From Flavobacteriales bacterium UBA1494 (GTDB lineage: Bacteria; Bacteroidota; Bacteroidia; Flavobacteriales_E; Vicingaceae), in the NCBI GenBank assembly GCA_905182175.1, contig CAJJAT010000015.1, positions 124,001-188,000 of the forward strand: a DNA stretch of 64,000 bases. Direction: 5' to 3'. Below are positions 1 through 64,000 of this stretch, piece by piece. Below the pieces are notes generated by a model that was not told the DNA's origin, searched no databases, and saw nothing but the letters and a program-made list of their open reading frames with translations. Made by a program: the position numbers and the translations under genes. Each line of letters starts with the position of its first letter. Position 1 is the first letter of the stretch.

Positions 1-1131
1 TATTGCGCCAATAGCCATAATAGCTACTTGCGGCTGATTGATAATCGGGGTTCCCATTACGTTTCCGAAAGTTCCCACGTTTGTTACAGTAAATGTTCCT
101 CCGGAAACCTCGTCGGGGCTTAATTTGTTATTTCTTGCACGATTCGCAAGATCATTTACTTTTTTAGAAAGTCCAACCAAATTCATTTGATCAGCATCTT
201 TAATAACAGGAACTATTAAGTTACCAGAAGGCAATGCAGTAGCCATTCCCAAATTAATGTGCTTGCGCTTTATAATTGTATCTCCACTTACGGAAACATT
301 AATCATTGGCATTTCTTTTATTGCCTTCGCTACAGCTTCCATAATTATTGGAGTAAACGTAATTTTTTCTCCCTCTCGTTGCTGATAGCTGTTTTTTACT
401 TTATTCCTCCACATTACCATTTCAGTAACATCTGCTTCAACAAATGAAGTGACGTGAGCAGAGGTGTTAACTGACATTATCATATGGTCTGAGATCATCT
501 TCCTCATTCTGTCCATCTGAATTATTTCATCTCCTTCACCCATTGAAATTACCTGTTGAGGCTTAGAGGCGACAACTGCAGGAGCTGATTTTGGAGTAAG
601 GACTGCCTGCGGTGCCTTTGAATTGGCCTTTCCTCTGCTTTCAATATACAATACCAAATCGTCTTTGGTAATTCTATCATTCAAGCCTGTACCTTTAATT
701 AAATCTAACTCTGAACCTGATATCCCTTCTTTTTCAGAGATGCTTCTCACCAAAGGGGATAAAAATTTCCCTGAAGGAGAATTTTTTGTCAGTTCTTCAG
801 TCAGCACAGTAGTTGGAGAATTCTGAATTTCTTGAACTGCTTGCGGAGCTTTTTCTTCGATAGTAATTGGGGAAGAAGATCTTGCTACGCCTTCAACTTC
901 AATAATAGCTATAACCTCGCCTACTTTTACTACATCGTCCACTTGAAATAGTATTTTTTTCAGAATTCCTGTTTCTGGTGCAGGAATCTCTGAATCCACT
1001 TTATCAGTTGCAATTTCTAATACTGGCTCTTCAGCTTCAATAGAATCACCTTCGGACTTTAACCAATTAGTTATTGTCGCTTCTGCTACACTCTCGCCCA
1101 TCTTAGGCATTATCAATTCTATTTCGGCCAT
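1..1131 (-). CDS. 2-oxoacid dehydrogenase E2 component (dihydrolipoamide acyltransferase), 3' part cut by window edge
   Basis: This is the core acyltransferase of a 2-oxoacid dehydrogenase complex (branched-chain or pyruvate type), which moves the acyl group from E1 to CoA through a swinging lipoyl arm. The 377 visible codons show one N-terminal lipoyl domain with the lipoylated lysine in ATDKVDSE (Lys44), a Pro/Ala-rich linker, a peripheral-subunit-binding domain near residues 125-165 (SPLVRSISEKEGIS), and most of the catalytic domain (FTPIIMEAVAKAIKEMP, then FTVTNVGTFG). The frame is open at the window edge, so the HxxxDG active-site motif lies outside the window. The start is the ATG directly before the lipoyl domain, 22 bases after a TAnnTTTG element. 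The substrate class cannot be decided here because no E1 gene is in view. Confidence 0.93.
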   Translation of the reverse strand, partial: MAEIELIMPKMGESVAEATITNWLKSEGDSIEAEEPVLEIATDKVDSEIPAPETGILKKILFQVDDVVKVGEVIAIIEVEGVARSSSPITIEEKAPQAVQEIQNSPTTVLTEELTKNSPSGKFLSPLVRSISEKEGISGSELDLIKGTGLNDRITKDDLVLYIESRGKANSKAPQAVLTPKSAPAVVASKPQQVISMGEGDEIIQMDRMRKMISDHMIMSVNTSAHVTSFVEADVTEMVMWRNKVKNSYQQREGEKITFTPIIMEAVAKAIKEMPMINVSVSGDTIIKRKHINLGMATALPSGNLIVPVIKDADQMNLVGLSKKVNDLANRARNNKLSPDEVSGGTFTVTNVGTFGNVMGTPIINQPQVAIMAIGAI

Positions 1132-1153
1132 AATTTGATCTTATTTAATTCTG

Positions 1154-1161
1154 CAAAATTA
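1154..1161 (-). promoter_or_regulatory. -7 promoter element of the E2 gene
   Basis: Read on the minus strand this is TAATTTTG, an exact match to the Bacteroidota -7 consensus TAnnTTTG, 22 bases before the ATG of the E2 gene. No convincing -33 TTTG is seen. Confidence 0.5.
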
Positions 1162-1881
1162 ACCAAATTTTGCATGACCTAATGACGAGAAAGCCACTTG
1201 GTAAGTAACTTGAAGAAGAATAGCTGAGCTACTTTCCAAAAATTTAAATCACACAAAAATTATTAATTTTACCCTAATCTTGATTCGTTTCACATTTTAT
1301 ACACAATCCTTAACAGTTACGACTGTAACAATTAAATATAAGACCTAAATATAACAATTGAAAAACCTCATGGTTTTAAACTATAAACAAAGGTTCACTC
1401 TTGTTCAAATTTAGTTGTTCAAGGAAACCCATAGAGTTCTAACTATGAAAACTTTGCACTTGCGTAAAGTTTATGTTACTTTCGAATTAGCCGTCTCTTT
1501 ATTTTAAATTGTTCGTTCTATCGGACCCACTCCCCTTCTGTTCTGTCGATTGAATTTAGACGGATTATAGTTCTCTATGATCTGACAACGAATTAACCAT
1601 TGGACATGGTTCCTATTAATAATTTTTCTGATCAGACAATTGAAAATCTTACTAATATAATCTTAACTCCTTATTTAAATTAATTGAACGCTTTCCAAAA
1701 CAATCATTACGAGCCTCTTGTTAAAGAGCCTATAATTAAGTTCGGAACTTCTATTTCTAGGTAATCCTTTTTTTAGATTGCAAATTTTATTACCCCTAAT
1801 ATGCTTAAGAAATAACCACTCCGATTCAATGAAAATAATTATTCCTTAAACCAGTATAATGACAAAGCACGTGCCTTTCAT
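1162..1881. other. Long intergenic stretch without a recognisable gene
   Basis: About 0.7 kb lies between the divergent E2 and kbl genes. I see no intact coding frame, RNA gene or strong hairpin. A plus-strand frame from about 1555 to 1760 stays loosely open apart from two stops and could be a gene remnant, but it resembles nothing I know. Divergent control of the two flanking metabolic genes is possible. Confidence 0.5.
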
Positions 1882-1889
1882 TACTTTTG
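1882..1889 (+). promoter_or_regulatory. -7 promoter element of kbl
   Basis: TACTTTTG matches TAnnTTTG exactly and ends 19 bases before the kbl ATG. Confidence 0.5.
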
Positions 1890-1908
1890 AAAAATAAAAT
1901 AGAAAACG

Positions 1909-3099
1909 ATGTACGGAAAAATTAAAGACCACCTGAAAGCAGAACTATCTGAAATAGAAAGTGCAGGCTTATTCAAAAAAGAGAGGATTATTACTTCAGC
2001 ACAAAATGCTGTGATAAGACTAGATAGCGGTCAAGAAGTGTTGAATTTTTGCTCTAATAATTACTTGGGGCTTTCCTCTCACCCGAAAGTGATAAATGCT
2101 GCTAAAGAAGCTTTAGACAGTCACGGCTTCGGTATGTCATCCGTTCGGTTTATTTGCGGAACACAAGATATTCACAAAACGTTAGAGGCAAAATTAGCGG
2201 AATTCTGTGGGACTGAAGACACTATACTATACGCTGCAGCTTTTGATGCAAATGGTGGTGTTTTTGAACCTCTTTTAGGCCCTGAGGATGCTATCATATC
2301 AGACTCGTTAAATCATGCCTCCATAATTGATGGTGTTAGACTTTGTAAAGCTGCTCGATACAGATACGCAAACAATGACATGGCAGACTTAGAAGAGCAA
2401 TTAAAAAAAGCACAAGACCAACGATTCAGGATCATTGTAACTGATGGTGTTTTTTCTATGGATGGATACGTTGCTCAATTGGATAAAATTTGCGACTTGG
2501 CAGATAAGTACGATTCAATGGTTATGGTTGACGATTGTCATTCGCACGGGTTTATTGGAAAAACGGGAAGAGGTACTGCGGAATATTGCAATGTTCTTGG
2601 ACGAGTAGACATAATTACAGGAACCTTAGGTAAAGCTTTAGGTGGGGCTATGGGTGGATTCACGACAGGCAAAAAAGAAATAATCGAAATGTTACGCCAA
2701 AGATCGAGACCTTATTTATTCTCTAACTCGTTAGCTCCGGCAATTGTTGGTGCTTCTAATGCTGTACTTGATTTATTAAAAGAAACGACAGCATTTAGAG
2801 ACACATTAATGGAGAACGTAGCTTACTTTAAACGAGGTGTTAAGGCTGCGGGTTTCGACTTCAAGGATGGCGAGTCAGCTATTGTACCCATTATGCTTTA
2901 CGATGCAAAACTTTCGCAAATTTTTGCTGATAAATTACTTGAAGAAGGAATCTACGTGATTGGCTTCTTTTATCCTGTTGTACCAAAAGACCAGGCAAGA
3001 ATAAGAGTTCAGCTATCTACTGCACACTCTAAAAAACAACTTGATCATGCTATTGCGGCATTTACAAAGATTGGCAAAGAGTTAAACGTAATAGAGTAA
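1909..3099 (+). CDS. kbl: Glycine C-acetyltransferase (2-amino-3-ketobutyrate CoA ligase)
   Basis: This PLP enzyme cleaves 2-amino-3-oxobutyrate with CoA to glycine and acetyl-CoA, the second step of threonine breakdown through threonine dehydrogenase. The 396 residues match the usual length for Kbl. Visible motifs are the alpha-oxoamine synthase start [13 protein letters not shown]-stacking His136 in [19 protein letters not shown] (Asp209, His211) and the Schiff-base lysine Lys242 in [25 protein letters not shown] is typical of Kbl rather than of 8-amino-7-oxononanoate synthase or serine palmitoyltransferase, the related alternatives. It is monocistronic, between its own promoter and a strong terminator. 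No tdh is in the window. Confidence 0.95.
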
Positions 3100-3113
3100 A
3101 ACCATTTAATTCG

Positions 3114-3161
3114 GACATAAAAAAACCTCAATGAATTAATTCATCGAGGTTTTTTTATGTC
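3114..3161. terminator. Bidirectional terminator between kbl and the PpiD-like gene
   Basis: The arms gacataaaaaaacctc and gaggtttttttatgtc are perfect 16-bp complements, and the 14-bp centre is itself a palindrome, so only one pair in the whole stem is mismatched. The A-run on one side and T-run on the other let it stop transcription from both converging genes. Confidence 0.9.
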
Positions 3162-3173
3162 ACACTTTTTCTA

Positions 3174-5240
3174 CTAATAAAACTTAGTTCTATTGTCAAT
3201 TAAGTCTGCTTTTTCTTTTAATGCATTATAAACAGCTCCGTTATCAACTTTTGCGGCTATCCCTCTAGATTCACTTAATCTAATTTCTGATAAATTTGGC
3301 TCACCTGCATCAACCTTCTTGTCTACAGAAACAACAAATACTCCGTTGTTACCAGCTATTGGCTGACTCAATTGACCAGGTGTTAACGACCAAGCAGCTC
3401 CAACCACCTTAGGCTCTAATCCAATTCCCGCAATGGAAGGGCTTGCAAAAGTTACATTAACATTTTCCACTGTAAGACCTGTTTTAGTTGCTAATTCAGA
3501 AATTTCACTTGCGTCAACTAACTCTTTACTTAACATATCAGCTTTCTTTTCTTGTCTCGCTAAAAACTCCACTCTATTTCTGACTTTGTCTAGAGTAGAG
3601 AATCCTTCGGCGTCTACGTTCTCAACAATGGCGACTACAAACGCTCCATCCACATCTTTTGCTTCAGATACATCTCCTTCTTTAGCATCTTGTGTCCATC
3701 TTGCTAAATCTCTAGATGCGTCTAGGCCTTGTACCAGGTTATCTGATTCATTAAGTATTGCCGAACGCTGTTGAAGATTGTTTTTTGTCAATTCTGCAGC
3801 AAAAGACTCCATATCTGCTACATTAATGGAGAAGCTATTTGCTTGATTAAATAAATCAGCATAGGTTGCTTTGCTTGGCAACACTTCCCGCGTAATCGTT
3901 GCTATTTGAATCTTTTTTACATCTTCCAACTTTTCAGTTACCTCAATAATATGGAACCCAAACTGACTCTCAGCCTTCTTATATTCTCCAATTTCTGCTG
4001 TAAAAGCTGCATCGTTAAATGGCTTTACCATCATACCTTCTGCAAACCAATCTAAATCTCCGCCTTTCTCTGCAGAAACATCGTCATCAGATAATACTAC
4101 TAAAGAATCAAAAGCAACTCCACCTTGCAATGCCATCATTACGCTGTCCGCTGTTTTTTCAGCTAATTCCCTAGTTCTAATTTGAGAACTGATTAAAATA
4201 TGACGAGCCTTAACAGAGTCAGGAGCCATTTTTATAGCTTTAACTTTAGATATAGACCAAGTGCTGCCAATTAATTTAGCACCTGCTACATATGCAGAAT
4301 CTTGATCCCAGAGTGTTGTATCAACTCCTACTGGCGCATTTAATTCAGAATAATAAACTGGAATAAATCCTGCATCTGAATTCGCATTTACAAAAGTTGA
4401 GTCGTTACTGTTGGTTTTAAAATCACCATACATTCTGTCCGCCCATTGTTTGGCTTCTGCCTGATCATCTGAAGAGGGAACAATTGGAAAATAAGCATAT
4501 GCTATTTTTCTACTTGCTTTTTGCTCATACTCTGATTTGGTCTTTTTGTAGAACGAAGAAATTTCTGATTCAGTGAGGTCGGCCGCACTGTCCTCTATTG
4601 CTGTGTAGGGCTTGTAAACATATTTGAAAGCTAACGCTCCGTTATTTTCGTTATACTTCACGTTTGCCAGAGCTGATGGGGTATATATACCTTTTTTTAC
4701 TAAAGTATTGTACTTATCCATTCGGTGATTTCTCTTCAATGCTTGCTCAAAATCAACCCACTGTACTTTTGTAGCCTCGTCATTATCTAAATTTTGAAGA
4801 AATTGAATTACAGCATTAGGATTAAACTGACCTGTGTTCGGATCTGTAAAAGCCTGACGAACTTGAGGGTGGGGATTGTCTCCACTCACCAAATCCATCA
4901 ATTCTTTTGAGGTTACATTTATACCAAGCTCTTCTAATTGTTCACCTACCAATATATCTGAACTCATTTCAGCCCAAACAGATTCTCTGATTGAAGACTT
5001 TGTTCTTTCATCTAATTCCTGTTTAGTTTGCTTTTGGTAGTTCTCATATCCTTTTTGCACTTTATACTCAAACTCTTGAGGAGAAATTTGCTGGCCGTTT
5101 ATCTCAGCTATGCTAGGTGGTGCCTGTTGACCGTTAGATTTTGCGGAAAATAAATCCGTTAGTACAAACGCTAATATTGCTATTCCGATTATGATAAGTA
5201 CGAGAAACGAACGTTCTCTTATTTTTCCAATTATTGCCAT
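3174..5240 (-). CDS. ppiD: Membrane-anchored peptidyl-prolyl isomerase / periplasmic chaperone (PpiD/SurA type)
   Basis: This is a foldase for exported proteins, anchored in the inner membrane with its bulk in the periplasm. The N-terminus has one membrane helix (residues about 10-30, FLVLIIIGIAILAFVLTDLF) with positive flanks, followed by a SurA-N-like chaperone region. A parvulin domain lies at about 340-440 (VKARHILISS, GGDLDWFAEG, QFGFHIIEV). A second, degenerate parvulin-like region may lie near 595-660. At 688 residues the length fits Bacteroidota homologues. It is last in the coaX-lptC operon, about 100 bases after the CNNM gene, which suits a role in outer-membrane assembly. The symbol is by architecture only. 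Confidence 0.87.
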   Translation of the reverse strand: MAIIGKIRERSFLVLIIIGIAILAFVLTDLFSAKSNGQQAPPSIAEINGQQISPQEFEYKVQKGYENYQKQTKQELDERTKSSIRESVWAEMSSDILVGEQLEELGINVTSKELMDLVSGDNPHPQVRQAFTDPNTGQFNPNAVIQFLQNLDNDEATKVQWVDFEQALKRNHRMDKYNTLVKKGIYTPSALANVKYNENNGALAFKYVYKPYTAIEDSAADLTESEISSFYKKTKSEYEQKASRKIAYAYFPIVPSSDDQAEAKQWADRMYGDFKTNSNDSTFVNANSDAGFIPVYYSELNAPVGVDTTLWDQDSAYVAGAKLIGSTWSISKVKAIKMAPDSVKARHILISSQIRTRELAEKTADSVMMALQGGVAFDSLVVLSDDDVSAEKGGDLDWFAEGMMVKPFNDAAFTAEIGEYKKAESQFGFHIIEVTEKLEDVKKIQIATITREVLPSKATYADLFNQANSFSINVADMESFAAELTKNNLQQRSAILNESDNLVQGLDASRDLARWTQDAKEGDVSEAKDVDGAFVVAIVENVDAEGFSTLDKVRNRVEFLARQEKKADMLSKELVDASEISELATKTGLTVENVNVTFASPSIAGIGLEPKVVGAAWSLTPGQLSQPIAGNNGVFVVSVDKKVDAGEPNLSEIRLSESRGIAAKVDNGAVYNALKEKADLIDNRTKFY

Positions 5241-5344
5241 TGAAATATATTAAATTTTTAAGCTTGCGAATATACGATAGTAAACCGAAATACAAAGGCA
5301 TTAAAAATGCTTAATTTAAGGGTAAACAGCTTATATTGAAATTG

Positions 5345-6613
5345 TTAATTATCTTCGTTCAAAACTCGTAAATGAACCAAGTCTATTTTGTTCTGAAAAA
5401 CCTTCTTTACAGTAAAAAGAAACTGGTCTTTTTGAATTTGCTCATTCAGCATTGGAATGCTTTCAAACGTATCAATAATTAACCCTGCTAAGGTTTCGTA
5501 ATTATCAGATTCAGGTAAACCAAGATTGTATTCATTGTTCAAATAATCGACCTCTAAACGCGCTGCAAATAAAAATTCATTGTCATTAATTTTAGTTTCA
5601 ATCAGCGCTTCCTTATCATGCTCATCTTCAATTTCTCCAAAAATCTCTTCAATAATATCCTCAATGGTAACAATTCCTGCAGTACCCCCAAACTCGTCAA
5701 CTACAACAGCAATACTTCGTTTTTGCTGAATAAAAATTTCTAATATCTCATTGGCCTGCATTGACATAGGAATAATAGGCACCGGCAATAAAATTGCTTT
5801 GATGCTCTCCGGTTTTTTAAATAATTCGAACGAATGGGTATATCCTATAATGTTATCAATATTGTCTCTATAAATAAGAATCTTTGAAAGTCCTGTTTCA
5901 ATGAACTGCTCTTTCAGTTTTTCAATATCTTCTTCCATCTCCAGCGCCACTATTTCCGTTCTTGGAATCATACATTCACGAGCTTTTACTTTGGAAAAAT
6001 CAAGTGCATTTTGGAATATTTGAATTTCATGATCTACCGCTTCCTGCGATAAGCTCTGGTCCGCTCCTTCTTTTAGGTAATGTTCTAAATCAATCCGTCC
6101 AAAATTTAAGTCCTCTTCCGAGCTCAATTGAGGAGAGAATATCTTGATTAATAATTCTGAAATCCCAATAACGAGCAACATTGGTAAAAACATAATCCAA
6201 TAAATAATAAACAATGGCAATGCAAAAAAGCGAAGCATTGAATTTGGATTTATGCGAAATAATGTTTTTGGTAAAAACTCAGCAGTGACAAGTATTATTA
6301 AAGTAGATATAATCGTCTGGATCAATAAAATAAAGAGACTACTTTTAGTGTACACTTCAATTTGTGGCTCTAATAATTTAGCCATAAAAATTCCATAAAT
6401 AACCAAGGAAACGTTGTTTCCAACTAACATAGCACCTATAAAACGAGAAGGCCTCTTAAAAAAATTAGCAATAATTTTTGCGAAGAAATCTCCTTGTTTT
6501 CCGTCAAGCTCAATTTTAAGCTTATTGGCCGAAATAAAAGCAATTTCCATTCCTGAAAAGAAAGCTGAAAAAACAAGCGTACTGAGGATGATTCCCCATT
6601 GGTAACTGTCCAT
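5345..6613 (-). CDS. CNNM/CorC-family membrane protein (hemolysin family, DUF21-CBS-CorC_HlyC)
   Basis: This is an inner-membrane protein of the CNNM/CorC family, members of which are linked to Mg2+/Co2+ transport. The first ~170 residues form a DUF21 membrane domain with several helices (start SFFSGMEIAF-like: FSAFFSGMEIAFISANKL). A CBS pair follows at about 200-320 (CMIPRTEIVALE; RSIAVVVDEFGGTAGIVTIE), then an acidic linker (EEIFGEIEDEHD) and a C-terminal CorC_HlyC domain (ETLAGLIIDTF). GldE of gliding motility has the same architecture, but neither gldD nor ssb/mutY is next to this gene, so I do not name it gldE. It sits between a small membrane-protein gene and the PpiD-like gene in the coaX-lptC operon. 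Confidence 0.88.
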   Translation of the reverse strand: MDSYQWGIILSTLVFSAFFSGMEIAFISANKLKIELDGKQGDFFAKIIANFFKRPSRFIGAMLVGNNVSLVIYGIFMAKLLEPQIEVYTKSSLFILLIQTIISTLIILVTAEFLPKTLFRINPNSMLRFFALPLFIIYWIMFLPMLLVIGISELLIKIFSPQLSSEEDLNFGRIDLEHYLKEGADQSLSQEAVDHEIQIFQNALDFSKVKARECMIPRTEIVALEMEEDIEKLKEQFIETGLSKILIYRDNIDNIIGYTHSFELFKKPESIKAILLPVPIIPMSMQANEILEIFIQQKRSIAVVVDEFGGTAGIVTIEDIIEEIFGEIEDEHDKEALIETKINDNEFLFAARLEVDYLNNEYNLGLPESDNYETLAGLIIDTFESIPMLNEQIQKDQFLFTVKKVFQNKIDLVHLRVLNEDN

Positions 6614-6627
6614 GAGTTAAATATAAC

Positions 6628-6840
6628 TTATTTAGCCTTTTTTTCAGCTTCTCTCTCGTGAAACATCCGTTGTTTTCTTCGCATAACAAAAAGAAAAATA
6701 GCAATAACTGAAAATCCAAAAAAGTAAAGCGCGTCGTAAATGCTATTTTTAATCGACCAGAAGATTGCAATTAGGAAGGTAGCGATAGCAATTACCAGCC
6801 ATGCCTTTTCCATGAACTTAATTACTTTTATCATTGTCAA
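6628..6840 (-). CDS. Small two-helix membrane protein
   Basis: This 70-residue protein has two predicted membrane helices (AWLVIAIATFLIAIFW and ALYFFGFSVIAIFLFVM) and a highly charged Arg/Lys/Glu tail (MRRKQRMFHEREAEKKAK) that should face the cytoplasm. I recognise no family by motif. It overlaps the end of lptC by 23 bases and lies 14 bases before the CNNM gene, so translation is probably coupled. Its position inside a conserved envelope operon suggests an accessory role in that pathway. It is credible as a gene because of the tight spacing and the clean helix pattern. Confidence 0.75.
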   Translation of the reverse strand: MTMIKVIKFMEKAWLVIAIATFLIAIFWSIKNSIYDALYFFGFSVIAIFLFVMRRKQRMFHEREAEKKAK

Positions 6841-7384
6841 TGTTTATTATACCTGTAATGTTTAGTATTCTGTATTCAGTAAAATCTTGGTTTGAGATTA
6901 ATCCGGTTCCCTGAATAACTTGGTCCTCGATAGTTATTTTAACAAATACATCTGAGGTTATCTGCTCAGTATTTCTATCCCAGTACAATTTCTCTGTATT
7001 TAGCCTTTCCCCCTTCTCGTTTACAACCACAACATCTTCATGGGCTTCCATTTTGTTGGCATAGGTTGAATCAATAGCGTAATTTGAGGTCAACATTGAG
7101 GTCACAACCATTTGTTCGTCAAATATTTGAACCTTTACTCCTTCCGGCATTTCATTGTAGCTCTTTTCTCCTTCAAATTGATGTAAAACAGGGGTGTTTA
7201 ACTGAAAAAGCACTTTACCCTTTGTACTGTGCATTACCTCTACCTCCTTGACAGTTTGATCTGGCTGTAGCTCTCCCTTTGTTAGTCTTTTAACCTCTTC
7301 CAAATCGTTAGAACAAGAAAAAAAAACTCCAAAAAACGCTGCGAAACAGCATTTTAATAGAGTGCTTTTGACTTCTTTATTCAT
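6818..7384 (-). CDS. lptC: LPS export ABC transporter periplasmic protein LptC
   Basis: LptC links the LptB2FG transporter in the inner membrane to the periplasmic LptA bridge that carries lipopolysaccharide outward. The 188-residue protein has a short hydrophobic N-terminus ending in Cys24 (VFFSC), so it is probably a lipoprotein. It then shows the LptC pattern: a VMHSTKGKVLFQLNTP start, MPEGVKVQIFD, NKMEAHEDVVVVNEKGERL, TEKLYWDRNTEQITSD and a closing QGTGLISNQDF. The length is normal for the family. It lies 11 bases after the TPR gene and overlaps the small membrane-protein gene. No other lpt gene is in the window. Confidence 0.9.
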   Translation of the reverse strand: MNKEVKSTLLKCCFAAFFGVFFSCSNDLEEVKRLTKGELQPDQTVKEVEVMHSTKGKVLFQLNTPVLHQFEGEKSYNEMPEGVKVQIFDEQMVVTSMLTSNYAIDSTYANKMEAHEDVVVVNEKGERLNTEKLYWDRNTEQITSDVFVKITIEDQVIQGTGLISNQDFTEYRILNITGIINIDNDKSN

Positions 7385-7395
7385 TGATCGGTTAA

Positions 7396-8688
7396 TTAAA
7401 ATCTAGCCTTCGTTGACTCTCCAATCCAACAACCTATATTAATTACATCACCTTCCTTAGTTCCGCCAAAGAAACAATCTTCTTTAGTTGGAAAGTATTT
7501 GTTGTAGGTTGCAATCTTTGTGTTTGCTTTTCCTGATACTGACGGGTCAATTGATTTTGCTTTTGCGTAATAATCAGCAGCCAACCAGTATATTGCTTTT
7601 TGTTTGCAAGCATCCTCTCCACCGCAAGAAGAACTCCCTGCTATCATATCTCCAATCATTAAGTAAGGTAAGCCCCATCCACTTTTTAAGCTTGCTGCTT
7701 TTCTAGCATTTGTCCTAGCCGGACCATATTTACCTGCACTACTTTGAGATTGAGCTAACTCAATGTAGTAATCAGCTTTTTTCGTTTCATCTTGCGCCAG
7801 ATTAATAGCTTGTTGAAAGAAGTTTTCAGCAGCACCATATTCCTTGCCTTTCAGACTCATAATACCCATTTTTTCAGCAGACACTGATGATGGGTTTGAT
7901 GCATGTAACTCTTTCGCTATTGTAAAAAATATTGGAGCATCTGTACAACCCTTTTTATCTAAAATATTAGCCGTCCTTTCCATCCAACTTGCATCAGCTT
8001 TGTTCTGCTCATATCCCTCATTCGCCATTTTTATCAATATTTCGCAACTTAAATAAGGACTTGCTATATCGTTTACGTTCTCTTGTGCTTGAAGGTAATA
8101 CTTTTGAGTAGTCTTGGCTTCATACTTGGAAACGTTGTATGCTAAAATTTCAGAGAGTTCTCCAAAAATTTTAACGACGTCTTCTTTTGTTTTTTTCTCT
8201 GCCCGCTCCATCAATATCGCAGCATTCATGTAAGAAGCAATTGTTCCAGCTTCAGATCCTTTACCCCCTTCAGTAATCGCACTTTCTAATGTTACACAAG
8301 CTAACTCGGGCTGATCACTTTTATACCGCAATTGGTCTGTTCCTTTTCTACCAGCCGTTTTGCCGCTATTACTTCCGAAATTCTCTATTCTTCTATCGTA
8401 AACAGCAATTAAAGAATCAATCAGGATTTCTTTCTTTTCACCTTTTACTTTGCCTAGTTTTCGTCTTAACAGATTAACTCCATCTACATACATTTTCTCT
8501 GAAGATGCAGGGCAAATGTCATACGTTACTTGCCAATACTTATAAGCATCATTGTACGATTTTTGCTTGTAATAACTTTGATATAGAGATAGGTTCTCAA
8601 TGCACTTTATGCTATCAGCACCATATTTCTGCCCGAATGAACTTCCTGCCATTAAAGCTACTATCATTAATAATCCTAATTTTTTCAT
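7396..8688 (-). CDS. Secreted tetratricopeptide-repeat protein of unknown function
   Basis: About 430 residues start with a signal peptide (MKKLGLLMIVALMAGSSFGQ), followed by helical repeats of TPR type (for example YKQKSYNDAYKYWQVTYDIC and GKEYGAAENFFQQAINLA). A Cys-containing tail ends in GGTKEGDVINIGCWIGES. I chose the ATG at 8688 rather than the one at 8727: it puts the signal peptide at the N-terminus and avoids a 28-base overlap with the upstream gene. The placement between an outer-membrane barrel gene and lptC recurs in Flavobacteriia, so a periplasmic role in envelope assembly is likely, but the function is unknown. Confidence 0.82.
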   Translation of the reverse strand: MKKLGLLMIVALMAGSSFGQKYGADSIKCIENLSLYQSYYKQKSYNDAYKYWQVTYDICPASSEKMYVDGVNLLRRKLGKVKGEKKEILIDSLIAVYDRRIENFGSNSGKTAGRKGTDQLRYKSDQPELACVTLESAITEGGKGSEAGTIASYMNAAILMERAEKKTKEDVVKIFGELSEILAYNVSKYEAKTTQKYYLQAQENVNDIASPYLSCEILIKMANEGYEQNKADASWMERTANILDKKGCTDAPIFFTIAKELHASNPSSVSAEKMGIMSLKGKEYGAAENFFQQAINLAQDETKKADYYIELAQSQSSAGKYGPARTNARKAASLKSGWGLPYLMIGDMIAGSSSCGGEDACKQKAIYWLAADYYAKAKSIDPSVSGKANTKIATYNKYFPTKEDCFFGGTKEGDVINIGCWIGESTKARF

Positions 8689-8699
8689 ATCTGTTTTAA

Positions 8700-10064
8700 T
8701 TAATCGTATTGTCTTTTGATAAACCATTTATCATTTATAGTTACTCCTACTTGTAAGTTGAAAAAATTCTCTTTTGTTAATCCTCCCTCATCTTTTCCTC
8801 TTTGCCCAACCTCAGCACCAAAGTTTAGTGTAGAAAAGTTTTTCCGTAACGGTAAGGATAAACCAAAACTTATGCCAAACTCCGTAACGTCTTCATTTTC
8901 GATTCTAATTATTGATGTATTGTATCTTACTCCTGCTCTGTAACCAATCTTGCCGAAGTACGAACCGAAAGTTGATGTGTTTGAGTACTTGTCAAAACCG
9001 ATGTTAATTGACTGCCCATTTCCAGCCTCAATTCCTGAACTTAACTGCTCCGAACCATCGCCCCAGTTGTTCATTTTTAAGTCAGCAGTTAACATCCATT
9101 TTGTTTTCTTTTCGAATGCCACACCAATTCCTACGACAGCTGCTGTTGCAACCGTTATTTTTCTATTGCCTTCAAACAAGGCAGTATCTCTGAAATTTTC
9201 AGTACCCTCTGCACCTGTATAATTTCTAAAAATTCTTGTCCGTTCTGCGTTCAACTCTTCTATAGGAGATATTGTAACTCCTGCAACGAATCTATAATCA
9301 TCATTTAAATGTTTGAAATATTGGACTCCCAGTTTATAACCTAGACTATTCACTATGGTCTTTCTTTCATCTAAACTGTTCATTAACCCCGAGCTCTGGT
9401 CATCATAAACTACACGTCTATCATCAATTAGTTGCCCAAAGTAATAACTTCCTGTTGCTCCAACAGAAAAGTTTTTTAAGAACTCATAGCCGACACCGAA
9501 GAATATTTCATTCACCCCTCCGGAACCTTCGTAAACGTAATTTACTGCTTCTCCTTCTCCATCATCTTCTATAATTGTGCTATTTGCATAGTCGTACCCT
9601 ACAAAACTAAAGGGTTTAATTCCTACAGCAAATCCAGCTTTTTCACCTAACGGAATACCCAAACTCATGTGACCAAACTGAGTATGTGACCCTGTCCTTG
9701 ACTGTCCATTTGATGTATATTGAGCATTTCGCGAAACTGCTGAAAACTCAAAGGTTGTTAAACTTACGTTCGACATGGAGGCTGGGTTTACGATGTTGAT
9801 AAAGTTAGAACCTCTGTCTCTTATGTTCGCATTGCTTCGCGAAAGAGAATCATAAATAAGGGGTTTGTATTGAAACGGTCTCCAAGCAATTCCTCCGCCG
9901 CTTAAACCAAAATTACCATTAAATCCGGTAGTACTTAAAGTTCCTATTCCATAGCGAGAATAAGGTGAATCTGTATTTTTTTGAGCTTGAGAAAAGCTAG
10001 ATACAAACAATAAAATTAGGGTGAAAGCGAAGGTTTTATTCGCCATTGTAAATAAGTATTTCAT
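8700..10064 (-). CDS. Outer-membrane beta-barrel protein of unknown function
   Basis: This 454-residue protein has a signal peptide (FAFTLILLFVSSFSQAQ) and many alternating hydrophobic/polar strands (FGHMSLGIPLGEKAGFAVGI, GIKPFSFVGYDYA, NFSVGATGSYYFGQL). It also has the N-terminal motif NTDSPYSRYGIGTLS found in a large Bacteroidota outer-membrane family. The barrel resembles FadL/OMPP1-like porins, but no substrate can be assigned. The start overlaps the end of coaX by 29 bases. A second ATG at 10046 gives a shorter signal peptide and is an equally good start. It is followed after 11 bases by the TPR gene. Confidence 0.82.
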   Translation of the reverse strand: MKYLFTMANKTFAFTLILLFVSSFSQAQKNTDSPYSRYGIGTLSTTGFNGNFGLSGGGIAWRPFQYKPLIYDSLSRSNANIRDRGSNFINIVNPASMSNVSLTTFEFSAVSRNAQYTSNGQSRTGSHTQFGHMSLGIPLGEKAGFAVGIKPFSFVGYDYANSTIIEDDGEGEAVNYVYEGSGGVNEIFFGVGYEFLKNFSVGATGSYYFGQLIDDRRVVYDDQSSGLMNSLDERKTIVNSLGYKLGVQYFKHLNDDYRFVAGVTISPIEELNAERTRIFRNYTGAEGTENFRDTALFEGNRKITVATAAVVGIGVAFEKKTKWMLTADLKMNNWGDGSEQLSSGIEAGNGQSINIGFDKYSNTSTFGSYFGKIGYRAGVRYNTSIIRIENEDVTEFGISFGLSLPLRKNFSTLNFGAEVGQRGKDEGGLTKENFFNLQVGVTINDKWFIKRQYD

Positions 10065-10770
10065 TCAAGCCTTTTAGCACCAAATTTGGGTCTGCAAAGA
10101 TGCCATTTTTTAACTCTTTTACAAAAAAATTAGCATCGCCTCCTGTAATTACGGTTTTTAATGATTTATATTGCTTTTCATAGTTGGATATAAATCCAAT
10201 CATTTCAGCTATTAAGCCGTTTATTACACCTGACAACATAGATGTAATTGTTGTTCTACCAATATTTTGGGGCTTATCGTCTCCGGTCCAATTCAACAGT
10301 GGTAATTTACTCGTATAGCTATTCATTGACTTTAAACGCAATTGTATACCTGGGGAAATTGCTCCTCCTAAATAAACGCCTTTGGCTGTTAAAAAATCAT
10401 AAGTAACGCAAGTACCAGCATCTATTACTAGCACGTTGTGCCCTGGAAATTCATATTGCGCTCCTACCACTGCAGCAATTCTATCTTTCCCCAAGGTTTC
10501 AGGACTTTGGTATGCTAAAGTAATCGGCAGCGCTGTGGTATGATTTAGAATAATTTTTGGTTGATGAATTTGATTCAACTTTAACAGCATTTCGACTTCT
10601 GTATTTACAGATGAAACAATGAGCGAAGAAACATTAAAGTCCTTTATTATTTCATTATTTAGCTCTAAAGCTTCGTTTGCTAAACTGGATGCCTGTAAAA
10701 TAGTACGATTTTCGAAAACCGCAAACTTGGTGCGAGTATTCCCTATATCTATCGCTAAACGTAGATTCAT
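10036..10770 (-). CDS. coaX: Type III pantothenate kinase
   Basis: CoaX phosphorylates pantothenate with ATP, the first step of coenzyme A synthesis, and needs a monovalent cation. The 244-residue sequence has the ASKHA fold motifs: phosphate-binding AIDIGNTRTKF with Asp8, GKDRIAAVVGA (residues 94-104), the IDAGTCVTYDF motif (Asp117), GGAISPGIQLR and a final TGGDA. Length and motifs are standard. It is the first gene of a seven-gene minus-strand operon otherwise devoted to the envelope. A perfect -7 element ends only four bases before the ATG, so the mRNA probably has little or no leader. Confidence 0.95.
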   Translation of the reverse strand: MNLRLAIDIGNTRTKFAVFENRTILQASSLANEALELNNEIIKDFNVSSLIVSSVNTEVEMLLKLNQIHQPKIILNHTTALPITLAYQSPETLGKDRIAAVVGAQYEFPGHNVLVIDAGTCVTYDFLTAKGVYLGGAISPGIQLRLKSMNSYTSKLPLLNWTGDDKPQNIGRTTITSMLSGVINGLIAEMIGFISNYEKQYKSLKTVITGGDANFFVKELKNGIFADPNLVLKGLNEILIYNGE

Positions 10771-10774
10771 TACT

Positions 10775-10782
10775 CAAATGTA
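10775..10782 (-). promoter_or_regulatory. -7 promoter element of the coaX operon
   Basis: On the minus strand this reads TACATTTG, an exact TAnnTTTG match, with only AGTA between it and the coaX ATG. The transcript should therefore begin at or very near the start codon. No clear -33 element is visible. Confidence 0.5.
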
Positions 10783-10832
10783 TGGATAGTTTGAGCACCT
10801 ATTAATTTTGTTTAGAATATTTTGAATTATTT

Positions 10833-10865
10833 TTTGATTTAGCACACTTTTTATTTTTACATTTG
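10833..10865 (+). promoter_or_regulatory. Promoter of tRNA-Phe (-33 TTTG and -7 TACATTTG)
   Basis: TTTG at 10833-10836 and TACATTTG at 10858-10865 are 21 bases apart, which fits the two-part Bacteroidota housekeeping promoter. The tRNA begins 45 bases after the -7 element. This is the best-formed promoter in the window. Confidence 0.65.
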
Positions 10866-10910
10866 TCGCCCGTTAAAAATTGTGCTTACAGTTTTAATTG
10901 TAGCGGTTAG

Positions 10911-10983
10911 GGTGCCATAGCTCAGTCGGTAGAGCAAAGGACTGAAAATCCTTGTGTCGCTGGTTCGATTCCAGCTGGCACCA
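10911..10983 (+). tRNA. tRNA-Phe (anticodon GAA)
   Basis: A full cloverleaf folds: acceptor stem GGTGCCA/TGGCACC, D-arm with GCTCAGTCGGTAGAGC, anticodon stem AAGGA/TCCTT around loop CTGAAAA giving anticodon GAA, and a T-arm with GGTTCGATTCC. The 73-nt gene ends with discriminator A, and the 3' CCA is not encoded. A terminator hairpin follows five bases later, so it is transcribed alone. Confidence 0.97.
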
Positions 10984-10987
10984 CCTC

Positions 10988-11017
10988 AAAAGCCTCGACT
11001 TGCGTCGAGGCTTTTTT
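10988..11017 (+). terminator. Intrinsic terminator after tRNA-Phe
   Basis: Perfect 12-bp arms aaaagcctcgac and gtcgaggctttt flank a four-base loop ttgc, followed by a T-run. It closes the single-gene tRNA transcript. Confidence 0.92.
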
Positions 11018-11131
11018 GATTTACAATATTCGCATTTGATTTATTTTACACATACTCCCTACTTGCTATCAAACACTTAATAGCGCAGCGATTAAAAAAA
11101 ATGTTCCGTAGAACTAAAAAGTTAGATTCTC

Positions 11132-12758
11132 CTACCTTGTCAAAATCAACTTCTTCCCCTCCGTGCCACTTTCGCTTCTAATGGCCACAAAGTACACTCA
11201 GTTACTTCTCCCACTTAAATTGAAACATTCGTTGATACTGTTGTTTGAGTTCTTACTGATCTCTCTTTCTCACACAATTCTGCCTTGCAAGTCCATTAAT
11301 GAAAGATTGATCTGTTCTCCTTTAAATCCCTTTGCCCGAATTGTAAATTCCACTGCAGTTGGGTTTTGGAAAAGCTGAAAAGTTGATTTTACTCCCGCAT
11401 TATCATTTATTGACGTTAAAGTAGGAAGGTAATCCTTAATATTATCTAGTGAGATTAGCCCTTCATTTGAGACACTTCTGTTTGACAATTCAAAGGCTGT
11501 AAATCGAATTCGGACAATATCACCTGCAAATTGATCAAAGTTAGTCGTTCGAAAGCTCCGGGCGTCTGAACCACCAATGTGCTGATGACCTACAATTGAA
11601 TCCAACCACCGTTTCCCTTTACATCAACATATAATTACCCTGTTCCTACACCCTACATTTAGTAAAAAAAGTCCAATGCCACTAAAGTGTCATTTCGGAA
11701 ATCCAAACAGGTGCTTTTAATTAAAGCAGTGTCGATTGCTGAATTAAAGGCTGGTTTAAAATATAGAAAGCTATTTCCTGCATAAGCACTATCAGGGCCT
11801 GCTAAAAAGGTTGGTGTTGAACGCTAGTTGCGTAGTTGCAAAAAAACTGTAGTTCATTGGATCTAATGGAGCAACATGTAAATTAACTCTTTCTGAAAAG
11901 GTTTGAGTAACGTTATCTGTATCACAAGTAATTGTAAAATTGAAAATAGTGTCCGTGCCAAAATTGAAAACTTTAACTTCTATAGGTTCCATTGAAGATA
12001 AATTACAACTAGAGATGGGGGAATTAATTTGAGATACTCCAATGTCAATCGGAACCATTTAAGTTATTGATAAAGTGTTAATTGAAATACACCAACACCA
12101 ATCATTTCCATCAAAATATGTGAATCGAACTTGACAATTAGGATTAGCATAACTTGAAATATCAAGGCTGACTCTTGGCAAAGAAGCTCCGCAAAAGCCG
12201 CCATTCCAACTGCCACAATCATCCGTATCTAAATAGAAAACAGTCACCTGAGTAATTCCATCAAAGGCTTTAACGTAAAAAGAGTCTCGTACAGCTACAT
12301 TAAAAATGCCTACAATTGTAATCGAATGCAACTTTGGTATTTAGAAAATTTGAGTTATCGAAAACAGGAGTCATTGATACTGTTTTATGATTCGTTTGAC
12401 TCCTCTCTAATGCATCACCGTCAAAGAATACCATAGACTTACCATTAAAGTTATTAATCCCGAAATTCGTAACAGAACTATCAATACCGGTGCTCCAAGC
12501 AGCGCTGCCTGTTACGGCAATTGTAGAACAGCCAATTGGTAAAGCTGCAGTATTAAAATCTTATTGAACGTGAACGTATTGCGCTGGAATAGCAAACATA
12601 TTTAGCAACAGAACGAGGGGCAGTAGTATATTATTACTTAGTTTAATGAAAATCAAATCTTTAAAATTAAGGAATGATTTTTTCAATAACCTCTTTGATC
12701 CTAAATTAGCAAATGCAAACTCATAGCTAAACAATTCCTCTCCAATATCTTCGTTCAC
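11132..12758 (-). pseudogene. Decayed secreted protein with T9SS C-terminal sorting domain
   Basis: Fragments in several frames line up in order as one secreted protein. They are a signal peptide (ILLPLVLLLNMFAIPAQ), a domain with WSTGIDSSVTNFGINNFNG and VKAFDGITQVTVFYLDTDDC, a CARDB-like domain (IDIGVSQINSPISSC, VKVFNFGTDTI), and a region with PTFLAGPDSAYAGNSFLYF. A type A T9SS sorting domain closes it (STFQLFQNPTAVEFTIRAKG, LSLMDLQGRIV, then in another frame SGTEGKKLILTR and a TAG). Breaks include in-frame stops after HVQ and LSIT and frameshifts near 12310, 11810, 11600 and 11270. The original start is not clear. The intact form would have been exported and attached to the cell surface by T9SS. 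Alternatives such as programmed frameshifting are very unlikely with this many lesions. Confidence 0.85.
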
Positions 12759-12764
12759 ACACTC

Positions 12765-13145
12765 ATGAAAAAATCAAGTCCTTTCTCTCTAAAAGAACGT
12801 TTACAAAGTTTTATTCCCGTCTTTAACGGTATTAAACTCCTTTTTCAAAATGAACACAACTCTTGGGTTCATTTATTTTGTGCGGTTGGGTCTGTTATAA
12901 TTGGAATAGTCGTTCAACTATCTTCTATAGAATGGTTATTCTTATTGCTCGCAATTGCGTTGGTGTTTTTTGCTGAGCTATTTAACACTGCACTGGAACG
13001 GCTTGCAGATAAGGTTGAACCAAATTTTGATTTTACCATCGGAGCCGTGAAAGATTATGCTTCTGCAGCTGTTCTAATCGCCGCTATTTTTGCAGTTATT
13101 GTTGGTGTTGTTCTGTTTGGCCCAAAACTAATCGCTTATTTATGA
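12765..13145 (+). CDS. dgkA: Diacylglycerol kinase family protein (DgkA type)
   Basis: This small membrane kinase phosphorylates diacylglycerol or undecaprenol with ATP, so it recycles lipids or supplies undecaprenyl phosphate for glycan synthesis. The 126 residues have an N-terminal amphipathic part, three membrane helices, and the family active site FFAELFNTALERLAD with Glu71, Asn74, Glu78 and Asp82, preceded by NEHN at 29-32. Length and motifs are normal. It converges on the WcaJ-type gene with a 10-base overlap. The surface-polysaccharide neighbourhood fits an undecaprenol kinase role, but sequence alone cannot separate the two substrates. Confidence 0.9.
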   Translation: MKKSSPFSLKERLQSFIPVFNGIKLLFQNEHNSWVHLFCAVGSVIIGIVVQLSSIEWLFLLLAIALVFFAELFNTALERLADKVEPNFDFTIGAVKDYASAAVLIAAIFAVIVGVVLFGPKLIAYL

Positions 13146-14515
13146 TCTTTGAATAGCGTAAAAACAGTTAGAAAAACAATCTTAAGGTCGAAAAATGATG
13201 TCCAATTGTTCACATAAAAACGGTCTAACCGAACTCGGTTTTGAAGCAACGTAAAGTCATCTATTTCGCCTCTAAATCCCTTGATTTGGGCTAATCCCGT
13301 TATTCCGGGCTTAATTGCATGCCGGTTCATGAAACTTCCTACTAAGCTTGAGTATTCTTCTGTGTGTTTAAGCATGTGTGGCCTTGGACCTACAATACTC
13401 ATTTGCCCTTTCAGAACATTTATGAATTGGGGTAACTCATCCAAAGAGGTTTTTCGTAAAAATGCTCCCACTTTCGTAATTCTAGGATCGTTTTGAGTGG
13501 CTTGCTTTAGATCAGCATCTGCATTCTGGCGCATGCTGCGAAACTTGTAGCAGTTAAACCCTTTGTTATTGATGCCAGATCGCTTTTGCTTAAAAAAAAC
13601 TGATCCAGGAGAGCTTAATTTTACAGCGATTGCCAAAATTGGAAACAGCCAACTAAAAAGCAATATGCTTACTACAATTGTAAAAAGCAAATCAAACATC
13701 CTTTTTATAAGTGCATTGTACTGGTTGTCCAACGGTGTTAACGATAGCTTTAATACGTTAGTCTGATTGAATTTTACTACCTCAACATTCTGCGAGCCAA
13801 CTTTTTTCCAGTTAAAAACCAACCTTAACCGTATAAAATTATTATCGCAAAAAACCGAAAGGGATTCTAACTCATTTTCATTGTAATTTGAAAAGGAAAG
13901 GTATAGTTCAGATATTGGGAACTCTTTATTTATTTCTTCAAGCTTCCCTAATTGAATTCCATTTGGCTCCAATTGAATTAGCTTTTGGGTCTCTGTAGAG
14001 ATGTTATTTTCTAAAAAATCTACGACTTCACTCAATTGATTGCTGTACCCAAAAAGCACTATGGAATTTTGAGCGGTTACCTTTTGCAATTTTAACACGT
14101 ACAATTTATGTGTAATTAAGCGTCCTACAATTAAGAATACTGAAAAACTGAAATACGTGTAAAATAGAAAAAACCGAGAATAAAACGTTTTAATTAAACC
14201 ATTAAAGGCAACTGTAATAAGAAGTTGTAAAAATATTGCGGTGGCTACAGAAAGCACATACCGGTTTTTACTTGTAAACCTTTGTAGGTCATATACTTTT
14301 TGCGAACCCGAAATAAAAAGCCATGTAATATTGATAAACAATAACAAACTGACGTAATTGCTTTCCACCAAATCAAATACAGCTATGTCTTGAAATTCTA
14401 GACTATTTCCAGAATAAAATCTCAAATACACCCCTAAAAAAAAAGCAAAATTTAGCACCGCTAAATCTACAAAGCGATAGTAGAGAGAAAGTAGATATTC
14501 GTGATTTTTATACAC
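13136..14515 (-). CDS. Undecaprenyl-phosphate sugar phosphotransferase (WcaJ/polyprenyl glycosylphosphotransferase)
   Basis: This enzyme starts a surface glycan by moving a sugar-1-phosphate from a UDP-sugar to undecaprenyl phosphate on the inner membrane. The 459 residues contain four or five N-terminal membrane helices, a CoA-binding/Rossmann-like middle part, and a C-terminal bacterial sugar transferase domain from about 265. That domain has a re-entrant helix (KRMFDLLFTIVVSILLFSW), PGSVFFKQKRSG, CYKFRSMR, TSLDELPQFINVLKGQMS and IVGPRPH, followed by ITGLAQIKGFRG. It is the last gene of the polysaccharide locus and is followed by convergent dgkA. The sugar donor (glucose or galactose) cannot be read from the sequence. 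Confidence 0.93.
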   Translation of the reverse strand: MYKNHEYLLSLYYRFVDLAVLNFAFFLGVYLRFYSGNSLEFQDIAVFDLVESNYVSLLLFINITWLFISGSQKVYDLQRFTSKNRYVLSVATAIFLQLLITVAFNGLIKTFYSRFFLFYTYFSFSVFLIVGRLITHKLYVLKLQKVTAQNSIVLFGYSNQLSEVVDFLENNISTETQKLIQLEPNGIQLGKLEEINKEFPISELYLSFSNYNENELESLSVFCDNNFIRLRLVFNWKKVGSQNVEVVKFNQTNVLKLSLTPLDNQYNALIKRMFDLLFTIVVSILLFSWLFPILAIAVKLSSPGSVFFKQKRSGINNKGFNCYKFRSMRQNADADLKQATQNDPRITKVGAFLRKTSLDELPQFINVLKGQMSIVGPRPHMLKHTEEYSSLVGSFMNRHAIKPGITGLAQIKGFRGEIDDFTLLQNRVRLDRFYVNNWTSFFDLKIVFLTVFTLFKDHK

Positions 14516-14517
14516 CG

Positions 14518-15618
14518 TTAATGCTTAGAAGCTGCTAATTTAAGGAATAAGTCCTCATAGGACTGAATGATCTTTTTCCAGGTATACAGCTCCTCAATTT
14601 TATTTCTGTTCAATTGAATAAAGCTCTTTCGCTTTTCGGGCATTATTGGTTGATTGATGATTCTTGATATATCATCTGAAGTGCTAAAATAAATGGCCGA
14701 GGCTTCTAAAACAGCAGAGTTAAACTCATTTTTATGCGACACAATAAATGCTGACGATGCCATTGCTTCTAAGAGTGAAGGATTGGTTCCGCCAACTGAG
14801 TGGCCATGAAAATATAACTTTGAGAAAAACCGTAAGTTATTTAACGCGCTTAAATCGTACACCCCTCCAATAAACTGTATGTTCTCGTTGTCTTTAAACT
14901 TATCAATTAAATATTGCCCAAAGCGATTGTTAGTATTCCCTACTACTAAAAAAGGAGATGAATTTTTAGATTGTACCACTCCATCTAAAATAACTTCTAC
15001 GTTATTTTCAGGTTCCATCCGTGCAATCAGCATGTTGTAATTGCTTTTTTCTACGCCATAGCCTTCTAAATACGATTCATTGGAGTCGCTAAACAGGTGA
15101 GAACCGTAAGCTATATAGGTTGATTCAGTAGCATGCGATTGGTTCAAGTATTGCTGAATTCCTTTTGAATCTGCTATTAAATGGTCTGAACTTTCTATTG
15201 CCCACTTTTCAGCTTTTTTTAAAAATTGTTGAACGGGTTTAGAAAACTTAGATCGCTTCCATTCCAAACCATCCATGTTGGTTACAATCACCGCTTTCTT
15301 AGGCAACAGGTTTTTCCATACAGAACTACTTGTATATCCTAGCTGAAGTAAAATATCAAAATTTTGTTTCCGTGCATTCCGAATGCAATTCAAATCATAG
15401 AAAAATTGTCCCACAGTTCCCAACTTCCCTTCCCAGTCTTTGCAATGTTGAATACACACTCCGTTCCACATCTTTTCTTGATACGGATGATCTGATGAAT
15501 TATAGACTACTACTTCATGCCCTTTCTTTACTAGACCGTCTGACAAAAACTCTGTAAATTGCTCGAAACCACCATAATGATTCGGTATGCCTCTAGTTCC
15601 TAATATCCCTATTTTCAT
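14518..15618 (-). CDS. Glycosyltransferase, GT4-like with N-terminal DUF1972
   Basis: A 366-residue GT-B-fold transferase of the kind often annotated as rhamnosyltransferase. The N-terminal DUF1972 part begins KIGILGTRGIPNHYGGFEQF, with a glycine-rich loop. The C-terminal half carries LIARMEPENNVEVILDGV and the donor-binding segment YFHGHSVGGTNPSLLEAMA, whose glutamate is typical of GT4 retaining enzymes. It should act at the cytoplasmic membrane face to extend the lipid-linked repeat unit. Its end is two bases before the WcaJ-type start and its own start overlaps the polymerase/ligase gene by 26 bases, so it is co-translated with them. The acceptor and sugar are unknown. Confidence 0.9.
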   Translation of the reverse strand: MKIGILGTRGIPNHYGGFEQFTEFLSDGLVKKGHEVVVYNSSDHPYQEKMWNGVCIQHCKDWEGKLGTVGQFFYDLNCIRNARKQNFDILLQLGYTSSSVWKNLLPKKAVIVTNMDGLEWKRSKFSKPVQQFLKKAEKWAIESSDHLIADSKGIQQYLNQSHATESTYIAYGSHLFSDSNESYLEGYGVEKSNYNMLIARMEPENNVEVILDGVVQSKNSSPFLVVGNTNNRFGQYLIDKFKDNENIQFIGGVYDLSALNNLRFFSKLYFHGHSVGGTNPSLLEAMASSAFIVSHKNEFNSAVLEASAIYFSTSDDISRIINQPIMPEKRKSFIQLNRNKIEELYTWKKIIQSYEDLFLKLAASKH

Positions 15619-16885
15619 TCAGTATGGGTCTTATTTGCGACAACAATAGTAGGAAAAATACAAAGAATACGATCCCTTTGTTCCGTTCAATTACTGACTC
15701 CGTAATCTGAAAAATAGTGAAGCCAATTAAAAAGGCTGCTAAAAGGTAATTCTTTGTTTTAAGTGCTTGAATAAATATACTTACATGAAGCAACAGATAA
15801 ACAACCAGCCCCAACAAACCTAACTCTGCTAAAACTTGAATAAACTGATTGTGAATATTATAATTCTCGTACCAAGGATTTAAGCCATTTTTATAAAACT
15901 CTTCATTTACCACTGCTCTTCGATCTCCAGGTGAATAGCCTAAGAACATTTTCCCTTCGTCTAGTATTTTGTTAACTACAACATACCAAAACGTTATTCG
16001 CATTGAAGTGCCATTAAATTTTGGAATATCTTCTGCAACAATTAATTCTCCGCGTTTTATCTTGTCTAAATTCTCCATGCCATTTAACTGAGCAAGCTCG
16101 GCAATACGGTCTTTTACAGCGGACACCTTAGATATGCCGTACACTGAAGTAACTCCAATTAATAAGACAATAGTAATTTCTTTCCATCTAATTTTTTGCT
16201 TTACCGCCCGAAACAAAAAACCGAAAACTAGGAATACACTAGTTACAACTAACACATTCTTGGATGCAGATATTAATAACCCTACGAGAGATAATACTAA
16301 ACTGACAATAAACAGTATTTTTTCTTTGCCACTCAACAAGCTACTTTGGAAAAGGAAAGCAGTCAGTAGCAAAGATAAAAAGATGTAATAAGAATAGAAA
16401 ACAGCGTGAAATGCTAGCGAACTTGTAAAGTCATGATAGGTTAACAAAGAGCCTTCTGTAAAGTAATGTGACACAGATTGGACTATTAAAACCATGGTGC
16501 AAAGTGACATGGAATGCACGTATGCTTTTAACCAAAATACAATTTGCTTGTAGTTGGGCTTCAAATCGAATAAAATGAGTGGAAAGACTAGAAAGCTCAA
16601 CTTGCCTTCTACATTCTTAATTCCATTTGAAAGATCAGTAGTGTAGATTAATGATACGATTTGCAGGGCAAAAAACCCAATGAATGAAAAGAAAATCCAA
16701 TTTTCTTGTTGTGTTTCAAAAGTATACTTGGGCATACTCTTAGTCACAATTTTTTGAATTGCCCAAAACACGAGCAAAGAAACAATTCCAAGATTTGAGA
16801 TTTTGTAAGGAAGTGGAAATGTAACAGCAACGAACAGGATACTGAAATGTATTCCCTTGCTTAAAAATTGGTTTGTCTTACTCAT
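15593..16885 (-). CDS. O-antigen ligase / Wzy-type polymerase family membrane protein
   Basis: A 430-residue integral membrane protein with about ten to twelve helices and the Wzy_C signature: a large periplasmic loop with GMENLDKIKRGEL and the motif ENYNIHNQFIQVLAELGLLG near residue 355. Members either polymerise repeat units (Wzy) or ligate the glycan to lipid A core (WaaL), and the two cannot be told apart from sequence alone. As the only such gene in this locus, with a flippase at the other end, polymerase is a reasonable guess. It is followed with overlap by the DUF1972 transferase gene. A gap of about 100 bases separates it from the upstream GT2 gene. Confidence 0.88.
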   Translation of the reverse strand: MSKTNQFLSKGIHFSILFVAVTFPLPYKISNLGIVSLLVFWAIQKIVTKSMPKYTFETQQENWIFFSFIGFFALQIVSLIYTTDLSNGIKNVEGKLSFLVFPLILFDLKPNYKQIVFWLKAYVHSMSLCTMVLIVQSVSHYFTEGSLLTYHDFTSSLAFHAVFYSYYIFLSLLLTAFLFQSSLLSGKEKILFIVSLVLSLVGLLISASKNVLVVTSVFLVFGFLFRAVKQKIRWKEITIVLLIGVTSVYGISKVSAVKDRIAELAQLNGMENLDKIKRGELIVAEDIPKFNGTSMRITFWYVVVNKILDEGKMFLGYSPGDRRAVVNEEFYKNGLNPWYENYNIHNQFIQVLAELGLLGLVVYLLLHVSIFIQALKTKNYLLAAFLIGFTIFQITESVIERNKGIVFFVFFLLLLSQIRPILNENRDIRN

Positions 16886-16987
16886 TTCCGATTAGAAGAT
16901 TTAGAAATTAACTTTCTAAAGTATTTTAATGTAACAACAGTTACCCTTTTTTGCTGTAATCAGTTCACCGTTTATTGGGTATCTATA

Positions 16988-17806
16988 TTATATTCTTTGC
17001 TTGTTAAGCTCCCATTTTGCTTTCATCAAATTTAACATTGAAATTTGGTTTCCAAAACACTTTTTAATGTACCTCCATCGCTCCCATACTTTTGTTAACG
17101 AGTGAATTTTTCCAAAAAAATAAGAGGTATTAATTGCATGAGACCCCACTACATTTGAAGCATGTTGACGATAATGAACTGTTTTTTCCAAACCGTAACC
17201 TACAACTCCGTAGTGTGCTGCGTGCATTAATAACCAATGGTCATGTTGAAATAAAGGTGCTTTTATCGGGTGTAATTTATAAATTAGTGCTGCTGTAAAA
17301 ATCATGGTACACCCTGCAGCGACACTTTGAACAAATGCGTAATTTGAATTTAAACCCCACTGCGGCAATAACTTTTGTTGTTTAAAAAATGAAGGAAACA
17401 ATTCCTCCATGCATTCATTAACAACCTTCATGTCTGTAAAAAACAGCGCTTCCGGACAACGCTTCTCTAAGATTTGAATTTGATCTAGCGCATTTTGTAC
17501 CTTCTCTGGCACCCAAATGTCATCTTGATCGCAAAACATGACGTAAGGTGATTTTACGAAAGGCAACATGGACATAAAACTGATGCTTGCATTACCACCT
17601 TTACCTCCAAAAACTGTTACCATTAATTTCGGAAACTTATTGCAATATTCTTTAATAATGGCCTCTGTTTCATCTTCGGAGCCATCATCTCTAATTAGCA
17701 ACTGCCACCCCTTGTAAGTTTGACATAAAACACTATCTAGTTGCTCTCGTAAAAAACGTGAACCATTATGCGTAGAGAGCAATATTTGCACTTGAGGTTT
17801 ATTCAT
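16988..17806 (-). CDS. Glycosyltransferase family 2 (rhamnosyltransferase-like)
   Basis: A 272-residue GT-A-fold transferase. It opens with ILLSTHNGSRFLREQLDSVL, then the nucleotide-binding LLIRDDGSEDETEAIIKEY, and the metal-binding DXD region MFCDQDDIWVPEKV. The downstream HDHWLLMHAA segment takes the place of the catalytic ED motif seen in other GT2 proteins. The sequence pattern resembles the RgpB/WbbL-like group, which often transfers rhamnose. It overlaps the upstream GT2 gene by eight bases. Substrate not determined. Confidence 0.9.
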   Translation of the reverse strand: MNKPQVQILLSTHNGSRFLREQLDSVLCQTYKGWQLLIRDDGSEDETEAIIKEYCNKFPKLMVTVFGGKGGNASISFMSMLPFVKSPYVMFCDQDDIWVPEKVQNALDQIQILEKRCPEALFFTDMKVVNECMEELFPSFFKQQKLLPQWGLNSNYAFVQSVAAGCTMIFTAALIYKLHPIKAPLFQHDHWLLMHAAHYGVVGYGLEKTVHYRQHASNVVGSHAINTSYFFGKIHSLTKVWERWRYIKKCFGNQISMLNLMKAKWELNKQRI

Positions 17807-18602
17807 AGAGTCTCCTTAGGTATTGAGTTAGGAACCAAAGCGATTTGTGGCGAAGAACTAACTTAATCGCTTTTAACTTTGCCCAAAAGTACATCAATAA
17901 CTTTTCCCAACTGCCCTCTGAAACTTCTGGGATTCCTCTTAAATACAAATCAAACCTGAATTTTGCAGATGCTAAATTTCCCTGTTCATGTTCTGACAGT
18001 CCGTGGTTTATTTTTAATGCTATGTGCTGCACCTTGATAGATGTTTTAGAAAGTCTTCGAAAGAAATACACGTCACTCCAGTCTAAAGGAAGAGTTTCAT
18101 TAAAACAAATATTTCCCAACGCATTAATTGGCAATAACGAGCCTGCGTTTATTGCCAACTTTTCCCCCAATTCCATTTGTCCTTCCTCAATAGAATCGCC
18201 ATAGTGAGTTTTCCCATTTGAAAAATAAAATGGTGAAATTTTTCTATTTGCCGAAACCATGCTTGGCAAAATCAATTGATTCGGGAAGGTTAAAATTGCC
18301 GCTTGATATTGTTCAAATGCGGTATCTGGAAATACCGAATCGCTATCCAACAATAACAGATGACTCGCTTTTATTTTCTTCGCCCAATTTATAGCTTCGT
18401 TGTATGCTTTACTAACTCCAGGGTTATTGGAATTATGAACGTAACTCATGTTCTCCCCTTCCACGACCTGCTCATTCAAACTATTGTCGTAAACTAAATA
18501 AGGAATATTTGTATTTTTTAATAAGGTTCGGTATGTTTCTGTTTCAGCAATAACCTCCTCATAAACAACTAATACTGCTGCAATTTTTACTCGCCCTTTC
18601 AT
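17799..18602 (-). CDS. Glycosyltransferase family 2 (RfbF-like)
   Basis: A 267-residue GT-A protein related to RfbF-type rhamnosyltransferases. It starts IAAVLVVYEEVIAETETYRTL, continues with YLVYDNSLNEQ, has the N-x-GVSKAYNEAI loop, and the DXD site HLLLLDSDSVFPDTAF. Near residue 190, LPLDWSDVYFFRRL supplies the likely catalytic acid, followed by LKINHGLSEHEQG. It overlaps the next gene by eight bases and touches the upstream gene (stop and start share a base), so the set is tightly co-translated. The donor sugar is a guess from family resemblance. Confidence 0.88.
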   Translation of the reverse strand: MKGRVKIAAVLVVYEEVIAETETYRTLLKNTNIPYLVYDNSLNEQVVEGENMSYVHNSNNPGVSKAYNEAINWAKKIKASHLLLLDSDSVFPDTAFEQYQAAILTFPNQLILPSMVSANRKISPFYFSNGKTHYGDSIEEGQMELGEKLAINAGSLLPINALGNICFNETLPLDWSDVYFFRRLSKTSIKVQHIALKINHGLSEHEQGNLASAKFRFDLYLRGIPEVSEGSWEKLLMYFWAKLKAIKLVLRHKSLWFLTQYLRRLYE

Positions 18603-19399
18603 TATTTCATTAGCTTAAAGCGCAAAAATGGCTTTGTCAAAATATTCCCCAACTTATTAGCAGTACTATCTTCCATAAATTTATACTCAAAACTTTCAGT
18701 AGGGTCGACGAAATATTTTCCATACTCCTCTCTGTGCTTTTCCCAAATTCTTTTCCTTGCTTCTTTTAGATTATTCATTTTAAGAGAGTGCATCATACTG
18801 CCTTTTTGAATTCTGTAGTTAAAAAGCGTTTCGTCAATCGTTCCAACTTTACCTTCGTTTTTTAGCAACCTAATCCAAAACTCCCAATCTTCAAAGCAAG
18901 TATTGAATGAATTATCGTATCCTCCCACCTTTTCCCAATCTTTTTTCTTAAACATACTAGTAGCCACCATTAAGTTTCTTGCCAATAGTGTAGAGTAGGA
19001 ATACTCATCAAAAATAATAGTTCCTTTTTTTGCTCCAAATAACTCAATGTTTGTTCTAACCAAAGCAAGAACCGGCTTCTGCCGAAACAAATCTAAACAT
19101 GATTCTATAAATGTTGGTTTTATGATATCATCTGCGTCTAAAGGCAATATAAACTCTCCAGTGGCCTCTTTAATTCCATCATTCCTTGCTTGTGCTAAGC
19201 CTTGTATAGTTGATTCTATAACTTTATACTTTACTCCTAATTGATTCAATAATTGAATTGTAACATCTTCTGTAGAGCAGTTATTTACAATAATTATTTC
19301 AATATTTGGATACGTTTGCGCTAGCAAAGAATTGATTGTTTCTTGTAAATATTTTCCAGCATTAAATACAGGAATGACAACACTAACCTTTGCGCTCAT
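18602..19399 (-). CDS. Glycosyltransferase family 2
   Basis: A 265-residue GT-A protein with the standard elements: SVVIPVFNAGKYLQETINSL, IIIVNNCSTEDVT, GLAQARNDGIKEATGEFILP, the DXD motif LDADDIIKPTF, and the catalytic-base segment FEDWEFWIRLL near residue 170. It should add one sugar to the growing lipid-linked repeat unit. One base separates it from the upstream GT2 gene and one base is shared with the downstream one. Sequence does not reveal the substrate. Confidence 0.9.
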   Translation of the reverse strand: MSAKVSVVIPVFNAGKYLQETINSLLAQTYPNIEIIIVNNCSTEDVTIQLLNQLGVKYKVIESTIQGLAQARNDGIKEATGEFILPLDADDIIKPTFIESCLDLFRQKPVLALVRTNIELFGAKKGTIIFDEYSYSTLLARNLMVATSMFKKKDWEKVGGYDNSFNTCFEDWEFWIRLLKNEGKVGTIDETLFNYRIQKGSMMHSLKMNNLKEARKRIWEKHREEYGKYFVDPTESFEYKFMEDSTANKLGNILTKPFLRFKLMK

Positions 19400-19400
19400 A

Positions 19401-20423
19401 TTAGAAACCTTTAAGTATCGATTTTACAAAGAAAGTAGAATTTCCTTTAGTATCATTTTTAACATACTTAGATATTTCAGATTTTCGAAATATATGCAAT
19501 GCTCTTACTCCCAACTTAGCCTTTTCGCAAGACCTTCTGTAAAAAAAAGCACAATAATAATTGAACAACTCCTCGTCGTAAAGCCTCTTTTTTTGATTAA
19601 TTGCAACTAACCTCAACAACCACTTTTCTACTGTAATTAGCTTAATGTTTAGATCGAAAGCGCTTCCAACTACCAGAGACCCGTGCAACATTAGCTCACT
19701 TTCTGTTGGCAATATGCCTAACCTCTCTAATTGTTTTTGGTGTATCTTTTTTATCGCTGCGTTTAGTTCAATGGCTTTTAACTTGCTAATGTTGCTCTCG
19801 TGAGTTCTGTACTGAACGAGTATTTCTTTAAGGTTTCCAGCGCGCCCCATTTTACTAATTTTAGCTAAAAAGCAATAATCCTCAGCAAGTGGAATGTCAT
19901 GAGCATAGCCAATTTCCTTTGCAACGTCAGCCTTCACCATAGTAGTGGAGTTGATAAAATAATTACTAAAGAGCAGCAATATTGCAGTGTGGTGGTGGGG
20001 TAATTTCAACCGAACCGTCTTTACTTTATTTCCATCTGAATCAATATTTTCACAAGAAGATCCAATTAAAACATAATCGCTGTGTTCCTCCAGAAAATGC
20101 ACTTGTTTTTTCAACCTAGTTTTAAATGCAATATCATCGCTATCTAAATTAGCAATGTATTTTCCTTTGCTTTCTTCTAGGCCCCTGTTTCTTGTTATAA
20201 TTAACCCCTTGTTGGTCTCGTTAACAACTAACTTAATTCTATCGTCTCTCTCAATGAAAGATTGAACAATGGTAGCTGTTCCGTCAGTTGAACCATCATC
20301 AATTACGATTAGCTCCCATTTTTTATAAGTTTGATTTACAATTGATTCAATTGATTTTTTTATAAACCTTTCTGCATTATATGCCGGCATAATAACACTC
20401 ACTAAGGGCAGATTCTCTTTCAT
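19401..20423 (-). CDS. Glycosyltransferase family 2
   Basis: A 340-residue GT-A protein. Residues 8-30 are SVIMPAYNAERFIKKSIESI, followed by LIVIDDGSTDGTATIVQSF, NKGLIITRNRGLEESKGKYI and the DXD motif NLDSDDIAFKTRL. The catalytic segment is PLAEDYCFLAKI. The C-terminal ~120 residues beyond the GT domain are helical and basic, which suggests membrane association. It overlaps the upstream gene by four bases. Its role is addition of one sugar in repeat-unit assembly; the sugar is unknown. Confidence 0.9.
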   Translation of the reverse strand: MKENLPLVSVIMPAYNAERFIKKSIESIVNQTYKKWELIVIDDGSTDGTATIVQSFIERDDRIKLVVNETNKGLIITRNRGLEESKGKYIANLDSDDIAFKTRLKKQVHFLEEHSDYVLIGSSCENIDSDGNKVKTVRLKLPHHHTAILLLFSNYFINSTTMVKADVAKEIGYAHDIPLAEDYCFLAKISKMGRAGNLKEILVQYRTHESNISKLKAIELNAAIKKIHQKQLERLGILPTESELMLHGSLVVGSAFDLNIKLITVEKWLLRLVAINQKKRLYDEELFNYYCAFFYRRSCEKAKLGVRALHIFRKSEISKYVKNDTKGNSTFFVKSILKGF

Positions 20424-21346
20424 CGCTTTACAAAATTAAACCTTAGCTCTTGGTGTGCGCTTGTGTTTTTCAAATCTTTGTGCTCCTCAAATTCAATTCT
20501 AAATCCTTCCAGCCATTTCTGATTTAACTGTTCAATGCTTATTTCTCCAAATAAGTTATCATTCTCTACTTGAACTTTGTTACAGGGGTTGTTTACAATA
20601 ACGGAGGTTGGAAAACATAACCCTCTTCGTTTAGCAAAAAGAGGATTCATGAGTTGCAATGCCTCCTCAAAAGAATTGGGGGCTTTATAAACTAATCCAT
20701 TCACTAATATTTCTAATTCTTCTTTATCGAAAAGATGTCCATCTAAAGAAAGAGGGTATGCCCAATCGCCCATCGCTTTTTGCCATGACCAGCTAAGCAA
20801 GTTTTCAATTTTCTCAAATTTAGGCAATGGCTGTTTCTCTTCAAGGGTGTACGCGTAATTTAGATGGTTGCCTAACCGCAAACTCGCAACACATTGTTTG
20901 GTGTCAATAGAGGTAAACTGACCAAAATCTATATTCCTTTTAAACATCAAATCATCTACCATAAAAATTACCTTAGAGCAATTTAAACGATTAAATAACT
21001 GAATTAAGTCGGGCTTAAACTTCTTTTCCTGTACAAACTCAACTTGCTTTTCGCTGAATATATTTTGCAGCTCATTATACCCTTCGCTAAATTCTGCGGA
21101 AGAGGCGTGGTACAATATTCTAACAGGAACGGGATTAGTGGTATAATGGAAATAACTGCTCAAAAGCGCATCTAACTGCATGGCTCTATCCTTAGAAAAA
21201 ACGACAATTTTGGCTACTTCAGTATTTTTTACGGAACTGCTCTTTTCTAACTTCTGTTTTAATTTAGTGTATTCGCTATGTCTATCTGCATCGTACTTAT
21301 TACGAATACCAAAGTTTGCTAATAATGCTTTAATAGAAGCTTTCAT
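20420..21346 (-). CDS. Putative GT-A-like protein of the polysaccharide locus
   Basis: A 308-residue soluble protein with no family I can name firmly. Its layout suggests a GT-A-like fold: a strand start AKIVVFSKDRAMQLDALLSS, RILYHASSAEF, then KVIFMVDDLMFKRNID, where VDD stands where a DXD motif would be. Later it has LRLGNHLNYAY and AYPLSLDGHLFDKEEL. Proteins of this kind occur in glycan clusters and are probably transferases of unknown specificity. It overlaps the GT2 gene downstream by four bases and follows the DUF268 gene after seven bases, so it belongs to the same transcript. Confidence 0.75.
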   Translation of the reverse strand: MKASIKALLANFGIRNKYDADRHSEYTKLKQKLEKSSSVKNTEVAKIVVFSKDRAMQLDALLSSYFHYTTNPVPVRILYHASSAEFSEGYNELQNIFSEKQVEFVQEKKFKPDLIQLFNRLNCSKVIFMVDDLMFKRNIDFGQFTSIDTKQCVASLRLGNHLNYAYTLEEKQPLPKFEKIENLLSWSWQKAMGDWAYPLSLDGHLFDKEELEILVNGLVYKAPNSFEEALQLMNPLFAKRRGLCFPTSVIVNNPCNKVQVENDNLFGEISIEQLNQKWLEGFRIEFEEHKDLKNTSAHQELRFNFVKR

Positions 21347-21353
21347 TCGAGAC

Positions 21354-22142
21354 CTACTTTTTTCTTAATTCAAAAATTCCACAGCCGTAATTGAAATTAT
21401 AGCTCTCATTAATCGACTTCTCGTCAAGTTTAGCATCTTCAAAAAAGTTTCCCTCGTCGTTTACAAAAGAAAACTGCTTCACTTCGTAATCCTGTTTAAA
21501 AATTGACAGTAAATACTCTACTGAAAAAATTCGGTGAGCGTTAAACTCTATCCGTTGCCTTCCAATTGGGGTTGCAAAGTAAAACGTTCCCCCATCTTCT
21601 AAAAGTGTTGTGACATTTTTAAATGCCTTAAGGTGACCGTTATAATCAATAGGGTCACCATACCTTCCAAGCCCGAAGTGCTCAATTACGTGCAGCGATG
21701 ATATTGAATCATACTTACCCACTAAATCTTCGGGCAATATCATTAAGTCGGCTTGCCTGAAAGAAATATTGACAATATCGATAGTCTGCGGCCTAATATC
21801 CATTACCTCTATTTCTCTATAACTCGCAACATGAGCCACAAATCCATCTGTTCTAGAACCAATATCTAAATGCTTTCTAGGGTTTGCCTTAAATAAACGT
21901 CTTGCAACGTATAAATCCTGGTGAAAATAGTGCCCGGTCATATTCCCAGAGGACTCTTCTCGTTCATCCAAAATTTGTTTTTTTTCTCCAAAGGGAAATA
22001 ACGTATCATCTCCTTTTTGTTTAATTAACTCCTTTAAATCTTTTTTATAAAACGACAATCCTTTAATGCTCCGTTTAAATTTATGAGCATCAAATCCGAA
22101 TAAGTGTGCCTTCGAAATATATTTTCTTACTATTTCTTTCAT
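21354..22142 (-). CDS. DUF268 protein (SAM-methyltransferase-like)
   Basis: A 262-residue protein with a Rossmann methyltransferase pattern and the hallmarks of DUF268. The glycine-rich loop is KHLDIGSRTDGFVAHVA, followed by EVMDIRPQTIDI, DSISSLHVIEHFGLGRYGD, GGTFYFATPIGRQRI, AHRIFSVEYLL and a terminal NYGCGIFELRKK. DUF268 proteins are common in polysaccharide loci and are thought to methylate sugars, but no reaction is established to my knowledge. The gap to the upstream gene is 122 bases; the downstream gene follows after seven. Confidence 0.82.
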   Translation of the reverse strand: MKEIVRKYISKAHLFGFDAHKFKRSIKGLSFYKKDLKELIKQKGDDTLFPFGEKKQILDEREESSGNMTGHYFHQDLYVARRLFKANPRKHLDIGSRTDGFVAHVASYREIEVMDIRPQTIDIVNISFRQADLMILPEDLVGKYDSISSLHVIEHFGLGRYGDPIDYNGHLKAFKNVTTLLEDGGTFYFATPIGRQRIEFNAHRIFSVEYLLSIFKQDYEVKQFSFVNDEGNFFEDAKLDEKSINESYNFNYGCGIFELRKK

Positions 22143-22264
22143 TTTAATTCTTCTTAAAATTGTTTAGTAGCGTGATTTAAAACTTTTCCTTGCTTATGAT
22201 TCGCCCTAAAGTAAATTCGATAACACCCAAAACAATTAGCAAATTGCTCACCTTTTTACACTTC

Positions 22265-22915
22265 TTAATAAACAACACTTATCGTATCCGCGTCAACATT
22301 AATCTTCGCATTTACCCTATTCTTTAAAATAAACGATTTTAATTCTTCCAGTTTGGGATAATCATCCGTTCCATCAAATAACCTCGCGTCATCAATCAAC
22401 AAGCAATGGGCTACATTAGAGCTAAATATGGCTCTCAATTCTTCATAAATTGGCGACGACTTTTCCCCTTTTGCGGTATCCGCTCCTGAATAGTGACCAT
22501 CTAACCAAAAAACAGCAGGTTCATCTAATTTTTTAATTAGTTCATGCATTTTCTTGCCACTATCACCTTGTAACAAGTTTACCTTATCTTCTTTTTTAAA
22601 CAGTACTTTGGCATTTTTCCAAAACTTTTCACTCAACTCAATTGAGTATATTTTATCGAAATTATCAAGTTGTGATAAAATCATATCACCCATAAACGTT
22701 CCTGTTTCGACAAGGACTTTATAGTTTGTTTGTTTTTGAAAGGCAGCAACTGTTCTAACTTTTATGACATGAGGGGGTGGCAACAGTGTACTGGCATTTT
22801 CCCATTGGTCTACTTTCCTCTGATCTATTTTGATCTGATAGTTGCTTTTTTGGCTTTTGGGTAGTAACCGTTTTACCCACCTTTCTTTACTACTGTTATA
22901 CCTGCTCATAAACAA
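22265..22915 (-). CDS. Class I SAM-methyltransferase-like protein
   Basis: A 216-residue protein whose core fits a Rossmann methyltransferase: YKVLVETGTFMGDMILSQL (motif I), IYSIELSEKFWKNAKVLF (acidic residue for SAM ribose), VNLLQGDSGKKM and AVFWLDGHYSGADTA, then CLLIDDARLFDG. The final part (KINVDADTISVVY) is typical of a small family found in glycan clusters. It may modify the glycan or a nucleotide sugar; the acceptor is unknown. A second start three codons in (22909) is possible. Two overlapping -7 elements lie just upstream, so this gene can start its own transcript inside the locus. Confidence 0.75.
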   Translation of the reverse strand: MFMSRYNSSKERWVKRLLPKSQKSNYQIKIDQRKVDQWENASTLLPPPHVIKVRTVAAFQKQTNYKVLVETGTFMGDMILSQLDNFDKIYSIELSEKFWKNAKVLFKKEDKVNLLQGDSGKKMHELIKKLDEPAVFWLDGHYSGADTAKGEKSSPIYEELRAIFSSNVAHCLLIDDARLFDGTDDYPKLEELKSFILKNRVNAKINVDADTISVVY

Positions 22916-22925
22916 CTTTTAAGTT

Positions 22926-22941
22926 CAAAAGTACAAATCTA
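22926..22941 (-). promoter_or_regulatory. Tandem -7 elements inside the polysaccharide locus
   Basis: On the minus strand TAGATTTG is followed at once by TACTTTTG. Both match TAnnTTTG, and they end 10 bases before the ATG of the methyltransferase-like gene. This suggests an internal promoter separating the flippase gene from the rest of the locus. Confidence 0.5.
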
Positions 22942-22972
22942 AATGCTGGGACTTTATTAGGGTGCGAGTGAG

Positions 22973-24280
22973 CTAATATTTAATAAACCGACGGATTGAT
23001 GAAATATTAAAAGGCGACAAGATTAATGCAAAGTGCGAATGATTATTAGACATGATTAAAATCAAGAATGTTGAAACAATGTTGGAAATAATAGATGCTA
23101 AAACTGCTCCCGTAATCCCCATTATTGGTATTAACCAAAAGTTTAGGGTCACATTTACACCTAAACCAATTAAGCTTTTTAAAAGTACAAATTTCTTCCT
23201 ATTGGTTATAATCAAGTAATTACCAATGCCCATGGCCATAAAAATAGAGTAAAACCCTAAGCCTACATATTGTAATATCTGCCCGGAACCACTATAATCT
23301 TCCCCGTATAGTAAATTCATTACGAAAGGTCCAAAAAACCAAACCACAATGGTAAAAATTATAGCCAAATAGGTTAAAACAGAGTAAAGCTGTTTCAAAC
23401 TTGCTCTAAATTCCACTTCATTTTCATGAAATTTTTGAGTTATAACAGGTAAAAACGAAGACACAAGAACCGCAGGGAGAAAAACAAATAATTCATGAAT
23501 ACGGATAGCAACAGAATAGATTCCGTTCTCCTGCTCCCCTATCATCTCGGTAATCATTACCTGATCAACTTTATAATAAATTACGATTACCAGTGCACTC
23601 ACTGAAAAAACCAAGGAATCCTTCAGTAATTGCTTTGCCAACTTCCAATCAAACAATGTTACCCTTAATCGAATAGGAGAGTTTTTAAACGAATACAGTA
23701 AACCTATTGCTCCTATTCCAAAGTCTATTGTCGAGGAGGCTACAAACCAAATTAAAGGAGCGTCAGACTGCACCAGATAAAATTTATAGCCAGAAACAAA
23801 AAGGAATGCCACCACTCTAGCTATGACTGACTTTTTTTGTTCCAACTTCGATTGGTAATAAAAGTCAATCACATCGAATGATTGAAATAGATAACCCGAT
23901 GTTAGAATAAAAATTAAAGGAATTAAATAACTTGAAAAGCCTTTAAACAATCCCATAAAAAGTACGGAAAACAGGATTCCAAAAGTGGCTCCAATAAACT
24001 TTAACTTCAACACTGTATTTAATAAATTTTCTGCCTCTGTTTTCCTGTTAACGAACTCTCTTGGACTAATATATTCTAATCCTAATGAAGGAAAGATGAT
24101 GAAAAAAGTAAAAATAGCAATACAATAATTCCAAATCCCCATTCGCTCGGGCCCAAGATATCTTGCAACCAGAACACCAATAAATAAGCCAACAATTAAT
24201 CGTATTAGTTTATCTATAAACAACCACATAGAATTGCCCAATAGCTTTCGACCTATTTTATCTATTAATCTGTTAATCAT
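22973..24280 (-). CDS. Polysaccharide flippase (Wzx/MATE-like oligosaccharide flippase family)
   Basis: This membrane protein should flip lipid-linked repeat units across the inner membrane for polymerisation in the periplasm. The 435 residues hold about twelve to fourteen helices, with the family start IRLIVGLFIGVLVARYLGPE near residue 25 and GIWNYCIAIFTFFIIFP. Further signatures are KVDQVMITEMIGEQENGIYS in the middle and a C-terminal polysaccharide-biosynthesis domain (GLGVNVTLNFWLIPIMGITG). It is the first gene of the minus-strand locus and is divergent from the vWA gene. Length is normal for Wzx. Confidence 0.92.
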   Translation of the reverse strand: MINRLIDKIGRKLLGNSMWLFIDKLIRLIVGLFIGVLVARYLGPERMGIWNYCIAIFTFFIIFPSLGLEYISPREFVNRKTEAENLLNTVLKLKFIGATFGILFSVLFMGLFKGFSSYLIPLIFILTSGYLFQSFDVIDFYYQSKLEQKKSVIARVVAFLFVSGYKFYLVQSDAPLIWFVASSTIDFGIGAIGLLYSFKNSPIRLRVTLFDWKLAKQLLKDSLVFSVSALVIVIYYKVDQVMITEMIGEQENGIYSVAIRIHELFVFLPAVLVSSFLPVITQKFHENEVEFRASLKQLYSVLTYLAIIFTIVVWFFGPFVMNLLYGEDYSGSGQILQYVGLGFYSIFMAMGIGNYLIITNRKKFVLLKSLIGLGVNVTLNFWLIPIMGITGAVLASIISNIVSTFLILIMSNNHSHFALILSPFNISSIRRFIKY

Positions 24281-24410
24281 ACTACTCTTAATCGAATTAT
24301 TGTTGCGCTAAACTACTTCAAAATTTAATTCTTTTCCAGCCTAAAATTAACTTGTATCATCCACAATAATAAAAAGCACACTTTTGCACAGTATTTGAAT
24401 ACCCACCCAC

Positions 24411-25883
24411 ATGAGAATTATTTTATTTTTTTTACTTAGCTACTCAGCGCTTAGCGGATTTTCACAAATTCAACTTAGCCAAACGGTATTTGACTTAGGA
24501 GAGATATCTCTGCTAAACTCCGATATAGTAGATTTTGAGGCCCAAAATATTTCCAACAAAACAATTTTCTTGTTGCGCATTGAGGCGGAACAAAGTGTCG
24601 GTTTTCAATACACCTCAAAAACAATTAGACCAGGTACAAAAGAGGGTATTCGTATAAAACTAAACCCTGATAGCAGAGGAAAAGTTGAGAGAAAAGTACA
24701 ACTCTTTTTCAGCAATAATTCTAATCCAATTGAGATTACCTTAAGAGCTGTTGTAAAAGCATTACCAAAAAACAATAGAACAGCTTGCCCTCAATTTGGA
24801 ACTGCTTTAAAAGCACCAACTGGCAGACCTCAGCCGGTTGCTAAAATCCAAAAATTCGACTTGATTTTGTTTGATACTGAAAGTGAAAACCAGTTAGTAA
24901 TTGTGGAGAGCAATTTAGAAATACAAGCTAAAAAAACTGTTGCAGTAACTACGCCTACTTCAACGCCAAAAAGCTACGGCCCAACAACTAGACCAAACAG
25001 AACTGCCAGACCCGTTAGATTTAAAAAGGTTAGAAAATCTCCGGAAGAGCGCAGAAATTCGCCTTCTTTAGGAACTACTTTGTTTGGTCAAAAAGTGGAC
25101 AGCACGGCAGTAACTGAAGAGCCAGAGCAAAAAGAGAAGCTAATTCAAAAGTTGAAGCCTGTTCAAAAAACAAGGGAAGCAATAGTAATGGGGGTAGAAG
25201 CAGAGCCTATTGCAGAAAAGATATTGATTGAAAAAGTGCAAAATCCTAAAGTATCATCAAAACAAGAAACCATTCAACCTTCTTCGCAAGTTGAAGAAAT
25301 AGAAGAAAACCAAACCCTACTTGACGAATCGTTTAAGCCCAACAATATTGTATTTTTGATCGATGCCTCCACCTCAATGCGAGAGGAACAGAAAATGGAC
25401 CTTCTAAAAACTGCCATGATTCAGTTGTTGGAACCTTTACGCGAAATTGACTTTATAACCATTGTCACCTATTCAGGAGAAGCAAAAGTTGTCTTACCCA
25501 CTTCGTCAGGAAACTTGAAAGATGAAATTGCAGTGCAAATAGAAAATTTAACCGCTGATGGAAGCACAAATGCAGTAAAAGGAATTAAAAAAGCCATCCA
25601 AGTAGGAAAAAGTAACTTTTTAGAAAATGGAAATAATCAAATTTTCTTAGCATCAGATGGTGACTTTAACATTGGTGAAAACAATATGAGTCTTCGTAAA
25701 AAAATAGTTAAGACCGCTGAAGAGGGTCTAACAATAACCGTTTTGGGTATTAAAAATGATAATTGGACAAATAAATCATTAAAAGAGATTGCCGACTTAG
25801 GGGAAGGAGATCTACTGAAAATAAAATCGATGCGCGACGCAAGCAAAGTATTACAAAGCATGAAGAGAAAGGCGAAACTCTAA
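24411..25883 (+). CDS. Secreted protein with ASH/DUF1573-like domain and von Willebrand factor A domain
   Basis: A 490-residue exported protein. A signal peptide (IILFFLLSYSALSGFS) is followed by an Ig-like ASH/DUF1573-type domain at about 20-115 (VFDLGEISLLNSDIVDFEAQ, IEITLRAVVKAL). A disordered Lys/Thr/Pro-rich linker leads to a vWA domain from about 310. Its metal site is complete: DASTS (Asp318, Ser320, Ser322), DGSTNAVKGI and ASDGDFNIG. Such domains bind proteins in a Mg2+-dependent way; the partner is unknown. The linker is unusual in its basic run RPVRFKKVRKSPEERR. The gene converges on a 57-residue membrane-protein gene with a four-base overlap. Confidence 0.83.
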   Translation: MRIILFFLLSYSALSGFSQIQLSQTVFDLGEISLLNSDIVDFEAQNISNKTIFLLRIEAEQSVGFQYTSKTIRPGTKEGIRIKLNPDSRGKVERKVQLFFSNNSNPIEITLRAVVKALPKNNRTACPQFGTALKAPTGRPQPVAKIQKFDLILFDTESENQLVIVESNLEIQAKKTVAVTTPTSTPKSYGPTTRPNRTARPVRFKKVRKSPEERRNSPSLGTTLFGQKVDSTAVTEEPEQKEKLIQKLKPVQKTREAIVMGVEAEPIAEKILIEKVQNPKVSSKQETIQPSSQVEEIEENQTLLDESFKPNNIVFLIDASTSMREEQKMDLLKTAMIQLLEPLREIDFITIVTYSGEAKVVLPTSSGNLKDEIAVQIENLTADGSTNAVKGIKKAIQVGKSNFLENGNNQIFLASDGDFNIGENNMSLRKKIVKTAEEGLTITVLGIKNDNWTNKSLKEIADLGEGDLLKIKSMRDASKVLQSMKRKAKL

Positions 25884-26053
25884 TTAATGGTCTCTATAAA
25901 GCTTGAAGAAGGATGACTCGATACGTTAGCTTCTGAGGCTTGCTTAGAATCAACGGCTGAGGTGTAATCTTGAATATAAAGTGTTATTAAAGCGGTTACT
26001 ACTGCGAGACTAAATGAAATTAATGTCCGTTTCTTTGATTTTTCCTGACTCAT
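25880..26053 (-). CDS. Small single-pass membrane protein (57 residues)
   Basis: A short frame, ATG to TAG, encodes a basic N-terminus MSQEKSKKRTLISFS, one membrane helix (LISFSLAVVTALITLYI) and a Ser-rich tail ending FIETIN. The pattern (charged cytoplasmic end, one helix, polar periplasmic end) is that of a real small membrane protein, and the frame fills the gap between the vWA gene and dxr almost exactly. No family is recognised and no clear promoter is seen. It overlaps the end of the vWA gene by four bases on the opposite strand. Confidence 0.6.
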   Translation of the reverse strand: MSQEKSKKRTLISFSLAVVTALITLYIQDYTSAVDSKQASEANVSSHPSSSFIETIN

Positions 26054-26122
26054 TTTCAGTTTTCTATTCCTTTAAAGTAACAAATATCCGCTTTTGTGGA
26101 TGTCACACAATTAAATCGACAT

Positions 26123-26130
26123 TACTTTTG
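26123..26130 (+). promoter_or_regulatory. -7 promoter element of dxr
   Basis: TACTTTTG matches TAnnTTTG and ends 19 bases before the chosen dxr ATG. It lies downstream of an earlier in-frame ATG (26096), which argues against that longer start. Confidence 0.55.
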
Positions 26131-26149
26131 CACAAAAGTTTTGTTTTTT

Positions 26150-27313
26150 ATGGAAAGTACAACAAAAAAGAAAAAAATTGCCCTCCTAGGGTCGACTGGG
26201 TCAATTGGCAAACAAGCGCTTGATGTAATAAGACAACACCCTGATAAATTTGAGGTAGAAGTTTTAACTGCTTACTCAAATGACGAATTGCTACTAAAGC
26301 AAGCCCTTGAGTTCAAGCCAAATGCAGTGGTCATCGTAGATGAGTCTAAGTATGAAGCTCTTTCTGAACGACTGTGGAAGGAAAACATCAAAACGTATTG
26401 CGGCGAAAAGTCGCTAGAAGATGTGGTTCAAATGGAAGGGGTTGACTTGGTTTTAACTGCGCTTGTAGGGTACTCTGGTTTAAAACCAACAATTGCAGCA
26501 ATAGAAGCAAAAAAACCAATTGCTTTAGCAAATAAGGAAACACTGGTTGTTGCGGGAGACTTAATTACCGATTTGGCTAATAAAAACCACGTTCCTCTTT
26601 TACCTGTTGACTCTGAACATTCTGCTATATTCCAATGTCTTGCAGGAGAATTTCACAACAAAATTGAAAAAATATATTTAACTGCTTCAGGTGGTCCATT
26701 TAGAGGTTGGACCACAGAGCAACTTGCGGGTGTTACAAAAGCACAAGCACTAAAACACCCCAATTGGGAAATGGGTGCAAAAATAACCATTGACTCTGCA
26801 ACTCTCATGAACAAGGGGTTAGAAGTTATTGAAGCAAAGTGGTTGTTTCAATTGGAAAGTCACCAAATAGAAACTGTAGTTCATCCTCAATCCATCATTC
26901 ATTCCGTTGTTCAATTTGAAGATGGGAGTATGAAAGCTCAAATGGGTTTGCCAGATATGAAATTACCCATTCAATACGCTATGGCTTACCCACAGCGTAT
27001 AACGTCTGATTTTCCTCGTTTCAATTTTATGGATTATCCAGAGCTAACCTTTGAAAAAACAGATCAAGTAACCTTTAAAAACTTAGGGTTGGCCTATAAA
27101 GCGTTGGATTTAGGAGGAACAGCTGCTTGCGCATTAAATGCTGCAAATGAAATTACTAATGCCGCATTTTTACAAGACAAAATCAAATTTTTAGACATTG
27201 CAAATATTAACGAAAAGGTAATGGATGCTGCCTCTTTTGTTAAAAAACCAAGCTTAGATGATTATGTAAACAGCAATACCGAAGCCCGCAGAATTGCAAC
27301 TGAAATGTTATAA
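26150..27313 (+). CDS. dxr: 1-deoxy-D-xylulose 5-phosphate reductoisomerase
   Basis: Dxr converts 1-deoxy-D-xylulose 5-phosphate to 2-C-methyl-D-erythritol 4-phosphate with NADPH, the first committed step of the MEP isoprenoid pathway. The 388 residues show the NADPH loop IALLGSTGSIGKQALDVI at the N-terminus, ALVGYSGLKPT, ALANKETLVVAGD, the metal-binding PVDSEHSAIFQCL, TASGGPFRGW and a C-terminal domain (ALNAANEITNAAFL). I chose the ATG at 26150: the 18 residues encoded upstream of it (from 26096) are not family-like and span the promoter. rseP follows after a 113-base gap with its own -7 element. Confidence 0.96.
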   Translation: MESTTKKKKIALLGSTGSIGKQALDVIRQHPDKFEVEVLTAYSNDELLLKQALEFKPNAVVIVDESKYEALSERLWKENIKTYCGEKSLEDVVQMEGVDLVLTALVGYSGLKPTIAAIEAKKPIALANKETLVVAGDLITDLANKNHVPLLPVDSEHSAIFQCLAGEFHNKIEKIYLTASGGPFRGWTTEQLAGVTKAQALKHPNWEMGAKITIDSATLMNKGLEVIEAKWLFQLESHQIETVVHPQSIIHSVVQFEDGSMKAQMGLPDMKLPIQYAMAYPQRITSDFPRFNFMDYPELTFEKTDQVTFKNLGLAYKALDLGGTAACALNAANEITNAAFLQDKIKFLDIANINEKVMDAASFVKKPSLDDYVNSNTEARRIATEML

Positions 27314-27401
27314 TGTAAACCTAGCGCAGCTTTTGTTGTTAATTAATACAAACGATTGTGTTTTGCTCAAAACCAAAGCTTTTCAAGCCTTTTTTAATGA
27401 C

Positions 27402-27409
27402 TAACTTTG
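27402..27409 (+). promoter_or_regulatory. -7 promoter element of rseP
   Basis: TAACTTTG matches TAnnTTTG and ends 17 bases before the rseP ATG. Confidence 0.5.
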
Positions 27410-27426
27410 CACCTCAATTTTTTTGA

Positions 27427-28746
27427 ATGGAGATCCTAATTCAAGCAAGTCAACTGCTTTTAAGTTTATCGATACTAGTTGTGTTACACGAACTAGGTCA
27501 TTTTATACCTGCCAAACTTTTCAAAACTAGAGTGGAAAAGTTTTACTTGTTTTTTGATCCTTGGTTTTCATTATTCAAGTTTAAAAAAGGAGGCACGGAG
27601 TACGGTATCGGCTGGTTACCATTAGGTGGTTACGTTAAAATTTCCGGAATGATTGACGAATCTATGGACAAAGAACAGATGAAAAAGCCTGCTGAATCGT
27701 GGGAATTTCGTTCAAAACCAGCTTGGCAGCGCTTAATTATTATGCTAGGCGGAGTCACTGTAAATATTATTTTAGGCATACTCATCTACATTATGGTAAT
27801 GTTTGTTTGGGGACGTGAATACATGGCGCCAGAAAACATGACATATGGGATTTACGCAGACTCAACCGCCCAATCCTTTGGTTTCGAAAGCGGTGATAAG
27901 ATAATAGCTGTAGGTGGAAATAAAGTAAAGAAGTTTACTGATGTTCAAATCAACATTTTATTAGAAGACGACAAAACTGTAACTATTGACCGAAAGGGAG
28001 AAGTGGTAGACTTACCGATGCCAATGGCAGCGGTAACAACCATGCTGAAAAACCAAAGGCCATTTTTACAGGTTGCCGTTCAACCAAGGATTGGGTTAGT
28101 AGACGGCGGTTCTAATGCAGAAAAAGGCGGAATATTAGAAGGAGATTTAATTACTTCAGTTAATGGAACTGAAGTGCGGTATTGGAGAGATTTAGTTACA
28201 AATATTCAGAAAAATAAAAGCCAAAAAGTCAACTTAAGTGTGCTAAGAAACGGCAATACTGAAAACTTGAATGTTCAAGTATCAGAAAAGGGCGCAATTG
28301 GTATTGCAGTTTTAGCGTTAGACAAACAACTTAAATTTAGTGCAGAGTCCTATACTTTTTTCGAATCTGTTCCAGAGGGACTTAGTGAGGCCTACACTAA
28401 GTTTGATTCTTATTTGAAACAGATGAAACTCATGTTCACTCCTGAAACTGGAGCATACAAATCCATGGGTGGTTTCATTACAATTGGAAAAGCATTTTCT
28501 ACCACTTGGGATTGGGAGCGCTTTTGGAATTTTACTGCATTTTTGTCTATTATTTTAGCGATTATGAACATACTTCCTGTTCCTGCTTTAGATGGCGGAC
28601 ATGTTATGTTTTTGTTGTATGAGATGATTGTAGGCAAGCCTGCCCCTGAAAAATTTATGGAATATGCGCAAGTTGCCGGTATTGTGATTTTACTTTCTTT
28701 AATGGTGTTTGCCAATGGAAACGATATTCTGAAATTGTTCAACTAA
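27427..28746 (+). CDS. rseP: RIP metalloprotease RseP (site-2 protease)
   Basis: This intramembrane zinc protease cuts membrane-bound anti-sigma factors and signal-peptide remnants. The 439 residues start with a membrane helix containing HELGH (His21, Glu22, His25), followed by SKP-like FRSKPAWQRLIIMLGGVTVN. One or two PDZ domains lie at about 150-290 (GFESGDKIIAVGG; KGGILEGDLITSVNG). The C-terminal helix carries the third zinc ligand in PVPALDGGHVMF. Length matches the family. The dxr-rseP order is common in bacteria, though here each gene has its own -7 element. Confidence 0.95.
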   Translation: MEILIQASQLLLSLSILVVLHELGHFIPAKLFKTRVEKFYLFFDPWFSLFKFKKGGTEYGIGWLPLGGYVKISGMIDESMDKEQMKKPAESWEFRSKPAWQRLIIMLGGVTVNIILGILIYIMVMFVWGREYMAPENMTYGIYADSTAQSFGFESGDKIIAVGGNKVKKFTDVQINILLEDDKTVTIDRKGEVVDLPMPMAAVTTMLKNQRPFLQVAVQPRIGLVDGGSNAEKGGILEGDLITSVNGTEVRYWRDLVTNIQKNKSQKVNLSVLRNGNTENLNVQVSEKGAIGIAVLALDKQLKFSAESYTFFESVPEGLSEAYTKFDSYLKQMKLMFTPETGAYKSMGGFITIGKAFSTTWDWERFWNFTAFLSIILAIMNILPVPALDGGHVMFLLYEMIVGKPAPEKFMEYAQVAGIVILLSLMVFANGNDILKLFN

Positions 28747-28809
28747 TTGTTAACATTCCAGTGTGGTAAATCCGAGCTGTTCGTTAGATTTAAAATGTTT
28801 GTGCTGAGT

Positions 28810-28817
28810 TATCTTTG
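28810..28817 (+). promoter_or_regulatory. -7 promoter element of the unknown secreted-protein/antiporter pair
   Basis: TATCTTTG matches TAnnTTTG and ends 13 bases before the ATG of the secreted protein. Confidence 0.5.
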
Positions 28818-28830
28818 AAAAAAAGAGAAC

Positions 28831-29670
28831 ATGAAAACTTCCCTGCTTTCTGCTGCAATCCTTTTGGGACTCTCCGCTCAGGCTCAACATTCTACTTTGC
28901 GTTTTACAGACAACACCATCAACTTGAGCGAGAAATCAGTTTTGGTAGTTCCGTTTGAAAGTAAAATGTACCTCAGCGATATTAATAAAGCGCTCGCAAA
29001 AACCAACAGTTTAACATCTAACCAAATTATTCAACGTTTTACAACAGCGATAGATCAAAGCATTTACTATGCTTTCGCAGAAAAATGCAGCGTTAGTTCC
29101 TTTTACCAAGTAGCCGATTCTTCTGCAGTAGAAGACTTAAAGTACATTTTCGATAATTTGAAATTGGAATATGAGTTGGTTTCAAAAACTGAAAAGAAAG
29201 GCAAAGCCAAAAAGCTAAAAGACAAACTCAAACGAAAGGAAGAAGACAGCTACCAAAGAGGCAGAATTACAAACGGACAAATAGAAACCAAAAGAGACGT
29301 TCGCGAGCGTTATATGAAAGCTGTCATCTCAGACAACAGCATGTTGGACAGTATGCATTTTAAATTCAACAATGATTTTTTCCTATTTGTAAATCAATTG
29401 GACATTAAAAATGATTACTCAGATATGATTGCAGTGCAACAAGGGACATTTGACCGAATTATTCAGTTGCATTATACGTTATATGCTAAAGATGGAAGCA
29501 TTTTAACAACGGGAATTTCTAAGACCTATTTTTCTAATAAAGAGAACAATATCAATACCATTATTACAAATAATTTCCCAATTTTAGCACGGTATATTTT
29601 TGAAGACTTATTCCCTCCAGTGGAGGAAAAATCAAACTCAAAAATTAAATTAAAAAATCCATGGAAGTAA
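28831..29670 (+). CDS. Secreted protein of unknown function
   Basis: A 279-residue protein with a signal peptide (LLSAAILLGLSAQAQ). The mature part starts with a beta-rich segment (NLSEKSVLVVPFESKMYLSD) and has a very basic helix around 125-145 (KKGKAKKLKDKLKRKEEDSY). A strand-rich half (FKFNNDFFLFVNQLDI, RIIQLHYTLYAKDGSILTTG) ends in a Lys/Asn-rich tail. I recognise no family. It overlaps the antiporter gene by ten bases, so the two are translationally coupled and probably functionally linked. Confidence 0.75.
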   Translation: MKTSLLSAAILLGLSAQAQHSTLRFTDNTINLSEKSVLVVPFESKMYLSDINKALAKTNSLTSNQIIQRFTTAIDQSIYYAFAEKCSVSSFYQVADSSAVEDLKYIFDNLKLEYELVSKTEKKGKAKKLKDKLKRKEEDSYQRGRITNGQIETKRDVRERYMKAVISDNSMLDSMHFKFNNDFFLFVNQLDIKNDYSDMIAVQQGTFDRIIQLHYTLYAKDGSILTTGISKTYFSNKENNINTIITNNFPILARYIFEDLFPPVEEKSNSKIKLKNPWK

Positions 29671-30959
29671 TAAACCCCTACATTGCCATTATTGGAATTA
29701 GTTTAATTATTATTCTTTCCTACTTCTTTAATGTCATCTCTCAAAAAACCAATATTCCATCGGTTTTAATGTTAATTATTTTAGGAATTCTTTTCAAACA
29801 AGGGATGAATTTTATGGGTATTTCTGCAGGCAAGCAATTGTTTAGCGTATTGGAGTTGCTAGGGATTATTGGGTTAATCATGATTGTATTAGAAGCAGCA
29901 TTAGACCTTCGGCTTACCAGAGAAAAATGGCCAATTATTTGGAAATCATTTAGTGTTGCGTTAATCTCTTTACTACTCTCTGCAACCGCTATTGCCTACA
30001 TTATTAATGCTTTTATTATTGATGACTTTTTCACGTGCATTATCTACGCCGTACCTCTATCAATCATGAGTAGTGCCATCATTATTCCCTCTGTTGGTGG
30101 ATTAGGTGCAGAAAAAAAAGAGTTCATGGTATACGAAGGTACTTTTTCTGACATTTTAGGAATTATGATTTTCTACTTTTTAATTGGAAATGCCGGAGCA
30201 GAAAATGCGCAAGTTGTAGTATGGGATGTAGTGAGCAATATTTCGATAACCATTCTCTTGAGTGTAGTTATTAGCTACGCTTTAGTGCTTGTTTTTCAAA
30301 AAATGAATTCTCAGGTAAAATTATTTTTGCTTATTGCAGTGCTGCTAATACTTTACGCCGTAGGCAAGTTATTTCATCTCTCTTCACTTCTAATTATCTT
30401 AATTTTTGGATTAGTACTGAACAACCATAACATATTTTTTAAAGGCACCTTAAAAAAATGGTTGCGCCCTGAAAAAGTGAAAGGTATTCTACGCGATTTT
30501 CATTTAGTTACTATGGAGACGGCCTTTGTTGTGCGAACATTTTTCTTTGTGCTTTTTGGGATTACAATTACTCTTACTTCTTTGCTAAACCTAAAGGTCG
30601 CCCTAATTAGTCTCGGCATTTTAGCTGCACTTTATATTGTTAGAATTATTGCTATCAAACTTTTCGTGAGACGAGATATAAACCCACAAATTTGGTTGGC
30701 CCCTCGCGGATTAATTACCATTCTCTTATTCTTTGCCATACCTGAAGAATACCAAACTGAAGCTTTTGATTCAGGTATTTTATTATATACTATCATTATC
30801 TCTTGTGTTATAATGGCCGCATCATTAGTTGCTACTGGAAAGAAAGTAATTCCTGTAGATGATATGACCTTTATTTACGGAACAACTCCTGAAAATATGG
30901 ATGGCGACGAAACATTTGAGATAACTGTTATTGCAGATAATGATGAAAAAAATGGTTAA
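29661..30959 (+). CDS. Cation:proton antiporter (CPA family)
   Basis: A 432-residue integral membrane protein with about twelve helices. It shows the monovalent cation:proton antiporter pattern: VISQKTNIPSVLMLIILGIL near the start, LIMIVLEAALDLRLTREKW, and the discontinuous-helix region with YEGTFSDILGIMIFYFLIG, in which an Asp is expected to bind the ion. GKLFHLSSLLIILIFGLVLN and IWLAPRGLITILLFFAIP follow. It probably exchanges Na+ or K+ for protons across the inner membrane; the ion cannot be assigned. An acidic C-terminal tail (MDGDETFEITVIADNDE) may be regulatory. It overlaps the preceding gene. Confidence 0.9.
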   Translation: MEVINPYIAIIGISLIIILSYFFNVISQKTNIPSVLMLIILGILFKQGMNFMGISAGKQLFSVLELLGIIGLIMIVLEAALDLRLTREKWPIIWKSFSVALISLLLSATAIAYIINAFIIDDFFTCIIYAVPLSIMSSAIIIPSVGGLGAEKKEFMVYEGTFSDILGIMIFYFLIGNAGAENAQVVVWDVVSNISITILLSVVISYALVLVFQKMNSQVKLFLLIAVLLILYAVGKLFHLSSLLIILIFGLVLNNHNIFFKGTLKKWLRPEKVKGILRDFHLVTMETAFVVRTFFFVLFGITITLTSLLNLKVALISLGILAALYIVRIIAIKLFVRRDINPQIWLAPRGLITILLFFAIPEEYQTEAFDSGILLYTIIISCVIMAASLVATGKKVIPVDDMTFIYGTTPENMDGDETFEITVIADNDEKNG

Positions 30960-31647
30960 CAATAGTTTGAAATTTTTAGCTTATTCAGGCTGCTCCCCTT
31001 TTGAATAACTGCCAGACTTAAATAGCATCTCTACTATTTAATCTTCATTTTTTTAAATTCCATTTGCCAGAATAAAAAATAACTCTCATTTAAACCCTCC
31101 ACTCTGCGTCTCGATTACAAACAGTTTTTATAGAAACTATTCATAATACTACCCTCAGTATTTGCGCCGTTATCTGACTTAAGATTAGCATCCTTATTAA
31201 ACGATAGAATTGAACCAAAAGTTCCCTCTAATCTCAACATTTTGTCAGAGGATGCTCTAAAAATTACATATCCATCTGCACGAAAAGCAACAATAATTTA
31301 CACAAATGGAGGTGTCGGTATTGATATTGCGTAAATCATACTTAAAGCAAACCTGACAGAGATTACATCCCGGCTTGTAAAGACAATTTCGTAAGAACCT
31401 TTAAAAAACGCTCCCTGCTAACGAGTAGCAAACAAATAGAATTAAACAACTTAACGGGAATCAAGCGGAGATTTTGAAAATGATAGCTTCTGGAAATGAT
31501 ACGAAGGTTTACAATTTAATGCTTTTCACAAATTTAAATTTACAACTATTCTTGTGCACATTTAATTGCACAATAAAAGACAAAAAGTTGGAATTCTAAA
31601 GCTAAAAAGATGATGATTTCATTAAAAATAAAATAGTCATCCTATCA
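30960..31647. other. Intergenic stretch with a possible gene remnant
   Basis: About 0.7 kb lies between converging genes. A plus-strand frame at 31134-31334 stays open for 66 codons without a start codon and reads like coding sequence (FAPLSDLRLASLLND, LSEDALKITYPSARKATIIY), ending at a TAA. Further pieces such as DYIPACKDNFVRTFKKRS follow in another frame. This may be an old decayed gene, but no family is recognised and chance cannot be excluded. No hairpin terminator of note is seen. Confidence 0.3.
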
Positions 31648-33258
31648 CTATCTCATCGCCTTCAGCTTTGCTAAGGCAGTTTTAACCACCTTGTCATCAC
31701 TATTCATTACTTGATAAGATACCTTTTCACGAAACAAGTTTCTGGCAATCGTTGCCTTTAGATTCCTCTTTATTAGATCAACTGATACCTTTGCTCCCTC
31801 AGCGTCATACTTAATATCCTTACTTTTTGCAAAGTCAAAGAGCTCAGTCATTAATTTATAATCTACTTTGAAATTTTTAGTGAAATTTTCCGCCGTATAT
31901 TTTAAGGTCAACGTTTCTCGGTTAACATCTACATACTGAAACCCAAACTGAAAAAATATTCCTTGATAATTTAAACTACCCAAGTAATAAGAACCTCCTA
32001 AAGTATCAATCGGAACAAAAATATCAGGCATAATTCCACCTCCTCCGTATACTACTTTCCCCCCTGGGGTTATGTATTCCAATGAATCTGGAAAATCGAT
32101 GCTATCTGCACTCAACAATTCCCCATTGTTATACCGATCATAAGAATCTTTATAATAAGCTTCCAAACCGTCCTCATAAGAGCGTTGTATGCTTCTACCG
32201 GTTGGAGTATAGTAACGAGCTACAGTTAGTCGAATAGCCGAACCGTCTGGCCATTGCATGCCTTCTTGCACCAATCCTTTTCCAAAAGACCTTCTCCCCA
32301 CAATTACACCAACGTCATTGTCTTGTAATGCTCCTGCTAAAATTTCACTTGCTGAAGCTGAATTTTCATTAATTAAAACCGCCACCTTAATGTTTTCTAA
32401 TTCTCCACGTGAGGTTGCAACATATTCTCGCTTACTTCTTGCTTTCCCTTCCGTATAAACAATTAGTTTCCCTTTCGGAAGAAATTCATCACACATGTCA
32501 ACCGCAGAATTTAGGTAACCGCCGCCGTTGTTTCTTAAGTCCAAAACCAACTGCTGCATTCCTTGATTTTTGAGAGACCGCATAGCCGTCATAAATTCAC
32601 TATGCGTTTCCTTAGCAAAACGTAGAACTTTTACATACCCCGTTTTTTCATCAATCATGTATTCCGCCTCAACACTGTACACAGGAATTTTATCTCTTCG
32701 TATAGCAAAATCAAGCAACTTTTTTTCTCCCTTACGCTTTATCCCAACGTTCACGGTAGTTCCTTTAGGCCCTTTTAACAACTTAACAACCTTTTGATTA
32801 TTAATCGTTTTTCCAGTGACATTCTCTTCGTCTACTTCAATAATTCTGTCACCTGCCATAATCCCAAGCTCTTCCGAGGGCCCTCCAGCTAGCGCCTGCA
32901 CAACAGTTATAGTATCACCTTGAATTCTAAATTCAACACCAATACCATCAAACTCCCCTTCCAATGGATCGTTCATTTCTGCGTAGTCTTGCTTCTTAAT
33001 GTAGGATGAGTGAGGATCTAAATTGTGCAAAATTTCGGATATTGTTTCTTCTACAATTTCTTGCGAACGCACCGTGTCAACATAATCACTACTTATGTAA
33101 CTTATAATCTGCTGCAATTTATCATTTTGAGTAAATTCTGCATTGTTAAACAACGAAGGCTGAACTTGCCCACCCATATTTTTGCCTAAATACACTCCTA
33201 TTGCTAAAGCAATTGCAATAAAAATAGGAAGCATTACCAATAATTTATTCGACTTCAT
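31648..33258 (-). CDS. S41-family carboxy-terminal processing protease
   Basis: This periplasmic serine protease of the CtpA/Prc family trims or degrades proteins from their C-termini. The 536 residues have an N-terminal membrane anchor (VMLPIFIAIALAIGVYLG), a PDZ domain at about 100-185 (LGIMAGDRIIEVDEENVTGK) and the S41 catalytic core. The Ser/Lys dyad is visible as NSASASEILAGAL (Ser302) and FGKGLVQEG (Lys327). The C-terminal ~120 residues form the extension common in Bacteroidota homologues. The start codon directly abuts the dCMP deaminase stop, so both are on one transcript. Confidence 0.93.
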   Translation of the reverse strand: MKSNKLLVMLPIFIAIALAIGVYLGKNMGGQVQPSLFNNAEFTQNDKLQQIISYISSDYVDTVRSQEIVEETISEILHNLDPHSSYIKKQDYAEMNDPLEGEFDGIGVEFRIQGDTITVVQALAGGPSEELGIMAGDRIIEVDEENVTGKTINNQKVVKLLKGPKGTTVNVGIKRKGEKKLLDFAIRRDKIPVYSVEAEYMIDEKTGYVKVLRFAKETHSEFMTAMRSLKNQGMQQLVLDLRNNGGGYLNSAVDMCDEFLPKGKLIVYTEGKARSKREYVATSRGELENIKVAVLINENSASASEILAGALQDNDVGVIVGRRSFGKGLVQEGMQWPDGSAIRLTVARYYTPTGRSIQRSYEDGLEAYYKDSYDRYNNGELLSADSIDFPDSLEYITPGGKVVYGGGGIMPDIFVPIDTLGGSYYLGSLNYQGIFFQFGFQYVDVNRETLTLKYTAENFTKNFKVDYKLMTELFDFAKSKDIKYDAEGAKVSVDLIKRNLKATIARNLFREKVSYQVMNSDDKVVKTALAKLKAMR

Positions 33259-33705
33259 TTAATCTTCTACGTTAGGTATATGTTCTATTTCAACGCCTGC
33301 CTTCTCTAAAAAGTTTAGGCCAGCATCATCTTTGTAAGCATTGCAGTACACGACTCTTTTTATACCAGATTGCAACACCAATTTACTACACTCCCGGCAC
33401 GGCGATAGTGTTATATAAAGTGTTGCACCGTTAGAATTGTTCGTGGATTTTGCAACTTTCATAATCGCATTGGCTTCAGCATGCAAAACGTACCATTGTG
33501 TTTTATCATTTTCATCTTCACAACAATTGTCAAATCCTGTTGGAGTTCCATTGTACCCATCAGAAATAATCATGCTATCTTTTACAATGAGCGCTCCAAC
33601 CCGCTTCCGCTCGCAATGCGAAAGTGCACTCCATTGCAAAGCCATTCGTAAATATGCCTTGTCGTAGCGAAGTTGTTTTGCTTTGGTTTTATAATCTATT
33701 TTCAT
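33259..33705 (-). CDS. dCMP deaminase family protein (ComEB-like)
   Basis: A 148-residue zinc-dependent deaminase, probably converting dCMP to dUMP for thymidylate synthesis. The zinc ligands and proton shuttle are clear in VLHAEANAIMKVA (His and catalytic Glu) and TLSPCRECSKLVLQSG (two Cys). The N-terminal YLRMALQWSALSHCERKRVG, with its Cys, and the FDNCCEDE segment are typical of the dCMP deaminase/ComEB branch. It lies directly before the S41 protease gene, and an inverted repeat separates it from purN, so the three may be co-transcribed. Confidence 0.92.
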   Translation of the reverse strand: MKIDYKTKAKQLRYDKAYLRMALQWSALSHCERKRVGALIVKDSMIISDGYNGTPTGFDNCCEDENDKTQWYVLHAEANAIMKVAKSTNNSNGATLYITLSPCRECSKLVLQSGIKRVVYCNAYKDDAGLNFLEKAGVEIEHIPNVED

Positions 33706-33720
33706 CTTTTTCTAATTGTT

Positions 33721-33789
33721 GTCATTCTGAGCGAAGTCGTAGACAAAACAATTTCTTTGGTCTACATTTCGACTATCACCCAATGTGAC
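33721..33789. repeat. Imperfect inverted repeat of a dispersed Flavobacteriia type
   Basis: The left arm gtcattctgagcgaagtcg is mirrored by a right arm ending cgactatcacccaatgtgac, with matching gtagac/gtctac inside. The motif CATTCTGAGCGAAGTCG recurs between genes in many Flavobacteriia and Cytophagia genomes. It sits between purN and the dCMP deaminase gene and could form an mRNA hairpin that stabilises or attenuates the transcript. Only this one copy is seen in the window. Confidence 0.7.
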
Positions 33790-33791
33790 AA

Positions 33792-34376
33792 TTACATCTG
33801 TGCATCAGATTTCTCAATATACTTCACAACCGTATCAGCAAAGTTATCGTGCTCCAATTTCTGAATATTTTTACTCAACTCTTCTACCGTTTGTCCTTTC
33901 TCGACTTTGCATTTGGCTTGAAATAAGACCTCCCCTTTGTCAAATTCCTTGTTTACCAAATGAATGGAAATTCCGCTTTCGCTTTCGCCCGCTGCCAAAA
34001 CTGCTTCATGCACTTTACTACCATACATACCTTTACCGCCATATTTAGGAAGTAAAGAAGGATGGAGGTTAAATATTCTATTTTCGAATTCTTCAATTAA
34101 ATTTAGTTCTATCTTCCTTAAAAATCCTGCCAATACAATCCATTGAATGTTTCTTGCCATTAAAAATTCTAAAACGGAATCTCCCTTAGCAAAGGCAGTA
34201 TTCGGAAAGCAGAAAATAGGCACATTAAACTCTTCTGCAACTTTATAAATTCCTGCTTCTCTCTTGTTCGTTACCAAACAGTCAATTTGTATTAAACTTT
34301 GTTTTTTCGCTAAATACTGAAGAATTCGATCGGCATTGCTACCTGCACCTGATGCAAAAATGGCTACTTTAGACAT
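33792..34376 (-). CDS. purN: Phosphoribosylglycinamide formyltransferase
   Basis: PurN transfers a formyl group from 10-formyl-tetrahydrofolate to glycinamide ribonucleotide, step three of purine synthesis. The 194-residue protein has the N-terminal phosphate loop AIFASGAGSNADRI, AGFLRKIELNLIEEF, and the catalytic set NLHPSLLPKYGGKGMYG (Asn and His), followed by SGISIHLVNKEFDKGEV with the active-site Asp. The length is normal. Its promoter faces the nitroreductase-like gene. Confidence 0.95.
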   Translation of the reverse strand: MSKVAIFASGAGSNADRILQYLAKKQSLIQIDCLVTNKREAGIYKVAEEFNVPIFCFPNTAFAKGDSVLEFLMARNIQWIVLAGFLRKIELNLIEEFENRIFNLHPSLLPKYGGKGMYGSKVHEAVLAAGESESGISIHLVNKEFDKGEVLFQAKCKVEKGQTVEELSKNIQKLEHDNFADTVVKYIEKSDAQM

Positions 34377-34393
34377 AATAAAAAATCAAATCC

Positions 34394-34401
34394 CAAATTT
34401 A
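34394..34401 (-). promoter_or_regulatory. -7 promoter element of purN
   Basis: On the minus strand TAAATTTG matches TAnnTTTG and ends 17 bases before the purN ATG. Confidence 0.5.
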
Positions 34402-34415
34402 GTTTAAATCGCTTC

Positions 34416-35093
34416 GTGAGTAGTATAAATCAAATAAAAGAAGGCTTCCTATTTTATGAGCCAAAAAATTACAACGAAGAGCAGGTAAAATACCGAAGTG
34501 CTCAGTTTTACCACGAACTGAATGGCAGGCGCTCTATTCGACAATTTTCAGCTAAAGAAATCCCCGAAGGTGTTCTTGAAAACATGATAAAAGCTGCAGC
34601 AACTGCACCTTCCGGAGCCCATAAACAACCCTGGTTTTTCGGAGTAATTACTTCTCCTGAAATGAAAAAAAAGGTGCGTGACGCTGCGGAAAAAGAAGAA
34701 TACGAAAACTACCACGGCAGAATGAGCGACAATTGGCTCAAGGATTTAGAAAAGTTTGGCACCGATTGGCACAAGCCTTTTTTAGAAGTTGCTCCTGCGC
34801 TAATTGTTATTTTTAAGCAGACTTACGAGGAAACAGAAGAGGGGAAAGCAAAAAATTACTATGTCAACGAATCGGTAGGTATCGCTGCAGGAATATTAGT
34901 TTCTGCAATTCATAAGGCAGGACTCGTTACCTTAACACATACTCCAAGTCCAATGAATTTCTTAGCTGATTTGCTCGATCGACCAAAAAACGAAAAACCT
35001 TTTCTATTACTGCCTGTGGGGTTTCCTGAAGATGACACACAAGTTCCATTATTAAAAAGAAAGGGGTTAAATGAGATAATGAAGTACTATTAA
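34416..35093 (+). CDS. Nitroreductase-family flavoprotein, iodotyrosine-deiodinase-like
   Basis: A 225-residue FMN enzyme of the nitroreductase fold. It carries the motifs of the iodotyrosine deiodinase (IYD) branch: RRSIRQFSAKEIPEGVLENM with FMN-phosphate arginines, ATAPSGAHKQPWFFGVI, and a lid with EKEEYENYHGRMSDNWLKDL. That lid holds the Glu, Tyr and Lys that bind the zwitterion of halotyrosine in IYD. GTDWHKPFLEVAPALIVIF and LVTLTHTPSPMNFL follow. Bacteroidota homologues of this type have been shown to reductively dehalogenate halotyrosines. The start codon is GTG. The native substrate here is unproven. Confidence 0.87.
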   Translation: MSSINQIKEGFLFYEPKNYNEEQVKYRSAQFYHELNGRRSIRQFSAKEIPEGVLENMIKAAATAPSGAHKQPWFFGVITSPEMKKKVRDAAEKEEYENYHGRMSDNWLKDLEKFGTDWHKPFLEVAPALIVIFKQTYEETEEGKAKNYYVNESVGIAAGILVSAIHKAGLVTLTHTPSPMNFLADLLDRPKNEKPFLLLPVGFPEDDTQVPLLKRKGLNEIMKYY

Positions 35094-35273
35094 GAAGGAA
35101 TTTTAGCACTCTCGAAAACCCAAACGTAAATAGTATCCTAAAAATTAGAGTTAAATATGTAAACTAAAAATTAAGCTAATGACAAGATAGTCCTTAGACA
35201 AGGAAGGGTTCGGACTTTTATTTTGGCATAAAAATTGATTAAAATTATTGAAAAAATTCACATCGAAAATAAA

Positions 35274-35305
35274 TTTTGATATTGTTTCAAATAGGATTTT
35301 CTTTG
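35274..35305 (+). promoter_or_regulatory. Probable promoter of acpP-fabF-rnc
   Basis: TTTTG at 35274-35278 and TTTCTTTG at 35298-35305 are 19 bases apart, close to the two-part Bacteroidota promoter but with T for A at the second position of the -7 box. It ends 24 bases before the acpP ATG. Confidence 0.4.
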
Positions 35306-35329
35306 CAACTTAAATTAAAAACAAAAAAG

Positions 35330-35566
35330 ATGGCAGATACAGCATCAAGAGTAAAAGCAATTATCGTTGACAAATTAGGCGTAGAAGAAAGTGAAGTAAC
35401 AGCAGAAGCTAGTTTCACAAATGATTTAGGTGCCGATTCTTTGGACACAGTGGAGCTAATCATGGAGTTCGAAAAGGAATTTAACATTGCTATTCCAGAT
35501 GACCAAGCAGAAAAAATTGCCACAGTAGGTGATGCAACTACTTACATTGAAGCAAATAGCAAATAA
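35330..35566 (+). CDS. acpP: Acyl carrier protein
   Basis: This acidic 78-residue protein carries fatty-acyl intermediates on a phosphopantetheine arm. The attachment serine is in [15 protein letters not shown], and the helices [13 protein letters not shown] and [20 protein letters not shown] are standard. I took the ATG directly before ADTASRVK: the 18 codons upstream (from 35276) cover the promoter and would add an atypical hydrophobic start. fabF begins 15 bases after its stop, a near-universal pairing. Confidence 0.97.
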
Positions 35567-35581
35567 TTTATTCTCTAAACG

Positions 35582-36829
35582 ATGGAGTTAAAGAGAGTTG
35601 TTGTAACCGGCATTGGCGCAATTACGCCAATTGGTAACACAGTTGAAGAATATTGGAATGCATTGATAGATGGGAGGAGCGGCGCTGCTCCCATTACTCA
35701 ATTTGATGCTTCACTATTTAAGACAAGGTTTGCCTGTGAGGTTAAAAATTACAATCCGAATGATTTTTTTGACAGAAAGGAAGCCAGAAAGCTAGACCTT
35801 TTTGCTCAATATGCCATGGTTGCTACTGATGAGGCTATTGCTGATTCGGGTTTAGACATGGGTGCAATTGACAAAGATCGTTTTGGTGTAATTTGGGGCG
35901 CAGGTATTGGGGGCTTAAAAACGTTTCAAGATGAAGCAATTGCTTTCGGTCAAGGTGACGGAACTCCACGATTTAATCCGTTTTTCATTCCTAAAATGAT
36001 AGCGGATATTGCTCCTGGGCATATCTCAATCAAGCACGGTTTAAGAGGTCCTAACTTTACAACTGTTTCAGCTTGCGCTTCTAGTACAAACGCTATAATA
36101 GACGCAGTTACCTACATTCGCTTGGGTAAAATGAACCTTTGCGTAGCCGGAGGATCAGAAGCTGCAGTTACTGAGGCGGGAATTGGAGGGTTTAATGCTC
36201 TTCAAGCACTTTCTAAAAGAAACGATGATCCCACAACAGCTTCTCGTCCATTTGACAAAAATCGAGATGGATTTGTATTGGGCGACGGTGGTGGTTCTCT
36301 AATTTTAGAAGAGTACGAACATGCAAAAGCTCGTGGAGCAAAAATTTATGCTGAAGTCGTTGGTAGTGGTCTTTCAGCTGATGCCTATCACATGACAGCC
36401 CCGCATCCTGAAGGATTAGGTGCAATGAATGTTATGAGGTATGCATTGGAAGATGCAGGAATGAAGCCTGAGGACATTGACTATATAAATGTTCATGGAA
36501 CCTCTACCCCACTTGGAGACATTGCAGAATCCAAAGCTATTATTGGTGTTTTCGGAGACCATGCACACAAGTTAAACATTAGTTCCACAAAGTCAATGAC
36601 AGGTCACTTGCTTGGTGCTGCAGGAATTATTGAAGCTATTGCTTGTATTCTTTCCGTAAAAAATGACATTGTTCCTCCTACAATCAATCACTTTACGGAT
36701 GATGAAGAATTTGATCCTAAACTAAATTTTACGTTTAACAAAGCTGAAAAACGAGAAGTTAGAGCAGCATTGAGTAATACATTTGGTTTTGGAGGGCATA
36801 ATGCATCTGCAATTTTCAAAAAAATATAA
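35582..36829 (+). CDS. fabF: 3-oxoacyl-[acyl-carrier-protein] synthase II
   Basis: FabF extends acyl-ACP chains by condensing them with malonyl-ACP. The 415 residues begin KRVVVTGIGAITPIGNTVEE and contain the catalytic Cys in TVSACASSTNAIIDAV, and the two catalytic histidines in NVHGTSTPLGD and STKSMTGHLLGAAG. The glycine-rich FGFGGHNASAIF closes the protein. Length and motifs are typical. It is second in acpP-fabF-rnc. Confidence 0.97.
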   Translation: MELKRVVVTGIGAITPIGNTVEEYWNALIDGRSGAAPITQFDASLFKTRFACEVKNYNPNDFFDRKEARKLDLFAQYAMVATDEAIADSGLDMGAIDKDRFGVIWGAGIGGLKTFQDEAIAFGQGDGTPRFNPFFIPKMIADIAPGHISIKHGLRGPNFTTVSACASSTNAIIDAVTYIRLGKMNLCVAGGSEAAVTEAGIGGFNALQALSKRNDDPTTASRPFDKNRDGFVLGDGGGSLILEEYEHAKARGAKIYAEVVGSGLSADAYHMTAPHPEGLGAMNVMRYALEDAGMKPEDIDYINVHGTSTPLGDIAESKAIIGVFGDHAHKLNISSTKSMTGHLLGAAGIIEAIACILSVKNDIVPPTINHFTDDEEFDPKLNFTFNKAEKREVRAALSNTFGFGGHNASAIFKKI

Positions 36830-36832
36830 CTA

Positions 36833-37540
36833 TTGAGCCTATTCAGAGGAATACAATATTTTTTACTCTCTGACAACAGCAAACAAAAAACCTTGAAACA
36901 AATTCTTGGGTTTTATCCAAGTAATTTTACACTCTACGAACAAGCTTTCACCCATAAATCTGTTGTAAATGAACAACTGGATTCAAAAAAAGTGAGTAAC
37001 GAAAGATTGGAGTTCTTGGGCGACGCCATTTTAGGTGCAATTGTTGCTGAATTCTTTTTCCAGAAATTTCCGTTTGAAGATGAAGGCTTTTTAACTAAAA
37101 TTCGGTCGAAATTAGTAAGTAGAAACTTTTTAAATCAGCTTTCTGTCGATATTGGGTTAGATGCTTTCTTAGAAACTTCAGTTCACACAAGCAGAACAAA
37201 TTCACTCTATGGCGATGCTTTTGAAGCCTTAATAGGTGCGATATACTTAGACAGAAACTACGAGCAATGTAAACGATTTGTAGTCGATAAAATCATTAAA
37301 GATTATGTTGATGTTGAAAAGCTTTTGGCTACAGAAACAAACTTCAAAAGCAAGCTAATTGAATATACTCAAAGTAAAAAGATTTCTTATAAATTCCAGA
37401 CGAACGGAATTGAAAATGAAAGCAGTAAATTCTTTCAGTGCGAATTATTCGTTGGGGCTGCAAGTTCTATTATAGGTGAAGGCAATTCAAAAAAAAGAGC
37501 CGAACAGGAAGCTGCTCGACTCTTTTTTGAAAAAAGTTAA
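36833..37540 (+). CDS. rnc: Ribonuclease III
   Basis: RNase III cuts double-stranded RNA, including rRNA precursors. The 235-residue protein has the catalytic domain with the signature SNERLEFLGDAILGAIVAEF and the second acidic motif YGDAFEALIGAIYLDR. A double-stranded RNA-binding domain follows at about 160-235 (FKSKLIEYTQSKKISY, GEGNSKKRAEQEAARLFFE). The start appears to be TTG, three bases after the fabF stop; no better ATG lies upstream. Gene order acpP-fabF-rnc is widespread. Confidence 0.94.
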   Translation: MSLFRGIQYFLLSDNSKQKTLKQILGFYPSNFTLYEQAFTHKSVVNEQLDSKKVSNERLEFLGDAILGAIVAEFFFQKFPFEDEGFLTKIRSKLVSRNFLNQLSVDIGLDAFLETSVHTSRTNSLYGDAFEALIGAIYLDRNYEQCKRFVVDKIIKDYVDVEKLLATETNFKSKLIEYTQSKKISYKFQTNGIENESSKFFQCELFVGAASSIIGEGNSKKRAEQEAARLFFEKS

Positions 37541-37558
37541 CTAATTTTTTCTTCTCTT

Positions 37559-38548
37559 TTAAGCTAAGCCCGAAAGCATCTCTTTTAATCCTTCAATTAC
37601 ATCCACTTCAACAGAATCGATTTCTTTCAGTTTTGCAAGGTCATATGTAATCCAATCGCCCAAGTGAATTAAATAAAGAGCTTGCTGAATTCTTCCTTCA
37701 CCTTTTGCAAAAACTTCGTTGACATTGCTAGTGCATTGTAAAGCTACTTCTTTTGATTTTTCAATTCGAGCAGTATTTCTGTAATACTCATCTTTTGATC
37801 TAAATAGAAGTACTGAAAGATCTTCGTTTTTCGTCTTCCATCCTACCAGTTCATTGTGATTCATTTCCGGAATTACATGATGGGAGGATAGCATTTTGGC
37901 GTTCTCAGCAACCTGCTGTCTAAAACGAACAGCAACACCTTCCATTGGCGCTTCAGTGTAAATAATTGGAAATGTTTTGTGCAGCTTTTTTGCCACACCC
38001 ATTGCTTCAGTTTGTATAGCCTCTTCCTCATCATCCATTAAATTAATGGCACTCTCAATATTTCCTATAAAATCGTCGCTAATTAAACCATATTGATTTA
38101 GCACAAAGAATAGCTGAGGAAATGACACCCCAAACGCAGCTCTTGGAGGGAATCCTCCTTGAATCTGAATGAAATTGTGATCGTTTTCTTTCGCTATTTC
38201 TGCGAATTTTCCTCCTGAAGTTATTACAGCAATCTCTGCCCCTTTATCGTATGCTTGCTGATACATTTCTAGTGTTTCTTCTGTATTTCCAGAGTAAGAA
38301 CAGCAAATTACCAACGTGTCTTGGTTAACGAATGACGGAATTTTATAATTTTTATTAACCGTTATTGGCAGTGCACATTGCTCGCTTACTAATTGGCTAA
38401 TAATTGTTCCACCAATTCCGGAGCCACCTAAACCACAAACCAGTACATTCATGAAAGAATTATCCGTTTTAGAAAAATTGGCCTTTTTCCCAACTTCAAG
38501 TGCTTCTTTTAGGTGTGAAGTAAAACCTGCGATTAATTCATCCATCAT
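37559..38548 (-). CDS. Bifunctional phosphoglucose/phosphomannose isomerase
   Basis: This enzyme interconverts fructose 6-phosphate with glucose 6-phosphate or mannose 6-phosphate. The 329 residues contain two SIS domains: VCGLGGSGIGGTIISQLV near residue 35, then ICCSYSGNTEETLEMYQQAY, a phosphosugar-binding serine loop. The C-terminal half has RFRQQVAENAKMLSSHHVIP and MNHNELVGW, which carry the catalytic Glu and His of the bifunctional family. It may supply hexose phosphates for the surface glycan as well as glycolysis. Two successive ATG codons make the exact start uncertain by one residue. It converges on rnc with an 18-base gap. Confidence 0.9.
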   Translation of the reverse strand: MMDELIAGFTSHLKEALEVGKKANFSKTDNSFMNVLVCGLGGSGIGGTIISQLVSEQCALPITVNKNYKIPSFVNQDTLVICCSYSGNTEETLEMYQQAYDKGAEIAVITSGGKFAEIAKENDHNFIQIQGGFPPRAAFGVSFPQLFFVLNQYGLISDDFIGNIESAINLMDDEEEAIQTEAMGVAKKLHKTFPIIYTEAPMEGVAVRFRQQVAENAKMLSSHHVIPEMNHNELVGWKTKNEDLSVLLFRSKDEYYRNTARIEKSKEVALQCTSNVNEVFAKGEGRIQQALYLIHLGDWITYDLAKLKEIDSVEVDVIEGLKEMLSGLA

Positions 38549-38644
38549 AACGATTCATTTTTTAAGAAATGCAAAGTAACCAAAAAAAGCTTCACATTCA
38601 GTAAACAAAGGCGTTAACCACACCTTTTTTACGCCACTATATAT

Positions 38645-38652
38645 TATCTTTG
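38645..38652 (+). promoter_or_regulatory. -7 promoter element of lysS
   Basis: TATCTTTG matches TAnnTTTG and ends 18 bases before the chosen lysS ATG. It overlaps an upstream in-frame ATG (38650), which supports the later start. Confidence 0.55.
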
Positions 38653-38670
38653 CAATCAAATTTTTTTAAC

Positions 38671-40377
38671 ATGAGCATTGGACTAACAGAGCAAGAGAAA
38701 GTAAGAAGAGTAACCCTCGACCGATTAATCGATTTGGGCATAAACCCTTATCCTGCAGAACTCTTCCCAATCAATTCAAATTCTAAGGAAATTAAAGAAG
38801 GCTATAGTGCAGCCGAGAATAATTTTCAAGAAGTTGTAATTGCAGGTCGTTTTATGAGTAAACGAATTATGGGCAAGGCTTCTTTTGCTGAAGTTCAGGA
38901 TGCACATGGAAAAATTCAGATCTACATCAGTAGAGATGACATCTGTGACGGCGAAGATAAAACAATGTATAACGACGTTTTTAAGAAATATCTTGACATT
39001 GGTGATATTGTTGGTATTAAGGGAAGAGTATTTATCACTCAAGTAGGAGAAATCTCGGTTCATGCAACTGAATTAACTCTTCTGAGTAAATCACTCCGTC
39101 CTTTGCCAGTTGTAAAGACAGATAGCGACGGTAAGACGTACGATGCTTTTACAGATCCAGAGCAGCGTTATCGACAGCGATACACGGATTTGATTGTGAA
39201 CCCTCACGTAAAAGAAGCGTTCATCAAACGAACAAAACTGACCAACTCTATGCGTCAGTTTTTGAATGACAAGGGTTATCTAGAAGTTGAAACCCCTATT
39301 TTGCAGCCCATTTATGGGGGTGCTGCAGCTCGTCCGTTTAAAACACATCACAATACATTGGACATGACTTTGTATTTAAGGATAGCTAACGAGCTATACC
39401 TTAAAAAACTAATTGTTGGCGGGTTTGACGGTGTTTATGAGTTTGCAAAAGATTTTCGAAACGAAGGAATGAGTCGTTTCCACAACCCTGAGTTCACTCA
39501 AATGGAACTGTATGTTGCCTACAAAGATTACTATTGGATGATGGATCTTGTAGAGGAAATGGTTGAGAAAATCACACTTGACATTCATGGGAAAACTGAA
39601 GTACAAGTAGGTGATAACATCATCAACTTTCAACGCCCATGGAAACGTTACACCATGTATGAAGCCATTGAGCATTTTACAGGTGTTGACATTTCCGAAA
39701 TGGACGAAGCTACGATGAGAGCTGCCGCTGAAAAATTAAATGTCCCAATCGACAATACGATGGGACGCGGAAAATTGATTGATGAAATTTTCGGCGAAAA
39801 ATGCGAGCCCCTTTTAATTCAACCAACATTTATTACAGATTACCCTGTAGAAATGTCACCATTGGCTAAAAAGCACCGTTCAAAAGAAGGACTTGTAGAA
39901 AGGTTTGAAGCAGTTTGTAATGGTAAAGAAATTTGCAATGCCTTTACAGAGTTAAATGACCCGATTGACCAAAGAGCACGTTTTGAGGAACAATTAGAAC
40001 TTGGAAAGCGGGGAGACGACGAGGCCATGATTTTAGACGAAGATTTTTTAAGAGCTATTGAAATTGGAATGCCCCCAACTTCTGGTTTAGGTATTGGAAT
40101 CGATAGACTTGCGATGATCATGACTAATTCAAATTCAATACAAGATGTCTTGTTCTTCCCTCAAATGAGACCTGAGAAAAAAGCACTAGAGTTAAGTGAC
40201 TCAGAAAAAACAATTTTTGAGATACTAAAAAAAGAAGGCAACTTGGAAATTGCGAAATTAAAGGAGAAGTCAGGCTTAAGCGGCAAACAATGGGATAAAG
40301 GAATGAAAGGATTAAGTAAGCTTGGTTTAACTAAAATAGACGCAAACGGAGATAAAAAGTTGGTGGTGTTGAAGTAG
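38671..40377 (+). CDS. lysS: Lysine--tRNA ligase (class II)
   Basis: LysS charges tRNA-Lys with lysine. The protein has 568 residues: an N-terminal OB-fold anticodon-binding domain ([20 protein letters not shown]), then the class II core with motif 2 [19 protein letters not shown] and motif 3 [17 protein letters not shown]. About 60 extra residues at the C-terminus (from [20 protein letters not shown]) resemble a small winged-helix domain, which E. coli LysS lacks. I chose the ATG at 38671 because residues upstream overlap the promoter. It is followed by a decayed four-helix-bundle gene. Confidence 0.95.
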
Positions 40378-40404
40378 GAGACATTAGACAATATTAAAAA
40401 GAGA

Positions 40405-40752
40405 ATGAAACATCGATATAAAAACCTAAAAATTTAGGATTTAGGTATCAAAATCCCCAATGAAGTTTCTAAAATACTTGACTCTTTTCCGAAGTGAGAA
40501 AAATTTGGACTAACTTCACAAATTAGCAGGTATTCAGTTTCAATTCCAAGTAATATAGCTGAGGGCTCTTCACGAACAGATAAGTCCTTCTCTCATTTTA
40601 TTGACATTGCCTTAGGTTCCTCTTTTGAACTTGAAACACAGTTAATAATTGCTAAGAATCGAGATTACCTAACAGAAGAAAAATTTAATTCAATAATAGA
40701 AACGATCAATGAATTTCAACGAATGACAATTGGCTTAAAAAGCAAACTCTAA
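40405..40752 (+). pseudogene. Four-helix-bundle protein (S23 rRNA-intervening-sequence family) with two in-frame stops
   Basis: One continuous 115-codon frame reads from ATG to TAA as a complete four-helix-bundle protein of the S23/TIGR02436 family. It starts MKHRYKNLKI, continues DLGIKIPNEVSKILDSFPK, EKFGLTSQISRYSVSIPSNI, AEGSSRTDKSFSHFIDIALG, SSFELETQLIIAKNRDYL and ends TIGLKSKL. It is broken only by TAG at codon 11 (40435), where the family has Trp, and TGA at codon 31 (40495), where it usually has Ser or another polar residue. Both are single-base changes from a sense codon. Family members are often found near rRNA or scattered in Bacteroidota genomes; their function is unclear. Young nonsense decay is the simplest reading. 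Confidence 0.85.
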
Positions 40753-40785
40753 TGTCTAAATTCTAAGATCTAAAGTCTTTTAAAT

Positions 40786-41946
40786 ATGAAAAAAGAAATG
40801 AAATCAGTTGACTACGAACTAGAAAAAATATTTGAAGGAGCACAGGATTTTTTGCCCCTTTTAGGAACAGACTATGTTGAATTTTATGTGGGAAATGCCA
40901 AGCAAGCAGCTCACTTTTACAAGACGGCATTTGGGTTTCAATCTCACGCCTACCGAGGTTTAGAGACGGGCAGTAAAGATTCTGTATCGTATGTACTAAG
41001 ACAAGATAAAATTAGGTTAGTTCTAACGACTCCATTAAGCTCAAAAAGCCCAATTAACGATCACATTGTTAAACACGGCGACGGAGTTAAGGTTGTAGCA
41101 CTTTGGGTTGAAGATGCTCGCAAATCTTACGAAGAAACCACAAAACGTGGAGCAAAGTCATACCAAGAGCCAACCGTTGAAAAAGATGAGCATGGCGAAG
41201 TAATAACGGCCGGTATTTACACATACGGCGAAACAGTTCACATGTTTGTGGAACGCAAAAACTACACCGGAACGTTTATGCCAGGTTTCGAAAAATGGGA
41301 ATCGGATTACAACCCAAAATCTACTGGTTTAAAATACATTGACCACATGGTAGGAAATGTTGGTTGGAATGAAATGAATACTTGGGTAAAGTATTACGAA
41401 GACGTCATGGGATTTGTCAACTTCCTATCATTTGACGACAAGCAGATCCATACTGAATATTCTGCCCTGATGAGTAAGGTAATGAGTAACGGAAACGGTA
41501 GAATTAAATTCCCAATTAATGAACCAGCTGAAGGGAAAAAGAGGTCTCAAATTGAAGAATACTTGGACTTTTATGAAGGACCGGGTGTGCAGCACATTGC
41601 GATTGCTACAGATGATATTCTAAAAACCGTCGCTGATTTAAGAAGCAGGGGAATTGAGTTCCTGTCTACTCCGCCTGATGATTATTACAGATCTGTGCCG
41701 GGAAGATTGGAGGAGCACAGCCATGAGTTAAAAGAAGATATTGAGGACTTGAAGGCTCTCGGTATAATGATTGATGCTGACGAAGAAGGTTATTTACTTC
41801 AAATTTTCACGAAACCCGTGGAAGACAGACCAACTTTGTTCTTCGAAATAATACAAAGAATGGGTGCTCGGGGTTTTGGAGCCGGAAACTTTAAGGCTTT
41901 ATTTGAATCGATTGAAAGAGAGCAAGCAAAGAGAGGTACTTTGTAA
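40786..41946 (+). CDS. hppD: 4-Hydroxyphenylpyruvate dioxygenase
   Basis: This non-haem iron enzyme converts 4-hydroxyphenylpyruvate to homogentisate, step two of tyrosine breakdown. The 386 residues form two vicinal-oxygen-chelate halves. The iron ligands are His187 (KYIDHMVGNVG), His270 (PGVQHIAIATDD) and Glu354 (LFFEIIQRMG). The C-terminal helix GAGNFKALFESIEREQ, which gates the active site, is complete. An alternative ATG lies four codons in (40798). No homogentisate dioxygenase is in the window. The downstream methylmalonyl-CoA epimerase gene shares the fold but lies on the other strand. Confidence 0.96.
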   Translation: MKKEMKSVDYELEKIFEGAQDFLPLLGTDYVEFYVGNAKQAAHFYKTAFGFQSHAYRGLETGSKDSVSYVLRQDKIRLVLTTPLSSKSPINDHIVKHGDGVKVVALWVEDARKSYEETTKRGAKSYQEPTVEKDEHGEVITAGIYTYGETVHMFVERKNYTGTFMPGFEKWESDYNPKSTGLKYIDHMVGNVGWNEMNTWVKYYEDVMGFVNFLSFDDKQIHTEYSALMSKVMSNGNGRIKFPINEPAEGKKRSQIEEYLDFYEGPGVQHIAIATDDILKTVADLRSRGIEFLSTPPDDYYRSVPGRLEEHSHELKEDIEDLKALGIMIDADEEGYLLQIFTKPVEDRPTLFFEIIQRMGARGFGAGNFKALFESIEREQAKRGTL

Positions 41947-42488
41947 CTACTTGGAGTAAATCAACATTTACCATTATTGTAAACAACAAAAAAAGGCAGG
42001 TCAAATTTACTTCCCCTTTTTTATTTTCTTAAGACTCTAATTTTACTTGTTGTCAATAGGCTCTTTTTTAAGCACCTATCAAACATGCAATATACTATTG
42101 CTCTGTATTTATATTTGTTAGACTTCCCTTATGTTTCTATAACGGACCTTATCGCTTTATCTAAATCAACGTCATCCTTTAATCCTAACTTTTTAATTAG
42201 AAAATTATGTTTAACTATATGCAAATTAGCATGATATTAACCAGCAACAGCACCTTTGTTATAAATTAATCAACCGCAGCCAATCTTTACTTTTGTTAGA
42301 AAGTCCATGTTCGATGTAACGGCACACTTGGTAATTAAATCGGATCCTTTGTTCGTGAAGGTTGGTTTTTGACTAGGATATTTAAGGAGTTTTAAGGTGT
42401 GACAAATCAAAGATTTTACATATGACCTTTGGACGAACTTTCAGACGAAAAAACTTGCTTCTTTAAAAACCTCTAAACATCAGAAACA
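41947..42488. other. Intergenic stretch with a possible minus-strand gene remnant
   Basis: About 0.5 kb lies between hppD and the epimerase gene. On the minus strand a single frame covers 42443-42129 with two internal stops and reads like a small protein (SQKPTFTNKGSDLITKCAV, NKGAVAG, then HANLHIVKHNFLIKKLGLKD, ending AIRSVIET and TAA). No family is recognised, and the call rests only on how protein-like the frame looks. A weak A-rich/T-rich inverted pair near 41990-42025 might end hppD transcription. Confidence 0.3.
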
Positions 42489-42896
42489 TTAAACCTTTTT
42501 TTCTTGGCACAACTCCACTAGCACACCACCGGTTGATTTAGGATGCAAAAAGGCGATTCTCTTATTGTCTGCTCCATCCTTTGGTGTCAAATGTATCAAA
42601 TCGAAGCCCTCCCCTTTCAATCGCTCTAATTCTACCTCTATGTCGTTCACATCATATGCTATATGATGAATCCCTTCTCCCTTTTTTTCAATAAACTTTG
42701 CAATCGCACTGTCAGGCTTTGTCGCTTCTAATAGTTCAATTTTGCTTTCTCCTATTTGAAAAAACATTGTCGACACTCCTTCGCTTTCTACTATTTCAGT
42801 TTTGTAGGCAGGTTTCCCTAACAATGCCTCGTACATTTTAGCAGACTTTTCAATGCTTTTCACTGCAATTCCTAAATGTTCTATTTTGTTTAGCAT
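42489..42896 (-). CDS. mce: Methylmalonyl-CoA epimerase
   Basis: This metal-dependent enzyme interconverts the R and S forms of methylmalonyl-CoA in the propionate/succinate pathway. The 135-residue glyoxalase-fold protein shows the metal ligands His7 (IEHLGIAV), His78 (GEGIHHIAYDV) and Glu128 (GVLVELCQEK), plus FLHPKSTGG near the C-terminus. The length is normal. It follows a terminator hairpin and probably has its own transcript. No methylmalonyl-CoA mutase gene is in the window. Confidence 0.93.
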   Translation of the reverse strand: MLNKIEHLGIAVKSIEKSAKMYEALLGKPAYKTEIVESEGVSTMFFQIGESKIELLEATKPDSAIAKFIEKKGEGIHHIAYDVNDIEVELERLKGEGFDLIHLTPKDGADNKRIAFLHPKSTGGVLVELCQEKKV

Positions 42897-42910
42897 AATT
42901 ATTTAGACAT

Positions 42911-42939
42911 AAAAAAACCACGCTGATTAGCGTGGTTTT
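42911..42939 (-). terminator. Intrinsic terminator after the T9SS-type secreted-protein gene
   Basis: On the minus strand perfect 11-bp arms aaaaccacgct and agcgtggtttt surround a four-base loop and run into seven T. It lies directly downstream of the secreted-protein stop and upstream of mce. Confidence 0.88.
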
Positions 42940-42956
42940 AATTTATTTTATTGTGT

Positions 42957-43751
42957 TTACTTAAACTGTACTGTTTCTGTTTTATTATCAAAACTAATGT
43001 AATATGTTCCTTTCTCAAGTGTAGTAATGTCTGCGGTTTGTCCGTATCCTCTTTTTACAATGGTTCCAAATCGATCGTAAATTTCATACATTGTTGCCCC
43101 ACCTTTAAAGTCAACCGAACCTTTAAATTTATCTGACCCTAAAGAAATTTCCGGCGAAGAAGACATATATTTTGCTACCCTAGAATATCGAGGTTTGTTG
43201 GTGTAGTCAACTTGCTTCGTTCTAAATTTGTTCTCTCCGCTGTGTGGTGTAATTTTGAACTCATAACTGAACACCCCAGGTATTCCATGGCCGCTAACCT
43301 CTCCAACTTTTACCCACTTATTCCATCTAAATTGCTCAACAATGTAATCTAACTTTCCATTCTCGTTATCAACCGTCCAGCCAAACAGCCCGTCTTTGCT
43401 AACGGAGGCTTTAGAGTTATTAAATGTACTTTTTGGCTTCAACACCTCAGCATTTAATACCTCAGGTGCGCAATCGTCTTTGTGTTTTATGTTAACAATT
43501 ACTTTATCTCCAATTTTTAATCCTTGGTTCCCAAAGTCTATTTCGAATGCAGATTGATTTACTTCGTCTGGTGAAAGTTTGCCGTTTATGGTTACTTCAA
43601 ACACACAGAAACCAACTCCTGCACCACCAAATGGATTTTTAACGAAAATGTTTTTTCCCATATAATTGCCCTCAAGAACAATAACACCGGCGCTTGCAAT
43701 ACCGCAAAAACCTAGCAACATAGTGAGTGTGAAAAGCTTAATTCGTTTCAT
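42957..43751 (-). CDS. Secreted protein with probable T9SS type A sorting domain
   Basis: A 264-residue exported protein with a signal peptide (LFTLTMLLGFCGIASAG). The mature part is beta-rich (NYMGKNIFVKNPFGGAGVGF, KIGDKVIVNIKHKDDC) with paired Cys residues and a fibronectin-like middle (YIVEQFRWNKWVKVGEV). The last ~50 residues (GGATMYEIYDRFGTIVKRGY, LEKGTYYISFDNKTETVQFK) match the pattern of T9SS C-terminal sorting domains, so it is probably displayed on or released from the cell surface. The binding partner or enzymatic role is unknown. Transcribed alone, ending in a strong hairpin. Confidence 0.8.
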   Translation of the reverse strand: MKRIKLFTLTMLLGFCGIASAGVIVLEGNYMGKNIFVKNPFGGAGVGFCVFEVTINGKLSPDEVNQSAFEIDFGNQGLKIGDKVIVNIKHKDDCAPEVLNAEVLKPKSTFNNSKASVSKDGLFGWTVDNENGKLDYIVEQFRWNKWVKVGEVSGHGIPGVFSYEFKITPHSGENKFRTKQVDYTNKPRYSRVAKYMSSSPEISLGSDKFKGSVDFKGGATMYEIYDRFGTIVKRGYGQTADITTLEKGTYYISFDNKTETVQFK

Positions 43752-43888
43752 TTATTTTGTTTTATCTCGTTATCTACGCGATTAATCGTCTAAATTACCT
43801 GCTTAATCCTAACAATCAAAGGATTTTACTTTTAATAGCTCACTAAATTAATAAAATTTTTAAGGCCCACTGTAAATATCATGCCGAT

Positions 43889-45424
43889 TTACTGTTTCGC
43901 TGCCTCCAATTTGTTTTTTAATTCTCCTATTCTCCTTTCTTTTTCAGGTTGCCTCCTCATTTGAGAGCTCTTAGTGAAATACTTATGACCTCCTAAAAAC
44001 CCAATGTTCATTTCAACCCATTGCAGTGGATTGTCTTCTAATTTTCCAAATTCAACCAGTTCCTGTCTGAGTGTTTCTGCAATCGCATAAAAGTCATTTC
44101 TGCCCAAATAATCCAAATCAGAATCGCACATTATTTGCTCTAAATGATTTTGAGGATTTTGTGGCATTTTAGTCGCTTCAATCAGTCGAATCACTTGGTC
44201 AATTTGCTCTTCTGTATATCCAAAATTTGGCAACATTTCTTTTGCTAAATTAGCTCCAATAGGTTCATTACTTTCGTAGGAGTCAATAAACCCTGCATCG
44301 TGATAAAGCGCAGCAGTTTTGAGCAAGTACAGGTCTTCTCCTTTTACCCCTTCCCAAATTGCTAATCGCTCCACTGCTTCACAAACATCCTTCGTATGAT
44401 GAATACCGTGATAATGGAGCCCTTGAGGTAAATCACCGGCCAACCTTTTAATAATATATTTTTCAGCATTTTTATAATTGATGTTACTGTATAACTTCAA
44501 ATTTACGTAGTGCCAGAAAGCATCATTCGGAGTTATTTCATCATCATTTTCAGATAGTTCAGTCTTAACTCCGTGCACAAAATACATATCTATTTCACCC
44601 TTATCCTTCGCTTTAATCTTTCCTCTGTATTCTGTAGTAAAAAACTCCGAAACGGCTTCGTATGTAGTTTCCGATATATTAACCTTTCCTATTTCGCCAC
44701 TAGACTCTATCCGCGAAGCCACATTTACGGTGTCTCCCCAAATATCATATGCGAACCTTTTAATACCTACAACTCCTGCTATAAGAGCACCTGAATGCAA
44801 TCCAATTCTTAAATCCCAAGCTTTTTCCCCTAACGCTTCTTTTTGAAGCTTCATTTCCTTCATCGCTCGCTGAATATCTAAAGCAGCTAGTGTTGTATCT
44901 ATAGCATTGCTTTTATTTCGAATTGGAACTCCACCTGCTGCCATGTAGGCATCGCCGATTGTCTTTATTTTTTCAACATTATACTTCTCTACGATTTCAT
45001 CGAATTTTATGAAATAACTGTCGAGTTGTGCTACAAGGTCCTCGGGTTTGTAATCCTCTGCCAACTTTGTAAATCCTTTAAAGTCTGCAAACATTACCGT
45101 GGAGGACCTGTATTTTCGAGCCTTAGCCTTTCCCTTATTTTTCAACTCATCAGCCATTTCTCGAGGAAGAATATTTAGTAGAAGCTTTTCTGTTTTCGCT
45201 TTTTCTTGCTCCAGCATCCGCTTTTGCTTTTCTACCTGCTCTTTTTGCTTTATAATTTGAATTGTGCGCAACTTTACTTGAGACTCAAGTAAATCTTTTT
45301 GTTTCTGAATACGAATAATTCTACTCCTATATAATGCATACAGCGCAATTACTGCTGATAAGAGCACAATAATGTCCACCCAAATGGAAGAAAAAATAAA
45401 TCCTACAAATACTGTCCCTATCAT
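43889..45424 (-). CDS. Predicted adenylate cyclase fused to an HD-domain phosphohydrolase
   Basis: A 511-residue membrane protein. One or two N-terminal helices (residues about 5-33) lead into a long coiled coil (about 35-95, ending EKLLLNILPREMADEL). A class III cyclase domain follows at about 105-290: metal ligands Asp114 (MFADFKGFTKL) and Asp158 (KTIGDAYMAAGG), base-selecting Lys154 and Asp227 (YDIWGDTVNVASRIES) as in adenylate cyclases, and transition-state Asn234 and Arg238. An HD domain occupies about 305-480 with HYHGIHHTKDV, LYHDAGFI (His375-Asp376) and a later CDSDLDYLG. Related Bacteroidota cyclases carry a large sensor before the coiled coil; this one starts almost at the membrane helix. 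Its ATG overlaps the stop of the upstream decayed gene. Nucleotide choice is inferred, not tested. Confidence 0.88.
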   Translation of the reverse strand: MIGTVFVGFIFSSIWVDIIVLLSAVIALYALYRSRIIRIQKQKDLLESQVKLRTIQIIKQKEQVEKQKRMLEQEKAKTEKLLLNILPREMADELKNKGKAKARKYRSSTVMFADFKGFTKLAEDYKPEDLVAQLDSYFIKFDEIVEKYNVEKIKTIGDAYMAAGGVPIRNKSNAIDTTLAALDIQRAMKEMKLQKEALGEKAWDLRIGLHSGALIAGVVGIKRFAYDIWGDTVNVASRIESSGEIGKVNISETTYEAVSEFFTTEYRGKIKAKDKGEIDMYFVHGVKTELSENDDEITPNDAFWHYVNLKLYSNINYKNAEKYIIKRLAGDLPQGLHYHGIHHTKDVCEAVERLAIWEGVKGEDLYLLKTAALYHDAGFIDSYESNEPIGANLAKEMLPNFGYTEEQIDQVIRLIEATKMPQNPQNHLEQIMCDSDLDYLGRNDFYAIAETLRQELVEFGKLEDNPLQWVEMNIGFLGGHKYFTKSSQMRRQPEKERRIGELKNKLEAAKQ

Positions 45425-46805
45425 TCGTTTTTTATAAGTTTAACTGCCGTTATTCCACTTGATGCATCATCTTCATTATCAAAATGTTGTTTTTTACAAT
45501 CAACCACCGGATTTAATTCGCCATAGTAGTTCATTATTAGTCATCTGATTTCAACCCTTGCGAGATTAAAAATGCAATTTCATTGTTGGTTCTTCCTTTC
45601 GATAGTTTCTGATTATACTCTAACGTACCTCGTTTATCTGTATACGAATGAATCTCGACCTTAACAGGCTGTACAGTAGCTGTTTTCAGCAAAGCTGTTT
45701 AGCCTAGTTTTTGAACCGGTGTTTCGTTTCACAGTATCGAACTTATAGTATAACGGAGACTCATCTAACTCAATTTTTTTCTTGTCAAAATATATAACTT
45801 TTGATAACCAATTTCATACTCTATAAAAATAATGTGCTCATTAACAATAAGATTTTTAAATTTAGATCTTCCGCCATCATTTTTGATTGTTTTATCTAAA
45901 ATATTTTTTGGAGATACGAAGAATAATTCATTTTCATCTTTACCGCAGCTAGGATGATCTGTATTATATGAATCACTATTGAATGGTAACTCTTTTAATT
46001 CTATCCACTTACCCTCTTTGTATTCTCCTTCGCAGAGCTTCATCCTGTTTATAAAGTCTTTCTCTCTTGAATCATCATTAATTCTCATAATAATGCACTT
46101 TGACTGATCTTCGCTAACCGTCATGGGTTCATCGCAGTAATCACTATTTAATTTCCATTTCGCCTCCAAAAACAATGCATCGTTCTTTAAAATTACCATC
46201 GTATCTTATTCGTAAACATTCATGTATGCAAAACAATTCCAAGAAAAAGATTCAGGTGAGTTGTAATTTTTTTCCCTGTTTGAAGTAATGTAGTATTTGT
46301 CATGAAAAGCAATCAGGCCATATTCAGCTTTTGCGGAATTTAATCCTTCTCCCACCACTACAATACCTTTTTTAGCCGATTTTTTCAACAAGCTTGCCTC
46401 ATACATATTCTTTATCAGTAAATTAGCTAAAACTCTATTCTGTAATTTTGTTGCAAAATTTTCAAACTGATTTTTTGTGGCGGCCAATTTTCCATTTGCT
46501 CGAGGAGTTTGACCAACGTTTAAATGATCCTCTGCTGTAGCATAAATAGAATTAACTAGTGGTGTGTAAAACGTTTCAGCTTGATTGTATCTGTTGATTT
46601 TCCAGTAGGAGTTAGCAATGTACTTTCCGCGTACATGTGCATTCGCATATTCTGCATAAAGTTTCCTAAATAGCTCTATCGCTCCGTTGTACTCGCTTAC
46701 TTCATACTTTTTTTTGGACCGTTCTATTCTTTTATCATTTTGGCGAGCAAACGCACCTAGACTTAAAAGAATCGTTATAAGAAGTATAGAACTATTTTTT
46801 AACAA
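45421..46805 (-). pseudogene. Decayed TPR/PD40/OmpA protein (PorE-like architecture)
   Basis: Ordered fragments match an OmpA-family protein with TPR and PD40 repeats, the architecture of T9SS component PorE and its paralogues. They include a signal peptide (SSILLITILLSLGAFARQ), TPRs (YEVSEYNGAIELFRKLYAEY), a GLNSAKAEYGLIAFHD PD40 start, a second frame from 46199 with PD40-like segments (YNTDHPSCGKDENELFFVSP), an OmpA start DESPLYYKFDT, then in another frame KVEIHSYTDKRGTLEYNQKL and GRTNNEIAFLISQGL. A final YGELNPVVDCKKQHFDN ends ILIKNE-like before TGA. Intact members are far longer, so internal deletions occurred besides stops and frameshifts. The final stop overlaps the cyclase start (ATGA), a relic of an operon. 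Confidence 0.82.
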
Positions 46806-46837
46806 TTGAGGTGTGCTTTTAAATATTATCTAATCTA

Positions 46838-47520
46838 TTAAAAATAACGTGGAGAAGTGATGCCTGATTTAAAAAGTTTTAAATCAAAATCAATAAATAT
46901 TTCATGTGACCCTCCGTTCTCTCTGATTTTGGAATTTTTATCAAGAGATAAAGTTGAGTCCCAACGGTGGTAGACCCCTTCTAATTGCATGAACAGTGGT
47001 AATACCTTTTTTTGAAAACTATATTTGTCTTAAAAACGCTTATCAGAAACAAATACACCACCCTGTCATATAAATGCCTATTAGGCAATAACATACCCGC
47101 CAACTTCTAATTTATAGGCAGGTGCGGTTTCTTCTATTATAACATTCCCTCTATTAAATAAGGCGTTATAATTTGTTGTCACGCCACTAACAGCAATATT
47201 AAGTCCTGTATTTATAGCACTAGTTCTAAGTCCAAGCGCCTGCGCTTGGAAAGTTTAACCCAATTTTATCAATAAACCCTATTGGTAGAAGTAGCAGTAT
47301 TACTTAATCCAATAGCCTTAAAAATAGTTGGTTTGGCACCATAACCCAAAGTCATTATTACCCTACCGTTAGATTCTGATAATACGGCGTTTACTACGTG
47401 AAAAGAAAAACCATACACCCCTGCAGCATTAGCGTTAGCAGAGGTTTTTTGCCCCTTTAGCCGCTCTGGATTCCGCACAACAAACTAATAATTTATACTC
47501 TGCTGCATGAGTTGATACTT
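46838..47520 (-). pseudogene. Remnants of surface or outer-membrane protein genes
   Basis: Several short frames look like leftovers of exported proteins. One at 47478-47269 carries NANAAGVYGFSFHVVNAVLS and GRVIMTLGYG. The next frame reads GLRTSAINTGLNIAVSGVTT and NYNALFNRGNVIIEETAPAY then KLEVGG, the pattern of tail-fibre/S74-type surface proteins in Bacteroidota. A third, ending at 46838, reads LEGVYHRWDSTLSLDKNSKI and closes SGITSPRYF, with the terminal Phe typical of outer-membrane barrels. They may come from two different genes. Confidence in decay is fair; confidence in identity is low. Confidence 0.5.
47231..47250. repeat. GC-rich inverted repeat inside the decayed zone
   Basis: tccaagcgc and gcgcttgga are perfect 9-bp complements around ct. 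It stands out in AT-rich surroundings and interrupts the remnant frames. It has no T-run and no matching second copy in view, so it is neither a clear terminator nor a clear insertion end. Confidence 0.6.
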
Positions 47521-47705
47521 TAGTTGATAAAAGTGAGAGAGGAACACATGCACTGTAAGCGATTGTAAACGACGAGATTCATCGATTTAACACCATATTA
47601 AATTGTTAAAAATACTTCAATAAGCTCTGATTTACGCGCTACAAAACTCCTGTTCCGTTATTGCGTTTATGAAAAAAATTGATTAAAAAATTTTAAAAAT
47701 TGAAG

Positions 47706-49526
47706 TTAAGCAAAAGCCTGTAAAACTGTCAATTTTTTGTAAATCCCGCCTTGCTCTATCAATTGTAAATGATTGCCTCGCTCCGCAATTTTCCCGTCTT
47801 CTATCACCACAATTTCATCTGCATTCTGAATGGTAGAGAGTCTGTGAGCAATTACAATAGAAGTTCTGTTTTGCATTAATCTAAATAGAGCCTCCTGGAC
47901 TAATTTTTCAGATTCGGTGTCAAGCGCTGATGTTGCTTCATCTAAAATCATAATTGGGGGGTTTTTAAGAACTGCTCGTGCTATGCTGATTCGCTGTTTC
48001 TGTCCACCCGAAAGCTTCCCTCCCCCGTCGCCAATGTTAGTTTGGTATCCATCTGCTAGTTGTTCAATAAACTCGTGAGCATTTGCAATTTTCGCAGCTT
48101 CAACAACGGCTTCCACAGTGGGGTTTTCGAATCCTAACGAAATGTTGTTAAAAACAGTATCATTAAATAAAATTGACTGTTGAGATACAATTCCCATTAA
48201 CCCTCGTAAATCTTTAATCTTAACATTTCGAATGTCCTCTCCATCAATCGTAATCGCTCCTTCTTTTGCATCATAGAATCGAGGCAATAAATCTACCATA
48301 GTAGATTTACCTCCTCCTGACTGTCCAACCAAAGCAATTGTTTTGCCTTTAGGAATGCTCAAATTAATGTTTGTCAGCACCTCTTTATCTTCATATGCAA
48401 AGCTCAAATTCTCAAACTTTAATTCGCTGTTAAAATTCTTTTTAGAATGAGCATTCTTTTTATCCTCAATTCTAACGTCCGCTTGAAGTATAGCGTCTAT
48501 TCTTTCTGTTGAGGCTGCCCCTTTCTGTATGTTGTAGTATGCAGTTGAGAGTGATTTTGCCGGATTTAACAGCTGTGAAAAAATGATAATGTAACCCACG
48601 AAATCTCCACCGCTAAAATCAACATCTGGATCAATTACCATATTTCCTCCAAACCAAACTAAGGCTATCATCACCAATGATCCTAAAAACTCACTCATTG
48701 GCGATGCCAAGTCTCTTTTTAAATACATTCGTCGCATTATATTTCGGTAGCTATTGTTTAACGATGAAAACTTTTTATCTAGCTCACCTTCGGCGTTAAA
48801 CGCTTTAATTATTCTTAAACCAGTTAGTGTTTCTTCCACATTGGAAAGTAACTCTCCCATTTTTTCTTGTAATTTTCCTGATGTTCTTTTTAGACTTTTG
48901 CCAACCTTGCCTATAAGAATGCCACTAATAGGAAGTAGTACTAATGAAAACAATGTCAATTCCGCGTTCATTCCAATCATTGCGAGTAGAAAAAGAATGA
49001 TAGATATCGGATCCCTAAAAAGCATTTCCAACGAATTCATTATCGACCATTCTACTTCCTGAACATCGCCAGTTATTCTACTGATAATGTCACCTTTCTT
49101 TTCTTCTGAATAGAAAGCAAGGGGGAGAATTAGAATTTTAGAATAAATAGTACTCCGAATATCTTTCACAACTCCACTCCGAATATTTGCCATATAGATT
49201 CTAGACAAATAGCCGAATAAATTCTTTAAGAAAAACAATGAGACCACAGTAACACAGACAAATAAAAGTGCCCCTTTTTTACCTTGCTCTTCAATAAAAG
49301 GAGTCATCAAGTAACTAAACATTTCTTTTAAGTAATCGATTGACAGCTCAAATGTTGGTTTAATCAACACCAGATTAACCTCTCCGAACAGTAAATCTAG
49401 AAAAGGTATAAAAACAACCAAAGAAACAAGGTTGAGTATAATTGCAATTAAGTTAAATCCAACACTCAAAAAAGCATCGAATTTGTAAGGTTTTATGTAC
49501 CTTAATATTTTAATTAAACTCTTCAT
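47706..49526 (-). CDS. ABC exporter, permease fused to ATPase (MsbA-like)
   Basis: A 606-residue half-transporter. Residues 1 to about 320 form the six-helix exporter domain (LYFIRGDIISRITGDVQEVEW-like: EEKKGDIISRITGDVQEVEW). The ATPase domain follows with Walker A ALVGQSGGGKSTMVDLLPRF, Q-loop MGIVSQQSILFND, signature KLSGGQKQRISIARAVL, Walker B PPIMILDEATSALD and H-loop VIAHRLSTIQNADEI. It is probably a homodimer that exports lipid, lipid A core or a glycolipid (MsbA-like), but substrate is uncertain. It follows the glycosyltransferase gene by nine bases, which hints at a glycolipid. Confidence 0.93.
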   Translation of the reverse strand: MKSLIKILRYIKPYKFDAFLSVGFNLIAIILNLVSLVVFIPFLDLLFGEVNLVLIKPTFELSIDYLKEMFSYLMTPFIEEQGKKGALLFVCVTVVSLFFLKNLFGYLSRIYMANIRSGVVKDIRSTIYSKILILPLAFYSEEKKGDIISRITGDVQEVEWSIMNSLEMLFRDPISIILFLLAMIGMNAELTLFSLVLLPISGILIGKVGKSLKRTSGKLQEKMGELLSNVEETLTGLRIIKAFNAEGELDKKFSSLNNSYRNIMRRMYLKRDLASPMSEFLGSLVMIALVWFGGNMVIDPDVDFSGGDFVGYIIIFSQLLNPAKSLSTAYYNIQKGAASTERIDAILQADVRIEDKKNAHSKKNFNSELKFENLSFAYEDKEVLTNINLSIPKGKTIALVGQSGGGKSTMVDLLPRFYDAKEGAITIDGEDIRNVKIKDLRGLMGIVSQQSILFNDTVFNNISLGFENPTVEAVVEAAKIANAHEFIEQLADGYQTNIGDGGGKLSGGQKQRISIARAVLKNPPIMILDEATSALDTESEKLVQEALFRLMQNRTSIVIAHRLSTIQNADEIVVIEDGKIAERGNHLQLIEQGGIYKKLTVLQAFA

Positions 49527-49535
49527 AGCGTGACT

Positions 49536-50486
49536 TTATACATCTAAAACTTTCCAATTTTTGAAGGGGAAATAGTGCCTTCCTCCGTTCAAGTTTCTTT
49601 CTAAAAAAGAAATTAATCTATACTTTAACTTCTCGTGCTTAAACTTCTTTCTATCAGGGACTTTATTCGTGGTGTAGTTCAATTGTTTACCCCAATTAAA
49701 ATCTTTCATTTTACTCAGCATTACCTTTGGATGTGTCCCTTCAAATTTAGGTAAACCTTTCAATGGTCCATAGTCAAAATCCGCCGATTGATCCCTGTAA
49801 ATAGCCTCAACCTTAGCGGCTGATTTATACGCCGAATCCATTGCTTTTTTCTTTTTCTGCAAGAACAACGGAGGCCTAACCCAACCATAATGATAAACAT
49901 ATGCGTCTACTGTTGCAACATTAACAGGGTATGTATTCTCTATTTTTCGATAACTAAGTCCATCAAAGTTCTCAATTTTCCTGAACGACTGTGCATCTCC
50001 AAAAGAGTGAATTTGCGGCAAGTTACGGACAATCCGAACCTCATTCTGATACCAACCGTGATCGTTGATATAGTGGTTATAATCCGCAAAAAAATGTTTG
50101 TAATGAAAGAGCAATCCATCTACTTTGTTATTCTCTAATAAATCCTCGCAGCGTTTCTCAATTATCGGCAAATATTTTTCATGAATTACTTCATCTGCCT
50201 GAATGTAAAACAACCACTCTCCCGAACAATGTTCCTTAGCAATGTCCGTTTGATGAGCGTATTCCATTCCTTGAGGGTATTTATCTACATCCCACTTTGT
50301 ATGAATAATCTTCAACTTGGAAGAATCAATACTCTCTAAAATCTCTAAGGTGCCGTCATCCTCATCACCTTTTCCCAGAACAAAGATAAATTCTTGACAG
50401 ATAGGTAAAATCGATAAAATTGACTCTTTTATGGGGTAGTATAATTTAGAAGTATTCCTTCCAAAACTAAATCCGCTAATTTTCAT
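49536..50486 (-). CDS. Glycosyltransferase family 2-like protein
   Basis: A 316-residue GT-A-like protein. The start GFSFGRNTSKLYYPIKESIL is followed by FIFVLGKGDEDDGTLEILES and the metal-site region GEWLFYIQADEVIHEKYLPI, where QADE fills the DXD position. The rest is rich in aromatics (HYKHFFADYNHYINDHGWYQ, VYHYGWVRPPLFLQKKKKAM). Such proteins usually transfer sugars to lipid or protein acceptors; the substrate is unknown. It lies nine bases before the ABC exporter gene in the same direction, so the two probably make and move one product. It is divergent from rbfA. Confidence 0.85.
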   Translation of the reverse strand: MKISGFSFGRNTSKLYYPIKESILSILPICQEFIFVLGKGDEDDGTLEILESIDSSKLKIIHTKWDVDKYPQGMEYAHQTDIAKEHCSGEWLFYIQADEVIHEKYLPIIEKRCEDLLENNKVDGLLFHYKHFFADYNHYINDHGWYQNEVRIVRNLPQIHSFGDAQSFRKIENFDGLSYRKIENTYPVNVATVDAYVYHYGWVRPPLFLQKKKKAMDSAYKSAAKVEAIYRDQSADFDYGPLKGLPKFEGTHPKVMLSKMKDFNWGKQLNYTTNKVPDRKKFKHEKLKYRLISFLERNLNGGRHYFPFKNWKVLDV

Positions 50487-50563
50487 GTGAGCAAAGAATT
50501 TATGCGAAATTAGTCAAATTAAGAAGTAACGAAGAAGCTTGCTTATGTAGTGCTTTGAATTAT

Positions 50564-50571
50564 TAACTTTG
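50564..50571 (+). promoter_or_regulatory. -7 promoter element of rbfA
   Basis: TAACTTTG matches TAnnTTTG and ends eight bases before the rbfA ATG. A TTG at 50539-50541 lies 22 bases upstream and may be the -33 element. Confidence 0.55.
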
Positions 50572-50579
50572 TAAGCTAT

Positions 50580-50915
50580 ATGGAAAGCATTAGACAACAA
50601 AAAGTTTCTAGATTACTGCAACGAGAAATCGGCGAAATTTTTACCAAGAGACAAGTAACCTTATCTATTAACCTGATGATTTCAGTAACTCAAGTCAGGG
50701 TAAGTCCAGACTTAGGAATCGCAAAGAGCTATTTAAGCTTATTCCCATCAGACAAACGTGAAGAAGTAATTGCGGAGATTCGAAAACACTCCAAAGAAAT
50801 TCGATATATTCTAGGGAAGAAAGTTGGCAAACAATTGCGGCATATTCCTGACTTGCAATTTTACCTAGACGACTCTTTCGATTACGCTGAAGAAATTGAT
50901 TTGCTTTTAAAGTAG
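50580..50915 (+). CDS. rbfA: 30S ribosome-binding factor A
   Basis: RbfA helps mature the 16S rRNA 5' end and the small subunit. The 111-residue KH-like protein shows SIRQQKVSRLLQREIGEIFT at the start, ISVTQVRVSPDLGIAKSYLS in the middle and LRHIPDLQFYLDDSFDYAEE at the end, all family signatures. The length is typical. Four bases separate it from the downstream permease gene, and the short leader places the ATG close to the promoter. Confidence 0.95.
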   Translation: MESIRQQKVSRLLQREIGEIFTKRQVTLSINLMISVTQVRVSPDLGIAKSYLSLFPSDKREEVIAEIRKHSKEIRYILGKKVGKQLRHIPDLQFYLDDSFDYAEEIDLLLK

Positions 50916-50919
50916 TCGT

Positions 50920-52119
50920 GTGAATCTGCCGTTTTACATAGCAAAGCGATACTTGGTGGCTAAGAAATCACAAAATGCTATCAACATTATTTCTTGGATT
51001 TCTGTTTTCAGCGTTGCTATTGGGACATTTGCGTTGGTTGTTGTTTTATCGGCATTTAATGGCCTAGAAAAATTAGTAGAGTCGCTTTTCGAATCTTTTG
51101 ATGCAGATGTCAGAATTGAATTAAAAAAAGGGAAAACATTTGACGCCAATACAGTTAACTATTTAGAGTTAAACAAGGTAAAAGGAGTTGAAAACTACAC
51201 AAGGGTCTTAAAAGAAGTTTGTGGGGTGCGCTATAAAGGGCAGCAAACCATTGTTCAAATCAAAGGAGTTGACGAAAGCTATCTTGAAATGAGCAACATT
51301 GGGAACACTATTGTGGAAGGCAGAAAGCTACTGAGTAAGGACAATATAAATTATGCGATTGTTGGTTATGGCATTGGATTACAATTGGGATTAACGGTAG
51401 AAACCGGAATAGAAAACATAACTATATACGCACCAAAACGCGGTAAAATTTCTAGCCTAAACACCATGAATTCGTTTTACAGAAAACAGATTTCGCCTGC
51501 AGCTATCTTCTACTTAAGTCCGGAATACGATAATAAGTACATTATCACTCCTCTTAAATTCGCACAAGATTTATTAAAGTATGATGACAAAATAAGCTCT
51601 ATCGAAATTACTGCAGATGAGAAGGTAGATCTTGAAGACCTCTCTCAACGGCTAAGCACCTTTTTTGGAAATGATTTCTTAATCAAATCAAGATTAGAGT
51701 TTAATCAGCTACTCTACAAAACGAACCAAACGGAGAAATGGGTAACCTTTCTCATTTTGGTTTTCATTTTAATGATTGCTGCGTTCAATATTTTGAGCTC
51801 TTTGAGTATGCTTATCATAGACAAGAGAAAAGACATTACTACCCTAACCCACCTTGGTGCGACAAAAAAGCTCATTCGACAAATCTTTTTTTTAGAAGGT
51901 ATCTTAATCAATTTAACTGGAGCTCTTTCCGGAATGATTTTCGGTGTAATAATTTGTTTGTTACAAGAACATGTTGGTTTAATAACCCTAGAAAATGGAA
52001 TTGTAGATTATTACCCCGTCAGTTTAAACCCTTTAGAATTAATTTACATTTTAATCACCGTACTTATAATAGGACTTTTAACTTCTTGGTATCCGGTAAG
52101 AAACTTAACGAAAGCATAA
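50920..52119 (+). CDS. ABC transporter permease of the LolE/FtsX (MacB) family
   Basis: A 399-residue inner-membrane protein with the LolC/E layout. One N-terminal helix with AKRYLVAKKSQNAINIISWI and SVAIGTFALVVVLSAFNGLE is followed by a large periplasmic domain, then three C-terminal helices (VTFLILVFILMIAAFNILSS; LTHLGATKKLIRQIFFLEGI; LIYILITVLIIGLLTSWYPV). In the LolCDE complex such proteins release lipoproteins for transport to the outer membrane. No ATPase partner is nearby, so the partner subunit is encoded elsewhere. The start codon is GTG, four bases after rbfA. The rbfA-lolE-type order recurs in Bacteroidota. Confidence 0.88.
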   Translation: MNLPFYIAKRYLVAKKSQNAINIISWISVFSVAIGTFALVVVLSAFNGLEKLVESLFESFDADVRIELKKGKTFDANTVNYLELNKVKGVENYTRVLKEVCGVRYKGQQTIVQIKGVDESYLEMSNIGNTIVEGRKLLSKDNINYAIVGYGIGLQLGLTVETGIENITIYAPKRGKISSLNTMNSFYRKQISPAAIFYLSPEYDNKYIITPLKFAQDLLKYDDKISSIEITADEKVDLEDLSQRLSTFFGNDFLIKSRLEFNQLLYKTNQTEKWVTFLILVFILMIAAFNILSSLSMLIIDKRKDITTLTHLGATKKLIRQIFFLEGILINLTGALSGMIFGVIICLLQEHVGLITLENGIVDYYPVSLNPLELIYILITVLIIGLLTSWYPVRNLTKA

Positions 52120-52390
52120 TTAGTTTGACGGTTGACAATAGTACAATTTTTCTTCAAGACTCTAACTCGAAACTGTCCGTTCTCTTTCACACCTTTTTAG
52201 TTAATATGTGAAATTCAATTGCCACCACCGTTAGTGCATTGATTACCTGTAAACAAGTATTCTGAAATAAACAAAGGAATGAGAGTGACTCCAAGTAAGG
52301 ATTACTCGATTTTAACTAAGAGGCGAACCTCAACAATACAACTAAGCATACTAGTATTGGATTCAAAACATTCTTAATCCGAAATTCTGA

Positions 52391-53389
52391 TTATACCAAA
52401 GCCATTTCTTCTCCAGTATACTTCAACTTAATTTCTTCGAAAACCTCTTTGATCACTTCATATGAATCCTGGGTTACCAATTTCATTCTGTGCTCCTTGA
52501 AGTTTGAAATACCTTTAAAATAGTTGGTATAGTGTCTGCGCATTTCATTAATACCAACGCGCTCACCTTTCCACTTCACAGACATTTCTAAGTGACGTTC
52601 TGCCGCACGCAATCTTTCAGCAATGGTTGGAGGGGCTAAGTGATTGCCTGTAGCAAAAAAGTGCTTTATTTCTCTAAAAATCCAAGGGTATCCAATACTC
52701 GCCCTACCAATCATTACCCCATCAACACCATAATCATTGCGCTTTTGTAGGGCTATTTCGGGTGAAGTTATGTCCCCATTTCCGAAAACAGGTATCACCA
52801 TTCTTGGATTTTCTTTTACCGCACGAATTAAAGACCAATCTGCCTGGCCTTTATACATCTGCTGCCTAGTTCTACCGTGTATAGAAATCGCTTGAATGCC
52901 TACATCTTGCAAGCGCTCTGCTACTTCTACAATGTATTTTGTGTCTTCGTCCCAACCCAACCTCGTTTTAACAGTCACCGGCAAGTTAGTAGATTTCACA
53001 ATTTCGGAAGTCATTTTTACCATTTTAGGAATATCCTGCAGAATTCCAGCGCCAGCTCCTTTACATGCTACCTTTTTTACCGGGCAACCGTAATTGATGT
53101 CAATAATATCCGGATTTGCTTTTTCCGTCAATTCCGTAGCTTTTTTCATGGACTCAATGTCATTTCCAAAAATTTGAATGCCCACCGGTCGTTCATATTC
53201 GAAAATATCCAATTTTTGAACACTTTTTACAGCGTCCCTTATCAAGCCTTCTGACGAAATAAACTCGGTATACATTAAATCTGCCCCTAACTCTTTGCAC
53301 AATGCACGAAAAGGAGGGTCACTAACATCCTCCATAGGGGCGAGTAGTAAAGGGAATTCCCCAAGGTCGATATTTCCTATCTTTGCCAC
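52391..53389 (-). CDS. dusB: tRNA-dihydrouridine synthase (DusB type)
   Basis: This FMN enzyme reduces uridine to dihydrouridine in tRNA D-loops with NADPH. The 332 residues begin with FMN-binding LLLAPMEDVSDPPFRALCKE. The catalytic Cys is in DINYGCPVKKVACKGAGAGI, followed by PVTVKTRLGWDEDT, ISIHGRTRQQMYKGQADW and the phosphate loop VPVFGNGDITSPE and VDGVMIGRASIG. A small helical tRNA-binding domain ends the protein. The start codon appears to be GTG, preceded by a perfect -7 element. Length and motifs are normal for DusB. Confidence 0.95.
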   Translation of the reverse strand: MAKIGNIDLGEFPLLLAPMEDVSDPPFRALCKELGADLMYTEFISSEGLIRDAVKSVQKLDIFEYERPVGIQIFGNDIESMKKATELTEKANPDIIDINYGCPVKKVACKGAGAGILQDIPKMVKMTSEIVKSTNLPVTVKTRLGWDEDTKYIVEVAERLQDVGIQAISIHGRTRQQMYKGQADWSLIRAVKENPRMVIPVFGNGDITSPEIALQKRNDYGVDGVMIGRASIGYPWIFREIKHFFATGNHLAPPTIAERLRAAERHLEMSVKWKGERVGINEMRRHYTNYFKGISNFKEHRMKLVTQDSYEVIKEVFEEIKLKYTGEEMALV

Positions 53390-53405
53390 TTATCTAATTT
53401 TTTTA

Positions 53406-53413
53406 CAAAGCTA
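53406..53413 (-). promoter_or_regulatory. -7 promoter element of dusB
   Basis: On the minus strand TAGCTTTG matches TAnnTTTG and ends 16 bases before the GTG start of dusB. Confidence 0.5.
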
Positions 53414-53433
53414 CCCAATAATCTATTTCTATT

Positions 53434-54345
53434 TTGAGCACAATTAATAGCAGATTTTCAAGAATACTAACGTATACTGCATTAACATTATCGTCGGGTT
53501 TTTTGTTTTCGTTGTTATCTTTTTTGGTAATTAATTTAATTAGTGGAATACCGTTCGGCCAAATTTCAACAGAGTTAGATAACTTAAATACTGAGTACAA
53601 TATAAACTTAATTAAAGTGTTACTTTTTATGAATAGTTTTGGACTGTTCGTTCTTCCACCACTTACCTTTTGTTATATTTTTCGCCTTCCAATTATAGAT
53701 TTTTTCAAATTAAATGAATTTCGAACTATTCGGTTATTTCCAGTATTATTTCTACTTTTTGTACTAGTTCTTCCCATCTTGAACTTCACAGTAGAGTGGA
53801 ATAAACTTTTAAACCTTCCCGATTGGCTTTCCGATGTTGAAACTTGGATGAAAACTGCTGAAGATAGCGCTACAGAAAAAACTACCGCTTTATTACGAAT
53901 GAATAGCTACACAGACTTATTTATCAACCTTATTTTAGTTGGATTACTCCCTGCAGTTGGGGAAGAATTAGCGTTTAGAGGGGTTATACAACAAACTTTA
54001 ATTAAACACACCACAAATCCACATTGGGGAATTTGGGGTGCTGCCTTTATCTTTAGCTTTATACACTTTCAGTTTTTCGGGTTTTTACCTCGATTACTGT
54101 TGGGTGCATTCTTTGGATATTTATTCTTTTGGTCTAAGAGCTTGTGGCTGCCAATTTTAGGACACTTCATAAACAACGGAAGTGCAGTCTTGATTTCTTT
54201 CTACTTCAAAGACAATGGAATTGAAGAACAAATTGAACAGCTCGGAACAAGTGAAGAAACAAATTACATTCCTCTTATTTCTGTTACCTTGTTTTGTGGG
54301 TTACTCTATTATTTTAAAAAGCAATGCGATCGACTATTGATCTAG
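53434..54345 (+). CDS. CPBP-family intramembrane metalloprotease
   Basis: A 303-residue membrane protein with about eight helices and the CAAX/CPBP protease (Abi) motifs. Motif 1 is VGEELAFRGVIQQTL with the Glu-Glu pair and Arg, motif 2 FSFIHFQFFGFLPRLLLG with His, and motif 3 LGHFINNGSAVL with His and Asn. Family members cut or modify peptides in the membrane; the substrate is unknown. The start seems to be TTG, facing dusB with 44 bases between. The short charged C-terminus (FKKQCDRLLI) is cytoplasmic. Confidence 0.88.
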   Translation: MSTINSRFSRILTYTALTLSSGFLFSLLSFLVINLISGIPFGQISTELDNLNTEYNINLIKVLLFMNSFGLFVLPPLTFCYIFRLPIIDFFKLNEFRTIRLFPVLFLLFVLVLPILNFTVEWNKLLNLPDWLSDVETWMKTAEDSATEKTTALLRMNSYTDLFINLILVGLLPAVGEELAFRGVIQQTLIKHTTNPHWGIWGAAFIFSFIHFQFFGFLPRLLLGAFFGYLFFWSKSLWLPILGHFINNGSAVLISFYFKDNGIEEQIEQLGTSEETNYIPLISVTLFCGLLYYFKKQCDRLLI

Positions 54346-54610
54346 GTTCAACTGCGCTTTAAGATACAAGGGGGTATAAAAAACGGAATAGCATTGGGAT
54401 TAATAAAGCCATAACGAGTCTTTTTTTAAGTGGATTTGAAGAAGAAATTTGGTTTTAATAAGTGGAATTGTCGAAGACTTTCATAGATATAAAACACACT
54501 CAAATATTCAATGAGAACAAAACCTGTTTGTCTATCTCACCATTCTCCTTGTGTATTCTAATCCACACAAAAATAGATTGTTACCTAACTACAAACCTCG
54601 TGTTACAGCT

Positions 54611-55009
54611 TTAATCCTTCTTGCTCTTGCTCCACATAAATACTTTATCGTTACCAACATATTCATCCAGATCCTTAGAAACTAAAATTGCAACAACATC
54701 AAATAAAGGCAGCAAACCAAAACCTCCACCCAAAGTTAAAGAATACACTACTGGTACATTCTCTTTTGTTCCTAAATAAATTCGATGAACCCCAAAATGA
54801 CCTAAAAATAAAGCTAATAGAACTGCTTTTAGTTTTCTAAATTTAGGCTTCACAACAGTAGTTTCATCTATAGGCACACTTAAATCTATCGTTTCCAAAA
54901 ACTCTGTCTGCTGTAAAATAGAAATATCTACTGCCTTGGTTGAAGCAAGCAAAGCAGTAGATATCCCAAAAAATATAAAAAGCACTAAACTTACAAGTTT
55001 ACTTTGCAT
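54611..55009 (-). CDS. TM2-domain membrane protein with signal peptide
   Basis: A 132-residue protein. A signal peptide or first helix ([18 protein letters not shown]) is followed by a polar ~35-residue segment and a TM2 domain: [20 protein letters not shown], then [20 protein letters not shown], with the conserved G-HR-YLG turn between two helices. The C-terminus is charged (MWSKSKKD). TM2 proteins are widespread in Bacteroidota and their function is unknown. Its start overlaps the end of sodA by 11 bases, so it is probably made from the sodA transcript. Confidence 0.82.
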
Positions 55010-55598
55010 TGTTCATGTGTGCTGTGACTCTGTCCCAATCTACTACATTAAAAAAAGCGTTAATGTAGTCAGGTCTTCTGTTCTGGTAATTCAAGTAATA
55101 CGCGTGCTCCCATACGTCAATTCCTAAGATTGGTGTTCCACCACAACCATATCCCATAACTGGATTGTCTTGGTTAGGCGTCGAGCAAACTTCTAGTTTC
55201 CCATCTTTTAAACAAAGCCAAGCCCAACCAGAACCAAACTGAGTTGCTGCTGCGTTGCTAAACTTTGTTTTAAATTCTTCAAAAGAACCGAAAGCTTCAT
55301 TTATTTTTTCTGCTAACTCTCCCGCTGGATCACCACCGCCGTTTGGAGACATAATGTCCCAAAATAATCCGTGATTGTAAAATCCCCCACCGTTATTTCT
55401 AACGCCTGCCGACAAATTGTCTCCTGATAAAATATCCTCAATCGACTTTTCTGCATCAACAGTTCCTTCAATAGCTGCGTTTAATTTAGACGTATACCCC
55501 GCATGGTGCTTAGAATGGTGAATCTCCATTGTTCTAGCGTCAATATGTGGATCGAGTGCGTCGTAACTGTAATTTAATTTTGGTAATTCAAAAGCCAT
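54999..55598 (-). CDS. sodA: Superoxide dismutase, Fe/Mn family
   Basis: This cytoplasmic enzyme converts superoxide to oxygen and hydrogen peroxide. The 199 residues hold the four metal ligands: His27 ([11 protein letters not shown]), His76 ([10 protein letters not shown]), Asp161 and His165 ([20 protein letters not shown]). No signal peptide is present. Metal choice (Fe, Mn or either) cannot be fixed from sequence alone. It has its own -7 element and overlaps the TM2 gene downstream. An acidic lipoprotein gene is divergent from it. Confidence 0.96.
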
Positions 55599-55632
55599 AA
55601 TAATTTGTTTTTGTTCTATTTAATTTACTTTT

Positions 55633-55640
55633 CAAAGGTA
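55633..55640 (-). promoter_or_regulatory. -7 promoter element of sodA
   Basis: On the minus strand TACCTTTG matches TAnnTTTG, 34 bases before the sodA ATG. No well-spaced -33 box is found. Confidence 0.5.
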
Positions 55641-55707
55641 AAAATCTTTCTAGTAATAAAAAAACCGGCAAATGTTAAACTTGTTTTATTAATACTTCTT
55701 AATTATC

Positions 55708-55715
55708 TACATTTG
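55708..55715 (+). promoter_or_regulatory. -7 promoter element of the acidic lipoprotein gene
   Basis: TACATTTG matches TAnnTTTG and ends 24 bases before the ATG. A TTG at 55681-55683 lies 24 bases upstream, slightly long for a -33 box. Confidence 0.5.
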
Positions 55716-55732
55716 TTGTTAATTAACAACAA
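55713..55732. promoter_or_regulatory. Perfect 20-bp palindrome at the transcription start of the lipoprotein gene
   Basis: ttgttgttaattaacaacaa is fully self-complementary and begins inside the -7 element. It covers the expected transcription start and the first bases of the leader. It could be an operator for a dimeric repressor or a 5' hairpin that protects the mRNA. Confidence 0.45.
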
Positions 55733-55739
55733 AAAAAAG

Positions 55740-56012
55740 ATGAAAAAATTTTTAACACTATTTGCTGTAGCTGCTCTATTTTCGGCTGTAGCTTGCGGAG
55801 ACGCAAAACAAGATGCTTCTAATGTTGAAGAAGAAGCAAAAGTAATGATGGATGACATGAATGCTGCAATGGAAGAAGTAACTGAAACTGCAGTTGATTC
55901 TACTGATGAAGCAATGGAAGCTGTTGAAGAAGTAATGGAAGAAGCTGTTGATTCAATAAAAGCTGAAACTGTTGACGCGGTGGAAGCTGAAACTGTTGAT
56001 GCAGTAAAGTAG
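55740..56012 (+). CDS. Small acidic lipoprotein with amphipathic repeats
   Basis: A 90-residue protein with a lipoprotein signal (MKKFLTLFAVAALFSAVAC, lipid on Cys19). The mature 70 residues are almost all Glu, Asp, Ala, Val, Met, with a recurring pattern (ETAVDSTDEAMEAVEEVMEE, AVDSIKAETVDAVEAETVDA) and no aromatic residue. This should form one long amphipathic helix, perhaps a coiled coil, in the periplasm or on the membrane surface. No named family. The start at 55740 is set by the lipobox; an upstream in-frame ATG (55605) would span the promoter. A strong terminator follows, so it may be highly expressed. Confidence 0.85.
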   Translation: MKKFLTLFAVAALFSAVACGDAKQDASNVEEEAKVMMDDMNAAMEEVTETAVDSTDEAMEAVEEVMEEAVDSIKAETVDAVEAETVDAVK

Positions 56013-56026
56013 TTTTTACGTATTTC

Positions 56027-56071
56027 AAAAAACCTCCAAAAGTTTCAACTGAAATTCTTGGAGGTTTTTTT
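56027..56071 (+). terminator. Intrinsic terminator after the acidic lipoprotein gene
   Basis: Arms aaaaaacctccaa and ttggaggtttttt are perfect 13-bp complements; the loop contains a further tttca/tgaaa pairing. A T-run completes it. Its T-run lies next to the promoter of the PhoD-like gene. Confidence 0.92.
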
Positions 56072-56075
56072 GTGC

Positions 56076-56083
56076 TAATTTTG
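56076..56083 (+). promoter_or_regulatory. -7 promoter element of the PhoD-like gene
   Basis: TAATTTTG matches TAnnTTTG and is separated from the ATG by only five bases (CACCC), so transcription should start at or beside the start codon. A TTG at 56058-56060 is 15 bases upstream, short for a -33 box. Confidence 0.5.
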
Positions 56084-56088
56084 CACCC

Positions 56089-57378
56089 ATGAAAAATATT
56101 CTTGTTTTACCGTTCCTTTTACTCTCTCATTTTGTTTTCGGGCAGCTACTTTCTGGACCTATGATTGGACACCAAACACACATGGAAACAAAGATTTGGT
56201 TACAAACGAAGACTCCAATGTCCTTGAATGTTTACTATACATCTGAAGAAGATTCGGCTCTGAAAAAACTCCCACAGAGCATCATAACTGAAATAGAAAA
56301 TTGGAACACGGTCACTATTAACTTTAACAGACTTGATCCAAATACCAGTTATTCCTACATCATAAAATCTGATGATACCTTGCTGATTGAAGGAACATTC
56401 AAGACTCCAGCTCTGCTAAATACGCTTGAATTATCTGACTTTAGTTTTGCCTTTGGGAGCTGCACCTACATTAATGAAAAAGCTTATGATCAAAGCGGAG
56501 AACCTTTTGGGAGACCTTTAGACATTATTAATACTATTGAACAGCAACACCCTAACTTTATGATTTGGCTAGGTGATAATATTTATTTGAGGAAAGGCGA
56601 ATGGGGTTCGAAAACTGGAATATACAGACGCTACACCGATCTTAAATCAAGACCTGAATTACAGCGTTTTTGGAAAAGCATTCCCCACTATGCTATTTGG
56701 GACGATCATGATTTTGGTCCCAACGACGCAGATAGAAGTTTTATAAACAAGAAATTGGCACTTCAAGCATTTAAGGACTTTTGGGCAAACCCAAGCTACG
56801 GGATCAATGAACAGCCCGGTATTACTTCTAGTTTTACACATCAAGATGCTGAATTTTTTTTATTGGACAACAGGTACTTTAGAAGCCCTAACAAAAGAAT
56901 AACAGGTGACCGACAAATACTTGGGGCAAAGCAAATTGAATGGCTAATTGATGCGTTAGTTAACAGTAAAGCTAGCTTCAAATTTATTGTTGTTGGCGGT
57001 CAATTTTTAAGTAATGCCGCGGTGTATGAAAATCACGCTACCTATCCAAAGGAGAGAGAGTTTCTATTAGAGCTAATCGAAAAAGAAGAATTAAAAAACA
57101 TTGTTTTCCTTACAGGTGATCGCCACAAAACCGAGCTCAGTCAATTGACATTAAAAAACGGAACAACGCTATATGATTTTACCTCTTCCCCTATGGCTTC
57201 AAAAGCTTTCGACTCGAAAGACGAAGGAAATGACAACCAGGTTGAAGGAACTCATGTCGCAACCCAAAACTTTGGTACCATTTCTGTTTCAGGACAATAT
57301 AACAATAGGGTACTAAAGCTTAGGACATTTGATTCAAAAGGCACGTTACTTTGGCAAAAAGAAATTGCAAAACAATAG
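56089..57378 (+). CDS. PhoD-like alkaline phosphatase / phosphodiesterase
   Basis: A 429-residue exported metallophosphoesterase. A signal peptide (ILVLPFLLLSHFVFGQ) is followed by an N-terminal Ig-like domain (IWLQTKTPMSLNVYYTSEE) and the PhoD catalytic domain. Metal-site motifs are FAFGSCTYINEKAY with Cys, MIWLGDNIYLRKGEWGS (Asp, Asn), YAIWDDHDFGPNDADRSF (Asp-Asp-His-Asp) and FLTGDRHKTELSQL (Asp, His). PhoD enzymes release phosphate from phosphodiesters using Ca2+ and Fe3+. The protein is soluble in the periplasm or secreted; no lipobox or sorting domain is clear. The mRNA looks leaderless. Confidence 0.92.
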   Translation: MKNILVLPFLLLSHFVFGQLLSGPMIGHQTHMETKIWLQTKTPMSLNVYYTSEEDSALKKLPQSIITEIENWNTVTINFNRLDPNTSYSYIIKSDDTLLIEGTFKTPALLNTLELSDFSFAFGSCTYINEKAYDQSGEPFGRPLDIINTIEQQHPNFMIWLGDNIYLRKGEWGSKTGIYRRYTDLKSRPELQRFWKSIPHYAIWDDHDFGPNDADRSFINKKLALQAFKDFWANPSYGINEQPGITSSFTHQDAEFFLLDNRYFRSPNKRITGDRQILGAKQIEWLIDALVNSKASFKFIVVGGQFLSNAAVYENHATYPKEREFLLELIEKEELKNIVFLTGDRHKTELSQLTLKNGTTLYDFTSSPMASKAFDSKDEGNDNQVEGTHVATQNFGTISVSGQYNNRVLKLRTFDSKGTLLWQKEIAKQ

Positions 57379-57432
57379 TAGAACTTCCGCAGCCCTCTTT
57401 TTGTGTTTTATTTACTTTTAGAAAAACAAACT

Positions 57433-58176
57433 ATGAACATTAAAATCGCCTACGTTGCACTTGCTTCTTCTGTTATACTTTCTTGCGGAACAGTAAATGA
57501 GATTATGAAAGGAGTTGAAGAGGTCTTAAACGAAACGACGGGAACAACCAACTCAATTCCTTCCAACCTGGAAATAGGAAATGGCTTGAAAGAAGCCCTA
57601 GTTAAGGGAGCATCTGATGGGGTTTTGAATCTTTCAAAAGCAGGGGGATACCTAGACAATGCTCAATTTAAAATTCCTTTCCCAAAGGATGCTGAAAAAA
57701 TAGAAAGCACTTTACGTAACATTGGCCTTGGAAGCGAAGTCGATAAAGTAATTGTCTCTTTAAACAGGGCTGCAGAGGACGCAGTTACGCAAGCAAAGCC
57801 GTTATTTGTTAACGCAATTAAGCAAATGACTTTTACAGATGTTAAAAATATTTTAATGGGCGATAATATGGCAGCAACCAATTACTTGAAGGCAAAAACC
57901 AATTCTCAATTACAAGCAGCATTTAAACCTAAGATTCAAGCGTCACTAGATAAAGTGAACGCAACAAAATATTGGACCAATGTAATAAACACCTACAATA
58001 GATTGCCATTGGTAACTAAATTAAATCCAGACCTAAATTCATTTGTTACAGAAAAAGCTATTCAAGGTTTATTTACAAAAATCGCACAAGAAGAGGCTGC
58101 TATTAGAGGTAATCCGATACAACGAACTACAGGATTGTTAAAGAAGGTATTTGGCTATGCTGATAGTCAGAAATAA
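57433..58176 (+). CDS. DUF4197 lipoprotein
   Basis: A 247-residue protein with a lipoprotein signal (YVALASSVILSC, lipid on Cys18) and a DUF4197 domain from about residue 48: GLKEALVKGASDGVLNLSKA, GYLDNAQFKIPFPKDAEKIE, DAVTQAKPLFVNAIKQMTFT, and NLMGDNMAATNYLKAKT-like ILMGDNMAATNYLKAKTNSQ. The domain is widespread in Bacteroidota and Proteobacteria and has no established function. I chose the ATG at 57433 because it places the lipobox correctly. It is followed by a hairpin terminator. Confidence 0.9.
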   Translation: MNIKIAYVALASSVILSCGTVNEIMKGVEEVLNETTGTTNSIPSNLEIGNGLKEALVKGASDGVLNLSKAGGYLDNAQFKIPFPKDAEKIESTLRNIGLGSEVDKVIVSLNRAAEDAVTQAKPLFVNAIKQMTFTDVKNILMGDNMAATNYLKAKTNSQLQAAFKPKIQASLDKVNATKYWTNVINTYNRLPLVTKLNPDLNSFVTEKAIQGLFTKIAQEEAAIRGNPIQRTTGLLKKVFGYADSQK

Positions 58177-58218
58177 TCAGAGTAAAATAGCCTTTATAGC
58201 AGGCTGACGTATTATTAT

Positions 58219-58255
58219 AAAAACCCTCTCAAAAAATGATTTTGGGAGGGTTTTT
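58219..58255 (+). terminator. Intrinsic terminator after the DUF4197 gene
   Basis: aaaaaccctctcaaaa pairs with ttttgggagggttttt, with one T-G wobble, around a short loop, ending in a T-run. Confidence 0.9.
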
Positions 58256-58298
58256 GTTTTGTAAATTTTAGCTGTCTAAAAAGTTATAATTAGGGCTA

Positions 58299-58730
58299 TT
58301 ATATTTCCATTAGTTTAATCAGTTCTATAGCGTTTTTCGTAAGTAGAAAGCTAGTTTCATCAAAAGATGGCGCTCCAAAAGGAATGTCTTGTAAAACAGT
58401 AAATCCAAATGGCTCCTTCGGAATCCCAATCATGCTTTTATCCATCATGCCGTTCATGTTTATGTCTTGCATAAGGGTGATTGCATATTCACCTTTTGGA
58501 AACTTACCAAGGTCGATTACCATTGAAGTTCCTTCTACTTTTACGCTATATCCTTTAAGTGCCTTTTCACCTGTTTCTGGGAATCCGTCTTTTGAGTTAA
58601 ATAACAATATACCTAAATTCCCTTTTTGTTCCTTTATTCCTTCTACTTTAATAGAAAGTTGATGCCCATCAGGTTTTTCTGAAAACCCAAAAAGCAGCAC
58701 TAAACTTGTAAATAGAATTAAACTCTTCAT
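58299..58730 (-). CDS. DUF2141 secreted protein
   Basis: A 143-residue protein with a signal peptide (MKSLILFTSLVLLFGFS) and a DUF2141 domain: GNLGILLFNSKDGFPETGEK, MQDINMNGMMDKSMIGIPKE, PFGFTVLQDIPFGAPSFDET. The DINxNGxMD loop is the calcium-like signature of the family, in place of the usual H-D-xNxNGKMD. The role is unknown. The start at 58730 follows a perfect -7 element by 14 bases; a GTG at 58745 would lie on that element and is rejected. Confidence 0.9.
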   Translation of the reverse strand: MKSLILFTSLVLLFGFSEKPDGHQLSIKVEGIKEQKGNLGILLFNSKDGFPETGEKALKGYSVKVEGTSMVIDLGKFPKGEYAITLMQDINMNGMMDKSMIGIPKEPFGFTVLQDIPFGAPSFDETSFLLTKNAIELIKLMEI

Positions 58731-58744
58731 GTTGTTGTTTAACA

Positions 58745-58752
58745 CAAAGATA
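58745..58752 (-). promoter_or_regulatory. -7 promoter element of the DUF2141 gene
   Basis: On the minus strand TATCTTTG matches TAnnTTTG and ends 14 bases before the ATG. It shows that the DUF2141 gene has its own transcript, separate from the membrane-protein gene before it. Confidence 0.55.
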
Positions 58753-58772
58753 GTTGGAAATTTTACACTTTA

Positions 58773-59465
58773 CTAACTGAAAAATTTACTATTCCATTCC
58801 ACATCGCTGAAATTTTCGCGGATCATAAAGATAATCATGCAAGTAATCCCGCAGAGGGCAATAAAGCTATGAACAAACAAGAACATAAAAACATCGATAC
58901 TTGTCGTCGGTATTGCAAGCGCAAACAAAAATGCCACTCCCATTAGTGTCCAAAATAAAGACATAAAGCTTCGCAATGGCGCGGCTAGCAAAGACCTAAA
59001 TTTATTGAGCTCCCCTCCCCATTTGTGAATAAAATAGAACTTATTGTCCGATAATTGAAGGAACAGCAAAGGGTCAGAATCTTTATCCTCTAACTGGAAC
59101 AATTTCTTAGGTGCCACTATTTTAAAACCATCAATTGGATGGCCAAGTTCTTTTTCCAATGCTTTAACTTTTAAAATCGCTTCTGCAGGAATTTCTCCGA
59201 TAAATGCTTTTGAATCTAGAAATCGCAATCTGTACTTTACACAAATTTTCTTTATTTGTTCCAGATTATAAATGCTCTGCGGATTCAATTTAGACCAATC
59301 AATGTCCGGCTGTCCTTCTTGTTTGCCCTGTATTTTTTCAGAGATTATCGCTTCCTTTTCAATTTCATGATTTAATATATCCTGAACTTCGTCGAGAATG
59401 TCAACTTTAGATTTTCTTTTGATTCTTTCAAGTTCTGCTTGTAAATCAACCGTGTTAAAATTCAT
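58773..59465 (-). CDS. Membrane protein of unknown function, two C-terminal helices
   Basis: A 230-residue protein. The first ~150 residues are soluble and charged, with helices (FNTVDLQAELERIKRKSKVD) and a mixed region (YRLRFLDSKAFIGEIPAEAI, GFKIVAPKKLFQL, FYFIHKWGGELNKFRSLLAA). Two membrane helices follow (FWTLMGVAFLFALAIPTTSI and FLFVHSFIALCGITCMIIFM). I recognise no named family with certainty. The N-terminal part faces the cytoplasm by the positive-inside rule. It follows the cytochrome gene by about 125 bases in the same direction and may belong to that cluster. Confidence 0.75.
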   Translation of the reverse strand: MNFNTVDLQAELERIKRKSKVDILDEVQDILNHEIEKEAIISEKIQGKQEGQPDIDWSKLNPQSIYNLEQIKKICVKYRLRFLDSKAFIGEIPAEAILKVKALEKELGHPIDGFKIVAPKKLFQLEDKDSDPLLFLQLSDNKFYFIHKWGGELNKFRSLLAAPLRSFMSLFWTLMGVAFLFALAIPTTSIDVFMFLFVHSFIALCGITCMIIFMIRENFSDVEWNSKFFS

Positions 59466-59590
59466 CTTTTTAATATTAAAAAGTTAGTAACCTAAATTGT
59501 TTGGCAAAATGGCCCTTATTGGTTTGATTGATTTAGAGAGGTTATTATAAAAATAACCAACAAATGCTAACGATGTTTAAAAATTAAAAA

Positions 59591-60604
59591 TTAATTCGCC
59601 TTGAGCTCAATGTATGCTCTCAAATCTTCTAGTTGCTGGTTACTCATTCGTTCTTCAGTATACAGTGGCATATATCTAGGCTTACCTTGCCCCGCATAAG
59701 TCCCCTTACGCACAATGTCGTATAAATTGTAGTCCGTTTTCTTACCGATACTTCTTTTAAATTTTTGAAAATCAAGCTTGGAGTTGGTGAATGTCATTCC
59801 TGAAACACCCCCCTCTTGATGGCAAGACATACAACTCAATTCATAAATTAGCCTCCCATTTTCGGGGTTTCCTAGTTTTACATCTTCATATCCTAAATCT
59901 TGGCGATTTGGTGAGTGTCCAAAAGTTGCTGGTGATTTTTGAGCGTACAGTTCTTTAAACCAATCAATTTCTATCAATTCTTTCACCATGGTTTTTTCTA
60001 ACGTCACCTTTTGTTCGGCAGAAAGATCAAGGTCTTTAACTTTTAACTGGTTGTCCCAGAAATAGGCTAAAATTGCTTCTAACTCCCAGTCTTCCAAATA
60101 CCTTCCTGAAGAGCAAACCTTCGCACACAGCTGAGTTGATTCTGCTAAACTACTTTTGGCAGTCTTCACCAAATCACCGTACTTTTTATAGTAGTCGTCG
60201 TTGTACCAGCTTTCGCGATTGGCAATTCCATAAAAAGTACTTCCCTGTAAAAATTTTAATCCTTTTTCTTTTGCATACTCCAATCGGGCTTGAGGATCAA
60301 ATGAAGCTACACTGGGATCTTCTTGAACAGAGCTATGACAGGAGGTGCAGGTATAAAATCGGCTTATGTATTTAGATTTTCTGCCATCTGGACCAATCGT
60401 TCTACCTTTAAAAACCAGATCGTTTCCTTGTTGGATTTGCTCTGGTTTTGCATTTGGCCTAGCATGCTTCGGAAGCTCTTCGCCATTGGCCAAAAGAACT
60501 TCAGAAACGGTTAATTCATCGCTTATTTTTAAAGCCGGTAACTTAAGAGCAAGCGCCATAACTAGACAAACCGCTGATGCTAAAAACACTATTAAATATT
60601 TCAT
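59591..60604 (-). CDS. Dihaem c-type cytochrome
   Basis: A 337-residue exported cytochrome. The N-terminus is a signal peptide or anchor (MKYLIVFLASAVCLVMALAL). The first haem site CTSCH lies near residue 84 (ISRFYTCTSCHSSVQ). A middle region with WYNDDYYKKYGDLVKTAKS and LCAKVCSSGRYLEDWELEA has three extra Cys-containing turns. The second haem site CMSCH is in RLIYELSCMSCHQEGG, with PRYMPLYTEERMSNQQLEDL offering a Met ligand. It probably passes electrons in the periplasm. The start at 60604 is set by the signal peptide; an upstream ATG (60637) adds an unlike polar extension. It belongs to a group with DUF5777 and a second cytochrome. Confidence 0.87.
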   Translation of the reverse strand: MKYLIVFLASAVCLVMALALKLPALKISDELTVSEVLLANGEELPKHARPNAKPEQIQQGNDLVFKGRTIGPDGRKSKYISRFYTCTSCHSSVQEDPSVASFDPQARLEYAKEKGLKFLQGSTFYGIANRESWYNDDYYKKYGDLVKTAKSSLAESTQLCAKVCSSGRYLEDWELEAILAYFWDNQLKVKDLDLSAEQKVTLEKTMVKELIEIDWFKELYAQKSPATFGHSPNRQDLGYEDVKLGNPENGRLIYELSCMSCHQEGGVSGMTFTNSKLDFQKFKRSIGKKTDYNLYDIVRKGTYAGQGKPRYMPLYTEERMSNQQLEDLRAYIELKAN

Positions 60605-60725
60605 TTCCCTGTTTTTTAAACTAACTGTAACGTGCAAATATTTAACTCAAAATAAATTCCAGTACACTTCGAAGGCAACTCTCGTTTTCCATTTCAGAAT
60701 TCCATACTCTTCACCCCAAGATTCT

Positions 60726-61559
60726 CTATTTGTACTTCCTTCCTTTTACTTGAAAATTTCTTGTAATGTTAAAGCCTAGCATAATGTCTCCCTGACTCCA
60801 CTCCCCGTAAGTTTCAGAAATAAAGAATTTCTCAATCATTCCTCTAGAATTTCCTATATGCAATTGAAATACGTGGTGCTTCGTGGCAATGTCGACTCCT
60901 ACTGCTAATGAATTTGTATTGGCATCTGAAAGCTGATCAGGTATTGCGATATAGTATTCCGCTTTCAAACTCAACATCTGGGTTAGTCGAAGTCGACCTG
61001 CAGTACCAACAGAAAATATGTCGTTGCTAAACTCTTTGGTTGGAACTAAATTACGGTGTAAATAGGTTGGCATAACCTGAATGGAAAATGCATCTCCAAA
61101 CTTTTTTGCAAGTAACAATTGATGTGTGTAGGAAAACCGGAGCTTTCCCTCTATTTCTTGGTTTGCAGGGCTTTTTAAGGTGTTATAATCGGATGTACTT
61201 AACCACGTTAATGAAATAGGCGACCCTCCGCCTGTATTTTGTGTTAACAGCCTTGCTTTTACAAAACCATCTATTGTTTTTTGAAAAGAACTACGCCCAA
61301 TTCCTATGGTAATTTTATCAGTAATTCCATAATCGAATCCCATTCGAATGGTAGATTGATCTAATCCAAAGAGCTGGTACAATCCACCATTGAGCAAACC
61401 AAAACGGTGCGCAATAATAAATTTCATAGAACCTTCTTTGTTGGTTTCAACAGAATGTCCGTTTACGACCCTAGTGTCGTCAAACGTTTCGCTAACATCC
61501 TCCTGCGAAAACACTGCTACTGAACTAACAAGCAATATCGCTAGTAGACTTTTTTTCAT
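60726..61559 (-). CDS. DUF5777 outer-membrane beta-barrel protein
   Basis: A 277-residue protein with a signal peptide (KKSLLAILLVSSVAVFSQ) and a DUF5777 beta-barrel pattern: DDTRVVNGHSVETNKEGSMK, FIIAHRFGLLNGGLYQLFGL, MGFDYGITDKITIGIGRSS, and a final GDIMLGFNITRNFQVKGRKY. The conserved HRFG segment near residue 50 is a family hallmark. These proteins are regularly found with c-type cytochromes in Bacteroidota, so a role in electron transfer or substrate uptake across the outer membrane is plausible but unproven. The start is the ATG directly before KKSLLAILL; the upstream ATG adds only three residues. Confidence 0.85.
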   Translation of the reverse strand: MKKSLLAILLVSSVAVFSQEDVSETFDDTRVVNGHSVETNKEGSMKFIIAHRFGLLNGGLYQLFGLDQSTIRMGFDYGITDKITIGIGRSSFQKTIDGFVKARLLTQNTGGGSPISLTWLSTSDYNTLKSPANQEIEGKLRFSYTHQLLLAKKFGDAFSIQVMPTYLHRNLVPTKEFSNDIFSVGTAGRLRLTQMLSLKAEYYIAIPDQLSDANTNSLAVGVDIATKHHVFQLHIGNSRGMIEKFFISETYGEWSQGDIMLGFNITRNFQVKGRKYK

Positions 61560-61583
61560 AGGGTACATTTAATGTAAATTAGT

Positions 61584-61919
61584 CTAATTATTTTTAGCCC
61601 CTTCTGTTATCCAAGTTGCTATTAAATTCTTTTGATTTTGGGGCAAAGGTCCGGCTTGAGGCATCGTTCCTGCACTAACTCTCGCATTAATACTGGTTTT
61701 AGACGCATCTATCTGATTGTAGGTTAGTAGAGTTGGAAAGATTGCATTCGCAGCATGACAACCTGGGGTAGCACAGTTTGTGCTAATTAGCGGAGCAATG
61801 TCTCTTTGAAAAGAAACGGTTAAACTGCCAGTTGTGTCGTTGGGGAATAAACCCTCCTCATTCTCAGACTCACAAGAAAATAGAAATAAACTTAAAAAAA
61901 TAAGACTGCAGTATTTCAT
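61584..61919 (-). CDS. Small cytochrome-c-like lipoprotein with CX4CH haem site
   Basis: A 111-residue protein with a lipoprotein signal (YCSLIFLSLFLFSC, lipid on Cys16). Its only haem motif is NCATPGCH, which has four residues between the cysteines in place of the usual two. A Met in SAGTMPQAGPLPQNQKNLI could be the sixth iron ligand, and IATWITEGAKNN ends the fold. This variant occurs in Bacteroidota and Planctomycetes surface cytochromes. It would sit on the membrane as a one-electron carrier. The DUF5777 gene starts 24 bases after its stop, so both are on one transcript. Confidence 0.8.
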   Translation of the reverse strand: MKYCSLIFLSLFLFSCESENEEGLFPNDTTGSLTVSFQRDIAPLISTNCATPGCHAANAIFPTLLTYNQIDASKTSINARVSAGTMPQAGPLPQNQKNLIATWITEGAKNN

Positions 61920-61984
61920 AATTCAAAATAATAAAGTTAATAAAGTTAGAAATGATAATTAATGATAATAAAAAACAACATAAT

Positions 61985-63232
61985 TTACGCTCGCTCTAAT
62001 GTAATTACACTTATTTCAGGCAGTATACCCACTCGGCCAGGATAACCAAGGTATCCAAAACCCCGGTTTACATATAAATACTGTTCTCCAGATTGGTACA
62101 ACCCCGCCCATTCATCATAAACATATTGAACAGGGCTCCATTTAAAGCCAGGAATATCTACTCCAAATTGCATTCCATGGGTGTGCCCCGAAAGCGTTAA
62201 ATCTATGTTTTTGTGTTTGAGTAGCACCTCCGCTTGCCAATGGCTGGGGTCATGCGATAAAAGTAGGTTCACCGACGACTCGTTCAGCCCTCTCATTGCT
62301 TGATCTAACCTTCCGTACTTCGGAAACCTTGCTTTTGCCCCCCAATTTTCTACCCCAATAACGCCTAATTTTTCGCCATCTACTTCAATGACCTTGTGCT
62401 CATTCATCAGCAAATTCCAACCCATATTTTTATGAATTGTTGCTAAGTCAGCTAAATTCTTTTGTTTTTGCGCAGGAGTTTCCCACTGAACGTAATCCCC
62501 ATAATCGTGATTTCCAAATACGGAGTATACCCCCAAAGGAGCATTTACTTTTGAGAAAATACTGCCCCATTCTTGCATTTCGGTTGCTTTATTATTTACC
62601 AAATCTCCAGTGAAAAAAGCCAAATCGACTTTTTCGTCCGCGAACATCTGCACGCCTCCCTTTACTGCCGTTTTATTCCAAAAACTACCAGAGTGTATGT
62701 CTGATAATTGACCAATCCGCAAACCCTCCAAACCTTTCGGTAAATTCTTCACCGGTAGTTTTATTCTTCGCACTCTATAATCATGCGCCCCACTAACAAT
62801 TCCCCAACTTAACGATACTATGGGCGCTGCAGCAACAACTAAACCAGTGGTTGCCAAAAACTTTGATCGAGAAATTCCTTCTTCTGCAGCCTCCAACCTA
62901 GGGTTGGCTAGCTTCATTACAATCCAACGAAAAAAGCGTTGAATATCGTCGATAAATACAAACAACCCGAGAAACAACTTTGCGAGAACATTAATAAAAA
63001 CAAAAGACATTAACATAGTTCTTGCGTGCTTTCCTAATCCATCGGGATTGCCAAAATTATATACTACTATCGAAATGATAACTAGCGATGTAAAGGAAAA
63101 ATATATGGTTTTTATAACTTTTTGAATACCTTCTGATTGGTTTGATGTGATGGTTTTTATAGCTTGAAAAGCATAGTAATCTATGAGTAGAAAAACAATA
63201 CTAAAAATGGTGACAAACAAAACTCTATTCAT
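61985..63232 (-). CDS. Membrane-anchored metallophosphoesterase (YkuE/YaeI-like)
   Basis: A 415-residue protein with four N-terminal membrane helices (about 5-105) and a calcineurin-like domain. The metal-site motifs are complete: IGQLSDIHSGSF (Asp, His), AFFTGDLVNNKATE (Asp), YSVFGNHDYGDYVQW (Asn-His-Asp), LLLSHDPSHWQ (His) and LTLSGHTHGMQFGVDIPG (His-x-His). By family it should hydrolyse a phosphoester, possibly lipid-linked, on the outer face of the inner membrane. The stretch ISRSKFLATTGLVVAAAPIV before the catalytic domain resembles a Tat-like signal without the twin Arg. It is divergent from the mscS-type gene. Confidence 0.9.
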   Translation of the reverse strand: MNRVLFVTIFSIVFLLIDYYAFQAIKTITSNQSEGIQKVIKTIYFSFTSLVIISIVVYNFGNPDGLGKHARTMLMSFVFINVLAKLFLGLFVFIDDIQRFFRWIVMKLANPRLEAAEEGISRSKFLATTGLVVAAAPIVSLSWGIVSGAHDYRVRRIKLPVKNLPKGLEGLRIGQLSDIHSGSFWNKTAVKGGVQMFADEKVDLAFFTGDLVNNKATEMQEWGSIFSKVNAPLGVYSVFGNHDYGDYVQWETPAQKQKNLADLATIHKNMGWNLLMNEHKVIEVDGEKLGVIGVENWGAKARFPKYGRLDQAMRGLNESSVNLLLSHDPSHWQAEVLLKHKNIDLTLSGHTHGMQFGVDIPGFKWSPVQYVYDEWAGLYQSGEQYLYVNRGFGYLGYPGRVGILPEISVITLERA

Positions 63233-63314
63233 AATGACAAAGGAAGTAGTTTAAACGCTTGTTTGTTCACTAAGTTCTTCTAATTTTACATCGCAAATTC
63301 TAAAAGATATTAAA

Positions 63315-64000
63315 ATGAAAAAAATAGAGCAATATTCAGGCATATTCACAGATTTAGCGTTACAATATGGTCCTAAGCTTCTTGGAGCATTAGTTACCCT
63401 TATTGTTGGTCTATGGGTAGTGAATAAAATTAGTGCCTTCTTTAATAAAACATTAGAAAAAAGAGACATAGATCCTTCTTTAAGACCGTTCTTAGGCAGT
63501 ATGGTGAGTGCTCTTTTAAAAGCATTTTTAATTACCTCTGTGTTAAGTATGATTGGCATTGAAATGACCTCGTTTGTCGCTATTCTTGGTGCTGCAGGTT
63601 TAGCTGTAGGTTTAGCGCTCTCAGGAACGCTGCAAAACTTTGCTGGGGGTGTTATTATTCTTATATTAAAACCCTTTAAAGTGGGTGATTTTATTGACGC
63701 TCAAGGATACTCTGGATCTGTTTCTTCCATCCAAATATTTAACACTATTCTTAAAACTCCAGACAATAAAACCGTTATTATTCCAAATGGAAGTTTGTCT
63801 ACAGCTGCGTTAATAAATTATTCAACCGAACCAACAAGAAGGGTTGACTGGACTGTTGGTATTGGCTATGGAGATAATATTGATAAAGCAAGAAAAATTC
63901 TTCTAGATATTTTAAATTCTGATGAAAGAGTCTTTAAAGATCCTGCACCATTTATTCAAGTTTCTGCTTTAGCTGATAGTTCAGTAAACCTTGCTACGAG
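63315..64000 (+). CDS. Mechanosensitive ion channel, MscS family (3' end outside window)
   Basis: The first 228 codons of a small-conductance mechanosensitive channel, which opens on osmotic downshift. Three helices are seen: LLGALVTLIVGLWVVNKISA, FLITSVLSMIGIEMTSFVAI, and pore helix TM3 GAAGLAVGLALSGTLQNFAG with its Gly/Ala packing pattern. The beta domain follows (KVGDFIDAQGYSGSVSSIQI, TVIIPNGSLSTAALINYST) and the start of the alpha/beta domain. The frame is open to the window end. The start is the ATG before KKIEQYSGIFTDL. It is divergent from the metallophosphoesterase gene. Confidence 0.93.
   Translation, partial: MKKIEQYSGIFTDLALQYGPKLLGALVTLIVGLWVVNKISAFFNKTLEKRDIDPSLRPFLGSMVSALLKAFLITSVLSMIGIEMTSFVAILGAAGLAVGLALSGTLQNFAGGVIILILKPFKVGDFIDAQGYSGSVSSIQIFNTILKTPDNKTVIIPNGSLSTAALINYSTEPTRRVDWTVGIGYGDNIDKARKILLDILNSDERVFKDPAPFIQVSALADSSVNLAT

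Follow-up and report, generated by a model that had tools for sequence, protein, structure and literature searches.

How does a bacterial protein work that carries a nucleotide cyclase and an HD phosphohydrolase domain in the same chain, and that begins directly at its membrane helix, with nothing in front of it to receive a signal? This question is raised by an open reading frame in a 64,000-nucleotide stretch of the genome of Flavobacteriales bacterium UBA1494, referred to here as the window. To our knowledge, cAMP signalling in Bacteroidota has been little studied. What is new in the analysis presented here is a predicted phosphodiesterase-like fold for the HD domain, the derived loss of a sensor, an operon context involving type IX secretion parts, and active-site changes limited to one clade.

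Gene and architecture

The gene starts with ATG and runs for 511 codons with no internal stop (Table 1). Its frame is kept in 12 orthologues with 75-88% identity, from seven genera including that of the window, which excludes a chance open reading frame. The original prediction of a cyclase fused to an HD domain in one membrane protein is confirmed by the reading frame, by Pfam and by hydropathy, and the protein does start right at its membrane helix: the best 19-residue Kyte-Doolittle mean (2.43) begins at residue 10. This helix occupies the position of the one that follows the Y_Y_Y domain in longer relatives and is followed by a stretch rich in Arg and Lys. In the full-length AlphaFold2 model (mean pLDDT 88.8) a helix spans residues 14-85.

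Table 1. Features of the cyclase-HD locus (window coordinates).
Feature	Coordinates	Strand	Basis or remark
Whole gene, from membrane helix and coiled coil to class III cyclase and phosphodiesterase-like HD domain	43889..45424	-	511 aa
Hydrophobic membrane helix, residues ~10-33	45326..45397	-	hydropathy; alignment with long forms
Coiled-coil signalling helix, residues ~34-85	45170..45325	-	secondary structure of the model
Class III nucleotide cyclase domain, residues 102-285	44570..45121	-	contains D114, K154, D158, D227, N234, R238
R238 codon, transition-state arginine	44711..44713	-	
HD domain, residues 301-511	43892..44524	-	predicted phosphodiesterase-like fold
N473 codon, HD domain	44006..44008	-	
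Remnant of broken PorE-like TPR/PD40/OmpA gene	45424..46754	-	tblastn with intact relative
PorP/SprF-like remnant, 27 codons	46841..46921	-	tblastn

An N-terminus hidden by a frame or assembly error was considered and rejected, as the frames upstream hold PorE-like remnants and stops, with no sensor; the alignment, in which the 12 orthologues begin near the start of the window protein, also speaks against it. Between the window protein and the other short forms described below, dN, used alone because dS was saturated, is 0.06-0.20 in the cyclase and HD domains, 0.05-0.13 in the slowly changing coiled coil, but 0.33-0.97 over residues 1-40. The low values in both domains point to purifying selection on each of them.

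The cyclase domain

Pfam Guanylate_cyc matches residues 102-285 (E 7e-51). The catalytic residues that had been named from the sequence are each at their expected position: the two metal-binding aspartates D114 and D158, the transition-state residues N234 and R238, and the ATP-selecting pair K154/D227. The best solved structural match of the cyclase model is 5oyh (Z 26.8; 1.4 Å over 182 residues), a rhodopsin cyclase converted to ATP for which the roles of the residues have been described (PMC5967339). Within the aligned ranges, D114, K154, D158, D227 and R238 correspond to its D457, E497K, D501, C566D and R577. On its residues and on a predicted model with the cyclase fold, this half is predicted to be an ATP-type class III adenylate cyclase.

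A second class III cyclase fragment lies elsewhere in the same genome (contig 12, 3961-4326). It matches only family positions 61-179 and has four in-frame stops, and appears to be a decayed cyclase gene.

Distribution of the cyclase-HD fusion

The fusion is not peculiar to this protein: a single match across both domains was found in at least 50 of 346 genomes sampled from the class. It is not rare, and is common in the class. The shared core carries different input domains (Reg_prop/Y_Y_Y, TPR or a response-regulator receiver), an N-terminal region of GAF-like appearance with no Pfam match, or none. Two genomes encode the HD domain separately, in a gene of 192-193 aa overlapping the 3' end of a gene for a Y_Y_Y cyclase (L080, L081), and related HD domains are also found on their own or joined to PycTM, the Pycsar effector membrane domain. 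No published description of this bacterial fusion was found in a literature search that took in only a minority of the subscription journals.

The PycTM-HD fusions are found at L088 (1080-2285), L090 (1926-3182) and L089 (2148-3335), with PycTM matched by scan in the first two and recognised by sequence resemblance in the third. In these proteins, Glu or Asn replaces the Gln found at the position of residue 473 in the family.

The HD domain

The Pfam HD match (residues 341-436, E 1.7e-4) is barely above the cut-off. The His/His-Asp/Asp set that had been predicted is present as H343, H375-D376 and D434/D436, together with H339 and E387. None of these seven residues varies among the 51 homologues, at identities down to 26%, which argues for catalysis; D346 is kept in 46 of the 51. 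On this invariant ligand set and on the structure predicted for the domain folded alone with the 51 homologues (pLDDT 94.4), the metal site is intact, so that the structural check suggested beforehand, which looked for an incomplete site, did not refute the prediction.

Structural comparison places this model with the class I cyclic-nucleotide phosphodiesterases (PDEs). The best 50 entries returned by VIA-align are all class I PDEs, including the PDE domain of the choanoflagellate protein RhoPDE, with Z of 16.6-17.6 and a fit of about 3 Å over 195-202 of the 211 residues, so that the predicted model has the fold of the whole catalytic domain. Eight conserved residues of the metal pocket have been listed for class I PDEs (PMC5617230), six of which are present here by motif spacing; the His of HDxxH (F379 here) and the His of ExxH (G390 here) are absent. 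The domain is therefore described as one predicted to fold like class I PDEs and to share most of their site and, because two site histidines are missing despite the fold, it is not filed as a member of the class. Pfam PDEase_I gives only a weak match in 7 of 51 members (best E 2.4e-4), below the gathering score, and no PDEase_I sequence above the cut-off was found for profile comparison in 296 genomes of the phylum. A search for phage copies of the domain returned a single weak partial match.

The main alternative is an HD domain of the YpgQ/YedJ type, working as a nucleotide pyrophosphohydrolase or another phosphohydrolase, perhaps on linear nucleotides in the vicinity of the cyclase, and not as a cyclic-nucleotide phosphodiesterase. 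Sequence-profile searches of the PDB return YedJ-like HD proteins first (2pq7, E 3e-8; yedJ, E 5e-6), with PDEs following at about 0.01; the NTP pyrophosphohydrolase YpgQ leads Foldseek by E-value (1.4e-3); folds of the HD superfamily resemble one another; and the H-x3-H pair also occurs in YpgQ (PMC8177086). However, YpgQ is not among the 50 whole-domain matches mentioned above, the Foldseek TM-score is higher for PDE5 (0.67 vs 0.62), with several class I PDEs above YpgQ, and the steady linkage of the domain to PycTM and to cyclases of several input types points to cyclic nucleotides. Taking all of this into account, the alternative ranks second and is considered rather unlikely.

Returning to the phosphodiesterase-like reading, the family shows a Q473-x-x-F476 pattern (N473 in the window) resembling the purine-binding Gln and the Phe clamp of PDEs. 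This pattern is a suggestion that Q473 could be the base-binding glutamine; a search with a C-terminal sub-profile, aimed at equating residue 473 with the PDE glutamine, gave chance matches only.

Loss of the sensor

A short form of the protein (509-521 aa) occurs in 13 genomes from seven genera within the family of the window, and no further member was found among the 46 genomes of that family. The long forms of the same family have 1264-1321 aa, with Reg_prop and Y_Y_Y domains. A tree built on the shared core places all 13 short forms in a single clade (SH-aLRT 99) within the long forms, with long forms as its sister (support 100), and only one change is needed. Thus, the tree rules out that the short form is a lone oddity, and it indicates instead a derived loss of a sensor of about 780 aa in one ancestor of the seven genera. 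When a second family (f20) is added, in which six genomes have a form of 523-544 aa and six a form of about 1300 aa, two independent sensor losses are obtained, both of which leave the membrane helix and the coil in place.

Transfer of the sensor to a separate gene was discarded, as no open reading frame in the 13 short-form loci fetched matches the long sensor. Neither the upstream sequence nor the operon encodes the periplasmic Reg_prop/Y_Y_Y sensor, and the window genome and G001-G003 contain no intact Y_Y_Y domain. It had been proposed that the input of this protein was either missing or supplied by a partner. The first part stands, with absence of the sensor as a derived loss; as to the second, the genome holds no intact Y_Y_Y partner, and the likely partner, in the PorE/PorP-like operon described below, is broken in the window genome.

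A 112-aa frame with a stop (contig 27, 9035-9208) contains the genome's sole Y_Y_Y domain and is probably what remains of a decayed sensor gene.

The upstream operon

In both long and short relatives, the usual gene order is a type B CTD protein (with a CHU_C domain), a PorP/SprF protein, a PorE-like protein and the cyclase-HD protein. The PorE-like protein, with TPR, PD40 and OmpA domains, is intact in relatives, and the end of its gene often lies no more than a few bases from the start of the cyclase gene, with an ATGA overlap in several of them. In the window, it has been reduced to a remnant comprising the frames 46206-46805 and 45765-46199 plus frameshifted pieces; the PorP-like gene has also decayed (Table 1), and the type B CTD gene was not found at the locus by tblastn. 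The cyclase gene is intact despite the decay of these neighbours. The PorE-like gene is also partial in G001 and G002, and the operon is intact in other genera and, within the window's own genus, in G003 and G004. Elsewhere in the window genome there are 14 genes of the PorP family above the cut-off, so type IX parts have not been lost in general.

In Porphyromonas gingivalis, PorE, bound to peptidoglycan, forms a surface complex with PorP and type B CTD proteins (PMC9143113). Taken together with the gene order, this suggests that such a surface complex could be the input of the cyclase-HD protein, a connection from surface proteins to cyclic nucleotides that can be tested.

Two further observations concern the surroundings of the gene. 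In G002, a short frame (L051, 7457-7882) seems to begin as a different secreted protein and to end in the final 80 codons of the PorE-like gene, with a junction as if made by deletion. Downstream of the cyclase gene, two genes hold their position across genera: one (42957-43751) for a putatively secreted product whose type IX sorting tail is weak, the other (42489-42896) for a methylmalonyl-CoA epimerase.

Active-site changes in the sensorless clade

Across 51 cyclase-HD proteins, columns at least 95% conserved elsewhere were searched for those from which most members of the window's clade depart. They are few: R238, C264, Q473 and a one-residue insertion at 466. Residue 238 is His in six of the 13 sensorless orthologues, Arg in four, Ala in two and Thr in one, so the arginine is gone in 9/13, which requires at least six changes on the tree; C264 is replaced by Thr in 13/13, and Q473 of the HD domain by Asn in 13/13. 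Outside the clade, Arg and Gln are each found in 38 of 38 proteins, including the independent sensorless clade of f20, and two control clades are unchanged at these positions, which indicates that the changes are no general result of sensor loss. Among the proteins compared, loss of R238 is limited to the window's clade, in which D114, K154, D158, D227 and N234 are fixed. The window protein itself retains R238; a near relative (L049) has His.

The loss of this arginine in most members raises the possibility that cAMP synthesis is no longer selected for in the sensorless clade. The cyclase half would then be turning into an ATP-binding regulator that gates the HD enzyme, keeping the metal and adenine contacts and losing the transition-state arginine, with the window protein as a member that still has it. 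Sensor loss would thereby have made a cyclase-phosphodiesterase into an ATP-gated phosphodiesterase, with the Gln to Asn change in the HD domain possibly touching the base contact. The repeated losses of R238 with the other five residues fixed, its presence in all other proteins, and the low dN of the cyclase domain are consistent with this proposal. On the other hand, the window protein has the full residue set and, as loss of the transition-state arginine in cyclases usually reduces activity and does not abolish it, a tuning down is as likely as a loss of function. We rank this third and consider it unlikely, both as a regulator in the making and as an ATP-gated phosphodiesterase.

That the HD domain merely senses or buffers a nucleotide, with no turnover, would fit the replacement of its conserved Gln by Asn throughout the clade, but it is improbable given that none of the 51 homologues has lost a metal ligand or the putative acid His, since purely sensory copies would be expected to lose some of them.

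Proposed mechanism

A membrane-anchored, cAMP-forming cyclase combined with an HD domain that hydrolyses cyclic nucleotides, and with no input of its own, is the most likely explanation, and one held with moderate confidence. From the architecture, residues, predicted folds, phylogeny, operon and partner decay observed here, we infer that the cyclase halves of two chains, paired by the coiled coil, would convert ATP to cAMP, and that the C-terminal HD domain, as a compact relative of class I PDEs, would hydrolyse a cyclic nucleotide, the most likely substrate being the cAMP that the same chain has formed. It had been left open whether the protein makes and destroys, or makes and senses, its product; the resemblance of the HD model to the class I PDE fold favours the first and disfavours the second. 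In the ancestor, the periplasmic Reg_prop/Y_Y_Y sensor would have balanced and so coupled the two activities, its gene standing directly behind those of the type B CTD-PorP-PorE-like surface complex. With the sensor deleted in the window's lineage, the output of the core would be set by nucleotide supply and expression. The genome encodes six proteins with a cNMP-binding fold, candidates that could receive the cyclic nucleotide.

The two independent sensor losses, one accompanied by active-site changes and the other not, amount to a natural experiment in which the behaviour of a signalling enzyme deprived of its input can be followed.

Comparison with known systems

Among the closest systems are the Reg_prop/Y_Y_Y transmembrane sensor cyclases of Bacteroidota (here the long forms L061-L075), which share the helix, coil, cyclase and HD domain at 52-70% identity and mostly the matching operon position, and differ from the window's clade in carrying the periplasmic sensor.

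YpgQ and YedJ have the same H..HD..D set and H-x3-H and give the best sequence-profile match, but they rank lower structurally over the whole domain, and the ribose-contact Arg of YpgQ has no counterpart at equal spacing in the window HD domain. Class I PDEs (PDE1-11 and RhoPDE) share the whole-domain fold, the YHxxxHxxD motif, the HD pair, E387 and the terminal Asp; the window domain differs from them in lacking the HDxxH and ExxH histidines, in falling below the PDEase_I cut-off and in being about 100 residues shorter.

With Pycsar (PycC and PycTM) there is a class III cyclase in common, and in relatives the same HD family occurs in fusions with PycTM. Identity with Pycsar was ruled out, as PycTM is absent from the genome and the neighbouring genes hold no effector.

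CAPE, a combined adenylyl cyclase with phosphodiesterase, has been described in liverworts and other streptophytes (PMC8115329) and likewise has its class III adenylyl cyclase on a single chain with a class I PDE. It differs in that it is eukaryotic, has the PDE first, in the reverse order, and contains a true member of class I, whereas the window HD is a compact PDE-like domain without two of the eight site residues. If the HD half of this common bacterial protein does have a class I PDE-like fold, the fusion would be a bacterial counterpart of the plant cyclase-phosphodiesterase.
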